DNA of 64,000 nucleotides, taken from Candidatus Halobonum tyrrellensis G22. GTDB lineage: Archaea > Halobacteriota > Halobacteria > Halobacteriales > Haloferacaceae. The stretch spans positions 62,001 through 126,000 of the forward strand of contig NZ_ASGZ01000064.1 of assembly GCF_000495475.1 (NCBI RefSeq). The letters are read 5' to 3'. How positions within the stretch are numbered: the stretch's first letter is position 1; the number at the start of each line of letters is the position of its first letter. The position numbers and the translations under genes are program-made. The notes under the pieces are model-generated. The model saw nothing but the letters and a program-made list of their open reading frames with translations. It did not search any database and was not told where the DNA came from. Below, piece after piece: positions 1-64,000 of the stretch.

Positions 1-54
1 CGCGGCCGGCGGTCGGGAGACTCCCGGCGGTGCGCCGTGGGCGACGGCCCGGCG

Positions 55-1344
55 TCAGCGCCCGTAGTCGACCGACCGCGCCTCCCCGTCGCGGTACACC
101 TCCGTCTCCGCCGGCCGGGTCCGCGCCACCGCCTCGCCGCGGTGGAGCACGAGCGTCCGCGGCGCGCGCGTCCGCAGGGCGTCGAACGGCGTCGGCGCGT
201 CGTAGACGACGAGCGACCCCTCCGCGCCCTCGGTGAGCCCGTAGTCGTCGTCGTCCACCCCGAACACCGCCGCGTTGGCGTCGGTCAGCATCTCCCACAG
301 CGTCGGCACGTCGCCGTGGCCGCTCATGTGCGCGTAGTGGAGCAGGATGAACGCCGCGTCGAGTTGGTCGGCGACGCCGTAGTGGTACCACGGGTCGAGC
401 ACCGAGTCGTGGCCGACGCCGACGGTCACCCCCGCCTCGCGGAGTTCGTCGACGCGGGTGTGTCCGCGCCGGCGCGGGTAGTCGTCGTACCGCCCCTGGA
501 GGACGATGTTGTCCGGCGGGTTGGTGACGACGGAGACGCCGGCCTCCGCGAGCAGCGAGCACACCTTCCGCGCGTACGCGTTGGGGTACGAGTGCATCGC
601 GGTGGCGTGGCTCGCGGTGACGCGGTCGCCGATCCCCCGCTTGAGAGCCTCGCTCGCGAGCGTCTCGGTGAACCGCGACCCGGGGTCGTCGGTCTCGTCG
701 ATGTGCAGGTCGACCGGCAGGCCGTGGCGTTCGGCGGCGTCCATCGCCACCTCGACGGCGGCGACGCCGTCCTCTCGGGTGTGTTCGTTGTGCGGGATGC
801 CCCCGACCACGTCGACGCCCATCCCGACCGCCTCGCGGAACAGGTCCTCGTGGCTCTCGTCGGTGAGGAGGCCGTCCTGGGGGAACGCGACCACTTGGAG
901 GTCGACTACGTCGGCCACCTCCTCGCGGAGTTCACACAGCGCCTCCACCCCGGTCAGGCTGGTCTCGGTCGTGTCGGCGTGCGTCCTGACGCGCGTGACG
1001 CCGTGGCTCACCAGCCACTGTATCGTCCGCGTCGCGCGCTCCTTCACCCCCTCCTTCGTCAGCGACTCCTTGCGGTCGGCCCAGATATCGATCCCCTCCG
1101 CGAGCGTCCCCGACTCGTTCCAGCGGGGGTCGCCCGCGGTCCCCGTCGCGTCGAGGTGGATGTGCGGTTCGGTGAGGCTCGGCGTCACCAGTCGACCCCC
1201 GGCGTCGTACCGGCGGTCGGCGGCGACGGCCGCCGGGTCGCTCTCCCCCGCGTCGCGGACCGCCTCGACCCGCCCCTCGGCTACCTCCACGTCCACGCGC
1301 CGGCCGTCGAGCGTGCGGGCGTCCCGCAGCAAGTACTCTCCCAT
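55..1344 (-). CDS. codA: cytosine deaminase (amidohydrolase superfamily)
   Basis: A 429-residue metal-dependent amidohydrolase that should convert cytosine to uracil and ammonia in the cytoplasm. Metal and catalytic residues appear at the positions known for Escherichia coli CodA: H61 and H63 in PHIHLD, H214 and E217 in DLHIDETDD, H246 in TASHATAMH and D313 in GHDSVLDPWY. The length is normal for the family. The ATG at 1344 directly precedes MGEYLLRDARTLDG, a typical amidohydrolase N-terminus. It is divergent from the cytosine permease gene, which supports cytosine as substrate over other amidohydrolase substrates. Substrate is inferred; the family is clear. Confidence 0.9.
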   Translation of the reverse strand: MGEYLLRDARTLDGRRVDVEVAEGRVEAVRDAGESDPAAVAADRRYDAGGRLVTPSLTEPHIHLDATGTAGDPRWNESGTLAEGIDIWADRKESLTKEGVKERATRTIQWLVSHGVTRVRTHADTTETSLTGVEALCELREEVADVVDLQVVAFPQDGLLTDESHEDLFREAVGMGVDVVGGIPHNEHTREDGVAAVEVAMDAAERHGLPVDLHIDETDDPGSRFTETLASEALKRGIGDRVTASHATAMHSYPNAYARKVCSLLAEAGVSVVTNPPDNIVLQGRYDDYPRRRGHTRVDELREAGVTVGVGHDSVLDPWYHYGVADQLDAAFILLHYAHMSGHGDVPTLWEMLTDANAAVFGVDDDDYGLTEGAEGSLVVYDAPTPFDALRTRAPRTLVLHRGEAVARTRPAETEVYRDGEARSVDYGR

Positions 1345-1404
1345 GCAGGCAGAGTCGCGGCCCGGGTGAAAACCCTGCCGTCCGCCGGCCGAGTTGACGC
1401 TTCC

Positions 1405-1414
1405 GATATTCTTA
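1405..1414 (+). promoter_or_regulatory. probable TATA box of codB
   Basis: The AT-rich stretch gatattctta stands out in the short divergent spacer between codA and codB. A start site about 25 nt downstream would give a short leader before the ATG at 1451. Confidence 0.4.
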
Positions 1415-1450
1415 TGCTCCGAGCTGCGGGCATCCGCACGTCACCAGAGA

Positions 1451-2836
1451 ATGTCGTCACAAACGTCCTCGGAACGGTTGAAACGGTTCGTGTTCGGGCG
1501 TTCGGAACTCGACGACCCCGACTGGCCGGTCGACCACGTCCCCGAGAGCGAGCGGCGGGGGCTGTGGAGCATCTCGGCGGTGCTGTTGGGGTTCGTCTTC
1601 TTCGCCGGCACCATCTACGCCGGCGCGGAGGTTGGCACCGCCGTCGGGTTCGGGCGGATGCTCGGCGCGATGGGGGTTGGGTACGCCATCCTCGGTGCGT
1701 ACGTGGCGACCCTCTGTGCGATCGGCGCGAAGGCCGGACTGACGACGGTACTGCTCTCGCGGTACACGTTCGGCCGCCTCGGCGCGAAGTGGGCGGACCT
1801 CCTCCTCGGCGGGACGCAGGTGGGCTGGTTCGCGGCGACCATCCCGATGGTCGCCGAACCGACGGCGCGCTTCTTCGGTGTCGACACGCCGACGTGGGTG
1901 GCCGCGCTGATCCTCGCGTGGGGCGTGCTCCACCTCGCGACGGCGTACGTCGGCTACGATGGGATGGAACTGCTCTCGAAGGTGGCGGTTCCCGCGCTCG
2001 TCGTCACCGGTCTGCTCTCGATGGGTATCGCCCTCGGCGACGTCGGCGGGTTCGACGGCCTGTTCGGCGGCGGGACCAACGAGATGGCGTTCGGCGCGGC
2101 CGTGACCGTCGTCGTCGGCACGTTCATCAGCGGCGGGACGCAGGCGCCCAACTGGGCGCGGTTCGCACGGAACGGCCGAGTCGGCTTCTGGGCCGGCCTG
2201 GTCGCCTTCCTCCTCGGGAACGGCTTCCTCTTCTTCAGCGGCGCGGTCGGCGGCGCGGCGTACGACGTGACGCCCGCGGGCGACCTCTACGCGGTGCTCG
2301 CGGCGCAGGGACTCGCGGCGCTCGGGCTGGTCGCGCTGATACTCAACATCTGGACCACGAACGACAACACCGCCTACGCGTTCGGCGTCGCCGGCAGCGA
2401 GGCGTTCGACTACGGCCGCAAGCGCCCGTTCGTGCTCGCGGGCGGCGCCGTCGGTATCCTCCTCGCGCTCACCGGCGTCGCCGACGCGCTCGTGCCGTAC
2501 CTCAACCTGCTGGGCCAGTACGTCCCCCCGCTCGGCGGGGTGATCATCGCCGACTTCCTGCTCTGCTGGCGGCTGGAGATCCCGCGGATGGAGGACGTCG
2601 AGTTCGCCCCGCTGCGCGTCTCCGCGCTCGCGGGCTACGTCGTCGGCTGTGCGGTCGCCGCGCTCACCGCCGGGTCGCTCGTCCCCGGCGTCGCGCTCCC
2701 CGAACTCTTCCCCGGGGTCGCGTCGCTCAACGGGCTGGTCGCGTCGGTGGTCGTCCACACCGTCCTCTACTACGGGCTGGAACGCCGCGGGCTGCTCGGC
2801 GGTCACGACGTCGCCGACGACGCCGACTACTGCTGA
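1451..2836 (+). CDS. codB: cytosine permease, NCS1 family
   Basis: A 461-residue polytopic membrane protein of the nucleobase:cation symporter-1 family, expected to import cytosine. About twelve hydrophobic segments alternate with short loops from residue 35 to the C-terminus. Family-like stretches include VGWFAATIPM and the polar loop GTFISGGTQAPNWARFAR. The ATG at 1451 (MSSQTSS) is preferred to an upstream in-frame ATG at 1394, because the upstream 19 residues are not family-like and a TATA-like element lies between the two. It is divergent from codA, making a cytosine uptake and deamination pair. A hydroxymethylpyrimidine or purine NCS1 carrier is possible but less likely in this setting. 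Confidence 0.88.
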   Translation: MSSQTSSERLKRFVFGRSELDDPDWPVDHVPESERRGLWSISAVLLGFVFFAGTIYAGAEVGTAVGFGRMLGAMGVGYAILGAYVATLCAIGAKAGLTTVLLSRYTFGRLGAKWADLLLGGTQVGWFAATIPMVAEPTARFFGVDTPTWVAALILAWGVLHLATAYVGYDGMELLSKVAVPALVVTGLLSMGIALGDVGGFDGLFGGGTNEMAFGAAVTVVVGTFISGGTQAPNWARFARNGRVGFWAGLVAFLLGNGFLFFSGAVGGAAYDVTPAGDLYAVLAAQGLAALGLVALILNIWTTNDNTAYAFGVAGSEAFDYGRKRPFVLAGGAVGILLALTGVADALVPYLNLLGQYVPPLGGVIIADFLLCWRLEIPRMEDVEFAPLRVSALAGYVVGCAVAALTAGSLVPGVALPELFPGVASLNGLVASVVVHTVLYYGLERRGLLGGHDVADDADYC

Positions 2837-2869
2837 GTCGACCCCCGGCGTCGGCGGACCCCGCTCGGC

Positions 2870-4186
2870 TCACTCCTCGCCCGCTCCGCCCGCCGCGTCC
2901 GGACGGTCGGTGCCCCCGCTCCCGGCTCGGGAGGGTTCGTCCATCCGGTAGCCGACGACCGCTGCGGCGAGGCTCGCGGCCGCCAACACGCCGAGCGCCG
3001 GGTCGAACGCCCCGGCGTAGTCGTACGCCGCCCCGACCGAGAACGGCCCGAGGAACCCGCCCACCTCGCCGACGGTGAATATCAGCCCGGTGGCCACCGC
3101 GGTCAGCCCCGGGCCGATCCCCGCCAACTCGATCGGGATCGCCCGCACGAGCGGCGACAGCCCGCCGATGGCGAACACGCCGACGAGCGCGAGCGAGGCG
3201 GACAGCGTCCACACCGACCCGGCGAACACCAGCCCCACGAGTCCGGCCGCGCCCGCGACGCCGCAGACCATGATCGGGTAGCGGCGCGTGCCGTACCGGT
3301 CGGAGAGTGCGGGAACGACCACGATGCCGACGACCCGGACGAGGACGAACGCGCTGGTCAGCGCGCCCGCAAGCGCCGCGGGCACCCCCCGCTCGTCGAG
3401 GATGGCGGGGAGCCAGTTCGACAGCCCGTGGCTGATGAACAACTGGGCCGTCCCGACCACCACCACGAGCAGCAGCCCGCGGTGGGTGACCACCTGACGG
3501 AGGTCGCTCCCCATCGACGCGAGCGTGAACGCCCGGCCGTCGTCGGTCTCCGAGAAGTGGTCGACCCGGCCCCAGAGTCGGCCCGAGACGACCAGCCAGA
3601 CGAGCGCGAACGCCGCGACGAACCCGCCGGTGTAGCGGAAGAACTCCTGCCAGCCGGCGACCCGCGGGTCGACCAGCGGCCGTGCGACCGCGAACACCGT
3701 CGCGTTGCCGAGCGTCGCGCCGACGGTGTACACCGACGACATCGACCCGGCGCGCCCGGCGGGGAACAGCTCCGAGACCAGTTTCGGCAGCCCGAACGTG
3801 ACCGCGGTGCCGCCGACGCCCAACAGGAGGGTGGCGGCAACGAGCGTCCCGAACCCCGTCGCGACGCCCCGGAGGACGTGCGCCACGCCGATCACGAACA
3901 GCCCCGCGCCGAGCGCGCGCCGCGACCCGAGCCGGTCGATGGCGAGCCCCGACACCAGCGCCAGCGGGACGTAACTCAACTGGACCGCGCCGGTGACGAC
4001 GCCCGCCTGGGTCCCCGACAGCCCCAGCCCCTCCATCACCGGGACGAGGTACGCCGCCAACGAGAACCACGCGAACGTGTACAGGAAGTAGCCCGCGCTG
4101 GCGAGACCGAGCAGGACGTACGACCCGGCGGACACCTCGCGTTCCCGGTCCCGCTCGCGGGCGGCCTCCTCGGCCGCTCCGGTCAC
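2870..4186 (-). CDS. MFS transporter
   Basis: A 438-residue major facilitator with about twelve hydrophobic segments. It belongs to the broad nitrate/cyanate/aromatic-acid type, with loop motif AIDRLGSRRA after TM2 and SDRYGTRRYP in the second half. The GTG at 4186 is chosen because a good ribosome-binding site (gggagg) lies 5 nt upstream; reading further upstream gives Arg/His-rich sequence unlike any transporter. It converges with codB, with 33 nt between stops. Substrate cannot be read from sequence; the neighbourhood suggests a nucleobase, a breakdown product or a sugar acid. Confidence 0.82.
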   Translation of the reverse strand: MTGAAEEAARERDREREVSAGSYVLLGLASAGYFLYTFAWFSLAAYLVPVMEGLGLSGTQAGVVTGAVQLSYVPLALVSGLAIDRLGSRRALGAGLFVIGVAHVLRGVATGFGTLVAATLLLGVGGTAVTFGLPKLVSELFPAGRAGSMSSVYTVGATLGNATVFAVARPLVDPRVAGWQEFFRYTGGFVAAFALVWLVVSGRLWGRVDHFSETDDGRAFTLASMGSDLRQVVTHRGLLLVVVVGTAQLFISHGLSNWLPAILDERGVPAALAGALTSAFVLVRVVGIVVVPALSDRYGTRRYPIMVCGVAGAAGLVGLVFAGSVWTLSASLALVGVFAIGGLSPLVRAIPIELAGIGPGLTAVATGLIFTVGEVGGFLGPFSVGAAYDYAGAFDPALGVLAAASLAAAVVGYRMDEPSRAGSGGTDRPDAAGGAGEE

Positions 4187-4443
4187 GCCAACCTCCCGTC
4201 GGGGCGGCCCGCTCGCTCGACTCTTCTGCCTCCGAACCCCGGCGGGGCGGAACCGAACCGGCCGACGGGCGGGGGGCGGGCGGGCGCGCGGTCGTCGCGC
4301 GTGCGGTGCACGCTCGGTGCCTCGGACGGGTGGGTGATAGGTGCTGAGGTCTCGGCGTTTACGACGGGCGTCGGCCGAGGGGGCCGCCCCCCGTCGACCC
4401 CCGGTCGAGAGCGGGGCGGGTCGACCGCCCTCGGACCGCCCCG

Positions 4444-7400
4444 TTACTCGGTCGTCCCGCCGGGCAGGTCGACCGTGATTGTGTGCTCGCCGGGACCGAA
4501 CGTCTCGGTGGTCGCCCCCAGGAGTTCCTGTTCGTCGGCGGTGCTCGCGGAGAACTCCTCGCCGGGCATCGAGTAGGTGACCAGCGAGAGCGTCATCTCG
4601 TCGCAGTCGTCGGCGACGGTGAACGTGACGCTCGCGGTGCCGTCGTCGTGTTCGCGGATGTGGCCGTAGTCGAGACAGTCGCGGATCTCCGCGCTCGGCC
4701 ACGCGGTGTCCTTCTCCGTGATACCCTCGTCGGCCGACCCGAACGCGAACCGCATCAGCCGGTCCTGCTCGGCGTACAGCCCATCTTCACCGAGTTCTTC
4801 GATCGGTTCGCCCGCGGCGAAGTCCACCTGATACCCGGTCGGGCCGAAGTCGACCCACTCGCGCGGGAGGCGACGCTTGCCGAGTTCCATCGGCGACGCG
4901 CCGTCGTCGCCCGCGCCGCCGAACGGCCGGAGACCGACGAGGAACGTCATCGGCTCGGGCTGGACCTGGTACTGCGGCAGCGGCGGCTGGGGCGTCCCGC
5001 CGACGCCCGTGACCGCGTGGTCGAGGTGGACCGTCGTGACGCCCTCCTTGGGTTCGAGTTCGGAGACGTGCTCCGCTTCGGCCAGGTTGTCGTAGCCGTT
5101 GAGGTTGACGTGGACGTCGGGGTGGCCGAACGACGCCAGCCCGACGCCGTCGTCGTTCGACAGCGCCGCCCACCGGGTGTCGGCCTTGTTGCCGTTGTCC
5201 GATGGCGGCTGGTAGGGGACGAACTGGTCGTCGACCGTCCCCTCGTAGACGCCGACTTCGGCGCCCCACTTCCGGTCGGGGTACGTCTCGTGTGGACCCC
5301 GACCGTACCACGAGAACTGCCCGAGACCGTCGGGTACGTCCATCGCGACGCCCACCCGCGGCAGCCAGTAGCTGATCGCGTCCACGAGCGACTCGGTCGG
5401 CTCGACGTCGACGCCGAGGAGGACGTCGCCGCTCCCGAACAGTTTGTAGCGGTACTCGGTCCGGAAGCCGGCGTCGCTCCCCGACCCGGTCACGAGACTC
5501 TCGACGGCGACGTGGACCACCGACTCGCCGGCGCGTTCCACCTCGAGTGACTCCACCTCGTGTTCGAGGTCGTCGAGACCGACGTCGTACCACTCGTTCG
5601 ACTCCGCGGCGCCCCAGCTCTGGATCTCGTTTTGGATCGGCGGCCGGAAGAACTCCAGTTGCGGGCCGTCCGCGACGACTTCGGTCCCGCCGTACGTCGC
5701 CGACGAGAGCGTCCCGCGCTCGCGGTCGAACGCGTACTCGAACCCGTCGCCCGAGACGGCGACCGCGTCGCCGGCGTCGTCGACCGACAGCGCGGCCATT
5801 CCCTCGACCGACACCGTCGACGGCTCGGGCACCTCGAACGGCACCTCCATCTGCTCGAACGCGACCTGGTGGCCCGCGTCCGCCCACCGCGTGTCCTCGG
5901 TGGTGGTAAAGCGGAGCGTGAGCCAGTAGTCCACGCCGGGTTCCGGATCCGGCCGGTCGAACGGCACGGTGACCTCCGCGCTCTCGCCGGGCGCGATATC
6001 GGGCGAGAGCGACCCCGACTGGACCACCTCGTCGTCGGCGGCGAGTTCCCACGACCCGTCGAGCGCGTCGAGGTTCGCGAAGTCGAGGTGGTTCGTCACC
6101 GTGACCGTCCCCGCGACGAGGTCCGCGGGCACGACGCCGACCGGCTGGTGGCTCTTCTTCAACTCCTGGAGGCTGGGCTGGGGCGTCCGGTCCTCGAAGA
6201 CGACGCCGTTGAGACAGAACGGGTTGCCGTCGTAGAAGCGTTCGACCGCCGGCTCCCCGTCGGATCCGGCGCGGTCGCGGTACACCGCCTGGTCGACCCA
6301 GTCCCAGACGAACCCGCCCTGGAACCGGTCGTACTCCTCGAACCGGCGGAACTCCTCGCGGGTGCCGTACTCGTCGAACTCGAGCCAGAGCACGGCGCCG
6401 TCGGACGGCGACGTCGCCTCGGCCGCGGATGCGACCTCCGACGCCGACAGCGCGCGGTCGTACACCCGGGCCTGACTCACCGTCGCGTCCGCGTAGCGGT
6501 TCGCCTCGGCGTTGTAGCCGACGGTGAGCGGGTAGCTGTACTCCTCCGGCTTGAGCGTCGTCGCGTCGTGAGCCGTCTCGCCGACGAGTTCGCCGTCGAC
6601 GAACAGCCGCAGCGTCGAGTCGGTGGCGACGCCCGCCACGTCGTGATAGCCCTCCGACCAGCCGTCCGGTACGGGGACGTTGAGCGTCTGCCACGAGTTC
6701 TCGCGGTCGTAGACGAAGAACTGGAGTTGCGGCTCGGGGTCCCCGGGCACGATCTTGAGCGCGTACTGGCGGTCGCCGCGCGCGACGTACGGGTCGTCGT
6801 CGTCGGTCGCGGGGTCGGCGACGCGCGCCCACACGGTGAACCCGGGTTCGTCGAAGTCGAGGCTGTCGTTTCGTCCGACGTCGACGTAGCCGTCGTTGTC
6901 GAACGCGACCGCGCCGTCGTCCTCGTCGAGTATCTCGGGGTCGCCCACGACGGTCCCGTCGTTGCCCGCGGCCGACGCGTCGGCGAACACCGTCTCGGTC
7001 ACCGTCCGGTGGTCGGGCTGGGCCCACTCCCAGAAGTCGTGGAACAGGCCGCCGCTGTTGCCCATCGCGTGGGCGTACTCGCCCATGATGATCGGCTCAC
7101 CCTCGGGGTCGGCGTCGATGGCGGCGCGCATCGCGTCGGGCGCCGGGTAGCGCGGCCCGGCGATCGGCGAGTACTCCGCGGTGCCGCCGAACCCGCCGCC
7201 GAAGCCGTCGGCGTTGTCCTGGTGGTAGAGGAACCGGGTGGGGTCGACTCCCTTCCCCGCGTCGCCGTCGCCGTCCTCGTCCTCGCCGGTGACGTACTCC
7301 GCCATCTCGTAGTGGACGTCGTGGAGGCCCGCCTCGTTGCCCGTGCTCCACGTGAAGATGGACGGCCGGTTCTTCTCCGACTGGACCATCCGGCGGAACC

Positions 7401-8919
7401 GCTCGAACGCCTGGGCGTCCCACGCGTCGGTCTCGCCCAGCAGGTTCGTGTTCCAGTGGGTCTCGACGTTGATCTCGTCTTGGACGTAGAGGCCGTACTC
7501 GTCGGCGAGGTAGTACGTCGACGGGTCGTTGGGGTAGTGGGAACACCGGAACGAGTTGACGTTGTGCGACTTCATCAACTCGAAGTCCTCCATCACCGTC
7601 TCCAGCGGGACGTGCCGGCCGTGCTCGGGGTGGTGTTCGTGTTTGTTCACCCCCCGGATGTCAACCGGCTGGCCGTTGACCCGGAACTGGTCGTCGGCGA
7701 TGGAGAACTCGCGGAAGCCCACGGGTTCGAACATCGCCTCGGCGGTCGACACCGACCCGCCGGTCCCGTTCTCGCCCGGCGCGAGGTGTTCGAGCACGAG
7801 CGTGTACAGCGTCGGCGTCTCCGCCGTCCACGTGTCGGGGTCCGATACCGGCGCGCTCGTCGAGAGCGTCGCGCCGTCCGGACCGACGGTCGCCGACGCC
7901 TCGAACGTGGTCACCTCGGCGCCGTCGTCGTCGAAGAGGTGACCCCGAACGGTGTGAGACCCCTGTGCCGACCCGGTGTAGTTGGCGAGTTCGGCGTCGA
8001 CGCGGAGGGTGGCGTCCTCGTAGTCGTCGTCGAGGTCCGTCCGGACGAAGAAGTCGCGGAGGCGGACCTGCGGCGTCGAGTAGAGGTACACCGACCGGTA
8101 GATGCCCGAAAAGCGGAACATGTCCTGCGTCTCGAGCGCCTCGCCGTCGGAGAACCGGTACACCTGGACGGTGAGGCTGTGCTCGGAGCCGGCGGCGACG
8201 TAGTCGGTCAGGTCGAACTCCGCGGCCGTCATCGACCCCTGGTTGTAGCCGACGTACTCGCCGTCGACCCAGAGGAAGAACGCCTGCTTGACCCCTTCGA
8301 AGTTGACGAACGTCCGCCGGCCGTCCCAGTCGTCGGGCACCGAGAACGTCCGCCGGTACGTCCCGACCGGGTTGTAGTCGTCCGGGACCTGTGGGGGCGT
8401 GGTGTTCGTCGCCCGGTCGAGCCCCTCCCACGTCAACTGCGTGTTCCGGTAGACGTACTCGTCGTACCCCTCGGTCTGCCAGCAACTGGGGACGGTGATG
8501 GTGTCCCAGTCGGTCGAGGCGTACGAGTCGGGGACGGCCGCGGGGCGAGGGTGGAACGCGAACGCCCACTCGCCGTTCAGCGACCGAAAGCGGTCCGACT
8601 CGCCCAGCCGGCTTTCGAGCGCCGTAAACGGGGTGTTGGCCTCCCGGGCGGCCGTCACCGAGTCGAACGGGACCGCGGTGTGGACGCGCGGCGGCTCCTG
8701 GTTCTCCGCGAACGTCGTCGGCTCCTCGATGTAGGCGGCGAGGTTCGACACCGCGCCGGGGCCGTCAGAGGTGGTAGGCGCCGCGGCCGCCGGCCGGGAG
8801 GCTGACGCCGTCGTCACCCCCGCCAGCCCGCCGAACCCGGCCGCCTTGAGGAATCTGCGTCGGTTCGTCTCGATCGCTCGGTTCGTCCCGTCCGCCGAGT
8901 CGCGTTGGTTCCGTGTCAC
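4444..8919 (-). CDS. Tat-exported GH2 beta-galactosidase with inserted LamG-like domain
   Basis: A 1491-residue glycoside hydrolase of family 2, LacZ type. A Tat signal (NRRRFLKAAGFGG) is followed by an Ala-rich segment, so it should act outside the cell. Order: jelly-roll sugar-binding domain (FRSLNGEWAF, near residue 100), immunoglobulin-like domain, TIM barrel with acid/base E529 in TGNEAG and nucleophile E614 in GEYAHAMGNS, then a beta-galactosidase small-chain-like C-terminus. About 210 residues (roughly 640-850) resembling a concanavalin/LamG fold interrupt the barrel between GNSGGLFHDFWEW and GGFVWDWVDQ, which are nearly contiguous in LacZ. The GTG at 8919 puts the twin Arg about 20 residues in; a GTG at 8985 is an alternative. 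beta-Galactosidase is the best guess. Confidence 0.88.
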   Translation of the reverse strand: MTRNQRDSADGTNRAIETNRRRFLKAAGFGGLAGVTTASASRPAAAAPTTSDGPGAVSNLAAYIEEPTTFAENQEPPRVHTAVPFDSVTAAREANTPFTALESRLGESDRFRSLNGEWAFAFHPRPAAVPDSYASTDWDTITVPSCWQTEGYDEYVYRNTQLTWEGLDRATNTTPPQVPDDYNPVGTYRRTFSVPDDWDGRRTFVNFEGVKQAFFLWVDGEYVGYNQGSMTAAEFDLTDYVAAGSEHSLTVQVYRFSDGEALETQDMFRFSGIYRSVYLYSTPQVRLRDFFVRTDLDDDYEDATLRVDAELANYTGSAQGSHTVRGHLFDDDGAEVTTFEASATVGPDGATLSTSAPVSDPDTWTAETPTLYTLVLEHLAPGENGTGGSVSTAEAMFEPVGFREFSIADDQFRVNGQPVDIRGVNKHEHHPEHGRHVPLETVMEDFELMKSHNVNSFRCSHYPNDPSTYYLADEYGLYVQDEINVETHWNTNLLGETDAWDAQAFERFRRMVQSEKNRPSIFTWSTGNEAGLHDVHYEMAEYVTGEDEDGDGDAGKGVDPTRFLYHQDNADGFGGGFGGTAEYSPIAGPRYPAPDAMRAAIDADPEGEPIIMGEYAHAMGNSGGLFHDFWEWAQPDHRTVTETVFADASAAGNDGTVVGDPEILDEDDGAVAFDNDGYVDVGRNDSLDFDEPGFTVWARVADPATDDDDPYVARGDRQYALKIVPGDPEPQLQFFVYDRENSWQTLNVPVPDGWSEGYHDVAGVATDSTLRLFVDGELVGETAHDATTLKPEEYSYPLTVGYNAEANRYADATVSQARVYDRALSASEVASAAEATSPSDGAVLWLEFDEYGTREEFRRFEEYDRFQGGFVWDWVDQAVYRDRAGSDGEPAVERFYDGNPFCLNGVVFEDRTPQPSLQELKKSHQPVGVVPADLVAGTVTVTNHLDFANLDALDGSWELAADDEVVQSGSLSPDIAPGESAEVTVPFDRPDPEPGVDYWLTLRFTTTEDTRWADAGHQVAFEQMEVPFEVPEPSTVSVEGMAALSVDDAGDAVAVSGDGFEYAFDRERGTLSSATYGGTEVVADGPQLEFFRPPIQNEIQSWGAAESNEWYDVGLDDLEHEVESLEVERAGESVVHVAVESLVTGSGSDAGFRTEYRYKLFGSGDVLLGVDVEPTESLVDAISYWLPRVGVAMDVPDGLGQFSWYGRGPHETYPDRKWGAEVGVYEGTVDDQFVPYQPPSDNGNKADTRWAALSNDDGVGLASFGHPDVHVNLNGYDNLAEAEHVSELEPKEGVTTVHLDHAVTGVGGTPQPPLPQYQVQPEPMTFLVGLRPFGGAGDDGASPMELGKRRLPREWVDFGPTGYQVDFAAGEPIEELGEDGLYAEQDRLMRFAFGSADEGITEKDTAWPSAEIRDCLDYGHIREHDDGTASVTFTVADDCDEMTLSLVTYSMPGEEFSASTADEQELLGATTETFGPGEHTITVDLPGGTTE

Positions 8920-9150
8920 GGTTGGTCCGTGTGACGCGTTCACGCCACGCCGACACGTGCTCGCGGCGTGCACTTGAACGTACACGAAAGATGTGAGATA
9001 TCCGGTACCGGTGGCTTGGAGAACGGGGTGTTCGGCGGCGCCGATCGACCGACTTAACGGTTGTGGATCCTCGGGGTGTCACCCGTCACCGTCGACGCCC
9101 GCGCGACTCGCGTCCGACCCGACTGCGACCGTCAGCTACGCCGTCGGACT

Positions 9151-10212
9151 TCAGGATTCGATCCCCGCCTCCGCGTAGCGCTTCCCGTCGACGAACTCCG
9201 GGATCACGTCCCGGCCGTAGCGCTCGACGTGGCGGGCCTCGTCGCCGGACATCAGGTAGACGTTGAACTGGTCGACCCCCTCCGCTTCGAGCGCGCGCAG
9301 TTTCTCGACGTGGTCGTCCGCGGTACCGACGACGCCGAACCGGTCGATGATCGACGGGGGGACCCACTCCAGGTGGTCGGCGTCCGCCTCGGCGTGTTCG
9401 GTGTAGTCGTACCCCTCGTCGGCGCCCTCGCCCTCCCGGCCCTCGATGTAGTCCGTGAGTTCGTCGGGGAGGTGGTCGCCCTCGTGGTGTTTGTCGACCA
9501 GGTCCGCGACGTGGTTGCCCACCATCGCGGGGAACCACCGCAGGTTCCGCCGCGCCTCGTCGACGTCGTCGCCCAGCCAGACGGGCGCACACGACATCAC
9601 GGTGACCTCGTCGGGGTCGCGACCGTGTTTCTCCGCGCCCGCGCGCACCTGGTCGACGAACCAGCCCACGAGGTACGGGTCGGATATCTGGAGGACGACC
9701 CCGTCGGCCACCTTCCCCGCGATTTCGAGCATCTTCGGCCCGTAGGCGGCGACCCACGTGACCAACTCGGCGTCGGTCCACGTCAACTGCACCTCGTCGC
9801 CCGTCTCGGGGTGGTCGACCGGCTCCCCCCGGTGGAGGTGGCGGATGGCGTCCACCTCGGCTTCGAACTCGTGCCACGGCACCGGCCGCTTGCCGAGCAT
9901 GCGGAGCGAACTGTCGCCGCGACCGATCGCCATCTCGGCGCGCCCGTCCGACTGCTGGTTGAGCGTCGCGTACGAACTCGCGGTCACGGAGACGTCTCGC
10001 ACCTTGGGGTTGGTGACGAGCGTCCCCGTCTTCAGCGTCTCCGTCCGCTCTAACAGCTGCGCCATCTGGGGGTACGGGTCCTTCCAGAGGACGTGCGAGT
10101 CGTAGAACCACCCGTAGTCGAAGCCGGCGTCCTCCGCGAGCGTGCCGAGTGCGGCCGTCCGCTCGGGGGACATGTCTCCCTTGAACGTGATACCGAACTG
10201 CGTCAGCGCCAT
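9151..10212 (-). CDS. LLM-class (F420/flavin-dependent) oxidoreductase, copy 1
   Basis: A 353-residue luciferase-like monooxygenase-fold protein, a TIM-barrel family using F420 or FMN. Family features are the N-terminal FGITFKGDMSPERTA strand, the TGTLVTNPKVRD region, the glycine-rich RAEMAIGRGDSS and the late TADDHVEKLRALEAEGVDQF. It resembles the TIGR03842-type subgroup, from memory only. The ATG at 10212 starts MALTQFG, with a TATA-like ggattaatgc 30 nt upstream, giving a leaderless transcript. It is divergent from an NCS2 nucleobase permease. The substrate is unknown; context suggests a pyrimidine or ring-reduction role. Confidence 0.82.
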   Translation of the reverse strand: MALTQFGITFKGDMSPERTAALGTLAEDAGFDYGWFYDSHVLWKDPYPQMAQLLERTETLKTGTLVTNPKVRDVSVTASSYATLNQQSDGRAEMAIGRGDSSLRMLGKRPVPWHEFEAEVDAIRHLHRGEPVDHPETGDEVQLTWTDAELVTWVAAYGPKMLEIAGKVADGVVLQISDPYLVGWFVDQVRAGAEKHGRDPDEVTVMSCAPVWLGDDVDEARRNLRWFPAMVGNHVADLVDKHHEGDHLPDELTDYIEGREGEGADEGYDYTEHAEADADHLEWVPPSIIDRFGVVGTADDHVEKLRALEAEGVDQFNVYLMSGDEARHVERYGRDVIPEFVDGKRYAEAGIES

Positions 10213-10237
10213 TCGACTGTACGAGCGCACGGTGAAC

Positions 10238-10247
10238 GCATTAATCC
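10238..10247 (-). promoter_or_regulatory. TATA box, LLM oxidoreductase copy 1
   Basis: On the minus strand this reads ggattaatgc, centred 30 nt before the ATG at 10212, the spacing expected for leaderless haloarchaeal transcription. Confidence 0.5.
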
Positions 10248-10348
10248 TGTGGGTGCTGTCGAATACTGCTCGACGGGACCGACCGATCGACCGGAAGAGG
10301 TGGGACGAACCCGGCAGTCGGGTGGAAAACGCTCGCGCGTTCCCCTAA

Positions 10349-10357
10349 CTATAAATA
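10349..10357 (+). promoter_or_regulatory. probable TATA box, NCS2 permease
   Basis: The element ctataaata is the best TATA match upstream of the permease. It implies a leader of about 65 nt that ends in a ribosome-binding site (ggagg) just before the GTG at 10446. Confidence 0.4.
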
Positions 10358-10445
10358 CTCGTTCCCGTATCGATGACGTGCGATATGATCACACCCCAAC
10401 GGTACGGCCGTCTCACCCCGGCTCGCGACGGCACGGAGGAGGCCC

Positions 10446-11984
10446 GTGGCTGACACCGACACCCCCGGAGCGGTCGAGGAGGGGAGCATGGTGACGTACG
10501 GTCTCGACGACAAGCCGCCGCTCGGCGAGTCGGTCCTGCTCGGCGTCCAACACTGGCTGACGATGGTCGGCTCCACCATCGCGATCCCGCTCGTGCTCAC
10601 GGGCGCGCTGGGGTTCGACGCGGCCCAGACCGCCCAACTCGTCGGCACGTTCTTCGTCGTCTCGGGGGTCGCCACCGTCGCGCAGGCGACGGTCGGCAAC
10701 CGCTACCCGATCGTCCAGGGGGGGACGTTCTCGATGCTCGGTCCCGCCCTCGCCATCATCAGCGTGCTCGCGGCGAGTAACGCCTCCCCGACGGTGATGA
10801 TGCGTCAACTCCAGGGCGCGATCATCGTCGCGGGTCTCGCCGAGGTGGTGATCGGCTACCTCGGCGTCTTCGGTCGGCTCAAGAAGTACATGGGACCGAT
10901 CGTCATCGCGGTGGTGATCGGCCTCATCGGGCTGGCGCTGATCAGCGTCGGCCAGATCACGTCCGCGACGCAGAACTGGTATCTCGCCGGGCTGACGCTC
11001 GCGCTCATCGTCCTGTTCTCGCAGTACCTCAACACCCACTCGCGGTGGCTGAAGCTGTTCCCGGTGCTGCTCGGTCTGGGGGCGGCGTACCTGATCGCCG
11101 TGCTGCTGTCGGTCGCAGGCGTGGCAAACATCGTTGACCTGAGTCCGGTCGCGTCCGCCCCGCTGATCCGGCCGATCGTCCCGTTCCAGTGGGGGATGCC
11201 GCTGTTCACCGGGTCGTTCATCGTGGGCATGATCGCGGGGATGCTCGCGTCGGCGATCGAGAGCTTCGGCGACTACCACTCCGTCGCCCGGATGGCCGGC
11301 GAGGGCGCGCCCAACGAGCGCCGGATCAACCACGGACTCGGCATGGAGGGGCTGGGTAACGTCTTCGCGGGGATCATGGGGACCGGCAACGGCTCCACCT
11401 CCTACACCGAGAACGTCGGCGCGATCGGTATCACGGGCGTCGCCTCCCGCTACGTGGTCCAGGTCGGCGGGGTCGTGATGGTGGTCGTCGGCTACGTCGG
11501 CTACTTCGGCGCGTTCGTCACCACCATCCCCAACCCGATCATCGGGGGGCTGTTCCTCGCCATGTTCGCCCAGATCGTCGGCGTCGGCCTCTCACAGCTC
11601 CAGCACGTCGACATGAACCAGAACCGCAACGTGTTCGTCGTCGGGTTCGGGCTGTTCGCCGGGCTCTCGATCCCCCAGTACGTCGCCAACGTCCAGGCCG
11701 CCGCCGACGTGAGCTTCCAGGCGGGGCTCGCGTCCGTCCCGGTGGTCGGGGCGGTACTCGGGATCCCCGAGGTGGCGAACGCGGTCCGGATCGTCCTCGG
11801 CACCGAGATAGCGGTCGGCGGCATCTCGGCGTTCGTCCTCGACAACACGATCCCCGGCACGCGCGAGGAGCGCGGCCTGACCGCGTGGGAGGAGATCACC
11901 GAGGACGACGACGCGTTCGTCCCGTTCCACGAGGAGTTCCTCTCCGACGGCCCGTCACGCGAGCGGCAGGTGGGGGACGACTGA
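10446..11984 (+). CDS. NCS2 nucleobase permease (uracil/xanthine type)
   Basis: A 512-residue polytopic membrane protein of the nucleobase:cation symporter-2 family. The NAT signature ENVGAIGITG is present, as is the conserved early segment QGGTFSMLGPA and about fourteen hydrophobic stretches. The GTG at 10446 follows cggaggaggccc, a strong ribosome-binding site. It lies beside an LLM oxidoreductase and upstream of hydantoinase-pathway genes, which favours uracil or another pyrimidine as substrate. Xanthine or uric acid transport is the main alternative. Confidence 0.9.
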   Translation: MADTDTPGAVEEGSMVTYGLDDKPPLGESVLLGVQHWLTMVGSTIAIPLVLTGALGFDAAQTAQLVGTFFVVSGVATVAQATVGNRYPIVQGGTFSMLGPALAIISVLAASNASPTVMMRQLQGAIIVAGLAEVVIGYLGVFGRLKKYMGPIVIAVVIGLIGLALISVGQITSATQNWYLAGLTLALIVLFSQYLNTHSRWLKLFPVLLGLGAAYLIAVLLSVAGVANIVDLSPVASAPLIRPIVPFQWGMPLFTGSFIVGMIAGMLASAIESFGDYHSVARMAGEGAPNERRINHGLGMEGLGNVFAGIMGTGNGSTSYTENVGAIGITGVASRYVVQVGGVVMVVVGYVGYFGAFVTTIPNPIIGGLFLAMFAQIVGVGLSQLQHVDMNQNRNVFVVGFGLFAGLSIPQYVANVQAAADVSFQAGLASVPVVGAVLGIPEVANAVRIVLGTEIAVGGISAFVLDNTIPGTREERGLTAWEEITEDDDAFVPFHEEFLSDGPSRERQVGDD

Positions 11985-11986
11985 CC

Positions 11987-12535
11987 GTGTCTCACCCCAA
12001 CGCACACGCCTCGGCGCGCGCCGCCGAGGACCGCGACGACGCTCCGGGGTCCGACCCCGCTCGCGGCTCCGCCCCGCGCGGCGACGAGGCTCACGGTGGC
12101 GGGACGGCCGAGTCGACCGACCGCGACCCGGCCGGGGCGGCCGATGGCGAGGTGGCGGTGCGACGGATGCCGCTCCGGGAGGGCGGCTGGGTCGGCTACG
12201 GCGACGACGCCGTCTACGTCGTCCGCGACGACGAGCCAGTCGAGGTCCGGACCGACGACGTGGTCCGCGTGTCGCTCCGGACCGTCGAGTGGGACCTGGC
12301 GGTGATGAGCCTGCTGCTCGTCGGCGTCGGCGGCTACGTCGCGGCGACGCGGAACCCGCTCGTCGGGGCGGCGTTCGCGCTCGTCGGGGTCGCCAGCCTC
12401 TATCGCACGTACGGCCACCGCCACCAGCTCCGCATCCACGTCGAGGGCGGGGCGAAACCCCTGACGCTCCACCCCGAACACCCCGCGGAGTGTCACGACA
12501 CCCTCGCCGACCTGGCCGGTCTCCGGTCGGCCTGA
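11987..12535 (+). CDS. hypothetical membrane protein
   Basis: An unrecognised protein of 182 residues. The N-terminal 55 or so residues are disordered and charged (Ala, Asp, Arg, Gly). A small soluble stretch follows (MPLREGGWVGYGDDAVYVV), then two hydrophobic segments (LAVMSLLLVGVGGYVAA and LVGAAFALVGVASLYRTY) and a short soluble tail. The GTG at 11987 lies 2 nt after the permease stop, so the two are probably co-transcribed. It may be an accessory to the permease, but nothing in the sequence proves that. Confidence 0.6.
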   Translation: MSHPNAHASARAAEDRDDAPGSDPARGSAPRGDEAHGGGTAESTDRDPAGAADGEVAVRRMPLREGGWVGYGDDAVYVVRDDEPVEVRTDDVVRVSLRTVEWDLAVMSLLLVGVGGYVAATRNPLVGAAFALVGVASLYRTYGHRHQLRIHVEGGAKPLTLHPEHPAECHDTLADLAGLRSA

Positions 12536-12824
12536 GCGGCTACGGCCCGCGACCGGCTCCCCCCGTCGCCTCGGCCGTCGTCGGTCTCCCGACCGCGCCC
12601 GACCGCCGGCGTCGTCCGCCCGGCCGCTCTCCTCCCCGCCACCCCCGGCGACCGCGAGACGCGCGCGCGATCCGGTGGACAATTTTGATCGAGAGAGCGA
12701 GCGAAGTTTACAACGTTCTCTACCTCGACCGATCCGTACGTAGATATTCGACCGACGCCCGTATCGATCGGACGAATGAAGATATATCCGCTACCGAGCG
12801 GACGGGAGTCCAGATACGACTCCG

Positions 12825-12844
12825 TTACAGCGGTATTACTGTAA
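12825..12844. promoter_or_regulatory. palindromic site TTACA-N10-TGTAA (copy A)
   Basis: TTACA at 12825-12829 and TGTAA at 12840-12844 are separated by 10 nt whose positions 4-6 are GTA. The right arm continues into TTCC. It lies 188 nt upstream of the N-carbamoyl amidohydrolase gene. Two more copies with the same layout occur at 44496 and 62270. Confidence 0.5.
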
Positions 12845-13000
12845 TTCCTGGGCCGGACGGGCGGGCGGCAGGCGACGTGTGGACGCAACCTGGTATCCGG
12901 CGAGTAACTTCTACGTTCGTCCGGTCGGGCCGCTCGCGTCGGTCGGCGGCGCGGTCCGAACCCCGCCGGCGGTCCGGTTGGCGGCCGACGTCGGGGGAAT

Positions 13001-13008
13001 GTTTATGT
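13001..13008 (+). promoter_or_regulatory. TATA box, N-carbamoyl amidohydrolase
   Basis: The element gtttatgt is centred 28 nt before the ATG at 13033, matching a leaderless promoter. Confidence 0.5.
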
Positions 13009-13032
13009 GACCGTCACCGTTCTCTCGAACGC

Positions 13033-14265
13033 ATGTCTATCGAGGCAGACAGAGAGCGCTTCGTCGCCACGATGAGAGAGCAGGCGGAGATCGGCGGCAC
13101 CGAGGACGGCGGTCTCCACCGGCTCACGCTCTCCGAGGAGGACGAACGGGTCCGCGACTGGTTCGCCGAACAGGCGGAGGCGGCGGGACTCGACGTGACC
13201 GTCGACGAGTTCGGCAACATGTTCGCCTACCGCGAGGGGACCGACCCCGACGCCGGCACCGTCCTCGTCGGGTCCCACCTCGACTCCCAGCCGTACGGCG
13301 GCATCTACGACGGCGCGATGGGCGTCGTCGCGGCGCTCGAACTCGTCCGGACGCTCGACGACGAGGGGATCGAGACCACCCACCCGATCGAGATCGTCAA
13401 CTGGACCAACGAGGAGGGGTCGCGGTTCCAGCCCGCGATGCAGGGGTCGGGCGTCTGGGCGGGCGAACACGACGTCGACGAGGAGTACGCCAAGACCGAC
13501 CCCGACGGCGCGACGTTCGAGGAGGAACTCGAACGGATCGGCTACAAGGGGGAGGTGGCGGCGGAACCCCAACGGGAGTACGACTCCTACCTCGAACTCC
13601 ACATCGAACAGGGACCGTACCTGGAGGAGAGCGACGCGGACGTGGGCGTCGTCACGGGCATCGTCGGGTTCACGTGGGGGGCGATCACGTTCCACGGCGA
13701 GGCCGACCACTCGGGACCGACGCCGATGCAGTACCGGAGCGACGCCCTCGTCGCCGCCGCGGACGTGATCACCCAGATCCGGCGCATCCCGAGCGCGCTC
13801 GGCGAGCGCACGGTGGGGACGACGGGGTACATCGACGCCGAGCCCAACTCGATCAACATCATCCCCGAGGAGGTGACGTTCACGTGGGGCTTTCGCGACC
13901 CGACCGAGGAGGTGATAGCGGAGGCGCGCGCCCGGGTGCTCGCGGAGGCCGAGTACGCCGCCGACCGCGAGGGGGTCGACTGGGAGTACGAGGACCGCAT
14001 GTGGGCCGACCCGGTGAACTTCGCCGACCGGTGTGTCGACGCCGTCGCGGACGCGACCGACGACCTGGGGTACGACAGCATGCGCATCTTCAGCGGCGCG
14101 GGCCACGACGCCCAGCACATGCACAAGCTGATGGACACCGCGATGGTGTTCTCCGTCTCCGAGGGGGGCAAGAGCCACAGCGAAGACGAGTACACCAGCT
14201 GGGACGACTGCTACACGGCGGCGAACACGCTCGTGAACGCGGCAGTCGACCTCGCGACGGAGTGA
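13033..14265 (+). CDS. Zn-dependent N-carbamoyl-beta-alanine/amino-acid amidohydrolase (M20 family)
   Basis: A 410-residue binuclear-zinc amidohydrolase of the allantoate/N-carbamoyl amino acid group within peptidase M20. Metal ligands are visible as H82 (GSHLDS), D93 (IYDGAMG), E127/E128 (WTNEEGS), H190 (ELHIEQGP) and a late His in GAGHDAQHM. The expected reaction is N-carbamoyl-beta-alanine to beta-alanine, CO2 and ammonia. The ATG at 13033 fits a TATA box 28 nt upstream. The next gene, an LLM oxidoreductase, starts 3 nt after the stop, so they form an operon. Together with the dihydropyrimidinase this points to beta-ureidopropionase, though allantoate or hydantoin products remain possible. 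Confidence 0.87.
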   Translation: MSIEADRERFVATMREQAEIGGTEDGGLHRLTLSEEDERVRDWFAEQAEAAGLDVTVDEFGNMFAYREGTDPDAGTVLVGSHLDSQPYGGIYDGAMGVVAALELVRTLDDEGIETTHPIEIVNWTNEEGSRFQPAMQGSGVWAGEHDVDEEYAKTDPDGATFEEELERIGYKGEVAAEPQREYDSYLELHIEQGPYLEESDADVGVVTGIVGFTWGAITFHGEADHSGPTPMQYRSDALVAAADVITQIRRIPSALGERTVGTTGYIDAEPNSINIIPEEVTFTWGFRDPTEEVIAEARARVLAEAEYAADREGVDWEYEDRMWADPVNFADRCVDAVADATDDLGYDSMRIFSGAGHDAQHMHKLMDTAMVFSVSEGGKSHSEDEYTSWDDCYTAANTLVNAAVDLATE

Positions 14266-14268
14266 GCC

Positions 14269-15318
14269 ATGGGGGCGAACTTCGACCGCGAGTTCACGCG
14301 CGCGGGCATCTGGAACTGGGAGAAACCCCGGATCGAAGACGAGATCCGGTACGCGCAGTACGCCGAGGAGGCGGGACTCGACTCGGTGTGGCAGGGTGAG
14401 TCGCGGCTGGTCCGCGACGCGATGACCGTCATGGGGGCGTACACGCAGGCGACCGACGAGATAGACATCGCGCCCGGCGTCACCAACTGCTACACGCGCA
14501 ACGTCGCGCTGATGGCACAGACGTTCTCGACGCTGCACGAACTGTCGGGCGGGCGGACCAAACTCGGGATCGGCGCGTGGTGGGACCCGCTCGCCTCGAA
14601 GGTGGGGGTCGAACGCGAGCGTCCGCTCCGGCGGATGTGGGAGTACTGCACCGTCGTCAAGCGCCTGCTCGACCTGGAGACCGTGACGTACGACGGCGAC
14701 ACGCTCGGCGTCGACGGCATCGAACTCGACTTGGTGCGCTCGGAGGCCGGGCCGCGGGACGTCCCCATCTACGTCGGCGCGACGGGTGAGACGATGCACA
14801 AACTGACGGGCGAACTCGTCGGGACGGGCGTCGCGGGCGGCGTCTTCATGAACTACCTCATCCCCCCCGAACACAACCTGAAGGGGGTGGAGAAGCTCCG
14901 GGAGGGCGTCGAGAAGCAGGGCGGCGAACTGGCCGACGTCGACCGCCCCCAGTTGATCGCGGTGTCGATGGACGAGGACGCCGACAGGGCGATAGACGAG
15001 GCGCGCGGACTCGCCACCCAGTACATCGGCCAGCAGCCCCACATCACGAAGGCGTCGGGCATCGACGAGGAACGGGCCGCGCTCGTAAAGGAGGAACTCG
15101 GCGGCTGGCCCGCCACCGCCGCCGACATCGAACGCGCCTCCGAACACGTGAGCGACGACGTGGTGACCAACATCGTCGCCGCGGGCACCCCCGACGACGT
15201 GATCGACCGCGTCCGCGACTACTGCGAGGCTGGCTGTACCGAGCCGGTGGTCTACCCGCTGACCGACAACATGGAGGAAGTCATCGACGCGATGGCGGAG
15301 GCCAAAGCCGAGGGGTGA
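14269..15318 (+). CDS. LLM-class (F420/flavin-dependent) oxidoreductase, copy 2
   Basis: A 349-residue luciferase-like TIM-barrel oxidoreductase. Features include an N-terminal DEIRYAQYAEEAGLDSVW stretch, TDEIDIAPGVTNCYTRNVA, the glycine motif KLGIGAWWDP, and a late TPDDVIDRVRDYCEAG helix. It is a different subfamily from the copy at 9151. It starts 3 nt after the N-carbamoyl amidohydrolase and so is almost certainly translated from the same message. That coupling makes it the best candidate in the window for a redox step in pyrimidine breakdown. Cofactor (F420 versus FMN) and substrate are inferred. Confidence 0.82.
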   Translation: MGANFDREFTRAGIWNWEKPRIEDEIRYAQYAEEAGLDSVWQGESRLVRDAMTVMGAYTQATDEIDIAPGVTNCYTRNVALMAQTFSTLHELSGGRTKLGIGAWWDPLASKVGVERERPLRRMWEYCTVVKRLLDLETVTYDGDTLGVDGIELDLVRSEAGPRDVPIYVGATGETMHKLTGELVGTGVAGGVFMNYLIPPEHNLKGVEKLREGVEKQGGELADVDRPQLIAVSMDEDADRAIDEARGLATQYIGQQPHITKASGIDEERAALVKEELGGWPATAADIERASEHVSDDVVTNIVAAGTPDDVIDRVRDYCEAGCTEPVVYPLTDNMEEVIDAMAEAKAEG

Positions 15319-15465
15319 CGGCCCCGTCGGGCCGACGCCGCCGACTCGCCCGTGACGCCTCGGACGACCAGCCCCGCCCGGGTAGCCTGCCGACCCGGTA
15401 GCCCGGCGCTCGGCGGCCGTGTCCGCCGGGTAACCTTTTTCATCCACCCCGCGAGTCACTGGTGT

Positions 15466-16845
15466 ATGCCGGCCGACACAGTCATCAGCGGCGGTACGGT
15501 CGTGACCGCGACGGACACGTTCGAGGCGGACGTGGCGATAGACGGCGGCGAGATAGCCGCCGTCGGCGCGCCCGACTCGATGCCCGACGCCGACGAGACG
15601 GTCGACGCCTCGGGTCTGTTAGTCATGCCCGGGGTCATCGACCCGCACGTCCACGTCGACGACATGTTCTCCATCGACACCCACGAGACGGCGTCGGCGG
15701 CGGCGGCGCTCGGGGGCGTCACCTCCTACGTCGACTTCGCGTGGCAGGCGTGGGAGGGCGACCTCTCCATCTTCGACGAGGCGGGGACGCTACTGGAGGG
15801 GATCGAGCGGAAACGCGAGAAGGCGGCGGACGCACACGTCGACTACGCGTTCCACGCCGCCATCACCCGCGAGGACCCCGCGGTGCTCGACGAACTCGCC
15901 GACGCCGTCGAGGCGGGCGTCTCGTCGTTCAAGATGTTCACCGCCTACGAACACGGGCTCTCGAACGGGTTCATGCACCGCGTGATGGAGGAACTCGCCG
16001 ACCTGGACGCGGTCGGGGTCTACCACACCGAGGACTCGACCATCACCGACATGCTGACCGAACGCTTCCAGGCGGAGGGGAAGGGGGACCCGACGTACTA
16101 CCCCAAGTCGCGGCCGGACTACGCGGAGGCGATGGCCGCCGAGGACGCCGTCCGGATGGCGGCCGAGACGGGCGCGAAGTACTACGGTATCCACACCACC
16201 TCGCGGAAGGCGGCGGAAGTGATCGACGACTTCCGCGACGACGGCTCGCAGGTCCGCGCGGAGACGTGCACCCACTACACCACGCTCACGGACGACGTCT
16301 TCGAGGAGATGGGCAACCTCCCGATGATCGCGCCGCCGATCCGCAAGCGGGACGACGTGGAGGCGATGTTCGAGTACCTCTCGGACGGGACGCTCGACGT
16401 CGTCTCGACCGACCACTGCGGCTACGAGCGCGAGTCGAAGGAAGTCGAGAACTGGTGGGACTCCACGTTCGGCGCGAACGCGCTCCAGACCTCGCTGCCG
16501 GTGTTTCACGACGAGGCGGTCAACGAACGCGGGTTCTCCTACCCGTTCGTCGTCCGCGTGATGAGCCGGAACCCCGCGCGGGTGTTCGGGATGGCGGGGA
16601 AGGGGACGCTCGACCCCGGCACCGACGCCGACGTGGTGCTGTTCGACCCCGACGAGACGTACACGGTCACGGCCGACGACAACGCGTCGAACGCCGACTT
16701 CTCCATCTACGAGGGGCGGGAGGTCACCGGGAGAGTGGCGAAGACGTTCGTCCGGGGCGAACTCGTCGCCGACGACGGCGAGGTGGTCGGCGACGCGGGC
16801 CGCGGCGAGTTCGTCGAACGCGACCTGCCCGACTGGAGCGTCTGA
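15466..16845 (+). CDS. dihydropyrimidinase / hydantoinase
   Basis: A 459-residue cyclic amidase of the amidohydrolase superfamily that should open dihydrouracil (or a hydantoin) to the N-carbamoyl amino acid. Binuclear metal ligands are H61 and H63 in DPHVHVDD, the likely carboxylated lysine K156 in SSFKMFTAY, a His in YYGIHTTSRK and Asp in VSTDHCGYE. The length matches dihydropyrimidinases. The ATG at 15466 lies about 28 nt after a T-rich element (aaccttttt), consistent with its own leaderless promoter. It sits just downstream of the N-carbamoyl amidohydrolase and converges with the semialdehyde dehydrogenase, the full set needed for the reductive pathway. Confidence 0.88.
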   Translation: MPADTVISGGTVVTATDTFEADVAIDGGEIAAVGAPDSMPDADETVDASGLLVMPGVIDPHVHVDDMFSIDTHETASAAAALGGVTSYVDFAWQAWEGDLSIFDEAGTLLEGIERKREKAADAHVDYAFHAAITREDPAVLDELADAVEAGVSSFKMFTAYEHGLSNGFMHRVMEELADLDAVGVYHTEDSTITDMLTERFQAEGKGDPTYYPKSRPDYAEAMAAEDAVRMAAETGAKYYGIHTTSRKAAEVIDDFRDDGSQVRAETCTHYTTLTDDVFEEMGNLPMIAPPIRKRDDVEAMFEYLSDGTLDVVSTDHCGYERESKEVENWWDSTFGANALQTSLPVFHDEAVNERGFSYPFVVRVMSRNPARVFGMAGKGTLDPGTDADVVLFDPDETYTVTADDNASNADFSIYEGREVTGRVAKTFVRGELVADDGEVVGDAGRGEFVERDLPDWSV

Positions 16846-16848
16846 GCT

Positions 16849-18315
16849 TCAGGCGTCGGGCCAGCGCTCGATGTACACCGCGGCGTCGGTGTAAAAGTGG
16901 ATCATGTCCTCACCTTGTGCGTGGAGGTCGCCGAAGAAGGAGTCCTTCCACCCGCCGAAGTGGAAGAACGCCATCGGCGCGGCCGTCCCGGCGTTGACCG
17001 CGAGGTTGCCCGCCTCCACCTCGTGGCGGAACCGTCGGGCGTCGGCGCCGCGGTCGGTGAACAGGCTGGCGGCGTTGCCGAACTCGCTGCGGTTCACGAT
17101 GGAGACGGCGTCGTCGAAGTCGTCCGCGCGCACCAACGCGAGCACCGGGCCGAATATCTCGTCACACGCCACCGTCGCGTCGGGGTCGACGTCGCCGAAC
17201 ACCGTCGGGCCGAGGAAGCTACCCTCCTCGGGTACGTCGGCGTCGCGGCCGTCGTACAGCAGCGTGGCGCCCTCGTCGATGCCCATCTCGACGTACCCCT
17301 CGACCGTCTCGCGGTGGTCGTCGGAGACGAGCGGTCCCATCTCGACGCCGTCGGCCATCCCCTCGCCGACGGTCATGTCGGCGACGATGTCGACGAGGCG
17401 GTCGACGAACTCGTCGTAGACGGCGTCGTCGACCACCGCGACCGGGTTGGCGAGACACCGCTGGCCGGTGTTGGCGAACGCGGAGCCGACGGTCTGTTCG
17501 GCCGCGAACTCGAGGTCCGCCGACTCGGCGACGACGACGTGGTTCTTCGCGCCGCCCTGCGCTTGCACCCGCTTGCCGTTCGCGGCCGCCGTCTCGTAGA
17601 CGTGCTTCGCGACGGGGGTGCTGCCGACGAACGAGACGCCCTCGATGCCGTCGTGACCGAGGATGGCGTTCACCGTGTCGACGCTCCCGTTGACGAGTTG
17701 GACCACGCCGTCGGGGAACCCCGCCTCCGCGGCGAGTTCGACGATGCGCTGGGCGGTGACGGGCGTCTTCTCGCTGGGCTTGAGCAGGAACGCGTTGCCG
17801 GTCGCCACCGCGTACGGCATGAACCACAGCGGGATCATCCCGGGGAAGTTGAACGGGGTGACCGCCGCGAACACGCCGAGCGGCTTCCGCACCGCGGTCT
17901 CGTCGATGTCGGGGGCGGCGTTCGGCAGGTGACCCCCCTGCATCATCGAGGGGATGCCGCAGGCCACCTCGACGTTCTCGATGCCGCGGCGCAACTCGCC
18001 TTTCGCCTCGTCGAACGTCTTGCCGTGTTCGCGGACCAGCGTCTCCGCGAGGTCGTCTTGGTGGTGTTCGAGCAGCGACTTGAGTTCGAACAGCGGCTGG
18101 ATACGCTCCTCGACGGGCGTCTCGCGCCACTCCTCGAACGCCGCCTGCCCGGCGGCGACGGCGTCGTCCACGTCGTCGTCGGTGCTGAATCCGACGTGGG
18201 TGACCGCCTCGCCCGACGCCGAGTCGACCACGTCCCGTCCGTCGTCGCCCGACGGGGCGCGCCACTCGCCGTCGACGTAGTTCCGCACGTCCTCCCAGGG
18301 AGTACTCTCTGTCAT
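16849..18315 (-). CDS. mmsA: CoA-acylating (methyl)malonate-semialdehyde dehydrogenase
   Basis: A 488-residue aldehyde dehydrogenase. Catalytic Cys287 lies in TGQRCLANP and Asn156 in TPFNFPGM. The motif GGAKNH occurs where most aldehyde dehydrogenases have a general-base Glu, a hallmark of the CoA-dependent methylmalonate-semialdehyde type. It should turn malonate semialdehyde plus CoA and NAD into acetyl-CoA and CO2 (or the methyl homologue into propionyl-CoA). It ends 3 nt from the dihydropyrimidinase stop and is divergent from the class III aminotransferase that would supply its substrate. A TATA-like acttattg about 31 nt upstream supports the ATG at 18315. Confidence 0.9.
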   Translation of the reverse strand: MTESTPWEDVRNYVDGEWRAPSGDDGRDVVDSASGEAVTHVGFSTDDDVDDAVAAGQAAFEEWRETPVEERIQPLFELKSLLEHHQDDLAETLVREHGKTFDEAKGELRRGIENVEVACGIPSMMQGGHLPNAAPDIDETAVRKPLGVFAAVTPFNFPGMIPLWFMPYAVATGNAFLLKPSEKTPVTAQRIVELAAEAGFPDGVVQLVNGSVDTVNAILGHDGIEGVSFVGSTPVAKHVYETAAANGKRVQAQGGAKNHVVVAESADLEFAAEQTVGSAFANTGQRCLANPVAVVDDAVYDEFVDRLVDIVADMTVGEGMADGVEMGPLVSDDHRETVEGYVEMGIDEGATLLYDGRDADVPEEGSFLGPTVFGDVDPDATVACDEIFGPVLALVRADDFDDAVSIVNRSEFGNAASLFTDRGADARRFRHEVEAGNLAVNAGTAAPMAFFHFGGWKDSFFGDLHAQGEDMIHFYTDAAVYIERWPDA

Positions 18316-18487
18316 CTGCTAGGTGGGCGTTCCCGCCCCGCTCAATAAGTCTTTTCGACGATTTCCGAACGAGTCGGGAGAGACCGGACGCTGTCCACGG
18401 GATCGGCCGGTTCGAGCGACAGCGTCGTGTGAACCGCGTCGGAGGGCAAAGATTAATCAGCGGCACGCGACCACGTACCACGCACGG

Positions 18488-19828
18488 ATGGCCGACTCCG
18501 ACTCCCCCGACGCGCCGGGACCGAACCGGACCGAACAGACCGACAGGGAGCACGTCTTCGGGACGTGGTCGTACCAGAAGGACGTCGCGCCGACGGAGGT
18601 GGTCGACGCCGACGGGGTGCGTTTCACCACCGCCGACGGCGACGAGTACCTCGACTTCTCCAGTCAGTTGATGTGTTCGAACCTCGGCCACTCCGCCGAC
18701 AGGGTCGCCGACGCCGTGGCCGACCAGATGCGGGAGGCGGCGTACGTCGCGCCGTCGTACACGACCGAGGCGCGCGCGCGCCTCGGGGAGATGCTCGCGG
18801 AGGTGACGCCGGGCGACCTCACGAAGACGTTCTTCTCGACCAGCGGGACCGAGGCCATCGAGGCGGCGATCAAGATCGCGCGCTTCTACACGGGCAAACG
18901 GAAGATCGTCTCGCGCTACCGGTCGTACCACGGCGCCACCTACGGGTCGATCAGCGTCACCGGCGACCCCCGGCGGCTCCCCGCCGAACCCGGCATCCCG
19001 GGAGTGATCAAGGCGCCCGACCCGTACGCGTACGGGTCGACGCTCGACCCGATGGAGAGCGTCGAGTACATCGACGAGATGCTCGAACTCGAAGGCGACA
19101 CGGTCGCCGCGGTGTTGGTCGAACCGATCGTCGGGTCGAACGGCATCCTCGTCCCGCCCGCCGAGTACCTCCCGCGGCTGAAGGAGGTCGCTCACGACCA
19201 CGGCGCGCTGCTGATCTGCGACGAGGTGATGTCGGGGTTCGGCCGGACGGGCGAGTGGTTCGGCTGTGACGTCTTCGGCGTCGAACCGGACATCGTGACG
19301 ATGGCGAAGGGGCTGACCGGCGCCTACCAACCGCTCGGCGCCACCATCGTCTCGCCGTCGATCGCCGACCACTTCGAGGAGAACATGTTCTGTCACGGCC
19401 ACACCTACTCGGGCCACCCGGCGGCGGTCGCCGCGGGCGTCGCGGCCATCGAGACGTACCGCGAGGAGAACCTGATCGAACGGGCGCGCGAGACGGGCGA
19501 GTACCTCGGCGAGCGGATCGACGATCTGGCGGCCGACCACCCGAGCGTCGGCGACACCCGGGGCGTGGGGCTGTTCCGCGGGATCGAACTGTCGAAGCGG
19601 GCCGACGAGCGGGTGCCGTTCGGGACGCGCGAGGACAAGGTGAGTTCGGGGTCGACCGTCGTCGACGAGGTGGCCGCGGCCGCCGCCGACCACGGCACCT
19701 ACGTGGCGAACATGATCAACACCCTGATCGTCGCCCCGCCGCTGACGATCACGGACGACGAGGTGGACGAGGCGATGGACGCGCTCGACGCCGGACTCGA
19801 CGTGTCCGACGAGGCGATGGAGGGGTAG
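18488..19828 (+). CDS. class III aminotransferase (beta-alanine/omega-amino acid type)
   Basis: A 446-residue PLP aminotransferase of class III. The cofactor lysine is K274 in TMAKGLTGAY. The PLP-binding Asp lies in LLICDEVMSGFGRTG, and the early STSGTEAIEAAIK helix binds phosphate. In this neighbourhood the likely reaction is beta-alanine (or 3-aminoisobutyrate) to malonate semialdehyde. It is divergent from the semialdehyde dehydrogenase, and an Lrp regulator follows 70 nt downstream. The ATG at 18488 follows a TATA-like agattaatc. GABA aminotransferase or another omega-aminotransferase is the alternative. Confidence 0.87.
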   Translation: MADSDSPDAPGPNRTEQTDREHVFGTWSYQKDVAPTEVVDADGVRFTTADGDEYLDFSSQLMCSNLGHSADRVADAVADQMREAAYVAPSYTTEARARLGEMLAEVTPGDLTKTFFSTSGTEAIEAAIKIARFYTGKRKIVSRYRSYHGATYGSISVTGDPRRLPAEPGIPGVIKAPDPYAYGSTLDPMESVEYIDEMLELEGDTVAAVLVEPIVGSNGILVPPAEYLPRLKEVAHDHGALLICDEVMSGFGRTGEWFGCDVFGVEPDIVTMAKGLTGAYQPLGATIVSPSIADHFEENMFCHGHTYSGHPAAVAAGVAAIETYREENLIERARETGEYLGERIDDLAADHPSVGDTRGVGLFRGIELSKRADERVPFGTREDKVSSGSTVVDEVAAAAADHGTYVANMINTLIVAPPLTITDDEVDEAMDALDAGLDVSDEAMEG

Positions 19829-19867
19829 CGTCGGGACCGCCGACTCGCCCGGCCGCCCGCGACGGGG

Positions 19868-19875
19868 AGTATAAG
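19868..19875 (+). promoter_or_regulatory. TATA box, Lrp regulator
   Basis: The element agtataag is centred 27 nt before the GTG at 19899. It overlaps an upstream in-frame GTG (19875), which it rules out as the start if the transcript is leaderless. Confidence 0.5.
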
Positions 19876-19898
19876 TGCGAGCGGGACCACCCCGAACC

Positions 19899-20420
19899 GT
19901 GTCCCGCCCCGTGGCGTCCGACGTGGAGTTCGACGAGACCGACCTCGCGCTGCTCGAACAGGTCGAGGGGGACTTCGACGTGAGCCTCGAAACCCTCTCC
20001 GACCGGCTCGAACTCTCGAAGTCCGCGGTCCACTACCGGCTGAACAAGTTGAAAGACAGCGGCGTCATCACCGGCGTCACCGCCGACCTCGACCCGCTCG
20101 CGTTCGGGCTCGACATGGTCGCGCTCACCGAGGTAACCGTCGACCACACCGAGGGGTACTCCGAGACGGTCGGCGAGCGACTCGACGCGGTCGAGGGGGT
20201 CGAACGCGTCTACTACACGATGGGTGACGTCGACTTCGTCGCCGTCGTCCGGGTGCAGAACCGCGACCAGATGAACGACGTCATCGACGACATCGTCGCC
20301 ATCGACGCGGTCGACCAGACCTCCTCCCGGTTCGTCCTCGACGAAATCGGGGGCGACGCCGGCGTCGTCGGCAACGTCCGCGACGAGGCGACCGACGCGC
20401 TCCTCGACCGGGAGGGGTAG
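19899..20420 (+). CDS. Lrp/AsnC family transcriptional regulator
   Basis: A 173-residue regulator with an N-terminal helix-turn-helix (DETDLALLEQ through LSKSAVHYRLNKLKDSG) and a C-terminal RAM ligand-binding domain (residues about 70-150). The GTG at 19899 is preferred over one at 19875, because a TATA box sits exactly at 19868-19875. It lies downstream of the aminotransferase on the same strand. Lrp proteins often sense amino acids, so control of the beta-alanine steps is a reasonable inference. Confidence 0.87.
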   Translation: MSRPVASDVEFDETDLALLEQVEGDFDVSLETLSDRLELSKSAVHYRLNKLKDSGVITGVTADLDPLAFGLDMVALTEVTVDHTEGYSETVGERLDAVEGVERVYYTMGDVDFVAVVRVQNRDQMNDVIDDIVAIDAVDQTSSRFVLDEIGGDAGVVGNVRDEATDALLDREG

Positions 20421-21072
20421 CGTCGCTCGCGCTCCCCGGTCGCCGAGCCGACCGCGCCGGCACCGTCGGTACGATCGCAATACAATATACATTATCACTT
20501 TCATATAATTGTAGTTGACACTCGGCATCGGGCCGGGACACGAACCCGTCGCGGGTGGGTCCGCCGCCACGCCGCACTCGGCGGTTCCCGACCGGGACGT
20601 GGCCTGCGCGTCTCACGCCGGCGCCCGCCGTCACGGCACGCTCACCGGTCGTGCCGGCACGCCGCCACGCGCCGCGAACGCCTCGGGCGTCAGAGCCCTC
20701 CGTCGGCGTCGACCCCGATCCGAGCGCGGCCGTCGACGAGTGAACCCGGAGCGCCGCGACCGGCCGGCCGACCGCCCCGTACGCCCACGAGTGCGACCGT
20801 TCCGACCGCTCGGGCGCCGTCGGCGGGGCGGAGTCGCGAGCGACGGACCGGGTCGCGAGCGCGACGGTACGGCTCGTAGAGGTCACGGAGCGCGTCTCGA
20901 CGCCGTGTGACCGCGTCGAGACGCCGGATGGTACGACCGGCCGCGAATAGTATCGACTATCATATATAACGATAGACGTGACGAGCTACTGTATCGTCCG
21001 TCCCCGCCGCGATCGTCGAACGGGAGCGGTCCGGGCGGGCGGCACCGTGACGGGTCGCTCACCGGGCCGGGG
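20421..21072. other. long intergenic region, no clear gene
   Basis: This 652-nt spacer lies between the Lrp gene and UspA. Open frames here are short, Arg/Pro-rich and not haloarchaeal in composition, so none is called. It contains two AT-rich promoter-like islands (about 20476-20515 and 20942-20972) that frame a GC-rich stretch, and a 12-bp hairpin at 20892-20924. A non-coding RNA is possible. Confidence 0.4.
20892..20924. repeat. inverted repeat, 12-bp stem with 9-nt loop
   Basis: gcgtctcgacgc at 20892-20903 is perfectly complementary to gcgtcgagacgc at 20913-20924, with loop cgtgtgacc. It lies in the long gene-free spacer, 20 nt from an AT-rich island. It could be a terminator or a structured RNA element. 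Confidence 0.6.
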
Positions 21073-21945
21073 TCACTGCTCGTTCGCCTTGATCGCGAGG
21101 ACGGGTGCCTCGGCCTGGCGGACGATCCGCGTCGTCGTACTCCCGAGGATGTACCGCTCGAACCCGGTCCGGCCGTGCGTGCCCATCGTGATCAGGTCGA
21201 TGCCGTTGTCGTCGGCGTAGTCGAGCAGGTCGTTCGACGCGTACCCCTCGCGAACCTCGGTGACGACCTCCACCCCGTCCGAGCGGCCCCGGTCGGCGAC
21301 CGCCTGCGTCGCTCGCTCCCCCTCGGATTCGAGGCGGTCGAGCACCTCCGTCGGGTGGACGAACCCCGGGCTGACCGCGATCGACCCGATGTCGACGATG
21401 TTGACCGCGTGGACGCGCGCGTCGGCCCGCTCGGCGACCGCGAACGCGTGGTCGACGGCCGCCGCCGCGGGGTCGCTCCCGTCGGTGGGGAGGAGGATCT
21501 CGTCGTAGTCGTCGTCGACGTCGCTCGCCTCGGTCTCGCGGGTCGTGAGTACCGGCACGTCGGCCATGCGGACGACGCGCTCGGTCACGCTCCCCTCGAC
21601 GTACCGTTCCAGCCCCGTCCGGCCGTGGGTACCCATCGCGACCAGGTCGGCGTCGTGGTCGTCGACGTAGTCGACGATCCCCCGCGCCGGCTGCCCCCGT
21701 ACGACCGCGGTTTCGACCGGGACGCCCGCGCCCGCGACGGCTTCGACCGCCTCGACCGCCTCGGCGCCCTGCTGTTCGAGGTGGCCGAGCAGTTCGTCGT
21801 TGACCGTGCCGACCGTATCCGGCATCGTGACGACGTTGAGTACGTGGACCGTCGCGTCGAACAGTCGTGCCAGCGCGTACCCGTGTTCTGCGGCCCGAAT
21901 CGCGTGTTCGCTCCCGTCCGTGGGGACGACGATGGTGTCGTACAT
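21073..21945 (-). CDS. tandem universal stress protein (UspA x2)
   Basis: A 290-residue protein of two UspA domains in tandem. Each carries the ATP-binding pattern: MGTHGRTGLERYVEGSVTE in the first half and MGTHGRTGFERYILGSTTT in the second. Each starts with a beta strand (MYDTIVVPTDGS, YDEILLPTDGS). The ATG at 21945 is chosen because a TATA-like gatttatga lies about 31 nt upstream, and because MYDTIVVPTDG is the normal Usp N-terminus; an upstream ATG at 21975 would precede that promoter. It is monocistronic. The role is a nucleotide-binding stress protein; the signal is unknown. Confidence 0.92.
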   Translation of the reverse strand: MYDTIVVPTDGSEHAIRAAEHGYALARLFDATVHVLNVVTMPDTVGTVNDELLGHLEQQGAEAVEAVEAVAGAGVPVETAVVRGQPARGIVDYVDDHDADLVAMGTHGRTGLERYVEGSVTERVVRMADVPVLTTRETEASDVDDDYDEILLPTDGSDPAAAAVDHAFAVAERADARVHAVNIVDIGSIAVSPGFVHPTEVLDRLESEGERATQAVADRGRSDGVEVVTEVREGYASNDLLDYADDNGIDLITMGTHGRTGFERYILGSTTTRIVRQAEAPVLAIKANEQ

Positions 21946-21971
21946 GACAGCCGTCAGGTCGCTTTCAGTCA

Positions 21972-21980
21972 TCATAAATC
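21972..21980 (-). promoter_or_regulatory. TATA box, UspA gene
   Basis: Reads gatttatga on the minus strand, centred about 31 nt from the ATG at 21945, consistent with leaderless transcription. Confidence 0.5.
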
Positions 21981-22149
21981 ACGACGATAGTTCCCACGCG
22001 CCGAGGACCACGCACGGCGCGGAAACGGGCGCGTTCCGCCGCCACGCGGCGGCGCGTCCGCGTCGGGCCGTACCCGCGGTCCGTTCCGTCCCGTTTCCGT
22101 CCCCCGGTCGGTCGCGTCAAGACACTGCGTTAACACGTCGTTTCTCCCC

Positions 22150-22174
22150 TCCCGTCCCTCTCGGAGGGACGGGA
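22150..22174 (-). terminator. perfect hairpin, possible terminator of zinc-ribbon gene
   Basis: CCCGTCCCTC (22151-22160) pairs with GAGGGACGGG (22164-22173) around a 3-nt loop, and the outer T/A pair makes 11 bp. It lies 60 nt beyond the stop of the zinc-ribbon membrane protein, in transcription direction. The flank is not U-rich, so intrinsic termination is only a suggestion. Confidence 0.45.
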
Positions 22175-22233
22175 ACGAGGGTCGACTCCCTGCCAGTTTT
22201 CGAGATCGGTGGTCGGGGGCGGCGACGCGGCTC

Positions 22234-22677
22234 TCACCCGGGGTCGGGGAGCTGAGCCGAGCAGTTCCGGCAGTAGTCGAACCCGGGTTCGTTCCGCGCG
22301 CCGCAGTCCGGGCAGGCGACCGCGGCCCGGTCGCCACCGGACCGTTCGTCCGCCCCGTCGGCGGGGTCGGACGAGTCGGGCGGGACGCGGTAGCCGAGCC
22401 GTTCGAGCGTCGACGGCTCGGGCCGCCGCTGGGGCGGACCCGGGAGGCCGGCCCGGCCGGTGCGGTCGTCGCCCGCCCGACCGAGGAGGAGTCGCCCCGA
22501 GAGGAGGATCCCGAGGCTCGCCGCCACCGACAGCAGGTAGGAAGTGGGGAGACGCTCGGGCAGGCCACCCGCACGGAAGAGTAACTCCACCGTCAGCAGG
22601 CACGCGGCGGCCGTACCGAGGAGGTAACACGCCAGGCCGACCCCGTACAACACCAGGCTCGTCGTCCGCTGACGCAC
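22234..22677 (-). CDS. membrane protein with C-terminal zinc ribbon
   Basis: A 147-residue protein with two hydrophobic segments near the N-terminus (residues about 8-32 and 46-66). A disordered Arg/Pro/Asp-rich linker follows, then a four-cysteine zinc ribbon, CPDCGARNEPGFDYCRNC, close to the C-terminus. The zinc ribbon should face the cytoplasm. Many haloarchaea carry such small membrane zinc-ribbon proteins of unknown function; no role is assigned here. It lies between UspA and a winged-helix gene on the same strand but 147 nt from the latter. Confidence 0.72.
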   Translation of the reverse strand: MRQRTTSLVLYGVGLACYLLGTAAACLLTVELLFRAGGLPERLPTSYLLSVAASLGILLSGRLLLGRAGDDRTGRAGLPGPPQRRPEPSTLERLGYRVPPDSSDPADGADERSGGDRAAVACPDCGARNEPGFDYCRNCSAQLPDPG

Positions 22678-22823
22678 CTCTCACGCTCGGGACGCCAGCA
22701 GTATCAACCTACGCCCGCCCCGAGCGGCCGCGACGCGACCGGTCGAGCCCCGGCGCGGACGGCGCTCGGCGGGGGTGTCGACTCCCTCCCGCGTCGGCCC
22801 GAATCGGCGGGACGGGCGTCCCG

Positions 22824-23198
22824 TTATCGACGGCCTACGGACGGTTGCCACGGCCGGGACTGGCCGTCGGCCGACCCGTTCTCGGAGGCGACGAACGTGC
22901 GGAGCAACGGCGTGATGTCGTCGAAGTTCGGCCCGCGGCGGAGCCGTTCGTCGCCGATATCCCAGTCGACGTACCCCCTCTTCGCGAGCTTCGGCAGGTG
23001 CGAGTGGACGAGCTTCGACCGCAGGAGGTCGGCGTCGTCGTCGAGCGTGTCGGACGCGGCCAGCGCCGTCGCCACCTCCGTCTCGGCGAGCGGACTGTGC
23101 TCGGAGAGGGCGAACAGCACCGACCGACGGTACGGACTCGTCAACAGCGTCAGCGTACCGTCGAGGAAGACCGGGTCCGAGCCCGGAGCGTGGGACAT
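22824..23198 (-). CDS. winged-helix domain protein (DUF7344-like)
   Basis: A 124-residue protein. Residues about 10-80 read as a winged helix: LTLLTSPYRRSVLFALSEH, ETEVATALAAS and VHSHLPKLAKRGYVDWD. The C-terminus is short and flexible. This is the compact haloarchaeal DUF7344-type fold, probably a DNA-binding regulator. The ATG at 23198 fits a TATA-like ctacaatacc about 28 nt upstream, and upstream in-frame codons do not look coding. Target genes are unknown. Confidence 0.75.
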   Translation of the reverse strand: MSHAPGSDPVFLDGTLTLLTSPYRRSVLFALSEHSPLAETEVATALAASDTLDDDADLLRSKLVHSHLPKLAKRGYVDWDIGDERLRRGPNFDDITPLLRTFVASENGSADGQSRPWQPSVGRR

Positions 23199-23832
23199 GT
23201 CTACGTGGACGGCCGCCCACGGTATTGTAGTACACCGACTACCGGTCGGTAGGCCCGGATTTACGACGGTTCCGTCCGGCGATACGTTTTCAACCGTTCG
23301 AAACGGACGGAACGAATCTCCTCTCCGACCGAACGTCATCGTCGTTCGTCCACGAATCGGCGTTGGACTCGGGGGCGGCGCTCACGGCTCTACTCGCGAG
23401 CGCCGACGGGAGGAACACGAACCCGGAGAGGAACGCCGCCGTCCAGTGGAGGAGTCTCGACTGGACCGTCTTCCGGAGTACGCCCACGGCCACTCTTCAC
23501 CGTTCGGTGGGTATCGTCGCGACTCTCGCCGGTGACGGCCGTAACCCGGTCGAGCGGGACGAGGGGACCCGACTCACACCCGTGCGTCCGTAGAACCGTC
23601 TGAAACCGTTCGCCCCTTCGTCGACCACAGGGTACCCGGTGACTCGACGTACGACCGGATCTGCCGCCGTGACCCCGCCGCGGGCACCGTCGACTCCGCG
23701 ACGGTCACCGCCGCGCGCGACGCCGCCCCGGACGAGGGGGTGTACCCCACTCGCGTCCGGGTTCGGTTCACGGCGACGCGTCGACCCCGCCCCGTCCGGG
23801 TTCGAGTCGATAGGGGGCTGACGCCGCCGGGG
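23199..23832. other. intergenic region, no well-supported gene
   Basis: A 634-nt spacer. The promoter of the winged-helix gene lies at its left edge. The only arguable frame is a minus-strand one at 23290-23493 (67 codons, GTG start, one hydrophobic stretch SGFVFLPSALASRAV). It has no promoter or ribosome-binding support and is left uncalled. No RNA gene or repeat longer than a 6-bp palindrome at 23240 was seen. Confidence 0.4.
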
Positions 23833-24252
23833 CTACGGCTCGAGCAGTTCGACCAACGTCCCCTCGGGGTCGCGGACGAACAGGATCCGCGCGCCGCTGT
23901 CGGTCGTCTGAGGCGGGCTGAGCGTCTCGACGTCCTCGGGGAGGCCGTCGTAGAACGCGTCGACGTCCGACACCGACAGCCCCAGGTGGGTCGCGCCGGC
24001 CTGGTTGACCGACTGGTCGTCGACGGCGGCGCCCTCGGGGTCGTACTCGATGAGTTCGACGCGCACGCCGTCGGCGTCGAGGTGGACGAACGACCCGGTC
24101 GCGCCGTCGACGCCGACCGCCGTCGCGAACGACTCGTCCGACAGCGAGAACTCGTCGACCACGTCGAGTCCGAGGACGTCCCGGTAGAACTCCAGCGCTC
24201 GGTCGAGGTCCGCGACCGTGACCGCGTAGTGGTGTGCCTGCAGGTCGGTCAT
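23833..24252 (-). CDS. VOC family (glyoxalase-like) protein
   Basis: A 139-residue vicinal-oxygen-chelate protein with two beta-alpha-beta-beta-beta halves. Putative metal ligands are His in QAHHYAVTV, Glu in VRVELIEYD, His in GATHLGLSV and Glu in TLVELLEP. This is the glyoxalase I/dioxygenase layout. It is the last gene of a minus-strand set with the GH4 glycosidase, 48 nt behind it. Lactoylglutathione lyase-like detoxification or an epimerase role is possible; the substrate is not identifiable. Confidence 0.82.
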   Translation of the reverse strand: MTDLQAHHYAVTVADLDRALEFYRDVLGLDVVDEFSLSDESFATAVGVDGATGSFVHLDADGVRVELIEYDPEGAAVDDQSVNQAGATHLGLSVSDVDAFYDGLPEDVETLSPPQTTDSGARILFVRDPEGTLVELLEP

Positions 24253-24300
24253 CACTCCGGCTTCGACCGGCGGGGTCGAAAGTCCTCCGACACGCTCCAG

Positions 24301-25650
24301 TCAGCGGCCGGCCGTCGCCTCGGCCGCCCGGCCGACGAGTTCGTCGGGGAGGTAGTCGGCGTTGGCTTCGAGCAGGTCGTCGACCATCGCGTCTATCTCG
24401 TCGAGCGTACACGCGGCGGCCGTCAACGGGTCGAGTTTCACCGCCTGCCGGAGCGCCCGCTGGTCGTGGTCGAGCGCCGCCGTCACCGCGAGTCGCTGGA
24501 CGTCGACGTTCGAGCGGTCGATGGCGGCGAGTTGCGGCGGGAGGTCGCCCACCGCACACGGGGTGACGCCGCGGTCGTCGACCAGACACGGCACCTCGAC
24601 GCACGCGTCCGATCCGAGGTTCGAGACGGCCCCCTCGGAGTTGCGGACGTTGAGGTTCATCCGGCGGCGCTCGCCCGTCTCCATCGAGTGGATGACCCGC
24701 GAGCCGTACTCCTCCGAGCGCTCTATCTCCGGGTCGATCTCGGAGGGGTCCATCTCGCGGGCCTCCTCTTGGTACTCACACCAGTGTTCGAAGTAGCGGC
24801 CGGTCGGCATCCAGTCGACGAAGTAGTCGTCGTGGTCCGCCTCGACGACGTACTCCTCGATGGTCGCCTCGTCCGTCCGGAAGTAGGGGACGTACTCGCT
24901 CATGTGGTTGCTCGACTCGGTGACGAACGCGTCGAAGTGCCGGAGGATCTCGAAGCGGACGTTGTCCCGGCTGTACGTCTCCGGGTCGTCCATCGCCTCG
25001 TAGAGCGCGGGGTACACCGACTTGCCGCCGTGTTCGGCTTCGAGGAACCACGCGACGTGGTTGATCCCCGCCACCGTGTACTCCAGGTCCTCCTTCGGGA
25101 CCCCGACGTAGTTCGAGATGGCCTCGGCTGTGTGTTGGACGCTGTGACAGAGGCCGACCACGTCGATATCGGTCGCCTCGTCGACCGCCCAACAGAGCAT
25201 CGCCATCGGGTTGGTGTAGTTGAGCAGTAGCGCGTCCGGACACAGTTCCTCCATGTCGCGCGCGATGTCGAGCATCACCGGCGCGGTGCGCATCGCGCGG
25301 AACACGCCGCCGGGTCCGAGCGTGTCGCCGACGGCCTGATTCACGCCGTACTCCTGTGGGATGCGGATCTCGTTTTCGAACGGTTCGCGTCCCCCGACGT
25401 GGATGGTGTTGATCACGTAGTCCGCGCCGTCGAGCGCCGCTCGGCGGTCCGTCGTCGGCTCTATCGTGGCGTCGACGTCGTTCTCCGCGACCATCGCGTC
25501 GGCCGCCGCCACGGTCCGGTCGAGGCGCTCCTCGTCGACGTCCATCAGCGCGAGCGTGCTCCCCCGGAGTTCGGGGAACGAGAGGATGTCCCCCATCAGG
25601 TTGCGCGCGAAGACGATGCTTCCCGCACCGACGAACGCGATCTTCGGCAT
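24301..25650 (-). CDS. GH4 alpha-galactosidase/alpha-glucosidase (NAD- and Mn-dependent)
   Basis: A 449-residue family 4 glycosidase, an intracellular enzyme that works by NAD-dependent oxidation and elimination. A Rossmann start (MPKIAFVGAGSIVFARNLMGD) is followed by the TIHVGGREPF loop, GDTLGPGGVFRAMRT, the metal-site LCHSVQHTAEA with its Cys/His pair, and GINHVAWFLE. These match the MelA alpha-galactosidase subgroup better than 6-phospho-alpha-glucosidases. The ATG at 25650 starts the Rossmann strand directly. It is in one orientation with a DUF2264 protein and an SDR, suggesting a small glycoside-use operon. Confidence 0.9.
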   Translation of the reverse strand: MPKIAFVGAGSIVFARNLMGDILSFPELRGSTLALMDVDEERLDRTVAAADAMVAENDVDATIEPTTDRRAALDGADYVINTIHVGGREPFENEIRIPQEYGVNQAVGDTLGPGGVFRAMRTAPVMLDIARDMEELCPDALLLNYTNPMAMLCWAVDEATDIDVVGLCHSVQHTAEAISNYVGVPKEDLEYTVAGINHVAWFLEAEHGGKSVYPALYEAMDDPETYSRDNVRFEILRHFDAFVTESSNHMSEYVPYFRTDEATIEEYVVEADHDDYFVDWMPTGRYFEHWCEYQEEAREMDPSEIDPEIERSEEYGSRVIHSMETGERRRMNLNVRNSEGAVSNLGSDACVEVPCLVDDRGVTPCAVGDLPPQLAAIDRSNVDVQRLAVTAALDHDQRALRQAVKLDPLTAAACTLDEIDAMVDDLLEANADYLPDELVGRAAEATAGR

Positions 25651-25770
25651 GCGAACCGCCACGCGGGAGACTGTCATAAGTCATCGGCCGGGTTCGGGCC
25701 GGCCGCCCGGTGACGAGCCGTCGGCGTGCACGCCGGGCCGCCGCACGCCTCGTCGACGGCGCGGCGCGCT

Positions 25771-27624
25771 TCAGCGGTCGGACGGCGAACAGCGGAGCAG
25801 TGTCTCGCCGTCGGGCGTCTCGACCACGGCGGCGTCGCCGTCGACCGCGAACGTCGGCCGGCCGTCCGGGGCCGCCTCCGCGCCGGGGCTGGCGGCGACG
25901 GCCGCCGCCGTCCAGTGGGTGCCGGGCTGGTACGTCCCCCGGAGCGTCGGGACGACGGTCCGCGGGTGCAGCAGGTTGGTGTTCGGCTCCGCGGCGACGA
26001 CCGTCGGCTCGCGGCCGCCGAACCCGTCGGCGATACAGCTCACCCCCGCGGGGTAGCGCGCGAGCGCCGTCGCCCCCTCCGTGCGGTGGGTGTACGCCCC
26101 CTCGTCGTCGCCCGTCCGGTCGAGCGGGAACCCGCCCTCCTCGGCGTGTAACGTCCGGTCGGTCTCGACGCGGTGGACGCGGACGTGCCACGGGAGGTGG
26201 GGCGCCAGCCAGGTGCGGACGGAGACGCCGTCCCACGGCTCCCAGCGGGTGGTGAGCGTCGTTCCGTCCACCGCCGTGTCCGTCGCCGTCGCGGGCGTCG
26301 CGTACCGCTCGCCGTCGAGGCTCAACGCGAGCGCGCCGTCGTGGCCCGCCCGCCCCGGTCCGGGCCGGCGGCTCGCGACCGAGAAGCCGAACCGCGCGGA
26401 GTAGGCGAACTTGGTGTACTTCTCGCGGCCGTGGACGCTCTCTTGGGGGACCGACAGCGCGAACAGGTGGTCGTGGTCGGCGTCGCCACCCTCGTCGCTC
26501 CCGCTCCGACAGAGCACCTTCCCCGCTTCCGGCTGTGCGGTCACGTCCGGGCGGTCGGGCAGCGGCGCCTCGTCGGCCCGCCAGAACGCGTGGTCGGCGG
26601 GGAGCGCCAGCGGCAGGAACGCCTTCAGCGCCCAGTAGGGCGAGTTGGGCGAGTTGTAGCTCTCCGACGTCTTCAGCGTCGGGTAGCGGTACCCGACCGA
26701 CAGCAGCCCCCCGTCGGTGAACACCGGCTGGTCGAGCCACCAGCGGACGTTCCGCGCCCACAGCCCCCTGACCTCCCCCCACGAGAGCGCGTCGGGTTTC
26801 GCGTCGCCGAGCGCGAGCGCGCCCCAGAACGCCGCCTGCGCGAACCGGTAGGTGAGGCTCCGACCGTACGGTATCGCGCGCCCCTCGTCGTCGAACCAGT
26901 CGACGTGGTGGGTCGCGAACGCCGCCGCGCGCGAGCGGAACCGCTCGGCGCGCTCGGGGTCCTCGTCGCCCGCGAGGTGGGCGTACAACAGCCCGTAGAG
27001 GTGCATCGCCCACGGCAGGTAGTAGTCGACCGCGCCCTCGTCGGCCGGCCCGTCGGTGTACCAGCCGTCGCCCCGGTAGAACGACTCCAGCCGGTCGAGC
27101 GATTCCTGCGTCCCCTCCCAGTCGTGGCGCGCGCCGACCGCCCGGAGACCGACGTTCACCATCACCCGGAAGAACAGCCAGTTGTTGTCGTGGAGGTCGG
27201 CGTCGTTCACCTGCGTCAGCCACGCGACGAGTCGCTCGCGCTCGTTGGCCGACAGCGGCTCCCAGAGTCGTTCGGGCGTCAACGCGAGACCGACGCCGAC
27301 CGCCGCCATCTCGACGTGTTTCTGCGAGTAGTCGCCCGCCGTCCCCCAGTATTCGTCGTGGGACGGGTCGGTGCCGTGGACCAGCCCCGCCCGGACCGTC
27401 TCCCAGTGGCCGAAGTCGGCGTGGACGCCAAGCGGGACGACCCCCCACAGCGGCCGGGCGAACCCCTCCAACTCCGCGGCGACGTCGGGGAAGTGTGCGC
27501 CGGTCGCCGTCGGCCGCACCCGCGCGCCCCCCGGGCTGACGTGTGCGAGCAGCGGTTCGACCAACTCGACGACCGCGCGTTCGACCTCCGATCGCGTCCG
27601 CAGCGACGACTCGACGGGATTCAT
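25771..27624 (-). CDS. DUF2264 domain protein (putative glycoside-active)
   Basis: A 617-residue protein recognised as DUF2264 from its N-terminal block (GFARPLWGVVPL, DYSQKHVEMAAVG, PLSANERERLVAWL) and the central NNWLFFRVMVNVGLR stretch. The first 380 residues look like an all-helical toroid as in unsaturated glucuronyl hydrolases. The remainder is beta-rich. No signal peptide is present, so it is cytoplasmic. The ATG at 27624 is the first before the family start. It sits upstream of a GH4 glycosidase and downstream of an SDR, so a sugar or uronic-acid role is likely; the reaction is unknown. Confidence 0.8.
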   Translation of the reverse strand: MNPVESSLRTRSEVERAVVELVEPLLAHVSPGGARVRPTATGAHFPDVAAELEGFARPLWGVVPLGVHADFGHWETVRAGLVHGTDPSHDEYWGTAGDYSQKHVEMAAVGVGLALTPERLWEPLSANERERLVAWLTQVNDADLHDNNWLFFRVMVNVGLRAVGARHDWEGTQESLDRLESFYRGDGWYTDGPADEGAVDYYLPWAMHLYGLLYAHLAGDEDPERAERFRSRAAAFATHHVDWFDDEGRAIPYGRSLTYRFAQAAFWGALALGDAKPDALSWGEVRGLWARNVRWWLDQPVFTDGGLLSVGYRYPTLKTSESYNSPNSPYWALKAFLPLALPADHAFWRADEAPLPDRPDVTAQPEAGKVLCRSGSDEGGDADHDHLFALSVPQESVHGREKYTKFAYSARFGFSVASRRPGPGRAGHDGALALSLDGERYATPATATDTAVDGTTLTTRWEPWDGVSVRTWLAPHLPWHVRVHRVETDRTLHAEEGGFPLDRTGDDEGAYTHRTEGATALARYPAGVSCIADGFGGREPTVVAAEPNTNLLHPRTVVPTLRGTYQPGTHWTAAAVAASPGAEAAPDGRPTFAVDGDAAVVETPDGETLLRCSPSDR

Positions 27625-27707
27625 ACCCCACGGTCGACCATGCGGAGAATAAGCGTGGCGACCGGTCGCGGGCTGTCCGCGTCGTTCCGGGACGGCGCCG
27701 ACCCGGT

Positions 27708-28487
27708 CTACCGGTTGTCGTGTTTCCAGCTGTCGATGGGGACCTGCCCGCCGTCGACGCGGAGTTCGTGGCCGTTGACGTAGTCGGCGGCCGGCGAGGC
27801 GAGGAACGCCACCGCGTCGGCGATGTCCTCGGGTTCGGCGTACCGCCCCAGCGGGTTGAGCTCCTTGATCTGTTCGTGCGTCTCGTCGGTGAACCCCTCG
27901 GTCATCCGCGTGTTGACCCACCCCGGTGCGACCGCGTTGACCCGGACCCCCTCGCGGCCGAGTTCGAGCGCGAGCGACTTTGTCAGCCCGAGCAGCGAGA
28001 ACTTCCCCACGTCGTACTCGGGGGACATTCCGACGCCGTTCTTCGTGTGGATGGAGGTGATGTTGACCACCTTGCCGTAGCCGCGGTCGACCATCCCGTC
28101 GACGACTTCGAGCGTGCAGTTGATCGACCCCCAGAGGTGGACGCCGATGTTGAGTTCGAACCGCTCGCGGAGCGACGCCTCCTCGCCGAGGAACGGGCCG
28201 GCGTCGCCGACGCCCGCGTTGTTCACGAGGACGTCCACCGACCCCAGCGCGTCGGTCCCCTCCTCGACCATCGCCTCGACCGCCGCCTGGTCGCTGACGT
28301 CGGCCGTGACCGCGACCGCCTCGCCGTCCTCGTTCAGTTCCTCTGCCACCGCCTCGGCGGGGTCGGCTTCGAGGTCGTTGACGATGACGCTCGCCCCGAG
28401 GTTCGACAGTTCGCGTGCGATCGCCCGGCCGTTGCCGCGCCCCGCACCCGTCACCAGCGCCGTCCGACCCGAAAGATCGAGATCCAT
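27708..28487 (-). CDS. SDR family NAD(P)-dependent oxidoreductase
   Basis: A 259-residue classical short-chain dehydrogenase. The cofactor motif is TGAGRGNGRAIA near the N-terminus. NNAGVG and the catalytic Ser and Tyr/Lys (NITSIH and YDVGK) are present, followed by PGWVNTRM and the C-terminal GHELRVDGG. It should oxidise or reduce a sugar or alcohol. It heads a minus-strand set with DUF2264, GH4 and VOC genes. A palindromic repeat at 28592-28634 lies about 105 nt upstream and may control it. The substrate is unknown. Confidence 0.87.
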   Translation of the reverse strand: MDLDLSGRTALVTGAGRGNGRAIARELSNLGASVIVNDLEADPAEAVAEELNEDGEAVAVTADVSDQAAVEAMVEEGTDALGSVDVLVNNAGVGDAGPFLGEEASLRERFELNIGVHLWGSINCTLEVVDGMVDRGYGKVVNITSIHTKNGVGMSPEYDVGKFSLLGLTKSLALELGREGVRVNAVAPGWVNTRMTEGFTDETHEQIKELNPLGRYAEPEDIADAVAFLASPAADYVNGHELRVDGGQVPIDSWKHDNR

Positions 28488-28591
28488 ACGAGGGCGTCTC
28501 GCGGGCGACTCTTAATCACTGCGTCCGTCCGCGGTCCGTCGGGGCGGCCGTGGCGCCGCCACCGAATCGGGGTCGTGAACTGAGAACGTGC

Positions 28592-28634
28592 GAATAGCAC
28601 GAATAGCACCCAATTCGGGATGTTCGTGCTATTC
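28592..28634. repeat. direct plus inverted repeats of GAATAGCAC
   Basis: GAATAGCAC occurs twice head-to-tail (28592-28600, 28601-28609) and once inverted as GTGCTATTC (28626-28634). The outer arms extend to 12 bp, gaatagcacgaa/ttcgtgctattc. The cluster lies upstream of the SDR-DUF2264-GH4 set and looks like an operator or an RNA hairpin. Confidence 0.55.
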
Positions 28635-28766
28635 TACCGACTGTCGGTCGGTCCCGCTGTGGTCGGTCCGTCGCGCGAGACGGCCCGGGGTCCGGGACGG
28701 GTCGGCCGCGTCGGCGGCGTCGTCCAGACCGGCCGGGGACTCGACCGTCGACGCCGTCCCGCCCGG

Positions 28767-29249
28767 CTACGCCGGGGCGCAGTCGCGGTCGGCGTCGTCC
28801 GCGGGCTCTCGCCCGCGGTTCCGCTCGCGGTCCGCTTCAGCCCCGCCGTCGTCGCCCTCGTCGGACTCGCGGACGAACGTCGACCCCAGCCAGGCCGCCA
28901 GCGCGAAGATGGCGTAGATGGCCATGTCCGAGCGCGCCCCCTCGATCACCACCTGGAGGACCACCCCGATCCCGAGCGCCGGGACCGTGAGCAGCGCGGT
29001 CCGGACGACCCGCGGTATCCCCTGGTCGGCGGGGAGCGGCGAGGCGAAACTGAACGCGACGCCGAACGCGGTCCCCGCGAACACCAACCCGAGGATGAGG
29101 AGGACGTCCGCGGGCGCGAGGAACGGGTAACCCGACAGGTAGTGCAGGGCGATGTAGAACGCGTACAGCGCCACCGACACGCCCAGCGCTCGCCGGACCG
29201 CCAGCAGGGCGAGGCGGGGCGGGTCGGGGGAGGTGCGGTTCGTACTCAT
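28767..29249 (-). CDS. hypothetical multi-pass membrane protein
   Basis: A 160-residue protein with about four hydrophobic segments: residues 20-40, 45-70, 83-103 and 108-125. A strongly acidic and basic C-terminal tail (about 35 residues) is probably cytoplasmic. It starts 10 nt beyond the stop of the upstream solute symporter gene, so it likely belongs to the same message. No family was recognised. Confidence 0.7.
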   Translation of the reverse strand: MSTNRTSPDPPRLALLAVRRALGVSVALYAFYIALHYLSGYPFLAPADVLLILGLVFAGTAFGVAFSFASPLPADQGIPRVVRTALLTVPALGIGVVLQVVIEGARSDMAIYAIFALAAWLGSTFVRESDEGDDGGAEADRERNRGREPADDADRDCAPA

Positions 29250-29259
29250 CCGGTCAGCC

Positions 29260-31089
29260 TCACCGGTCCTCCGTTTCCGGCCGGTCGGTCGTGTCGGTGT
29301 CGACCTCGGCGTCGGTTCCGCCGTCTGTCTCGACGTCGACGCCGCCGTCGGCTTCGACCCCCTCGCCGGTCACGACGTCGCGCGACCCGCGCGGGAGGCG
29401 GACCTCCTGGACGAGTTCCTGAATCTCCTCGGGCGGCGCGGGGGTGAACCGCGACACCACGAACGCGACGACGAAGTTGAGGATCGACCCGTAGATGCCG
29501 ACCCCGAGCGCCCCGAGACCGAGGAACGTCTCGAGGAACGGCTCCTCCAGTCCGAGCACCACGTTCGCGCGCATCAACACGACGAGCACGAGCGTGAAGG
29601 TCAGCCCCACGAGAAGGCCCGACACCGCACCCTCCTTGTTCATCCGCTCGTCGAAGATGCCGAGCAGGATCGGCGGGAACAGGCTCGCGGCCGCCAGCCC
29701 GAACGCGAGCGCGACCACCTCCGCGACGAACCCGGGCGGGTTGATGCCGAGGTAGGCGGCGACCACCGCGGCGACGAGGATGACCACCCGCGCGACGATC
29801 AGCCGCTCGCGCTGGGTGGCCTCGGGGCGGAAGATCTTGTAGTAGATGTCGTGACTGACCGCACTCGACATGGCGATCAGCAGGCCGTCGGCCGTCGAGA
29901 GCGCGGCCGCCAGCCCGCCCGCGGCCACGACCCCGATGACGATGGGGGCGAGTCCCGCCACCTCAGGCGTCGAGAGCACGATGATGTCGGGGTCGATGAA
30001 CACCTCGCTGGCGCTCGCGGTCAGTCCCTGGGTCATCTGGATCACGCCGTCGCCGTTGGCGTCACTGATCCTGAGGAGGCCGGTTTCGGTCCACCGCTGG
30101 ACCCACGGGATCGACCGCGCCTCCGATACGGCGGTGCCGTTGAGCGTCCGGATCAGGTTGAACTTCGCGAAGATGGCGAGCACCGGCACCATCAGGTAGA
30201 GGATGGCGATGAAGAACAGCGCGTAGCCCGCCGACAGCCGCGCCTCCGACGCGCTCGGCACGGTGTAAAAGCGCATGATGACGTGCGGGAGACCGGCGGT
30301 CCCGATCATCAGCGTGAGCGCGATGGCGAACACCTGCAGTTGGCTGTACTCGCGGAACGGGACGATGTACTCGCCCATCTGGATCTCCGCTTGCAACTGG
30401 GTGAGCCGTCCCGCGATGTCGCTGGTCACGAGCGCCATCTGCGGGAACGGGTTGCCGGTGAGGTTGAGCGAGATGGCGCAGGTCACGATGACGAACGCGA
30501 CGATGAGGACGAAGTACTGGATCGCCTGCGTCCACGTGATCGCCTTCATCCCGCCGAGCACGCCGATCAGCGCGACCAGCGCGAGCGCCGCGAGGATGCC
30601 GAGCACGATGTCCACCCCCAAGAACCGGCTGAGGACGATCCCGACGCCGCGCATCTGGCCCGCGATGTACGTCAGCGAGACGAACAGCGTCGCGAGCGCG
30701 GCGACGCCGCGCGCGGTGTTCGAGTAGTAGCGGTCGCCGATGAAGTCGGGGATGGTGTACTCGCCGTACTTCCGGAGGTACGGCGCGATCAGCAGCGCAA
30801 GCACGACGTAGCCGCCGGTCCACCCCATCAGGTAGATGGTGCCGTCGTAGCCGAGCGTCGAGACGATACCCGCAAGCGAGATGAACGACGCCGCCGACAT
30901 CCAGTCGGCCGCCACCGCCGCGCCGTTGACGCTCGCGGGGATGGTCCGGCCGGCGACGTAGAAGTCGTCGGTGTCGGTGACGTGCATCAGGATGGCGACC
31001 CCGAAGTAGACGACTAGGGTGCCGACGATCAAGATCAGGCTCCAGGCGTCGACGCCGAGACCCAACTGGAGCGGCACTGCGGGGGTCAT
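29260..31089 (-). CDS. sodium:solute symporter, large subunit (acetate-type, SSS family)
   Basis: A 609-residue sodium/solute symporter with about thirteen hydrophobic segments. Family stretches include FYVAGRTIPASVNGAAVAAD, ADWMSAASFISLAGIV and GLAAALSTADGLLIAMSSAV. It matches the VC_2705-type symporters that pair with a DUF4212 small subunit, and that subunit gene lies 3 nt upstream. The C-terminal tail is acidic and cytoplasmic. With two acetyl-CoA synthetase genes nearby, acetate or a related short-chain acid is the likely substrate. Confidence 0.9.
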   Translation of the reverse strand: MTPAVPLQLGLGVDAWSLILIVGTLVVYFGVAILMHVTDTDDFYVAGRTIPASVNGAAVAADWMSAASFISLAGIVSTLGYDGTIYLMGWTGGYVVLALLIAPYLRKYGEYTIPDFIGDRYYSNTARGVAALATLFVSLTYIAGQMRGVGIVLSRFLGVDIVLGILAALALVALIGVLGGMKAITWTQAIQYFVLIVAFVIVTCAISLNLTGNPFPQMALVTSDIAGRLTQLQAEIQMGEYIVPFREYSQLQVFAIALTLMIGTAGLPHVIMRFYTVPSASEARLSAGYALFFIAILYLMVPVLAIFAKFNLIRTLNGTAVSEARSIPWVQRWTETGLLRISDANGDGVIQMTQGLTASASEVFIDPDIIVLSTPEVAGLAPIVIGVVAAGGLAAALSTADGLLIAMSSAVSHDIYYKIFRPEATQRERLIVARVVILVAAVVAAYLGINPPGFVAEVVALAFGLAAASLFPPILLGIFDERMNKEGAVSGLLVGLTFTLVLVVLMRANVVLGLEEPFLETFLGLGALGVGIYGSILNFVVAFVVSRFTPAPPEEIQELVQEVRLPRGSRDVVTGEGVEADGGVDVETDGGTDAEVDTDTTDRPETEDR

Positions 31090-31092
31090 CGG

Positions 31093-31404
31093 TCAGTCCT
31101 CCACCCCGAACTCGCGGTCGAGCGCGTTCATCCGCCACGCGTACACGAATATCAGGACGACGAACACGATGATCGACCCCTGCTGGGCGAACCAGAACGA
31201 CAGCGGGACCTGGCCGAAGGAGACGTCGAACAGCGGCTCCGCCAGCAGGATGCCCGCGAGGAACGACACCGCGAACCAGACCGCGAACAGCGCCCCGATC
31301 AGCCTGACGTTCCGCCGCCAGTACTCGCGGAGTTCGGCCTCGTCGGTGGTCCGCTCGGTCGCCTGGTCCGTGGCCGTCTCGGCTCCGGTTTCGACTTTAC
31401 TCAT
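31093..31404 (-). CDS. DUF4212 small subunit of solute symporter
   Basis: A 103-residue protein. After an acidic N-terminus comes the typical REYWRRNVRLIGALFAVWF segment, then a second membrane helix (FWFAQQGSIIVFVVLIFVYA) and a short RMNALDREFG tail. This is the DUF4212 family, the companion of VC_2705-like sodium symporters. The symporter gene follows 3 nt downstream. The pair sits beside acs, so uptake of acetate or a related short-chain acid is inferred. Confidence 0.9.
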   Translation of the reverse strand: MSKVETGAETATDQATERTTDEAELREYWRRNVRLIGALFAVWFAVSFLAGILLAEPLFDVSFGQVPLSFWFAQQGSIIVFVVLIFVYAWRMNALDREFGVED

Positions 31405-31548
31405 CGCCGCCGCCTCCCGTCGTGGTGGTGGGTGTCATCGGTCTCGTGTCCGCGTTCGGAGTCGTACTCGCGTTCGTCCGCCGGTCGACGCTCGCGTCTC
31501 CGCGTCCGTCCGCCCGCACCGCCGCTCGCTCTCGTGGTCGCACGCGGA

Positions 31549-33534
<1,986 letters not shown>

Positions 33535-33724
33535 GGGCGCGTTCACCTCTCCGTCGATGTCTCATAAACGACCATGCTAATTACTCAACGAGCGTGATGG
33601 ATCGGACGTACCGCGTCGATTCAGCCGATAGAGCGCCTCTCTAGCGATCGTGTCCCTGTGGACCGTGGAGTGGATGCGCGTACGAGGCGTCGGCGGGGAG
33701 CGAGAGAGGCTAAACAGTTAGATA

Positions 33725-35374
33725 TCAGTCGTCTTCGAGGAACGCCCGGAGCAGTTTCTGCTGGGCCGTCCGGAGGTGGCGGTGGAGCGTCGGCGAGGAG
33801 ACGCCGAGCGAGTCGGCCAACTCCTCGCCCGTGGAGTCGCGCGGCCACTCGAAGTACCCCCCGTAGTACGCCGACCGGAGCGCCGCCGCCTGCCGTTCGG
33901 TCAGGTCGTCCGCGAGCCGTTCGCGCACCTCGCCGCCGGAGGCGGCTTCGGGTTCCGCCTCCCGCTTGGCCGTCAGGTGGACGCCCGGAAACGAGCCGGT
34001 CACCGCCTCGACGACGCTCCGGGCGTTCGCGTCCGTCGACAGCTCCGCGACCAGCCGCCCGCCGCGGGGGGCGACCCCGTAGGAGCGGACGTCGCCGCCG
34101 GAGTCGGCGATGGTCCGGACCGGCGACGACGCGAGTGCGAGTTCCAACAGGACGCCCACGGCGTCGCCGCCGACGAGTCGGACGTTCCCGACGGCGTCGG
34201 TCGCGGCCGCGTACTCGGAGACGGCGTCGGGCGTGACGTCCCGCGCGTCGACGTAACACAGGAGGTCCTCGGCGGGGACGATGCCGACCAGGTCGAACTC
34301 GCAGTCGAGTTCGGCCGCGGCGCTCGCGAGCGGCGCCGCCCCGCTCGCGACGTCGAACGTGAGTTCGGTCACCGTATCCGCGAGCAGTAGGCGTTTGTGC
34401 TCGACGGCCGCGAGCGCGGCTCCGACCTGCGCGCCGAGCGCCGACAGCGCGTCGCGTTCGGCGGCGCCGACCCCGTCGGCGTCGACGCCGACCCCGAGCA
34501 GCCCGCGGACCGACCCCCCGCCCGTCAGCGGAACCGCGACGACCGTCCCCGTCTCCGTCTCCGCGACGCGCGCCGTCCGGTCGTCCGTCGTCGCCGCCAC
34601 CGCCGCCTCCCGGTCGGCGAGGGTTCGCTCGACCGCGTCGGCGTCCGTCCCCGCCGCCGCCCGGAGTTCGACCCCGTCGCCGGTGGCCGCCGCGGTCCAC
34701 GCGAACCGGTAGGCGTCCGCGGCGGCGACGCGCTCGCAGACGAGTTCGTGCACGTCGGCGGACGTGGCGGCGTCGGCGAGCGCGTCCCCCACGGCGGCCG
34801 CGACGGTGACCGCGGCTTCGAGCCGCGCCGGCGGGCGGTCGGCCGCGCTCGCGTCGCCGGACAGCGCCGCCGCGACCCGCTCGGCGTCCGGCGAGTCGAG
34901 GTGGGGTTCGAGCGTCTCCAGCCGGTCGTAGGCGGTCACCGCGAGCACGACGCGGGGGTCGGTTCCGTCGTCGAGCAGTCGGCAAGCGTGTGCCGCCCGG
35001 AGGTCCCGGGTCGACACGTCCCGGAAACGGCCGTCGTCGGTCGCGTCGGCCGCCCGCTCGCCCGTCTCGCGGACCAGCATCTGGACCCGGCGCTCGGAGA
35101 CGTCCACCAGCGGGTCGGCGTCGTCGACGGAACGGGCGTACTGCTCCAACGTGTGGGCCACCTCCGCCGGGAGGTACGCGTCGCGGCCGCCGGCGTCGAG
35201 AAAGCGCGCGTCGCCGACCGCCCGAACGTCGTCGGGACCCACCGACACCACCTCGCTCGGGCGGAGCCCCACCTCGCCGCAGAGTCGGACCACGAGGTCC
35301 GCGCGGTAGGTCCGGGTCGCGCGCCGGAGTCGGTCGTACCCGCCGGCGACGAGGAACCGAGCCATCCCGGGCAT
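33725..35374 (-). CDS. Bat-type regulator (integrase-like N-terminus, GAF, HTH_10)
   Basis: A 549-residue regulator. The N-terminal 165 or so residues resemble a tyrosine-recombinase catalytic domain (CGEVGLRPSEV, STRDLRAAHACRLLDDG). The first His of the usual HxxR is Thr, and no LGH box or nucleophilic Tyr is seen. A GAF-like sensor follows (about 185-340), then a bacterio-opsin-activator domain, and HTH_10 at the C-terminus (LTERQAAALRSAYYGGYFEW, SLGVSSPTLHRHLRTA). A TATA-like ctattt 28-30 nt upstream supports the ATG at 35374. Located between two acs genes, it likely controls acetate use. Confidence 0.85.
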   Translation of the reverse strand: MPGMARFLVAGGYDRLRRATRTYRADLVVRLCGEVGLRPSEVVSVGPDDVRAVGDARFLDAGGRDAYLPAEVAHTLEQYARSVDDADPLVDVSERRVQMLVRETGERAADATDDGRFRDVSTRDLRAAHACRLLDDGTDPRVVLAVTAYDRLETLEPHLDSPDAERVAAALSGDASAADRPPARLEAAVTVAAAVGDALADAATSADVHELVCERVAAADAYRFAWTAAATGDGVELRAAAGTDADAVERTLADREAAVAATTDDRTARVAETETGTVVAVPLTGGGSVRGLLGVGVDADGVGAAERDALSALGAQVGAALAAVEHKRLLLADTVTELTFDVASGAAPLASAAAELDCEFDLVGIVPAEDLLCYVDARDVTPDAVSEYAAATDAVGNVRLVGGDAVGVLLELALASSPVRTIADSGGDVRSYGVAPRGGRLVAELSTDANARSVVEAVTGSFPGVHLTAKREAEPEAASGGEVRERLADDLTERQAAALRSAYYGGYFEWPRDSTGEELADSLGVSSPTLHRHLRTAQQKLLRAFLEDD

Positions 35375-35398
35375 GATTCGGATCGTTTTGCCGAAACG

Positions 35399-35408
35399 AA
35401 ATAGCTGT
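35399..35408 (-). promoter_or_regulatory. probable TATA box, Bat-type regulator
   Basis: Reads agctatttcg on the minus strand, about 29 nt before the ATG at 35374, consistent with a leaderless transcript. Confidence 0.4.
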
Positions 35409-35484
35409 TACGCCGTAGCCGGCCGCTCGCAATCGATCTGTGATAGAGGGGTCGGCGCGACCGGAAGCACAGTTTCGGATCGAG

Positions 35485-37434
35485 CTACCGATCCGAAACG
35501 TCGCCGCCGTCCGACCCCGCGCCGCCCGACTCCAGTTCGCCGACGACCTCCGGGTTGCGGAGCGCGCTGATGTCGCCGTACTCCTCGCCGTTGGCGATGT
35601 CCTCTAGCAGCCGGCGCATGATCTTCCCCGACCGGGTCTTGGGGAGTCGCGGCGTGAACACCACCCGCTCGGGGGCGACCATCGGGCCGATGGCGTCCTC
35701 GACGGCCCCGACCACCGCCTCGCGCAGGCGGTCGTCGTCCGCCCGTCGCGCCTCGGGGGTGACGTACGCGTGGACCGCGGTGTCGCCGGCCGGCCGGTCG
35801 ACGCCGACCACCGCAGTCTCGGCGACGCCCTCGACGCCGACGACCGCGCGCTCTATCTCGCCGGTGCCGACCCGACGGCCGCCGACGTGGAGCGCGTCGT
35901 CCGCGCGGCCGATCACCCGGACGTAGCCGTCGTCGTCGACCACCGCCTCGTCGCCCGCGAGGTACCACCAGTCGTCGCCGGCGGCGGCGTCGGCACCCCA
36001 GTCGGTCGCGGCGGCGAGTTCCCGCGGCATCCCCGGCCACGGCGACCGTATCGCCAGCAGTCCCGCCTCGCCGGGCGGTCGCTCGGTGCCGTCGGAGTCG
36101 ACGACGGCGGCGTCGATGCCGGGCAGCGGCGGTCCCGCCGAGCCGGGTTTCATCGCGTCGACGCCCGGCAGCGTCGACACCAGAATCGCCCCGGTCTCCG
36201 TCTGCCACCAGGTGTCCACGACCGGACAGTCGCCGCCGCCGACGTGTTCGTAGTACCAGCGCCACGCGCGCTCGTCGATCGGTTTGCCGACCGTTCCCAA
36301 CAGCCTGAGACTGGAGAGGTCGTGGTTCGCGGGGTACTCCGGTCCCCACTTCATGAACGATCTGATGGCCGTCGGGGCGGTGTAGAACACGTCGACCGCG
36401 TTCCGCTCGATGATCGAGAAGATACGGTCCTTCTCGGGGTGGTCGGCGGTCCCCTCGTACAGCGTCGTGGTGGTGCCGAGCGCGAGCGGGCCGTAGACGA
36501 TGTAGCTGTGGCCGGTGATCCAGCCGATGTCGGCCGAACACCAGTAGGTATCGGAGGGCTTGATGTCGAGGACGTTCCGCGCGGTCCACGCGACGTGTGC
36601 GAGGTAGCCGCCGGTGGTGTGTGCGACGGACTTCGGTTCGCCCGTCGTCCCCGACGTGTACGAGAGGAACAGCACGTCGCCCGCCTCCCGCGCCACGGGG
36701 GCGAGTTCGCTCCCCTCGTGGGCGGCGACCAGCGCGTCGTAGCTCCGGTGGCCGTCGCCGCGGCGGCCGCCGTCCGTCCGGTCGCCGTCGAGTCGGTCGA
36801 CCACCACCGTCGCGGTCAGGTCGTGGTCGACCGCCAGCCGGGCGTTGTCCGCCCGGCGCTTCTGGTTGATCGCGTCGCCGCGGCGGTAGTAGCCGTCGCA
36901 GGTGACGAGATACCGCGAGTCGGCCCGCTCCATCCGCGCCGCGAGCGCGTCCGCGGAGAACCCCGCGAACACCACCGAGTGGGGCGCGCCCAACCGGGCG
37001 CACGCCAGCATCGCCACCACCAGTTCGGGGACGACCGGCATGTACAGCGTGACCACGTCGTCCTCCGCGACGCCCAACTCGCGCAACCCCGCGGCGAACG
37101 CGTTGACCTCGCGGTACAGATCGAGGTAGGTGTAACTGCGCGTCTCGCCGTGGTGGCCCTCCCACCGGAGCGCGAGGTGGTTCTTCCGCTCGGCGACGTG
37201 TCTGTCGAGACACTCGTGGCTCGCGTTCAACCGGCCCCCGGCGAACCAGTCGAACGGCGGCTCCTCCCCCTCGCCGGCGAGCACCGCGTCGTACGGGTCG
37301 AACCAGTCGAGCAGGTCCCCAGCCTCGTCCCACGCCCCGGGCCAGCCGTCGGCGAACCGCCCCCGCGGGTCGGTTCGGAGGTTCGCCCGCTCGCGGAACG
37401 CCGCCGGCGGCCGGACCCCGTCGTCGGCCTCCAT
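35485..37434 (-). CDS. acs: acetyl-CoA synthetase (AMP-forming), copy 2
   Basis: A 649-residue paralogue of the acs at 31549. The ATP loop is SYTSGTTGEPKSVAHT, where copy 1 has PKGV. The pocket stretch DTWWQTETGAI and the catalytic-lysine tail PKTRSGKIMRRLLEDIANG are present. The ATG at 37434 (MEADDGVRPP) is chosen because upstream codons read as Arg/Gly-rich non-coding sequence. It precedes the Bat-type regulator on the same strand. Differences in the ATP loop and acidic C-terminal inserts suggest a different acid or expression condition, but acetate or propionate activation is the safe call. Confidence 0.92.
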   Translation of the reverse strand: MEADDGVRPPAAFRERANLRTDPRGRFADGWPGAWDEAGDLLDWFDPYDAVLAGEGEEPPFDWFAGGRLNASHECLDRHVAERKNHLALRWEGHHGETRSYTYLDLYREVNAFAAGLRELGVAEDDVVTLYMPVVPELVVAMLACARLGAPHSVVFAGFSADALAARMERADSRYLVTCDGYYRRGDAINQKRRADNARLAVDHDLTATVVVDRLDGDRTDGGRRGDGHRSYDALVAAHEGSELAPVAREAGDVLFLSYTSGTTGEPKSVAHTTGGYLAHVAWTARNVLDIKPSDTYWCSADIGWITGHSYIVYGPLALGTTTTLYEGTADHPEKDRIFSIIERNAVDVFYTAPTAIRSFMKWGPEYPANHDLSSLRLLGTVGKPIDERAWRWYYEHVGGGDCPVVDTWWQTETGAILVSTLPGVDAMKPGSAGPPLPGIDAAVVDSDGTERPPGEAGLLAIRSPWPGMPRELAAATDWGADAAAGDDWWYLAGDEAVVDDDGYVRVIGRADDALHVGGRRVGTGEIERAVVGVEGVAETAVVGVDRPAGDTAVHAYVTPEARRADDDRLREAVVGAVEDAIGPMVAPERVVFTPRLPKTRSGKIMRRLLEDIANGEEYGDISALRNPEVVGELESGGAGSDGGDVSDR

Positions 37435-37571
37435 CGAGCGGAGGATCGGCCCTCGCGGAGAAAAGCGTTCCCACGACGGGCGACGGGCCGTGGTGCGCCC
37501 GCCGGTTCGCGGTGGCTCCCGTCCCCGCGGTGCCCCGTCGCTCCCGAACTCGTCGTCGCCGGGCGTCCCGC

Positions 37572-38870
37572 TCAGCCCACCGTCGTCGCGCGCTCGACCA
37601 CGTCCTCGCCGTACCGTTCTTCGAGTTCCTCGCGCTGGTCCGGCCGGTGGTCGTACACGTCCTGGAACAGCCTGATCGGCGTCATCGCGGCCTGGTACGT
37701 CGCTTCGTCCCACATCCGGTCGCTACTGATCTCGACGTCGACGCCGTCGAGGCGGAGCGTCGCCGCCCGCTCGATGGCGATGGCGCCCGTGCCCGACTCG
37801 CGCGCCGCCTCGAACTCCTCCATCGAGTCGACCACGTCGCTCATGCTCGGGACGTACTCGACCAGTCCGAGCAGTTCCTCGCGGAGTTGCTCGGCGTCGA
37901 GGCGTCGCTCGTCGCCGCCGACGCGGAGGCGGTAGTCGTCGCCGGTCTCGTCGAGCGAGAGGCGGTCGCCGTCGTACGCCCACGCGCCGTCGCGGTCGTC
38001 GAGTTCGACCCGCCGGTCGCCGGCGCTCAGGAGCCAGCGGCCGGTCTCGGGGGGGAGCGGCGCGGTGTTCGCCTCGACCACCTGTCCGGGCGTCAGCGAC
38101 CAGATGCCGGTCATCCCCTTCGCGCGGTTCGCCTCCATCCGCTCGCGGTAGCCCTCCACGTCGCGGATGTCGTCGTAGGGGCCGTCGACGGCGATGAGGC
38201 CGGCGGCGCTCGCTCCCCGCGAGGTGTTGTGTCGGAGTTCGGGCCACGGCGGGAGTTCGCCCGTTGGCGTCGTCGCGCGCATGTCCTTCGTGTAGTCCAC
38301 CTCGCCGTCGACGAGGAGGAACAGGCGTTCGAGGCTGTTGGTGGGCTTGCCCACCTCCTCGCGGAGGTGTCGCATCGCGAGTTCGGCCTCGCCGCTCTCG
38401 ACGATGACCGACATGGCGAGACTCCCTCGGTCGAGACCGTGCTCCGTCTCGACGAGCGTGAGCGCCTCGTCGGCCTTCTTCCAGTCGTCGATGTCGCCGA
38501 CCTCCGGGATCACGAACCCGTCGATGTGGTCGACCGCGCCCCGGTCGGGGTCGGCGACGGTCAGCATCTGCTGGAACCCCCGATACCTGGCCGCCGGGTC
38601 GTCGCGGTGCCAGACGACCCGGGGGTGAATCTCGCCGGGGAAGTCGGCGCCGCTGTCGGCGACCACCTCGGCGACGTTCTCGGCGCCCTCCTCGCGCATC
38701 GACGGCGCGGTGGCGTCCTCGTTGTCGGGCACCCAGACGTCGGGCGCCTCCAACCCCCGGAGGTCGGCCGCCCGGCGGAGCATCTTCGCGGAGTCGTCCT
38801 CCCCCTCGACGGCGGTGGGCGAGGTGAAGAACGTCCGCACGAACTCGCGGTCGTGTCGGCGTTCGGTCAT
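37572..38870 (-). CDS. aceB: malate synthase, haloarchaeal short type
   Basis: A 432-residue protein of the CitE/HpcH-like TIM-barrel superfamily, matching the short malate synthase known from Haloferax and distinct from bacterial A and G forms. Stretches include RREFVRTFF-like entry sequence, WVPDNEDATAPSMREE, GEIHPRVVWHRDD, HIDGFVIPEVGD and the long C-terminal helical region. It condenses glyoxylate and acetyl-CoA to malate. It starts 12 nt after isocitrate lyase, with gaggtga as ribosome-binding site, so the two form the glyoxylate-shunt operon. The neighbouring acs genes supply acetyl-CoA. Confidence 0.92.
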   Translation of the reverse strand: MTERRHDREFVRTFFTSPTAVEGEDDSAKMLRRAADLRGLEAPDVWVPDNEDATAPSMREEGAENVAEVVADSGADFPGEIHPRVVWHRDDPAARYRGFQQMLTVADPDRGAVDHIDGFVIPEVGDIDDWKKADEALTLVETEHGLDRGSLAMSVIVESGEAELAMRHLREEVGKPTNSLERLFLLVDGEVDYTKDMRATTPTGELPPWPELRHNTSRGASAAGLIAVDGPYDDIRDVEGYRERMEANRAKGMTGIWSLTPGQVVEANTAPLPPETGRWLLSAGDRRVELDDRDGAWAYDGDRLSLDETGDDYRLRVGGDERRLDAEQLREELLGLVEYVPSMSDVVDSMEEFEAARESGTGAIAIERAATLRLDGVDVEISSDRMWDEATYQAAMTPIRLFQDVYDHRPDQREELEERYGEDVVERATTVG

Positions 38871-38882
38871 GGCGGTGTCACC

Positions 38883-39920
38883 TCAGTCGTCCTCCCCGGT
38901 CGTGCTCGTGATCGGGTCGTTCTCCTCGTCGCTGAACCCCTCGGACTCCTGCATCCGCTCGCGCGCCTCGGGGTCGAACGCGGCTTCGATCTCCTGGTAG
39001 CGCGACACCAGCGAGAGTTCGTGGTGACTCTCGGTCTCGTGGCCGAGGTAGCGCTCTTCGAGGTCGAACTGCGCCTGTTCGGCGTTGTCGGCGATGTTCT
39101 CGTAGTCCTCGTAGGCGGCGTGTGCGCCCGAGTGGAGCCCGTACAGCGTGATGAAGATGTACTCGTAGCCTAAGTCGCCCAACTCCGCGAACGTCAGCGG
39201 GTCCTCCTCCTCCGACCACGCGAACGACGACGAGTAGTTGAACGCCAGCGAGAGGTCGGGGTGGGTCTCGTGGATGGTCTCGGCGTACTCGACGGCGTCC
39301 TCCCGGCTCGGGTCGGGCATCTCCGGCCACACCAGGTCGACCCCGGCGTCGGCGTAGATCCGGCCGCGCTCCAAGTGTTCCTCCCAGTCGCCGTTGGCCG
39401 ACCCGTACGCGTCGGTCCGGGCGATCACGACGGTGTCGTCGGACTGCTTGGCGTCGACGGCGGCCTCGAACCGCGAGCGCGCCTCCTCGCGGGAGACTAT
39501 CTGCTTGCCCGCGATGTGGCCACAGCGCTTGGGCGTGGTCTGGTCTTCGATGTGGACCGCGGCCACGCCCGCCTTCTCGTACTCGCGGACCGCGCGGCGG
39601 ACGTTGTGGACGCCGCCGTACCCCGTATCGCAGTCGGCGACCACCGGCAGGTCGCACGCGTCGACGATCCGCTTTGCGTTCTCGACCATCTCGGTCATCG
39701 TCACCATCTCCAGGTCGGGGAAGCCGAACTGCCCCAACACCGTCGAGTAGCCGCTCATGTACGCGGCGTCGAGCCCCGCCATCTCGGCGAGTCGCGCGTC
39801 GAGCGCGTGGTAGATGCCGGGCGCGAACACGTACTCCCGGTCGTCGAGCAGTTCGCGGAACTCCCGGCCCGCGGGGTTGTCGATGTCGCGGGCGGTGTAG
39901 TCGGGGTAGTCGGTGTTCAT
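38883..39920 (-). CDS. aceA: isocitrate lyase
   Basis: A 345-residue enzyme of the isocitrate lyase/PEP mutase superfamily. The active-site loop KRCGH is present in [12 protein letters not shown], with [10 protein letters not shown] and HIEDQTTP as metal and substrate strands and [10 protein letters not shown] near the C-terminus. It cleaves isocitrate to glyoxylate and succinate. The ATG at 39920 overlaps the stop of a small upstream ORF by four bases (ATGA), and aceB follows 12 nt downstream. The acetate-use setting supports isocitrate lyase over methylisocitrate lyase, as does KRCGH. Confidence 0.93.
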
Positions 39921-40102
39921 CGCGCACCCCCGTCGAGGCGGTGGCTCCAGACCGCCTCCGTCATCGTCTCGCGGCGTCGGTCGAACTCGGCGTCGGTCTC
40001 CGTGCCGGCGTCGGTCTCTCCGCTGGTCTCGGTGTCGGTGCTGGTCGGTCGCGGGACGGCCGGGAGGCCGGTGTTCTCCGCGTCGGTGTAGTGGCGTGAC
40101 AT
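39917..40102 (-). CDS. small acidic protein overlapping aceA
   Basis: A 61-residue product ([18 protein letters not shown] to the C-terminal SHRLDGGAR), rich in Thr, Asp and Glu. Its stop overlaps the aceA start by ATGA, the pattern of translationally coupled genes. The start is uncertain. An in-frame ATG at 40216 lies 27 nt from a good TATA box and would give a 99-residue product, but the extra 38 residues are Arg/Pro-rich and unlike haloarchaeal protein. With the ATG at 40102 the message would have a leader of about 115 nt. Function unknown; a coupling peptide or regulator of aceA is possible. Confidence 0.5.
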
Positions 40103-40239
40103 TGGTCTCGTCCGTCTGGTGTCGTCGGGTCCGGTCGGACCGGTCGGACCGGTCGGCCGGGGCGGTCGGCGGCCGGTACCTCGGGTCGCTCGTCGTGCCG
40201 CGGGGCGTACGGACATCGCAGTCGGTTCGTCCCGCCATT

Positions 40240-40249
40240 CATAATTAAA
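40240..40249 (-). promoter_or_regulatory. TATA box of the aceA-aceB message
   Basis: Reads ctttaattat on the minus strand. Transcription would start near 40216, upstream of the small ORF, aceA and aceB. It lies in a clearly AT-rich patch of an otherwise GC-rich spacer. Confidence 0.5.
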
Positions 40250-40443
40250 GATAATGTACTATTGTGACGATACACCTCGATGATCGTTAATGAATAATAT
40301 CGGTACTCACTCCCACACCCGACGGGCGGGACGGCGCGAACCGCGGGCGGCCGAATACGTTCGGGATCCTAGAACGGTGTTCCCGTCCCGTAGGAATCGG
40401 GTCGTGTTTATACGGTGCCGACGGCCGACGGATTACCTACAGC

Positions 40444-41577
40444 ATGAGTAAACAGATCGGCGCCCCGGGCAAGGGGATCTCACGGCGGCGGTTCCTCGCG
40501 GCGACGGGCGGGACCGGCGCTCTCTCGCTCGCCGGCTGTACCGCACCCGCGAACTCGAATCTGGAGGCTGCGCTCGCTCAACAGACGGACGGGCTCCCGC
40601 GCACCGGCCCGCCCGAGGTGGTCGACCTCGACGAACTCGACGGCCAGGTGACGATGAAGACGGTCGAGGCGCGCCACGACGTCCACCCCGGCGAGACGAT
40701 GGGCGGACCGATCCAGCTCCCGACCGTCTGGGCGTTCCAGGCGAACGACGGCACGCCGAGCGTCCCGGGGCCGATGCTCCGCGTCACCGAGGGTCAGGAG
40801 ATCGAACTCACGCTCGACAACACCGAGATGTCGATGCCGCACACGTTCCACGTCCACGGGCTCTCCAAGACGTGGGAGAACGACGGCGTCCCCACCACGA
40901 CGGGCGTGCAGGCCGACCCCGGCGAGTCGCACACGTACACGTACACCGCGAACCAGCCCGGCACCCACCTCTATCACTGTCACTACAACACGCCGTGGCA
41001 CATGGAGATGGGGATGTACGGCATCATCCGGGTCGACCCCGAGGGGTACGAGGAGGCCGACCGGGAGTACTTCACGACGGTCCGCGAGTGGGACACCCGG
41101 CTCTCGCGGCAGTACGGCGGCGAGGACGCCACCTACGACATCACCGACCGGCGGCCCGACGCGTTCACCGTCAACGGCCGCTCGGCCCCCTACACGCTCC
41201 ACCCCGAGGAGGGGTCGCCGATGATCGTCGAGTCGGGCGACACGGTGCGCATCCACTTCGTCAACGCGGGGTTCATGAGCCACCCGCTGCACTTCCACAA
41301 CCACCGCTTTACGGTGGTCGAGAAGGACGGCGGCGTCATCCCGGAGGCCGCCCGCCACGGCGAGGACGTGATCAACGTCGCGCCCGCCGAGCGGTACACG
41401 CTGGAATTCGAGGCCAACGCCGACCCGGGGATCTACCTGATGCACTGTCACAAGGTGGACCACGTCCGCAACGGCACCTCCTACCCCGGCGGGATGCTCA
41501 ACGCCGTCGTCTACGCCGACGCGATGGACACCGACATCTTCCGGACGCTCATGGGGTACGCGGGGTACGAGGTCTGA
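40444..41577 (+). CDS. two-domain multicopper oxidase, Tat lipoprotein
   Basis: A 377-residue exported copper protein. The signal SRRRFLAATGGTGALSLAGC has a twin Arg and a lipobox Cys, so it should be a lipid-anchored protein on the outer face of the membrane. Two cupredoxin domains follow. Domain 1 has HTFHVHG and HLYHCHYNTPWHMEMGM. Domain 2 has HPLHFHNHRF and LMHCHKVDH. The HxH and HCH pairs can build a trinuclear centre between domains, and a type 1 site is clear in domain 1. The double halocyanin gene starts 10 nt downstream and is a likely electron partner. Copper nitrite reductase was considered, but the HCH motifs favour a laccase-like oxidase. Confidence 0.83.
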   Translation: MSKQIGAPGKGISRRRFLAATGGTGALSLAGCTAPANSNLEAALAQQTDGLPRTGPPEVVDLDELDGQVTMKTVEARHDVHPGETMGGPIQLPTVWAFQANDGTPSVPGPMLRVTEGQEIELTLDNTEMSMPHTFHVHGLSKTWENDGVPTTTGVQADPGESHTYTYTANQPGTHLYHCHYNTPWHMEMGMYGIIRVDPEGYEEADREYFTTVREWDTRLSRQYGGEDATYDITDRRPDAFTVNGRSAPYTLHPEEGSPMIVESGDTVRIHFVNAGFMSHPLHFHNHRFTVVEKDGGVIPEAARHGEDVINVAPAERYTLEFEANADPGIYLMHCHKVDHVRNGTSYPGGMLNAVVYADAMDTDIFRTLMGYAGYEV

Positions 41578-41587
41578 GGAGGGAGCC

Positions 41588-42685
41588 ATGACCTCACAAC
41601 CACCCACTCGCTCCCGCCGGTCGTTCCTCCGGGCGGGCGCGGCCCTCGGCGCCGGCGTGCTCGCCGGTCCCGCGGCGGCTCAGGAGACGGCAAACGGAAC
41701 GAGTACGGGCACGCCGAGCAACGCGACCGCAACCGGCACGGCAACGCCGGGTAACGCCACCGCGACCGGAACGGCGGCGACCGGAACGTCGAGCGGTGGC
41801 GCCGACCTCGCGTCGTGGTTCTCGAACACGGACGGCGTCTCGGGCGTCGTCGACGAGCGGGGGTCGTCGGAAGTCACGGTCGACGTCGGCGCGTCGGGCA
41901 ACGGCGGGTCGTACGCGTTCGCTCCCGCGGTGGTCAGGGTCGACCCCGGGACGACGGTCACCTGGGAGTGGACCGGCGACGGCGGGTCGCACAACGTGGT
42001 CGCCGAGAACGGGGCGTTCGAGTCCGATCTCCACGACGGCGCCGGAGCCACGTACAGCTACACGCCCGACGAGCCGGGCGTCGTCCGCTACGCGTGTGTC
42101 CCCCACAAGCCGATGGGGATGAAGGGGGCGCTCGTGGTCGGCGACGCGTCCGTCTCGCTCGGGACGGAGGCGGAGACGGAGACGGCGGGCCGCTCGTTCG
42201 ACGGCTGGCTCGCGCGCACCGACAACTACACCGAGGTGGTCGACGAGCGCGGGAAGTCGACGGTGGTGGTCGACGTCGGCGTCGACGCCAACGGCGGCCC
42301 GTTCGGCTTCGGTCCCGCCGCCGTCAGGGTCGACCCGGGGACGACGGTCGTCTGGCGGTGGAAGGGGACCGGCGGTTCCCACCGGGTGTCCGCGCTCGAC
42401 GGCTCGTTCCGGAGCGACCTGGCGAGCAGCCCCGGCCACGAGTTCGCGCGGACGTTCGACCGCGAGCGGGTCGTGAAGTACGCCTGCGAGGCCCACGCCA
42501 ACCTCGGGATGCGCGGCGTGGTGGTCGTCGACGACGGCGACTCCGGCGGGATCTTCGGCGTCGACACCGGACTGGCGGCGGGCGCGGCCGTGGGGCTGAC
42601 GGCGCTGCTCTCGCCGCTCGGACTCGGCCTCGCGGTCCGGTTGAACGGCGACGACGAGCCGGAACCCCCCGATCGACGGGGGTAG
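41588..42685 (+). CDS. tandem halocyanin-domain protein, membrane anchored
   Basis: A 365-residue blue copper protein with a Tat signal (RSRRSFLRAGAALGAG), a Thr/Gly/Asn-rich linker, two halocyanin domains and a C-terminal membrane helix (GLAAGAAVGLTALLSPLG). Type 1 copper ligands are complete in both domains: SHNVV with ACVPHKPMGM, and SHRVS with ACEAHANLGM. It should shuttle electrons on the outer face of the membrane. The ribosome-binding site gaggaggg precedes the ATG, 10 nt after the multicopper oxidase stop, so the pair forms an operon. Confidence 0.9.
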   Translation: MTSQPPTRSRRSFLRAGAALGAGVLAGPAAAQETANGTSTGTPSNATATGTATPGNATATGTAATGTSSGGADLASWFSNTDGVSGVVDERGSSEVTVDVGASGNGGSYAFAPAVVRVDPGTTVTWEWTGDGGSHNVVAENGAFESDLHDGAGATYSYTPDEPGVVRYACVPHKPMGMKGALVVGDASVSLGTEAETETAGRSFDGWLARTDNYTEVVDERGKSTVVVDVGVDANGGPFGFGPAAVRVDPGTTVVWRWKGTGGSHRVSALDGSFRSDLASSPGHEFARTFDRERVVKYACEAHANLGMRGVVVVDDGDSGGIFGVDTGLAAGAAVGLTALLSPLGLGLAVRLNGDDEPEPPDRRG

Positions 42686-42779
42686 CTCGCCCGACTCGCG
42701 AACGGGGACGGCGGCTCGTCCGTCGACCGTCCGACCCCCGTCAGGACGCCGGCACCGCCGACGCGGCGCGGTTCGCGGC

Positions 42780-43361
42780 TCAGTCTACGTCGGGCGCGTC
42801 GGCGTCGACCAGCGTATCGTTCGCGAGGAGTTTCGCGAGTGCGTCCGCGTCGGCTTCGAGCGTCCGGAGCTGCCGCCGCAGGAGCTTCGTGGTGCCCGCG
42901 TCGCCGAGACGGTTGGCGAGCGCGACGTGTTCGCGGAACTGCACGACGAGCGTCGCGTACCCGTCGAGGTCGCGGTCGAGTGACGAGCGGACGTCGTAGC
43001 CGTGTGCCGCCTCGATGCGGAGGGGAGCGTGTTGGCGGATCCCCATCGGCCCGCAGACCGGAACGCCGCCGAGCGCGTGGACCCGGACCGCGAGTGCGTC
43101 GGTGACCGCGGCGAGTCGGTCGGCGGCGTCGCGGAGGAACGCCGCGACCTGTTCGAACTCGGCGCCCTCGGCGATCCAGCCGTGCTTGCGCACCTGGTTG
43201 AACAGGATGTACAGCCCCGAGAGGTCGTCGTCGAGCGCGTCGACCAACTGCTCGGCCGCCGCCCGGTCGAGGTGGAGCGCGTTGTCGACGACCGTGTCCC
43301 ACTGTTGGCGCACGTGACTCGCGTCGGGTCGGCGGAGGTGCGGCGTCCCCGCCACGGTCAC
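42780..43361 (-). CDS. Dps-like ferritin-fold protein, copy 2
   Basis: A 193-residue four-helix protein related to DpsA (LDRAAAEQLVDALDDDLSGL, NQVRKHGWIAEGAEFEQV, VRVHALGGVPV). In DpsA the second helix carries His and Glu ligands of the ferroxidase site (SLHEFFEE, GERI). Here they read QVAAFLRD and AVRV, so that centre looks incomplete, although one Asp is kept (VTDALAV). The GTG at 43361 overlaps the upstream stop as GTGA; a GTG at 43355 with better ribosome-binding spacing is the alternative. It is co-transcribed with a close paralogue. DNA or iron binding is possible, ferroxidase activity doubtful. Confidence 0.78.
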   Translation of the reverse strand: MTVAGTPHLRRPDASHVRQQWDTVVDNALHLDRAAAEQLVDALDDDLSGLYILFNQVRKHGWIAEGAEFEQVAAFLRDAADRLAAVTDALAVRVHALGGVPVCGPMGIRQHAPLRIEAAHGYDVRSSLDRDLDGYATLVVQFREHVALANRLGDAGTTKLLRRQLRTLEADADALAKLLANDTLVDADAPDVD

Positions 43362-43933
43362 TCCACCTCCGTCCGTCGGACGAGCGTGTCGCCCGCGAGG
43401 AACTCCTCGACGCTGTGGGCGTCGTCTTCGAGGGTTTCGAGGTGGTCCCGGAGGCGCTCGACCGTGTCCTGATCGCCCAGGTCGGCCGCGAGACCGACGT
43501 GTTCGCGCACGCTCGCGACCAGCGCCGCGTACCCGTCGAGGTCGCCTTCGAGCGACGCGCGCAGGTCGTAGAGGTCCTCGGCTTCGAGGTGGACCGGCGC
43601 GCGCTCTTGGATCGTCGGCGGGGTGTTCGGAGGGATCCCTCCGAGTTCCACGATGCGGACCGCGATGGCGTCGTTGATCCGGCGCGTCCGCCGGTAGGCG
43701 TCGCGGAGGAACTCCGCGACCTCCCCGCGTTCGGACCCCTCGACCGTCCAGTAGTGCTTCCGGAGGAGGTAGAACAGGTTGAACGACCCCGCGAAGTCGA
43801 CGGCGAGCGCGTCGACCAGTTTCTCGGCGTCCGCGCGGTCGATCCGGAGGTCGGTCTCGACGACGGTCCCCCACTCCTGGCGTCGCTCGCCCGCGTCGGG
43901 TTCGCGGACCAGTCGGCCGTAGTTCGTCGACAT
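43358..43933 (-). CDS. Dps-like ferritin-fold protein, copy 1
   Basis: A 191-residue paralogue of the next gene, with the same four-helix Dps pattern (RADAEKLVDALAVDF, LLRKHYWTVEGSE, RIVELGGIPP). As in copy 2, the ferroxidase His and Glu positions read EVAEFLRD and AVRI, so iron oxidation may be lost. The ATG at 43933 has gaggtga 9 nt upstream. Its stop overlaps the start of copy 2, so the two could form a mixed complex. The promoter is unclear: a TATA-like actatatg near 44140 would leave a leader of about 175 nt. Confidence 0.78.
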   Translation of the reverse strand: MSTNYGRLVREPDAGERRQEWGTVVETDLRIDRADAEKLVDALAVDFAGSFNLFYLLRKHYWTVEGSERGEVAEFLRDAYRRTRRINDAIAVRIVELGGIPPNTPPTIQERAPVHLEAEDLYDLRASLEGDLDGYAALVASVREHVGLAADLGDQDTVERLRDHLETLEDDAHSVEEFLAGDTLVRRTEVE

Positions 43934-44442
43934 CCCGGTCACCTCACCGCCCCGCCCGGTCGCGGGCGGCGGCTTCGGGTCCGCGACGGCGATCCGTTCT
44001 GAGACACTCGACAACTCATCCCGTCGGTGTAGAACGGCCGGGTTCTTGAACGGTGCTGGTCGCCGCACCGCGGAGACGAGACTTCCCGGTCGCGACACGC
44101 CGCGATCTCGAACCCCCGTCCGGACCGTAGACAAACATATAGTATTTCGTAGTAGTGTGTAGAAAAGTTACTTCTGAGGGAAGTGGTCATCTCGTCCAGA
44201 ATCGTTCACTCGAATGAATAGTTATCCGTCGCCGTCCTAGAGAGGAAATAACGGGGGTAGAGGCGGAAACACCGCCATCTCCGCTCGTCCCCTCACCCGA
44301 ACGAGAAACCGATCGACCGATCGAGTCGTTCGAACGGGATCTCGCCGAAACACCGCCGAGTACCCTGATCCCGCGGGAGTAGCTCTCCAGTCGATATCAG
44401 CCGGATAGCGACTCTACAACTCGCTTGAAATACTAGATATAC

Positions 44443-44456
44443 TATATTCGAATATA
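44443..44456. repeat. 14-bp perfect palindrome
   Basis: TATATTCGAATATA reads the same on both strands. It lies in the AT-rich core of the spacer, 36 nt before the TTACA/TGTAA palindrome. Confidence 0.5.
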
Positions 44457-44491
44457 AGTAAGTATATTTTGATACTAATTGTAGCGGGAAA

Positions 44492-44519
44492 GGAATTACA
44501 TCTGTATCTCTGTAATTCC
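44492..44519. promoter_or_regulatory. palindromic site GGAATTACA-N10-TGTAATTCC (copy B)
   Basis: Nine-base arms at 44492-44500 and 44511-44519 are perfectly complementary. The 10-nt spacer has GTA at positions 4-6, as in copies at 12825 and 62270. With copy A it also shares the right flank CTGTAATTCC. Confidence 0.55.
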
Positions 44520-44829
44520 GGTCCCCGGAACTCGCGGCGGTGACGGGCGGTCGGGGGTTCCGATATACCGAACGCGATTCGGTCGGAGTCGAGCGAGCGT
44601 CACCCGCAGGGGAACTCGTCTCGGGGGTGGGGTCGACCCCGTCGTCGCTCGTCGCGGGAGCGCGCCGTCGACTGCTCGGGCGTGGAGTCGCTTCGGGTCC
44701 CGTACCCGGCGGCAGGGGGAGAGGGGGCGCCGACCGGTCGCGGGTCGCGTTCCGTAAATCGGGACGGTCGACCGGTTCACCGCCCCGAGGGCGGAACGAC
44801 GCCCCGGATGCGCCGTCGCTCGCCGCGCC

Positions 44830-45686
44830 TTATCGCGCCCACTCGGGCGGGAGGACACCCGGCCGGTCGACGTCGAGGCGGTCGCCGATCCGGGCCACCT
44901 CGACGACGCGGGGGTAGACGAAGGAGGTGGCGTGGTCGTGGAGCGACTTCGGGTCGGCCTCGAACCCCTTCCAGAGGTCGTAGTGGGTCGGCAGGAGCCG
45001 GTCGGCGCGGAGCGCGCTCGCCGCCTCGACCATCTCGTCGCCGTCCATGTACCACCGGACGGGTCGGGCTGCCGTCTCGCCGGGGCGGGTGAACTGGCCG
45101 ACGGTGCCCAGCGCGAGCGCCGCGAGCGTCACGTCGAACCGTTCGTCGATCCGCGCGAGGTGGTCGCCGCCCTTCGTATCGCCGCCGTGATAGAACGTCC
45201 CGGAGGCGTGTTCGAACAGGTACGACACCGGTTCGGCCGCGTCGGAGTCCGCCGAGTCGAGGACGTGTACGGTCAGGTCGCCCACCTCGAACGCGTCGCC
45301 GGGGGTCACCGCGACCCGTCTGTCCGGGGGAGACGGAGTTCGCCGTCGTAGTCGGGGTCGGAGAGGCACGTCTCGGGTGCGTACAGCGCCGCGCCGGACC
45401 GCTCGACCAGCGGCCCGTACGACGGCGGATGCATGTGGTCGGCGTGTTCGTGCGTGACGACCACCGCGTCACACCGGGTCGCGTCGGCCGGGTCCATCGG
45501 CACCGGACACATCCGCACGGCGTCGGGGCGGTGGCCGCCGACCCCGAAGTACGGGTCGACGTACACCGTCGCGGCGGCGGTCCGGACGACGAACCCCGTC
45601 GCGCCGAGGTACCAGAGGCTCGGGCCGTCGACCGTCGCCGCCTCGACCTCCCGAACGAACCAGTCGTCCCACGTGGGTCGGATCAT
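44830..45686 (-). pseudogene. MBL-fold metal-dependent hydrolase, split by a frameshift
   Basis: A UlaG-like metallo-beta-lactamase-fold gene read in two frames. The first part (45306-45686, 126 codons) has the metal motif THEHADHMH and ends in SDPDYDGELRLP before going out of frame to a TGA. The second part carries VTPGDAFEVGD, FYHGGDTKGGDH and the late ADRLLPTHYDLW, and runs to 44830. The two join cleanly if one base is restored in the five-C run (plus-strand G run 45326-45330). All expected metal-ligand motifs survive across the break. It may be a recent pseudogene, a sequencing error or a slip site; about 285 residues if intact. Confidence 0.8.
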
Positions 45687-45766
45687 GGGTCAAGTGGTGT
45701 ACGGTGGCGGGTCACATCAACGACGGTCGGCTCGGCGGTCCTCGGGCGGCGGGCGCGTTCGCCGCG

Positions 45767-47389
45767 TCATCCCGCCCCGGTCTCGAACTCGCGCCGGCCC
45801 ACGGATATCACCTCGTCGACCTTGAGGAGTGCGGAGGCGACCTTCGCGGCGTTGTACGCGGCCTGTTCGAGCACGTACGCGGGCTGGACGACGCCCGCCG
45901 CCGTCGCGTCCGCCACCCCGCCGGTCGCGATGTCGACCCCGGCGGCCGTCCGTCCGTCCGCGTGCGCGGCGCGGAGGGCGACGAGCGCGTCGACGGGGTC
46001 GAGACCGGCGTTGCGCGCGAGAGTCGTCGGGACGGCTTCGAGCGCGTCCGCGAACGCCTCGACCGCGAGTTGCGGCCGGCCGTCGACGCCGGGTGCGGCG
46101 GCGCGGAGGCGCGCGGCGAGTTCGGTCTCGGTCGCGCCCGCGCCGGCGACGACGCGCCCGTCGCGGACGGTCCGCGCGACGACGTCCACCGCGTCGCTCA
46201 CGGCGCGTTCGACCTCCGCGGCGACGTGGTCGGTCGACCCGCGGACGACGAGCGTCACGCCGTGGCCGTCGGGGTTCTCGACGTACAGCGGGCCGTTCGA
46301 ACCCTCCCGGGAGACGTCGACACGCCCGAGGCTGTCGCGGGTCGCGTGCCGGGAGCCCGAGACGGCGGTCGCCCCCGTCACCTCCTGGAGGAAGCCGAGG
46401 TCGACCCCCTCGCGCTCGAGGTGTTCGACCGCGAGGACGCCCCGCGCGGCCAGTCGGGCGGCGATCCGGTCGTCGACCCGTTCGTGACAGAGCACGACGT
46501 CGACGCCGAGGTCCGTAACCCGGTCGGCGGCGTCGCGCGCGCGCCGGGTCTCGCGGCGGCGGAGGCGTCCGCGCCCGTCGGCGGTGCCGACCGCCACCCG
46601 CGCTTCGGTCTCGGGTTCCGGCAGGTCGAACGTCTCCTGGAGGACGAGCACGCGCGCGCCGGCGAGGTCGGTCGGCATCGAGTCGGCGACCGGCCCGGCG
46701 TCGAGGACCGCCCCGCGGCGGAGTTCGGAGGCGGCGGCGCTCGCGCCGGGTCGCGCGACGAGTTCGAGGTAGTCGAGGTCGACGACGCGCCCGACCCTGA
46801 CCGCGGCGGTCGCGTCGAGCACCAGTCCGGCGAGCACGCCCGCGTGCCCCTCGACCGCCTTCCCCGTCAGGCTGGTCTCGGCGACCCGCCGGAGCAGGTC
46901 GTCGTCCGGGTCGTCCAAGTCGGCCGGGTCGACCGGGTCGGCCAGGTCGGCCAGGTCGTCGAGTTCGTCGAGCAGGCGGTCGGCCGCCCACTGGTAGCCG
47001 GTCACGACCGCCGCCGGGGGTGTCCCGTGGTCGAGCAGGCGGTCGGCCCCTCGGAGCAGTTCGCCCGCGAACAGCACCGCGGTCGTCGTCCCGTCGCCCG
47101 CCGCCGTCGCCTGCGCCTTCGCCACCTCCACGACGACGCGCGCCGCCGGGTGGTCGACGTCCATCGACTTCAGGATGGTCTCCCCGTCGTTCGTGACGGT
47201 GACCGACCCGCGCTCGGAGACGAGCATCGTGTCCAGTCCGGCCGGCCCGAGCGTCGACCGCACCGTGTCGGCGACCGCGCGGGCGGCGCCGACGTTGGAC
47301 GAACGGGCGTCGGCGCCGCGGAGGTGCCCCACGTCGTCGGTCGCGACGGCCGCGAAGCGCGTGTCGCCCCTCCCCCGTCGCTCACTCAT
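45767..47389 (-). CDS. divergent group II chaperonin (thermosome-like) subunit A
   Basis: A 540-residue Cpn60/TCP-1 protein. ATPase elements are kept: [46 protein letters not shown] and [12 protein letters not shown]. The late glycine loop reads [15 protein letters not shown] where thermosomes usually have a VAGGGA form. An acidic stretch follows the equatorial entry ([21 protein letters not shown] spans about residues 138-158). It lacks the GGM-rich tail of main haloarchaeal thermosomes. It overlaps the next chaperonin gene upstream by 8 nt, so the two are co-translated and may assemble together. Confidence 0.87.
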
Positions 47390-48983
47390 CGGCGTCCCCC
47401 GCGGGGACGACCGCGTCGACCCGGAGGAGCCGCGACGCCGCGTCCGCCGCCGCGGCGACCGTCCGCCGTCTCACCCACAGCGGGTCTACGATACCCGCCG
47501 CCGTCGCGTCCCCGAGGTCGGCCGTCTCGGCGCGGACGCCCGCCGCAGCCTCGCCCGCGTCGTGGCGCCTGCGCAACTCGACGAGCGCGTCGAGCGCGTC
47601 GAGACCCGCGTTCTCCGCGAGCGTCCGCGGGACGAGTTCGAGCGCGTCCGCGAACGCCTCGACCGCAAACTGCTCGCGACCGTCGAGGCGGGTCGCGTAC
47701 GCGCGGAGGTCCATCGCCGCGCCCACCTCGGCCGCGCCGCCGCCGGGGACGACCCGCGGGTCACGCGAGAGCGCGCGGAGCGCCGCGAACCCGCTCCGCA
47801 CCGCCCGCTCCATCTCGTTGAGCACCTGTTTGCTCCCGCCGCGCACCACTACCGCGACGCAGTCGGCGTCCTCGGTGGCGACGGTGAACACGTCCTCGCC
47901 GCCCAGCCTGCCGTGTTCGATGGACGCCGCCCGCCCCAGGTCCGAGGGGTCGACGACGCCGGCGTCGGTGACGGCGGCGCCCGTCGCGCGGGCGATAGCC
48001 CGCAGTTCGCTCTCGGCGACGCGCCTGACCGCGAGCACGCCCCGGTCGGCGAAGAACTGCTGGGCCCGCTCGTCGACGCTCTTGTCGCTGAACACCGCGT
48101 TCGCCCCGCTGTCGACGAGCCGTCTGGCCCGCGCTTCGACCGTCTCCGCCTCGAACGCGAGCAGCCGGTCGGCGTCGTCGGCGCCGTCGAGCGTCACGGG
48201 GCCGTGGTCGCCCGTCGTCGTCCGGGGGGTCAGGTTCGTGTTCAGACACGCGACCCGCGCGGGTTCGAGCAGTCGCGGCATGGCGGCGTGAACCGGTTCG
48301 CCCTCGTACAGCACCCCCCGCTGGAGGTAGCTGTCCGCGACCCGTCCGCCCGGAACCTTCGTCACCGTCACCCGGTCCCAGTCCACGTCGCCGGTCGCGG
48401 CGAGTTCCGTCGCCGCCTCGACGAGCAGCGAGGCGAGCGTCGCCTCGTCCCGGTCGTTCCCCCACCCGGCGACCGCCGTCCGCACCGCGCCCTCCGCCGT
48501 CGCACTGCCGAGGTCGCCCCCACCATCGACCCCCGGCCCGTCGTCAAGGGGCGCCGCGCTCGCGGCGTCCGCCAGCGCGGTTCCCGTCCGCCGGGCGGCG
48601 AGCGCGTAGCCGTCCGCCACCGTCGTCGGGTGCACCCCTCTCTCGAAGAGGTCGGCGGCCCGGCCGAGGAGGTCACCCGCGAGCGCGACGGCCGTCGCGG
48701 TCCCGTCGCCCACCGACTCGTCCTGTTCGACCGCGAGGTCGGCGAGCAGCCCCGCGGCGGGTACCAAGTCGAGGTTAACACGCATCTCCCCGAGGAGCGT
48801 CTTCGCGTCGTTCGTCAGGAGAACCATCCCGTTGCCGTCGACGAACATCTTGTCCATCCCCGTCGGGCCGAGCGTCGTGCGGACCGTCTCGCCGAGGGTG
48901 GCGCCGACGGCCGCGGCGGTTCGGCGGACCTCCGCCGTCGAGGGAGTTCCGTCGCCGGCGGTGGACGTGACTACCGTTCCCAT
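47382..48983 (-). CDS. divergent group II chaperonin (thermosome-like) subunit B
   Basis: A 533-residue chaperonin paralogue, more diverged than subunit A. The start [14 protein letters not shown] is typical, but the nucleotide region reads [16 protein letters not shown] instead of NDGxTILxxM, and [17 protein letters not shown] instead of [22 protein letters not shown] near residue 390 is close to the norm. The ATG at 48983 fits a TATA box (ggtttaag) 27 nt upstream, so the pair starts here as a leaderless message. Weakened ATP motifs suggest a structural or regulatory partner for subunit A. Confidence 0.87.
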
Positions 48984-49006
48984 ACACCGTGGTAGTGGTC
49001 GGCGGT

Positions 49007-49014
49007 CTTAAACC
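49007..49014 (-). promoter_or_regulatory. TATA box of the chaperonin pair
   Basis: Reads ggtttaag on the minus strand, centred 27 nt before the ATG at 48983. Confidence 0.55.
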
Positions 49015-49247
49015 TGTGCGCGCCGGGGCGCGGACGCGGCGGCTACCGTGCCCCGATCCGAGCGTTCCCGGCGTCACGAGCAACCGATCTGTGGCCGCGG
49101 ATCGACTCGGGTCGTGGCTGGTCACGTGTTCGTAGGGGGGAGTCCGTCGACGACGCGCGCATCGATCTGTACCGGTACGGCCCGTTGGCCGACGAGCGAG
49201 AGCGAGCGACTGACGCGCCGGGGTCGGTCGCGCCGGTCGACCGAGCA

Positions 49248-49256
49248 CATATATAC
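49248..49256 (+). promoter_or_regulatory. TATA box of the 79-residue membrane protein
   Basis: The element catatatac is centred 28 nt before the ATG at 49280, a strong leaderless promoter match. Confidence 0.6.
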
Positions 49257-49279
49257 CACGCCGTGGTACAGCATAGCGT

Positions 49280-49519
49280 ATGTCCGAGAGCGCATCCACC
49301 GGTCCGGTCACGATGGCGAAGATCATGGTGAACTCGGGCCGCCAACTGCTGTTGACGGCGTTCATGCTGGTGTTGGCGTACGCCGCAGTCACGCTCGGCT
49401 ACTCCGGCGCGGCGGCGTTCTTCGGCATCGTCGCCCTCGCCCTCGGGGTCGTCCTCTACCGGAAGGTGCAAAACGAGCGCGTCAGGGCCAAGTTCGGCGA
49501 GTACCGCATCGACCTGTAG
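49280..49519 (+). CDS. small two-helix membrane protein
   Basis: A 79-residue protein of unknown function. After a polar N-terminus come two hydrophobic segments (LLLTAFMLVLAYAAVTLGY and AAAFFGIVALALGVVLY), then a basic and acidic tail (RKVQNERVRAKFGEYRIDL). A clear TATA box 28 nt before the ATG shows it is transcribed on its own, divergent from the chaperonin pair. Small proteins of this shape are common in haloarchaea; no family was recognised. Confidence 0.7.
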   Translation: MSESASTGPVTMAKIMVNSGRQLLLTAFMLVLAYAAVTLGYSGAAAFFGIVALALGVVLYRKVQNERVRAKFGEYRIDL

Positions 49520-49684
49520 CGGGGCCGTCCCGTAGCGCCGCACGGCGACGCCACGCGGCCGGCACCTCCGCACTGCCGGGACCGCCGTATCGCCGGGGGG
49601 AACCCGGGTCCCGGGCCGTCCCCAGCCGTCCGCGGCCGTCTCCGGTAGGAACAGCTACATGCGCTCGCGGTCAGAGATACGCCC

Positions 49685-49873
49685 ATGTCGGTCGAGACCA
49701 TCGGCTGTCCACACTGCGGCGAGCAGACGGAGATCACGGTACGAGGGGACGAACGCGTCACGGAGGTCAAGAAGGACCGGAGCCTCCTCGACGCGCTCCT
49801 CGTCTTTCAGGGGACGAGCGTACAGACGGTTGAGTGCCCGGAGGGCCACGAGTTCTGCATCTACAAGGAGTGA
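49685..49873 (+). CDS. zinc-binding microprotein
   Basis: A 62-residue protein with a CPHCG knuckle near the N-terminus and a second pair, CPEGHEFC, near the C-terminus. This gives four cysteines in two pairs, as in rubredoxin-like or zinc-finger microproteins of haloarchaea. Between them is a short beta/alpha stretch (EITVRGDERVTEVKKDRSLL). The ATG at 49685 is the only sensible start. It lies between a small membrane protein and an MFS carrier on the same strand. Function unknown. Confidence 0.72.
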   Translation: MSVETIGCPHCGEQTEITVRGDERVTEVKKDRSLLDALLVFQGTSVQTVECPEGHEFCIYKE

Positions 49874-49965
49874 CCGGTGACGAGTCGTCGCTCGCGCCGG
49901 CCGGGCGGGCCGCCCCCGGGCGCTGACGAGCGCCGCCCCCGGCCGAGTGGGGTCCGCGACCCGCG

Positions 49966-51159
49966 ATGACCGCGGCGGATGGGCGGGAGCGCCCCGGACG
50001 CCTGGCCGGCGGGTACGCCGGGCGGCTACTCGGGTTGGTCGCGACGTGTTCGCTGCTGGTCGTCGGGGGACAGGCGCTGTTCGCGCCGCTGTTGCCCGCC
50101 ATCATCGAGGGACTCGCGATCACGCCGTCGGAGGCGGGCGTCGGGGTGACCGCGATGGCGGCGCTGAGCGCGGCGTGTCGCTACCCGGGGGGCCGGGCGG
50201 CCGACCGACTCTCGCGGAAGACGGTCGTCGCGGCCGCGCTCTGCGCGCTCGTGTCGGGGTTCGCCCTCCTGTCGACCGCGACGGCGTACGCTACGTTCCT
50301 CGTGGGGATGGCGGTCGTCGGCGTCGGCGCGGGCCTGTACGTCCCGGCGGCGTTCGCGCTGCTGTCCGACCTGTACGCCGACCGTCGCGGCCAGGCCATC
50401 GGCGTCAACAACGCGGCGGTCAACCTCGGGGGCATCCTCGCGTCCGGACTCGCCGTCGCGGTGTTGGCGGCCGCCCCCTGGCGGGCCGCGTTCGTCCCCG
50501 TGGTGGTCGGATTCCTCGTCGTCCTCCCGCTGTTCCACCGGTGGAACGACGAGCAGTACGTGGTCTCGCGGGTGCGGCTCGCGCCGGTGTCGACCGTCCG
50601 GCGGCTGGTCCGCAGGTCGCGTATCCGCCGGACGGTGCTCAGCGCCGGACTGGTCATGTTCGTCCAGCGGGGGTCGCTGGCGTTCCTCCCCCTGTTCCTC
50701 CAGACCGAACGGGGGTTCTCGCCTCCGCTCGCGGCCGCCGCGTACGCCGGATTCTACCTCGTGGGGGTGGTGACGACCCCCGCGACCGGGTGGGTCGGCG
50801 ACCGCATCGGACACGCGACGGTCACGCTCGGAGCCACGGCCGTCGGCTGTGGCGGACTGCTCGCCGTCGTCCTCGGCGAGGGGGCGACGACCGCCGTCGT
50901 CGGCGTTCTCGCGTTCGCGTTCGGGATGGCGAGCTACTGGCCGGGCATGAACGCCTACGTGCTGGCGCTGTTCCCCGACGACAGCGCCGGCGGCGACTTC
51001 GGCGCCCTCGGGACGGTGTATCTCGGCGTCGGGAGCCTCGGGCCGACGTACGTCGGGTTCGCCGCCGAACGGTGGTCGTACCTCGTCGCGTTCGCCGGCC
51101 TGGTCCCGTGTCTGCTCGCCGCGACGGCGCTCAACGCGTGGCTCTCGGCCCGCGGGTGA
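49966..51159 (+). CDS. MFS transporter
   Basis: A 397-residue major facilitator with about twelve hydrophobic segments. The TM2-3 loop reads GGRAADRLSRKTV and the matching loop in the second half GWVGDRIGHATV, both forms of the MFS motif. An efflux or small-solute role is likely. It converges with the sugar-binding lipoprotein gene. The ATG at 49966 begins a short basic N-terminus as usual. Substrate not identifiable. Confidence 0.83.
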   Translation: MTAADGRERPGRLAGGYAGRLLGLVATCSLLVVGGQALFAPLLPAIIEGLAITPSEAGVGVTAMAALSAACRYPGGRAADRLSRKTVVAAALCALVSGFALLSTATAYATFLVGMAVVGVGAGLYVPAAFALLSDLYADRRGQAIGVNNAAVNLGGILASGLAVAVLAAAPWRAAFVPVVVGFLVVLPLFHRWNDEQYVVSRVRLAPVSTVRRLVRRSRIRRTVLSAGLVMFVQRGSLAFLPLFLQTERGFSPPLAAAAYAGFYLVGVVTTPATGWVGDRIGHATVTLGATAVGCGGLLAVVLGEGATTAVVGVLAFAFGMASYWPGMNAYVLALFPDDSAGGDFGALGTVYLGVGSLGPTYVGFAAERWSYLVAFAGLVPCLLAATALNAWLSARG

Positions 51160-51261
51160 GCCGGCGCCGCGGACGGTCCCACGGGAGCGGACGACGACCG
51201 AACGCGTCGGCGGCGTCGCTCGGAACGGCAGAAAACTGCGAACCGACGGTGCCGCGGGTTC

Positions 51262-52794
51262 TTACGCCGCCCACTGAGAGTCGTTGACGAGTTCCATCCC
51301 CTCGTCGTACGTCTGTTCGAGCACCTCGTCGACGCTGAGTTCGCCCTGCGAGGCCTGCTGTTTCTTCGCGCCGAAGATGTCGTACCCGATGGGCCCGAAG
51401 TCGGGGTGGGCCGGGTAGCCGTACTTGGCGTTCTCCGCCGTCGACTTGATCGTCTCCGCGAACCCGTTCATCTCGTTGGGGATCTCCTCCCAGAGGTTCT
51501 GGTTGGCGGGCATGAACCCGAGGCTCGGCATGGTCTGAACTTGGAGGATGGGGTCGTTGAAGTACTTCAGCAGTTCGATGGCACCCTGCTGTTTCTCCTC
51601 CCAGGTCGCCTCGTCGGCGCCGTCGGGCGGGAGCATGAGCACGCCGCCGGGGATGAGCGCGCGGCCGTTGACGCCGGTTCCCAGCCCGAACGACGGGGCC
51701 CACCGGAAGTTCTCGCGGTACATGTCGCCGCCGCGCTCGACGAACCCGGGCAGGTTCATCGGCGCCTGGTTCGACAGCGCGACCCGGCCGTTGATCATCA
51801 GCGGCGTGATCTCCTCGTCGTTCATCGTCGGCGTGTCGGGCGTGCCGAACCCGTGTTCGCGGAACAGGTCGATGTCGCGCTGGAGCCACGTGTGCCACAG
51901 GTCGCTGTCGACGTTGAGGTCGGACCAGTCCTCGTTGAAGAAGTACCCCTCCGCGCCGCCGTCGGCGGCCATCCACTGGTTGAAGTAGACGTCCTGGTTG
52001 TCGACGGTGTCGTGGACGGGCTGGTAGCCGATCTGCGCGCTGGAGTCCTCCTGAAGCGCCGTCGCGTGTTCGACCAGTTCCTCGAAGTTCTCCGGCGGGA
52101 AGTCGCTGTCCGGGTCGAGCCCCGCCTCCTCGTAGAGGTCCATCCGGCCGACGAACGGCGCGAAGACGTTCGCGGTGATCGGGAACACGGTGTTCCCCTC
52201 GTCCCACCCGCGGAAGGTGAAATCGACCGCCTCGTTGAGCGCGCCGATCGAGTTCATCACGTCGTAGTCGAACTCGTCTTGGTACTCGGCGAACGGCCGG
52301 ATCTGCCCCGTCTGCATCCAGTTGCCCATGCTCTGGGCGAACTCGGTCATCGCCTGGGGGTACGTCCCCTGGTTGAACGCGTCGATCAGCGGCTGTTCGT
52401 CGCCCTGGAAGTTGACGTTCACCGTCGCGCCCGTCTGCTCTTCGAAGTTGCCGATGATGGTCTCGAGCGCCTCTTGGGCGGCCGGCGACTCGTCGTAGTA
52501 CTGCCGCTCCCAGAAGTCGAACTCGACGCCGCTCAGGTCGGCCTCGACGGTCGCCTGCGCCGTCGTCTCGGAGCCGCCACCGCCGCCGCCTCCGTCACCC
52601 CCGTCACCGCCGCCTCCGCCTCCGCCGCCCCCGTCGCCATCGCCGTCGCCGTTGCCGCTACAGCCGGCGAGGGCACCCCCGAGGAGGCCCGCGCTGGTCG
52701 CCTTGAGAAACGGGCGCCGGGAGATCGCTCCCGTGTCGTCCGCCTCGCGGTCACCGTCGTCCCGCCGCGTGGACTGGCGTCTCTTGTCTGCCAT
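51262..52794 (-). CDS. ABC sugar-binding lipoprotein (family 1 solute-binding protein)
   Basis: A 510-residue exported binding protein. The signal SRRPFLKATSAGLLGGALAGC has a twin Arg and lipobox Cys, so it is anchored outside the membrane. A Gly/Asp spacer of about 25 residues follows, then a two-lobed binding domain with family 1 features (FDFWERQYYDE, TGATVNVNFQGDEQPL, QTMPSLGFMPANQNLWEE). It is downstream of the two permease genes with its own TATA box at 52829-52840. Together with the ATPase at 54898 it makes a full importer, probably for a glycoside or oligosaccharide. Confidence 0.9.
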   Translation of the reverse strand: MADKRRQSTRRDDGDREADDTGAISRRPFLKATSAGLLGGALAGCSGNGDGDGDGGGGGGGGGDGGDGGGGGGGSETTAQATVEADLSGVEFDFWERQYYDESPAAQEALETIIGNFEEQTGATVNVNFQGDEQPLIDAFNQGTYPQAMTEFAQSMGNWMQTGQIRPFAEYQDEFDYDVMNSIGALNEAVDFTFRGWDEGNTVFPITANVFAPFVGRMDLYEEAGLDPDSDFPPENFEELVEHATALQEDSSAQIGYQPVHDTVDNQDVYFNQWMAADGGAEGYFFNEDWSDLNVDSDLWHTWLQRDIDLFREHGFGTPDTPTMNDEEITPLMINGRVALSNQAPMNLPGFVERGGDMYRENFRWAPSFGLGTGVNGRALIPGGVLMLPPDGADEATWEEKQQGAIELLKYFNDPILQVQTMPSLGFMPANQNLWEEIPNEMNGFAETIKSTAENAKYGYPAHPDFGPIGYDIFGAKKQQASQGELSVDEVLEQTYDEGMELVNDSQWAA

Positions 52795-52828
52795 TTGCTA
52801 TCGCCACCCACACGTAGCCCCCGGCCGC

Positions 52829-52840
52829 ATATATAATTAT
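52829..52840 (-). promoter_or_regulatory. TATA box of the sugar-binding lipoprotein
   Basis: An uninterrupted AT-rich stretch (atatatataatt-like; plus strand atatataattat) in a GC-rich spacer. It is centred about 40 nt before the ATG, leaving a leader of about 14 nt with gggtgg as ribosome-binding site. It implies extra expression of the binding protein beyond the permease message. Confidence 0.5.
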
Positions 52841-52917
52841 CCATCATGAGGGTGGGGCGACGGGGAACCGAAAAACGAGCGGGAGCGGACGAGGAGTCGA
52901 GGCGGGTGAGAACGCGG

Positions 52918-53745
52918 TCAGAAGCTGAGCGCGTCCTCGAGGTAGCGCCGGGAGGCGACGTACATGACCGCAGGCGGGAGCCCGATGGTGAACGTCATCG
53001 CCATGATGTACGGCCAGGGGTTGGTGGAGTCCGGACTCAGCGCCGTGAACAGGTTCACGATCGCCGGTCGGGGGCCGCCGCTGGTCGTCAGCAGGTTGGG
53101 GAACAGGAACGCGTTCCACCCCCAGAGGAACCCCAAGAACGCGACGGCGATCATCGCCGGCGCGGCGAGCGGGAGGACGACGCGCGTGAACGCCCCGAAC
53201 CGCGTGGTGCCGTACACCATCGCCGCCTCCTCGATGTTGGGCGGGAGTTTCTGGAAGTAGTCGCGGAAGATCCACAGCGCGACGGGGATCTGTCCGGGGA
53301 CGATACCCAGCCAGAGACCGAGGATCGTGTTGTACAGCCCGAGTTCGTGCCAGAGGGTCAACAGCGGGATGATCAGCCCCACGATGGGGAGGAGCATGAT
53401 CAGGACGATCATGTAGAATATCTTCCGGCGCCCGGGGAACTCCAAGCGCGCGAACGCGTACGCGCCGGGGATCGCGATGCCCAAGACGAGGATCGACACG
53501 CCAACCGCGGTGAACAGGCTGAACACGAGGTTCGGCCCGATCTGGTCGAGAACCGCGACGTACGGTTCGAGGGTCGGTTCGTACGGGATCAGGTGCGGGT
53601 CGCCGAACACCTCGCTCCGCGGCCTGACCGACACCGAGAAGCCGTAGATCAGCGGGAGCAGCGTCATCGCCGCGATGACGCCCGCGAGGAAGTTCCTGAA
53701 CAGCGGCCACCAACTGAACCGGCGGGGTGCGGAATCGGTGCTCAT
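52918..53745 (-). CDS. ABC sugar permease, MalG type
   Basis: A 275-residue inner permease of the carbohydrate uptake-1 class with six hydrophobic segments. The EAA loop that contacts the ATPase is visible as EEAAMVYGTTRFGAFTRVVL. The C-terminus FVASRRYLEDALSF-like tail is typical of MalG proteins. The ATG at 53745 overlaps the upstream permease stop by ATGA, so the two permeases are co-translated. Confidence 0.9.
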   Translation of the reverse strand: MSTDSAPRRFSWWPLFRNFLAGVIAAMTLLPLIYGFSVSVRPRSEVFGDPHLIPYEPTLEPYVAVLDQIGPNLVFSLFTAVGVSILVLGIAIPGAYAFARLEFPGRRKIFYMIVLIMLLPIVGLIIPLLTLWHELGLYNTILGLWLGIVPGQIPVALWIFRDYFQKLPPNIEEAAMVYGTTRFGAFTRVVLPLAAPAMIAVAFLGFLWGWNAFLFPNLLTTSGGPRPAIVNLFTALSPDSTNPWPYIMAMTFTIGLPPAVMYVASRRYLEDALSF

Positions 53746-54674
53746 CCCTGGAAGCTCACCCCCGAACTCCGCCGCTCGAACAGGACGATCAGGCCGATGA
53801 CGACGGTGAACGACAGCAGCGCGAGGAACAGCCCGACGGTGAACGACAGCGCCATCTCCTGGCGGTTCCACGCCAGCCGGTAGAGGACGATGCCGAGGAC
53901 GGACGTGTCCCAGCCGGGCCCGCCGCGGGTGAGCTGGAGCGGCTGTTCGATCTTCCCGAGGTTCCAGATCACCCGGAGGATCAGCGCGATGATGACCGCC
54001 GTCTGGATCTGGGGGAAGATGATCTTCCGGAAGCGCTGCCACCGGCTCGCGCCGTACACCTTCGCCGTCTCGATGTGCGACTTCGGGATGCCGCGCAGGG
54101 AGGCGACGACGAGCAGGAACACCAGCGGCCAGAACGTCCACGTTCCGACGAGGGTGATGACGGCGAGCGCCGCGTTGCCCTCGGAGGTCCAGTAGACGGG
54201 CTGGTCGAGGATTCCCCACTCCATCAGGTACGCGAAGAACGCCCCCGAGTTGGGGTCGAGGATCTGTTTCCAGAGCGTACCGATGATCAGCGGCGGGAAG
54301 ACGTACGGCGCGAGGAACGCCCAACTCGCCGCGCCCTCGAACCGGTCCATGTCCCAGACGATGAGCGCCGCGACGACGCCGAGGACCAACTGCGGGATCG
54401 TCTGTAACCCGTAGACGACCGTCGCCCGCAGCGAGGTGTAGAAGACGTCCCACGAGAGGATGTACGCGTAGTTGTCCAGCCCGATGAACTCCACCTCGCC
54501 GAACAGCGGCCAACTGTGGAAGCTCATCCAGATCCCCCACAGGAACGGCACCCACCACAGGAACACCAAGTAGAACGCCGTCGGGAGGACGAACAGGTAC
54601 GCCAGCCTGTGTTCGTTGAACGACTCCCGCGCCCGGGTGAGCCGTCCCGGAAGCGTCGTGCTCTCCAAGCTCAT
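53742..54674 (-). CDS. ABC sugar permease, MalF type
   Basis: A 310-residue permease of the carbohydrate uptake-1 class with six hydrophobic segments and the EAA loop ETAKVYGASRWQRFRKIIFP. Loop sequences such as FIGLDNYAYIL and LTRGGPGWDTSVLG are family-typical. A gggggg-ag ribosome-binding site precedes the ATG at 54674. It is divergent from the ATPase gene, and the shared 223-nt spacer should hold both promoters. Confidence 0.9.
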   Translation of the reverse strand: MSLESTTLPGRLTRARESFNEHRLAYLFVLPTAFYLVFLWWVPFLWGIWMSFHSWPLFGEVEFIGLDNYAYILSWDVFYTSLRATVVYGLQTIPQLVLGVVAALIVWDMDRFEGAASWAFLAPYVFPPLIIGTLWKQILDPNSGAFFAYLMEWGILDQPVYWTSEGNAALAVITLVGTWTFWPLVFLLVVASLRGIPKSHIETAKVYGASRWQRFRKIIFPQIQTAVIIALILRVIWNLGKIEQPLQLTRGGPGWDTSVLGIVLYRLAWNRQEMALSFTVGLFLALLSFTVVIGLIVLFERRSSGVSFQG

Positions 54675-54862
54675 CTCGTCTCTCCCCCCTACGCGACCCT
54701 GCCGCCCGGGCCGAGGGGCGCTGTGCGCGTTCGTCGGCGACTGTTCGCATCTATCATGTGGATTCGTGTCGAAGCGGACTCCGCAGACACATGAATGTTT
54801 CTATGGGGGGGTCGGTCCGCCGACGGGTAGTCGAGCCCCGACCGACGAGCGAGCGTCGCTAC

Positions 54863-54870
54863 GTTTATAT
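54863..54870 (+). promoter_or_regulatory. TATA box of the ABC ATPase
   Basis: The element gtttatat is centred about 31 nt before the ATG at 54898. Confidence 0.5.
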
Positions 54871-54897
54871 CTCCGGTTACTATATTATCAGAGCAGT

Positions 54898-56043
54898 ATG
54901 GCAACAGACAACGAGGGGCAGCCGACGGCGCACGCTCGCGCGTCCGCCCCCGAGACGGGCGGGACCGCCATCGAGATCCGGAACCTCGTCAAGACGTTCG
55001 CGGACGGGACCATCGTCGCCGTCGACGACGTCGACCTGGCCATCGGCGGAAACGAGTTCGTCGTGCTCGTGGGACCGTCGGGCTGTGGGAAGACCACGAC
55101 GCTCCGGTGTATCTGCGGGCTCGAAGTGCCCGACTCCGGCAGCGTCACGATCAACGGCGAGGACGTCACCTACCACGAGCCGAAGGACCGCAACCTCGCG
55201 TTCGTGTTCCAGGACATCGCACTGTTCCCCCACATGACCGTCCGCGAGAACATCCGGTTCGGACTCGACATGGCGACGAAGCTCTCGGGCGAGGAGAAGG
55301 AGACGCGGGTGCGCGAGTCGGCGGAGATGCTCGGTATCGGCGAGATGCTCGACCGGCGGCCGGCGGAGCTATCCGGCGGCCAGCAACAGCGCGTCAGCAT
55401 CGGGCGGGCGATGGTGACCGAACCCGCCGCGTTCCTCCTCGACGAACCGTTCTCGGCGCTCGACGCCAACCTCCGCGACCGGATGCGGACCGAGGTGAAG
55501 CGGCTCCAGCGCGAACTCGAACGCGCGATGATCTTCGTCACCCACGACCAGGAGGAGGCGATGACGCTGGGCGACACCATCGTCGTGATGAACGACGGCG
55601 ACATCATGCAGCAGGGGACCCCGTACGAGATATACAACGAGCCGGCGAACCGGTTCGTCGCCGACTTCATCGGGTCGCCGTCGACCAACTTCTTCTCCTG
55701 TGTCGCGAGCCCCGAGGGCGGCCGGATCGCGGTGGAGTCCGACCTGTTCCGCACCGTCCTCGACGACTCCTGGCCCGACGAACTCCCCGAGGGCGAGACG
55801 GTCGAACTCGGGGTGCGGCCCGAACACTTCGTACTCGGCGGCGACGACCCGCTGTTCGAGGCGTCGATCGACGTGATCGAACCGCACGGGCCGAACGACG
55901 CCATCTACCTCTCCGCCGGGGGAACGGAGATGACGGCCATCGAGACGCAGAGTCGCGTCGACGTGACGGACAGCCCGCTCCCCGTCGGGTTCGACGAGGA
56001 CCACGTCTGGCTGTTCGACGGACGCGGCCGCCGGGTGCGCTGA
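54898..56043 (+). CDS. ABC sugar importer ATPase, MalK/UgpC type
   Basis: A 381-residue ATPase. Walker A is VGPSGCGKTTTLR, the Q loop FVFQDIALFPH, the signature LSGGQQQRVSIGRAM, Walker B AAFLLDEPFSALD and the switch His VTHDQEEAM. After about residue 255 comes the TOBE-type extension of MalK proteins. The ATG at 54898 fits a TATA box. It is divergent from the permeases and should energise that importer; many haloarchaeal MalK proteins serve more than one importer. Confidence 0.92.
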   Translation: MATDNEGQPTAHARASAPETGGTAIEIRNLVKTFADGTIVAVDDVDLAIGGNEFVVLVGPSGCGKTTTLRCICGLEVPDSGSVTINGEDVTYHEPKDRNLAFVFQDIALFPHMTVRENIRFGLDMATKLSGEEKETRVRESAEMLGIGEMLDRRPAELSGGQQQRVSIGRAMVTEPAAFLLDEPFSALDANLRDRMRTEVKRLQRELERAMIFVTHDQEEAMTLGDTIVVMNDGDIMQQGTPYEIYNEPANRFVADFIGSPSTNFFSCVASPEGGRIAVESDLFRTVLDDSWPDELPEGETVELGVRPEHFVLGGDDPLFEASIDVIEPHGPNDAIYLSAGGTEMTAIETQSRVDVTDSPLPVGFDEDHVWLFDGRGRRVR

Positions 56044-56113
56044 GCGCCGAGCGCGGCCGTCGGCCGCTTCGAGCCACGCACCGCGCGGAAAACGAGCCGG
56101 GGTCTCCTCCCTC

Positions 56114-57334
56114 TCAGTCGAACATCGTGCCCGGGTCGAGTAAGTGCTCGCGGGCGACGTCCTCGTCGAGTTCTATCCCGAGCCCGGGCGCCTCGGGCAC
56201 CTCGACGTACCCCTCGTCGATCAGCGGGTCGTCGCGCGTCAGCAGGTCGTCCCACCAGTCGACTTCGAGCGCGTGGTACTCCAGGAGGTCGGCGGTCGGC
56301 GCGGCGGCACAGAGGTGGACGCACGCCACCGTCCCCACGGGGCTACAGACGTTGTGCGGCGAGAAGACGATGTAGTTCTCCTCCGCGCGGTCGGCGATCC
56401 GCATCGACTCGCCCAGCCCGCCACAGGTCGAGGGGTCGGGCGTCACGATGTCGACCGCCTGGTCGTACAGCATCTCCTTGAACTCGTGGACGCGGAAGCG
56501 GTTCTCGCCCGCCGCGACCGGCGTCGCCGTCGACCGGGTCACCTCCCGCTGGACGTCCATGTTCTCCGGCGGGATCAGGTCTTCGAGCCACATCAGTTCG
56601 TACGGTTCGAGCGCCGTCGCCAGCCGCTTGGCGCTGTCGAGCGAGTAGTCCCAGTGGCAGTCGAACGCCAGGTCGATCTCGTAACCGATCTCGTCGCGGA
56701 CCGCCTCGACGATATCCGTCTTCAGGTGGATGTCGTCGTTCCGCAGGCGGCCGTTGTACGGGTCGGGGTCGTTGTCCGACTCGATGTCGAGGTCGAACTT
56801 GAGCGCGGTGAACCCCATGTCGGCGACCCGGGCGGCCTCGGCGGCGTACGCCTCGGGGGTGTACGCCTCGGCGTCGGCGTACGCCTCGTAGCCGTCGTCG
56901 GTCTCGAACGCCTCGCCCGCGTGACAGTCGCAGTAGATCCGCACCGCGTCGCGGTACTTCCCGCCGAGGAGTTGGTAGACCGGGACGTCGAGTACCTTCC
57001 CGGCGATGTCCCACAGCGCGATCTCGATGCCGGTGGCCGCGGTTACGACCTTGCCGGTGGTGCCGCCGTGACCCGACGTCTCCTGAACCATCCGTCGGAA
57101 CAGTCGCTGGACGTCGAGGGGGTTCTCGCCGACGAGGAAGCGCTTCATGTACTCCATGATGCCGGTCACGCCGCCGCCGCGGTACGACTCGCCGAGTCCC
57201 GTGACGCCCGCGTCGGTGTGGACCCGCACGAAGTTCCACTCGAAGTTGCCCTCGACGACGCACGTCTCGATGTCGGTTATCTCGACGTCGCGTTCGGGCG
57301 CTCGGTTCACCGCGTGGTTGGAGAAGTCACGCAT
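56114..57334 (-). CDS. enolase-superfamily sugar-acid dehydratase (mandelate racemase group)
   Basis: A 406-residue enzyme of the mandelate racemase/galactonate dehydratase group. Metal and catalytic residues are visible: Lys in ALKFDLD, D225 and H227 in LAFDCHWDYS, Glu in MWLEDLIPPEN, Glu in AAGENRF and the catalytic His in SPHNVCSPVG. It should dehydrate an aldonate such as galactonate or gluconate to a 2-keto-3-deoxy acid. The ATG at 57334 sits 27 nt from a TATA-like palindrome. A sugar dehydrogenase gene lies just upstream, which fits an oxidative Entner-Doudoroff-type route. The exact sugar is unknown. Confidence 0.87.
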   Translation of the reverse strand: MRDFSNHAVNRAPERDVEITDIETCVVEGNFEWNFVRVHTDAGVTGLGESYRGGGVTGIMEYMKRFLVGENPLDVQRLFRRMVQETSGHGGTTGKVVTAATGIEIALWDIAGKVLDVPVYQLLGGKYRDAVRIYCDCHAGEAFETDDGYEAYADAEAYTPEAYAAEAARVADMGFTALKFDLDIESDNDPDPYNGRLRNDDIHLKTDIVEAVRDEIGYEIDLAFDCHWDYSLDSAKRLATALEPYELMWLEDLIPPENMDVQREVTRSTATPVAAGENRFRVHEFKEMLYDQAVDIVTPDPSTCGGLGESMRIADRAEENYIVFSPHNVCSPVGTVACVHLCAAAPTADLLEYHALEVDWWDDLLTRDDPLIDEGYVEVPEAPGLGIELDEDVAREHLLDPGTMFD

Positions 57335-57356
57335 GCCACGCACTGGGTGAACGACC

Positions 57357-57366
57357 GTATTAATAC
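57357..57366 (-). promoter_or_regulatory. palindromic TATA box of the dehydratase gene
   Basis: GTATTAATAC is a perfect 10-bp palindrome centred 27 nt before the ATG at 57334. It can act as TATA box and possibly as a repressor site. Confidence 0.5.
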
Positions 57367-57387
57367 TGTAGGTTCCGACGGGTCGGG

Positions 57388-58257
57388 CTACTCGGGCGGC
57401 GCGTCCCACTCCTCGGCGTTGTCCTGCGGGTCGTAGCCGACCACCTCCCGCGCGTGGTCGATGTCGAGCCACCGCCGGTCGTTGTCGCTCACGCCGTAGA
57501 ACACGTCGAACGTCACGTCGTCGTCGCGGAGACAGCAGTCGAACTGGTGGGCGCAGTCGCGCCGCGACTGCCACGTCGACTTCATCCGGAGCACCTTCCG
57601 CCGGTACCGCTCGCTGTCGCGGTCGGGGTTCGCGTCCGCCTCGTCGGTGCCGAGCGTCGCCGACACCGAGAAGCCGCTCTCGGCGTCGCCGTACGGGTGG
57701 TCGTCGTCGGGCATCCGGACGCTGCCGATCCGGAGCGCGTAAAACCGCGTCGGGTAGTCGAAGTTCTCCGTGTAGTAGCGGCCGTACGCCTCGCCGAACA
57801 CCTTCGTCGCGGCGTAGTGGGAGTCGGGCCGGACGGGGTCGGTGTGGTCTATCACGAGACCGAAGTCGGGGTCGTATATCTCCGGGGCGTTGTCCGTCTC
57901 GTACATCCCGACGACGTGGTGGGTGGAGCCGAAGACGAACGTCCCAACCTCGGCCTCCCGCGCCGCCTTCAGGACGTTGTTCATCCCGACCAGGTTGGGT
58001 TCGAACACGTCCTCCCACCTCCCGTCGGTGGTCGGGTACGCCGCGAGGTGGACCACGGCGTCCTGGCCGTCGAACGCCGGCCGGATCGCGTCGTAGTTCG
58101 CCACGTCGGCCACCACCGTGTCGTGGCCGCCGTAGGGGTGGTCGGCCGGCCGGTCCGACCGGTTGAGGTAGGTGAACTCGTACGCCTCGCGGTCGGCGAG
58201 GTGGTCTATCAGCGCGGTTCCCACCCGACCGTACGCACCCGTGACTAGGACCTTCAC
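57388..58257 (-). CDS. extended SDR sugar dehydrogenase/epimerase
   Basis: A 289-residue extended short-chain dehydrogenase. The NAD motif is TGAYGRVGTAL at the N-terminus, the catalytic pair YAATK lies in SHYAATKVFGE, and FGSTHHVVG holds the catalytic Ser. The C-terminal RRWLDIDHAREVVGYDP is typical of the group that includes haloarchaeal NAD-dependent glucose-6-phosphate dehydrogenase, L-arabinose dehydrogenase and uronate dehydrogenase. The GTG at 58257 begins KVLVTGAYG directly. Sitting 54 nt before the dehydratase, it probably oxidises the sugar to the aldonate substrate. Confidence 0.85.
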   Translation of the reverse strand: MKVLVTGAYGRVGTALIDHLADREAYEFTYLNRSDRPADHPYGGHDTVVADVANYDAIRPAFDGQDAVVHLAAYPTTDGRWEDVFEPNLVGMNNVLKAAREAEVGTFVFGSTHHVVGMYETDNAPEIYDPDFGLVIDHTDPVRPDSHYAATKVFGEAYGRYYTENFDYPTRFYALRIGSVRMPDDDHPYGDAESGFSVSATLGTDEADANPDRDSERYRRKVLRMKSTWQSRRDCAHQFDCCLRDDDVTFDVFYGVSDNDRRWLDIDHAREVVGYDPQDNAEEWDAPPE

Positions 58258-58410
58258 GCCGTCCGGTTCGGCGCGCTACTACAAGCTTCTTTCGTGTAGG
58301 TTCGGACGGGAAACGCGCCTCTCGACGGCGCTGGCGACGGCGACGGGGACGACGGCGGCCGGTGGAAGATGGACGGACGAGCCGGCACGGAGGTGGGGCA
58401 ACCGAAACGG

Positions 58411-58420
58411 CTTTAGTAAC
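58411..58420 (+). promoter_or_regulatory. TATA box of the GH3 gene
   Basis: The element ctttagtaac lies about 25 nt before the ATG at 58440. Confidence 0.45.
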
Positions 58421-58439
58421 GATCGACCGTGTGTGTCCT

Positions 58440-60623
58440 ATGGTGACACGCCGGTTCGACCACCAGGTGGAGGAGTTGCTCGAACGGATGACGCTGGAGG
58501 AGAAGGTGGGGCAGATGGTGGGGACGCCGCCTCACGAGGACGTCGCGGAGATGGAGTCGGAGATCCGCGACCACCACGTCGGCTCGGTCCACTTCGGGGG
58601 GACGCCGCACAACACGCCCGAGGCGAAGGCGGAGGTGGCGAACGCGGCCCAGCGAGTCGCCGTAGAGGAGTCGCGGCTGGGGGTCCCGGTGTTCCTGCGC
58701 GCGATGGCCGAACACGGCCACGCGGCGGTCGCGGGCAGCACCGTCTTCCCCCAGCAACTCGGCATGGCGGCGACGCGCAACCCCGACCTGGCGCGCGAGG
58801 CGGCGAGCGTCGCGGCGACCGAGATGCGCGCGACCGGCGTCCAGTCGACCTCCAGCCCAATCGGCGACGTGGCGCGCGACCAGCGGTGGGGGCGGATCGC
58901 CGAGACGTTCGGCGAGAGTCCGTACCTCTCGGCGCGGATGACCGCGGCGATGGTCGAGGGGTACCAGGGCGACGACCCGAGCGACCCCGAGAGCGTGCTC
59001 GCGGTCACGAAACACTTCCCGATGTACAGCGAGGGCGTTCGCGGCGAGGACACCGCGCCCAACGAGGTGTCGACGTACACGATGCGACGGGTCCACGTCC
59101 CGCCGTACCAGGCGGGCATCGACGCGGGGACCGGCGGGGTGATGCCGTGTTACAACTCCATCAACGGCGAACCGGTCCACGGGTCGAAGCGGATACTCAC
59201 GGGACTGCTCCGCGAGGAACTGGGGTTCGAGGGGTTCGTGCTCGCCGACTACCGCGGCGCCGAGGACCTCCACCGCGCGCACGACACGACCGCCGACCTC
59301 GAACAGTCCATCTGGCAGAGCGTCTCCGCGGGGATGGACCTCCTCCCTTCGGGCGGGAGCACGTACACCGACGCCATCGTGAACCTGGTCGAGTCGGGCG
59401 AACTCTCCGAGCGCCGGGTCGAGGAGAGCGCGCGGCGCGTCCTCCGCGCGAAGTTCGAACTCGGCCTGTTCGACGACCCCTACGTCGACGTCGACGAGGC
59501 GACGCGGACCCTCGGCAGCGACGACCACCGCGAGATAGCCCGGCGGGTCGCCCGCGAGACGATGACCCTGCTGAAGAACGACGACGACGTGCTGCCGCTG
59601 TCACCCGACCTCGGGGAGGTGCTCGTCACGGGGCCGAACGCGGACGACATCGCCCACCAGCACGGCGGCTGGGGGAACGTCCGCGACCCCGACCCGATGG
59701 GCGACACCGTCCTCGACGGCATCGAGGCGGCCGTCGGCGACGACACCACCGTCACGCACGAACCCGGGAGCGGGATCAACGAGGCGGGGGACGTCGACGC
59801 CGCCGCGGACGCCGCGGCCGACGCCGACGCCGCGGTCGTGGTGCTCGGCGAACCCGACTACGTCCACGAGTTCTCCCGGAGCACGCTCGGCGACACCGCC
59901 GACGAGTTCCCCAAGCGGACGCAACTCACGCTGCCGGACGCCCAACTCGACCTCGCGAAGGCGGTCCACGAGACCGGAACGCCGACCGTCGTCGTGTTCG
60001 TGACGGGTCGGGTGTTGGCGACGCCGTGGGTCGCCGAACACGTCCCGGGCGTCCTGATGGCGTACCAGCCGGGGTCGGAGGGCGGGGCGGTCGCGGACGT
60101 GCTGTTCGGCGCGTACAACCCCCACGGGAAGCTCCCCATCTCGGTGCCCCGGTCGGAGGGGCAGGTGCCGGTCAGGTTCAACTACCTCCCCCACCCCCGC
60201 CACCACGGCGCCGAGGAGTCGCACGTCGACAGCTACGACCCGCTGTTCGCCTACGGACACGGCCTGAGCTACACGGAGTTCGCGTACGACGACCTGACGC
60301 TGTCGGCCGAGACGGTCGGTCCCGGCGACACCGTCGACGCGGAGGTGACCGTCACGAACGCGGGCGAGCGGGCCGGCGTCGAGACGGTCGAGGTGTTCGT
60401 CCGGGACGTGTTGAGTTCGCGCGTCACCCCCGTGCGGGAGCTCGCCGGGTTCGCGCGGGTCGAACTCGACGCGGGCGAGACCGACGTCGCCACGGTCCCG
60501 CTCGCCGTCGAGGACGCCGGCGTGATAGGCGACGACGGCGACCGGACCCCGGAGGCGGGGACACACCGGGTGTTCGCCGGCGACCTCAGCGCCGAGTTCG
60601 ACGTCGAGCGGCGCTACTCGTAA
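58440..60623 (+). CDS. GH3 beta-glycosidase
   Basis: A 727-residue family 3 glycoside hydrolase. An N-terminal TIM barrel has the KHF motif (VTKHFPMYSEG) and nucleophile D270 in GFVLADYRGAED. An alpha/beta sandwich follows (TLLKNDDDVLPL, VLVTGPNADDIAHQHGGW), then a fibronectin-III-like C-terminus. No signal peptide is seen, so it acts inside the cell on imported glycosides, fitting the adjacent ABC importer. The ATG at 58440 fits a TATA box about 25 nt upstream. beta-Glucosidase or beta-xylosidase are the usual activities. Confidence 0.9.
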   Translation: MVTRRFDHQVEELLERMTLEEKVGQMVGTPPHEDVAEMESEIRDHHVGSVHFGGTPHNTPEAKAEVANAAQRVAVEESRLGVPVFLRAMAEHGHAAVAGSTVFPQQLGMAATRNPDLAREAASVAATEMRATGVQSTSSPIGDVARDQRWGRIAETFGESPYLSARMTAAMVEGYQGDDPSDPESVLAVTKHFPMYSEGVRGEDTAPNEVSTYTMRRVHVPPYQAGIDAGTGGVMPCYNSINGEPVHGSKRILTGLLREELGFEGFVLADYRGAEDLHRAHDTTADLEQSIWQSVSAGMDLLPSGGSTYTDAIVNLVESGELSERRVEESARRVLRAKFELGLFDDPYVDVDEATRTLGSDDHREIARRVARETMTLLKNDDDVLPLSPDLGEVLVTGPNADDIAHQHGGWGNVRDPDPMGDTVLDGIEAAVGDDTTVTHEPGSGINEAGDVDAAADAAADADAAVVVLGEPDYVHEFSRSTLGDTADEFPKRTQLTLPDAQLDLAKAVHETGTPTVVVFVTGRVLATPWVAEHVPGVLMAYQPGSEGGAVADVLFGAYNPHGKLPISVPRSEGQVPVRFNYLPHPRHHGAEESHVDSYDPLFAYGHGLSYTEFAYDDLTLSAETVGPGDTVDAEVTVTNAGERAGVETVEVFVRDVLSSRVTPVRELAGFARVELDAGETDVATVPLAVEDAGVIGDDGDRTPEAGTHRVFAGDLSAEFDVERRYS

Positions 60624-60766
60624 CCCCGACCCGTGACGCGACCCCCCGACCACCCCGGTGACGGCTCTCCCACCGCGCGGCGCTCGGGGGGACCGGGCGG
60701 TCGCGATTGATTCCCGGATTCCTAACTGTTAATACAGATACTCGCGAAGGTGCGGTGGTGCTCTGA

Positions 60767-61108
60767 ATGAAGAGCGAGAAATTCGACGGCGCCGAGACGT
60801 ACGAACCCGACGAGGGGTGGCGACGGGTCGCACTCGCCGGCAGCGACCGGTTCAGCTTCGAGTGGTTCGAGAAGCCGCCCGGACACAGTTCGCCACTGCA
60901 CGACCACGAGAACGAGCAGGTGTGTCTGGTCCTCGACGGGGAACTCACCGTCGCGACGGAGACGGACGAGGTGACCCTCGGGCGGTACGACTCGGTGTGG
61001 CTGGCGTCGGGCGAGTCACACCGCGTGGAGAACAGCGGCGACAGCCTCGCGACCGGTCTCGACGTGTTCGCGCCGGGTCGGTCGTTCGACTTCTGGACCG
61101 ACCGGTAG
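60767..61108 (+). CDS. cupin domain protein
   Basis: A 113-residue single-domain cupin. The metal-site strand is SSPLHDHENEQVCLVLDGEL (two His and a Glu) and the second motif is VWLASGESHRVENSGDS. It follows the GH3 gene on the same strand, with a TATA-like ctgttaatac 36 nt upstream. It may be a sugar isomerase, a sensor or an unassigned metal protein. Function not identifiable. Confidence 0.83.
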   Translation: MKSEKFDGAETYEPDEGWRRVALAGSDRFSFEWFEKPPGHSSPLHDHENEQVCLVLDGELTVATETDEVTLGRYDSVWLASGESHRVENSGDSLATGLDVFAPGRSFDFWTDR

Positions 61109-61141
61109 CGCGGCCGGCGGGCGCGCGTTTCCGGAAACGAG

Positions 61142-61164
61142 ACGATCGATCGTTCGATATATCG
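61142..61164. repeat. two adjacent perfect palindromes
   Basis: ACGATCGATCGT (61142-61153) and CGATATATCG (61155-61164) lie one base apart in the spacer between the cupin and the IclR gene. A control site is possible. Confidence 0.4.
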
Positions 61165-61335
61165 GAACTCGACCCCGGTGGCCCCGGACGCGGCGTTCAC
61201 GACGGGAATCGAGTTCGGAACCAGCCCCGGCCGTCGAGCGACGGCCGTCTCACACGCGAGCCGGTAGGACGGGCGGCTACCGCCGCGTTCGTCCGGATCG
61301 CGCCGCGTTCCACGGGTGTGTGGTTTGGTAATACG

Positions 61336-61352
61336 GAACAATGCTTTTGTTC
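61336..61352 (+). promoter_or_regulatory. palindrome overlapping the IclR promoter
   Basis: GAACAA (61336-61341) and TTGTTC (61347-61352) are complementary around 5 nt. They cover the T-rich element that serves as TATA box 28 nt before the ATG at 61377. The position suggests an autoregulatory operator. Confidence 0.5.
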
Positions 61353-61376
61353 GCTCGGTCCCGACTCCCGGACGCG

Positions 61377-62144
61377 ATGGGAGACCAAGCGAAGAACCCG
61401 ATCAAAGGAACCGAGAAGACCATCCTCATCGTCGAGGCGTTGAAGGAGATGGACGGCGCGGGCGTGAGCGAGCTCGCGGAGCGGGTCGGACTCTCGAAGG
61501 GGACGGTCCACGACTACCTCAGCACCCTCAGACAGCACAACTACGTCGTCAAGGAGGGGAACACCTACTACGTCGGGTTGGGCTTCTTCGAACTCGGCGA
61601 GTACGCGCGCAACCGGCTCCACATCTACCACGTCGCCAAGTCGGAGGTGGACAACCTGGCCGCCGAGACCGGTGAGCTGGCGAACCTGCTATACGAGGAA
61701 CACGGTCTCGGCGTCTACCTCTACCGCGCTCGCGGCGAGAACGCCGTGACGCTCGACACCCACACCGGGAAGCGACGCTACCTCCACAACACGGCGCTGG
61801 GGAAGGCGATTCTCGCGTACATGCCCGACCACCGGGTCGAGGCGATCCTCGACCAACACGGCCTCCCGCGGGCGACCGAGCGAACGATCACGGACCGCGA
61901 GGAACTGTACGAGGAACTCGCCGCGGTACGCGACCGGGGGTACGCCTACTGCAACCAGGAGCGCGTCGAGGGCCTGCAGTGTATCGCGACGCCGCTGATC
62001 AGCCGCGCCGACGGTGCGGTGCTAGGGGCGATCAGCGTCGCGGGACCGACGACCCGGATGACGAACGACCGAGTGGGCGAGGAGATATTGGACCGACTCC
62101 TCCAGGCCGCGAACGTCGTCGAGATCAACGTCAACTACGCGTGA
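61377..62144 (+). CDS. IclR family transcriptional regulator
   Basis: A 255-residue regulator. An N-terminal winged helix (GAGVSELAERVGLSKGTVHD, LRQHNYVVKEGNTYYVG) is followed by the IclR effector domain (TALGKAILAYMPDHRV, RDRGYAYCNQERVEGLQCIA). The ATG at 61377 follows a promoter element 28 nt upstream; an ATG at 61341 lies inside that element. In haloarchaea IclR proteins often control sugar breakdown genes. Its place next to the GH3, cupin, dehydratase and ABC genes suggests that role. Confidence 0.88.
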   Translation: MGDQAKNPIKGTEKTILIVEALKEMDGAGVSELAERVGLSKGTVHDYLSTLRQHNYVVKEGNTYYVGLGFFELGEYARNRLHIYHVAKSEVDNLAAETGELANLLYEEHGLGVYLYRARGENAVTLDTHTGKRRYLHNTALGKAILAYMPDHRVEAILDQHGLPRATERTITDREELYEELAAVRDRGYAYCNQERVEGLQCIATPLISRADGAVLGAISVAGPTTRMTNDRVGEEILDRLLQAANVVEINVNYA

Positions 62145-62264
62145 ACGGTCGTCCCCCGGCGTTCCCACTCCCATCGCTCGTGTCGTCGCTCAGAACGAGC
62201 GTTCGACATTCCGGAACGAACTGACCGACACCCTCTCGTCGTCCCGGTTCGTGGAGTAGACGCG

Positions 62265-62294
62265 TACGATTACAGACGTACGCGTGTAATCGTA
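62265..62294. promoter_or_regulatory. palindromic site TACGATTACA-N10-TGTAATCGTA (copy C)
   Basis: Ten-base arms at 62265-62274 and 62285-62294 are perfectly complementary. The 10-nt spacer gacgtacgcg has GTA at positions 4-6, as in copies A and B. It lies 120 nt beyond the IclR stop and 322 nt before the next gene. Confidence 0.55.
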
Positions 62295-62586
62295 TGGGCG
62301 AGACGACCGTCGCGGCCGCAGGTGCTGCCCGGCCGGGTCGTTCTCACCCTCTCCGCCCCGGACGAGAACGACCGTCCGACCCTCCCGAATCATCAACGTC
62401 CGACACTGTAGGACCTAATATACGAAGTTCGATATGATTTCAGAACCGAACTCCCGTGTCCGACGCGGGAGCGGGTTCGTACAGAACCGGCGACAGAACT
62501 CGGCTGTGGCCGGCGGAACTCGGTGGATCCGGGCGGTTTCCGCGGTCGATACGGATGTCCGACCGATCCCGCGCGAGCGCCCGGAG

Positions 62587-62595
62587 ATTGATAAG
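62587..62595 (+). promoter_or_regulatory. TATA box of the 75-residue protein
   Basis: The element attgataag lies about 26 nt before the ATG at 62617. Confidence 0.5.
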
Positions 62596-62616
62596 GGTTC
62601 GGCCGTAGTCGGACGC

Positions 62617-62844
62617 ATGGACATCGACACCGAAGAACTCCGCGCCTCGCTCACCCCTCGCGAGGAGAACGAGGCCATCAAGTCGTACCAGAACACCGTC
62701 TCGGTCGCGTGTCCCGCGTGCGGGGAACCGTTCGACGACCTCGTGGTCTGTAAGCAGAACCCGACGAGTCTCGACCTCTCGAAGCGACTCGACCTGTGTG
62801 TCGGCGTCGACGACGACAAGGCGTACATCTTCACTCACAGCTAA
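62617..62844 (+). CDS. small conserved-type haloarchaeal protein with CPxC motif
   Basis: A 75-residue acidic protein. CPACGEPFDDLVVC supplies three cysteines and LDLCVG a fourth, so zinc binding is plausible. The C-terminus is a short beta/alpha stretch (VDDDKAYIFTHS). The ATG at 62617 fits a TATA box 26 nt upstream; the frame upstream is Arg-rich and rejected. Similar short proteins occur widely in haloarchaea (DUF7385-like, from memory). Function unknown. Confidence 0.72.
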   Translation: MDIDTEELRASLTPREENEAIKSYQNTVSVACPACGEPFDDLVVCKQNPTSLDLSKRLDLCVGVDDDKAYIFTHS

Positions 62845-63005
62845 CCGGCCCCTAGCTCCGCCAGGGTGCCGCCCGCCGTTGGAGTTGGCCCGCGAACTGA
62901 TATCGGGTAGTTGATATGACGGAACGGGATGCATGTATCGTATCTTTCTGAAATCGGTTCCAGCGAAAGTTCATACGGCTCCCGGCCCTGGGTCCGAACG
63001 CGCAA

Positions 63006-63608
63006 ATGTCCGAATACGAACTGCCGCCGCTCCCGTACGACTATGACGCGCTCGAACCGCACATCTCCGAACAGGTGCTGACGTGGCATCACGACACCCA
63101 CCACCAGGGCTACGTCAACGGCTGGAATTCCGCCGAGGAGACGCTCGAACAGAATCGCGAGGAAGGAGAGTTCGGTTCCTCGGGGAGCGCCCTGCGGAAC
63201 GTCACCCACAACGGGTCGGGACACATGCTCCACACGCTGTTCTGGCAGAGCATGAGCCCCGAGGGCGGCGACGAACCTTCCGGTGAACTCGCCGACCGGA
63301 TCGAGGAGGACTTCGGCTCGTACGACGCCTGGAAGGGCGAGTTCGAGGCCGCAGCCAAGAACGCCAGCGGTTGGGCGCTGCTCGTGTACGACTCGTTCTC
63401 GAACGAACTCCACAACGTCGTCGTGGACAAACACGACCAGGGCGCCCTCTGGGGCAGCCACCCCGTCCTCGCGCTCGACGTCTGGGAGCACTCCTACTAC
63501 TACGACTACGGCCCCGCCCGCGGCGACTTCATCGACGCCTTCTTCGAAGTCGTCGACTGGACCGAACCCGCCGAGCGGTACGAGCAGGCCACCCAACTGT
63601 TCGAGTAG
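63006..63608 (+). CDS. sod: superoxide dismutase (Mn/Fe)
   Basis: A 200-residue cytoplasmic superoxide dismutase of the Fe/Mn family. Metal ligands are His in ALEPHISEQ, His in GSGHMLHTLFW, and Asp and His in LDVWEHSYYYDYG. The WHHDTHHQGYVNGWN helix is typical. The length is normal. A TATA-like gttcatacgg about 32 nt upstream supports the ATG at 63006. Mn is the usual metal in haloarchaea but cannot be proven from sequence. Confidence 0.95.
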   Translation: MSEYELPPLPYDYDALEPHISEQVLTWHHDTHHQGYVNGWNSAEETLEQNREEGEFGSSGSALRNVTHNGSGHMLHTLFWQSMSPEGGDEPSGELADRIEEDFGSYDAWKGEFEAAAKNASGWALLVYDSFSNELHNVVVDKHDQGALWGSHPVLALDVWEHSYYYDYGPARGDFIDAFFEVVDWTEPAERYEQATQLFE

Positions 63609-63824
63609 TCGAGCGATAGAACCGACGGACGACCGGTCCGTCGGGCAGTCGGCCCCGAACGCGGCACCCGACCGTGGGCACCGGAACCGGGTCCCGCACC
63701 CCGACGTTCGCGGTACCGTTCTCCGAGCCGCCGAACCGCCGTGAGCCGGGCGTCCGAGACGCGGCCCGGTGTTCGAACTCGACGGGGTCGACCGTCAGAC
63801 GCGTGAACGAACGCGTCCGCGCCG

Positions 63825-64000
63825 TCAGTGCTGTTCGAGCCCCTGCCGCAGGAGGTCGATGACCGCGCCGAGGATGACGACGTTCTTCACGAACTGGTAC
63901 AGTTCGACCTGTCGCTGCTGGTCGTCCTCCTCGTTCCAGAAGTCGTGCATCGTCGGGGTGACGCCGAGCAGGAACGACCCGACGGCCCCCGCCGCGAGGA
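63825..64000 (-). CDS. DoxX family membrane protein (C-terminal part, runs off window)
   Basis: The last 57 residues of a minus-strand gene that continues past the window end. They read GAVGSFLLGVTPTMHDFW, then a charged loop EEDQQRQVELYQFVKNVV, a hydrophobic ILGAVIDLLR and the end GLEQH. The HDFW followed by QFxKNVxILGA pattern is that of the C-terminal helices of DoxX-like proteins. It converges with superoxide dismutase. Function not assigned. Confidence 0.72.
   Translation of the reverse strand, partial: LAAGAVGSFLLGVTPTMHDFWNEEDDQQRQVELYQFVKNVVILGAVIDLLRQGLEQH

Follow-up and report, generated by a model that had tools for sequence, protein, structure and literature searches.

The 64,000-nucleotide stretch of the Candidatus Halobonum tyrrellensis G22 genome analysed here (hereafter the window; source genome of 3.68 Mb, 99.6% complete) contains all four enzymes of the downstream part of the reductive pyrimidine pathway, together with two LLM-class proteins, LLM1 and LLM2 (Table 1). 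The genes listed in a preliminary description of this DNA were recovered at or near the coordinates it gave, each matching its named family by model scores and Pfam, with the dihydropyrimidinase identified at the family level only. The LLM1 start lies 3 nt beyond the amidase stop (14265), as had been stated there, and LLM1 is the gene immediately downstream.

Table 1. Genes of the pyrimidine cluster and its surroundings, in window coordinates.
Gene or product	Coordinates	Strand	Basis or remark
codA, cytosine deaminase; uracil source from cytosine	55..1344	-	NF005748, 463 bits (cut-off 438)
codB, cytosine permease	1394..2836	+	NF008241, 374 bits (cut-off 326)
LLM2, LLM-class F420-dependent oxidoreductase	9151..10230	-	TIGR03842, 407.8 bits (cut-off 295)
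NCS2 nucleobase permease	10446..11984	+	PF00860
Small predicted membrane protein, 3' of the NCS2 permease	11987..12535	+	Absent from the gene list of the preliminary description
M20-family hydantoinase/carbamoylase-type amidase; N-carbamoyl-beta-alanine amidohydrolase (beta-ureidopropionase)	13021..14265	+	TIGR01879, 409 bits (cut-off 204)
LLM1, LLM-class protein; candidate F420H2-dependent uracil/thymine reductase	14269..15318	+	PF00296; no curated family cut-off reached
Dihydropyrimidinase/hydantoinase	15466..16845	+	Best model TIGR02033, 341 bits, below cut-off (393); family-level name only
CoA-acylating (methyl)malonate-semialdehyde dehydrogenase (MMSDH)	16849..18315	-	TIGR01722, 520 bits (cut-off 448)
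Class III omega-aminotransferase (beta-alanine/beta-aminoisobutyrate)	18488..19828	+	PF00202
Lrp/AsnC-family regulator	19875..20420	+	PF01037/PF13412

Using PDB, we found hydantoinases and dihydropyrimidinases as the best relatives of the dihydropyrimidinase, and the relatives of the amidase include 8c46 (N-carbamoyl-beta-alanine amidohydrolase), 1r3n and beta-alanine synthases. The chain nearest to the aminotransferase is a taurine:2-oxoglutarate aminotransferase (6jix). The lrp gene is placed alike in the Natronorubrum, Halarchaeum and Saliphagus clusters. The NCS2 permease has a copy in the Saliphagus cluster (85% identical), and copies of the small membrane protein (35-56% identical) occur in the same Saliphagus cluster and in three clusters that lack LLM1 (L146-L148). 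ORFs from the six-frame translation that run antisense to the cluster were set aside for their G+C content by codon position; two of these were also scanned and had no Pfam matches.

The first enzyme and the distribution of LLM1 in haloarchaea

The known Pyd pathway shares dihydropyrimidinase, ureidopropionase, aminotransferase and semialdehyde dehydrogenase with the cluster, but it begins with an FMN/Fe-S dihydropyrimidine dehydrogenase (PreA/PreT, DPYD or the ferredoxin-dependent PydAc), whereas here an LLM-fold protein with F420H2 as predicted donor is encoded. The preliminary description had noted that the window holds no PreA/PreT-type first enzyme and had proposed a search of the rest of the genome. 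The absence extends to the whole genome, in which PF01180 detected a single full-length dihydroorotate dehydrogenase (DHODH), with the size of PyrD, besides two short partial matches. Across the window, this genome and 195 Halobacteria, no match to the PreA model NF006183 rose above cut-off. The same model scored above cut-off in two of 14 control genomes, with E. coli, which carries preA, detected in this control search. We therefore rejected a PreA encoded elsewhere in the genome, and the classical dihydropyrimidine dehydrogenase seems to be missing from the Halobacteria as sampled.

Orthologues of LLM1 (73-87% identical) were detected in Halegenticoccus, Haladaptatus, Saliphagus, Salinirussus, Natronomonas, Halobium, Natronorubrum, Halarchaeum and other genomes. 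Of the 20 clade members, 15, representing several genera, have the gene directly 3' of the amidase, and it is usually near the remaining pathway genes. Two further members have the amidase about 10 kb away, and in one genome (G031) the amidase is elsewhere, LLM1 being on a different contig from the rest of the set; next to LLM1 on two MAG contigs (L031 and L036) we did not see the amidase or pathway genes. In Haladaptatus caseinilyticus, an NCS1 permease, the amidase, LLM1, the dihydropyrimidinase, the aminotransferase and MMSDH are encoded consecutively. All six LLM1-carrying genomes among the 195 fall within the 21 that have the amidase; a hypergeometric test, with no correction for relatedness, gives p = 8e-7.

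A comparable region, HVO_A0293-A0307, has been described in Haloferax volcanii. When ammonium was replaced by L-alanine in uracil-containing medium, HVO_A0295A, amaB2, dpyS, mmsA and gabT6 were upregulated with log2 fold changes of 4.6 to 5.7; for HVO_A0295A, a luciferase-family gene just 3' of amaB2, the value was 5.6, about 47-fold (PMC6801745). The authors proposed a route from uracil to acetyl-CoA and named no enzyme for the reduction of uracil (PMC6801745). This region shares amaB2, the luciferase-family gene, dpyS, mmsA, gabT6 and lrp with the window cluster, and most of the region is co-induced, but it carries pot-type ABC transporter genes, and the published model starts at dihydrouracil, without a reductase. 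Its gene content is that of the Halarchaeum LLM1 cluster, and its potA-potA-amidase-LLM order is found in Haladaptatus DYSN1. From gene order and content, HVO_A0295A is probably the LLM1 orthologue.

Relatives of LLM1 and its predicted cofactor

In a tree of 79 LLM sequences, LLM1 forms a haloarchaeal clade of its own (support 98/98), apart from Mer, LLM2 and RutA. Its sister is a clade from reductive purine (urate) clusters of Chloroflexota, Acidimicrobiia and haloarchaea (96/89; union of both clades 92/95), often encoded inside F420-biosynthesis operons. LLM1 falls outside this sister clade, which corresponds to the putative yanthine reductase (PMC12507026). Among 70 loci of the purine clade, 52 have SsnA nearby and 43 an XdhD-type oxidoreductase, and NpdG, CofC and CofE accompany 33, 33 and 29 of them, respectively; in the loci sampled, the Cof and NpdG calls and a Chloroflexota SsnA scored above curated cut-offs. 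The Haloterrigena turkmenica member is surrounded by yqeB, two molybdopterin dehydrogenases, npdG, a Zn-hydrolase, a D-aminoacylase, a threonine-synthase-like PLP enzyme and hydantoinase-like and SsnA-like amidohydrolases. In Chloroflexota, the LLM gene follows npdG, cofE, cofD and cofC, with SsnA and XdhD-type genes close by. This neighbourhood agrees with the F420-dependent yanthine reduction by a PF00296 protein, in place of YgfK/UacX, that was proposed for Chloroflexota in 2025 (PMC12507026) as the function of these enzymes.

LLM1 has homologues of about 50% identity in the F420-linked purine clusters, and both it and the putative yanthine reductase would reduce a ring ahead of its hydrolytic opening. 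Both clades also share the motif GAWWDP, present in all 57 of their sequences and in none of the Mer, LLM2, RutA and other own-genome LLM sequences tested. LLM1 differs in belonging to a separate clade, in its pyrimidine-type clusters and at the first strand, where LLM1 has WNWE and the purine clade YLQD at residues 15-18; this tetrapeptide may determine the choice of substrate.

A profile of both clades matched Mer first (9e-57), followed by FGD (1e-20) and Adf (3e-18). The AlphaFold model of LLM1 (pLDDT 91.7) matched F420-bound Mer with a TM score of 0.85. As its nearest relatives and its fold are those of F420 enzymes, LLM1 is a predicted F420-dependent LLM oxidoreductase, and we infer that it uses F420. 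The genome encodes CofE, the only F420-biosynthesis gene looked for, beside a Mer-like gene; NpdG was not found in the two stretches of the genome that were examined. Mer itself is F420-dependent and provides the closest solved structures, but it is only about 27% identical to LLM1, and its Glu6 (mutated in 8qq8) aligns with Trp15 of LLM1 and with Tyr in the purine clade in the printed alignment. We rejected LLM1 as a Mer because it scored below the cut-offs of both curated Mer models (TIGR03555, 159 of 348.7 bits; NF002619, 176 of 276 bits) and a separate Mer-like gene adjoins cofE.

A candidate F420H2-dependent step and its alternatives

The absence of PreA, the conserved synteny, the linkage of the sister clade to F420 and purines, the match to the Mer fold and the co-induction in H. 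volcanii together point to LLM1 as an F420H2-dependent uracil/thymine reductase that opens the pathway, a reading to which we give a probability of roughly 70%. LLM1 would transfer a hydride from F420H2 and so reduce uracil or thymine at the 5,6 double bond. The dihydropyrimidinase would then open the ring and the M20 amidase would release ammonia, CO2 and beta-alanine, from which the aminotransferase would form malonate semialdehyde and the CoA-acylating dehydrogenase acetyl-CoA (propionyl-CoA in the case of thymine). The permeases and CodA/CodB would supply uracil and cytosine, and Lrp would probably respond to nitrogen status or beta-alanine. The preliminary description had suggested that either LLM protein could act at this step; as a prediction this is well supported for LLM1, but for LLM2 the evidence extends only to F420 use.

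The part played by F420 in haloarchaea has been described as enigmatic, and only one reaction that depends on it was reported (PMC8305020). The haloarchaeal lower pathway and the F420 variant for urate are existing published proposals, and in the literature searched we found no F420-dependent uracil reductase named; what is new here is that the two are connected and that a candidate is assigned to the missing step. If correct, F420 would gain a catabolic role in haloarchaea, the gap in the published H. volcanii uracil pathway would be filled, and the F420-based variant put forward for urate clusters would extend to pyrimidines.

LLM1 might instead be an F420-dependent reductase of another cyclic ureide or imide, the main substrate of the cluster being something other than uracil. 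The amidase family also takes in other carbamoyl amino acids, and certain LLM1 clusters include a more distant hydantoinase (about 31%), HyuA/HyuB, isochorismatase, an SDR, a NodB-like deacetylase or ABC transporters, among them polyamine-type ones. However, a beta-alanine-type aminotransferase and MMSDH accompany LLM1 in most clusters, and nucleobase permeases or codA/codB are nearby in the window, in Saliphagus and in Haladaptatus caseinilyticus; we consider this alternative unlikely.

We consider it less likely again that LLM1 performs another step, such as reduction of the semialdehyde, while a different enzyme reduces uracil. An F420-dependent alcohol dehydrogenase does belong to the LLM family, and some clusters with dihydropyrimidinase and amidase lack LLM1 and carry a homologue of aldehyde:ferredoxin oxidoreductase (AOR), presumably a tungsten enzyme from its family. 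Yet the semialdehyde is already served by the MMSDH encoded beside LLM1, the genome is without PreA, and in urate clusters it is the sister clade that holds the ring-reducing position.

LLM2 is a very improbable candidate for the reductase, despite being encoded divergently from the NCS2 gene. In Paracoccus and Leisingera, members of its family (TIGR03842) are encoded last in cofGHDCE-npdG operons, a position that supports F420 use, but no pyrimidine genes were found near these Rhodobacterales operons. LLM2 shares a cluster with LLM1 only in the window and in Saliphagus (L034) and was rejected as the main candidate for this rarity; it appears to be an optional, F420-linked member and occasional passenger.

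Oxidative opening of uracil by LLM1 as a RutA-like flavin monooxygenase is hardly credible and was rejected: RutA belongs to the same fold superfamily and acts on uracil, but by FMN and O2 chemistry, its match to the profile (9e-6) is far behind that of Mer, so that the analogy drawn in the preliminary description is weak, family scans of the window recognised no Rut genes beside LLM1, as had been noted there, and the dihydropyrimidinase would be superfluous for the Rut route.

Clusters with an AOR homologue

The AOR homologue adjoins the aminotransferase or the dihydropyrimidinase in three clusters without LLM1 (G057, whose coordinates match Halostagnicola larsenii, G160 and G166; dihydropyrimidinase 69-71% and amidase 71-72% identical), and in Halomarina it lies beside the amidase. 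MMSDH is encoded elsewhere in G057 and G160, and none scored above cut-off in G166. The AOR homologue may stand in for LLM1, for the local MMSDH or for the two together. Tentatively, and at somewhat less than even odds, one F420H2-dependent LLM family could reduce nucleobase rings generally, with a purine branch acting on yanthine in Chloroflexota, Actinomycetota and haloarchaea, a haloarchaeal sister replacing dihydropyrimidine dehydrogenase, and the AOR homologue as a third solution where this sister is missing. Nine of the 21 amidase genomes have neither LLM1 nor the AOR homologue, and the two were never found together in the 195 genomes, a separation that is weak within the 21 amidase genomes (p = 0.09).

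Genes in and around the pyrimidine-type clusters

The aldehyde:ferredoxin oxidoreductase (AOR) homologue, counted present at E <= 1e-150, was found together with LLM1, the candidate F420H2-dependent uracil/thymine reductase, in 0 of the 195 Halobacteria genomes. The NodB-like polysaccharide deacetylase family protein encoded next to LLM1 in Halarchaeum might be a ring-opening amidase; HVO_A0301, annotated like this gene, is strongly co-induced in Haloferax volcanii (PMC6801745). Copies of the small predicted membrane protein were detected in Saliphagus and three AOR-type clusters.

Features and positions (L, relatives' loci)
Feature	Position	Context
AOR homologue	L148:15054-16904	pyrimidine-type cluster without LLM1
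AOR homologue	L146:6962-8809	pyrimidine-type cluster without LLM1
AOR homologue	L147:11834-13684	pyrimidine-type cluster without LLM1
AOR homologue	L221:6563-8422	pyrimidine-type cluster without LLM1
NodB-like polysaccharide deacetylase family gene	L208:8911-9810	Halarchaeum, adjoins LLM1
TIGR03842 LLM	L206:9013-10014	Rhodobacterales
TIGR03842 LLM	L207:8998-9999	Rhodobacterales
Purine cluster	L212:1-20538	Haloterrigena turkmenica pHTUR01
Locus with amidase and a different LLM	L218:6639-7658	Natronosalvus rutilus, plasmid
Small predicted membrane protein	window 11987-12535	downstream of NCS2 permease

F420-related genes in other loci

The TIGR03842 family is probably F420-dependent in Rhodobacterales, because its gene closes a cofG-cofH-cofD-cofC-cofE-npdG run (L206 and L207). 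The haloarchaeal purine cluster of Haloterrigena turkmenica resembles the bacterial reductive urate cluster and itself includes an NADPH-dependent F420 reductase gene.

A plasmid-borne amidase

The closest plasmid-borne amidase found was that of Natronosalvus rutilus (82%). The LLM beside it is not LLM1 but another one (24% to LLM1), and its other neighbours are a nitrilase-type hydrolase and an aminotransferase, the latter distant.
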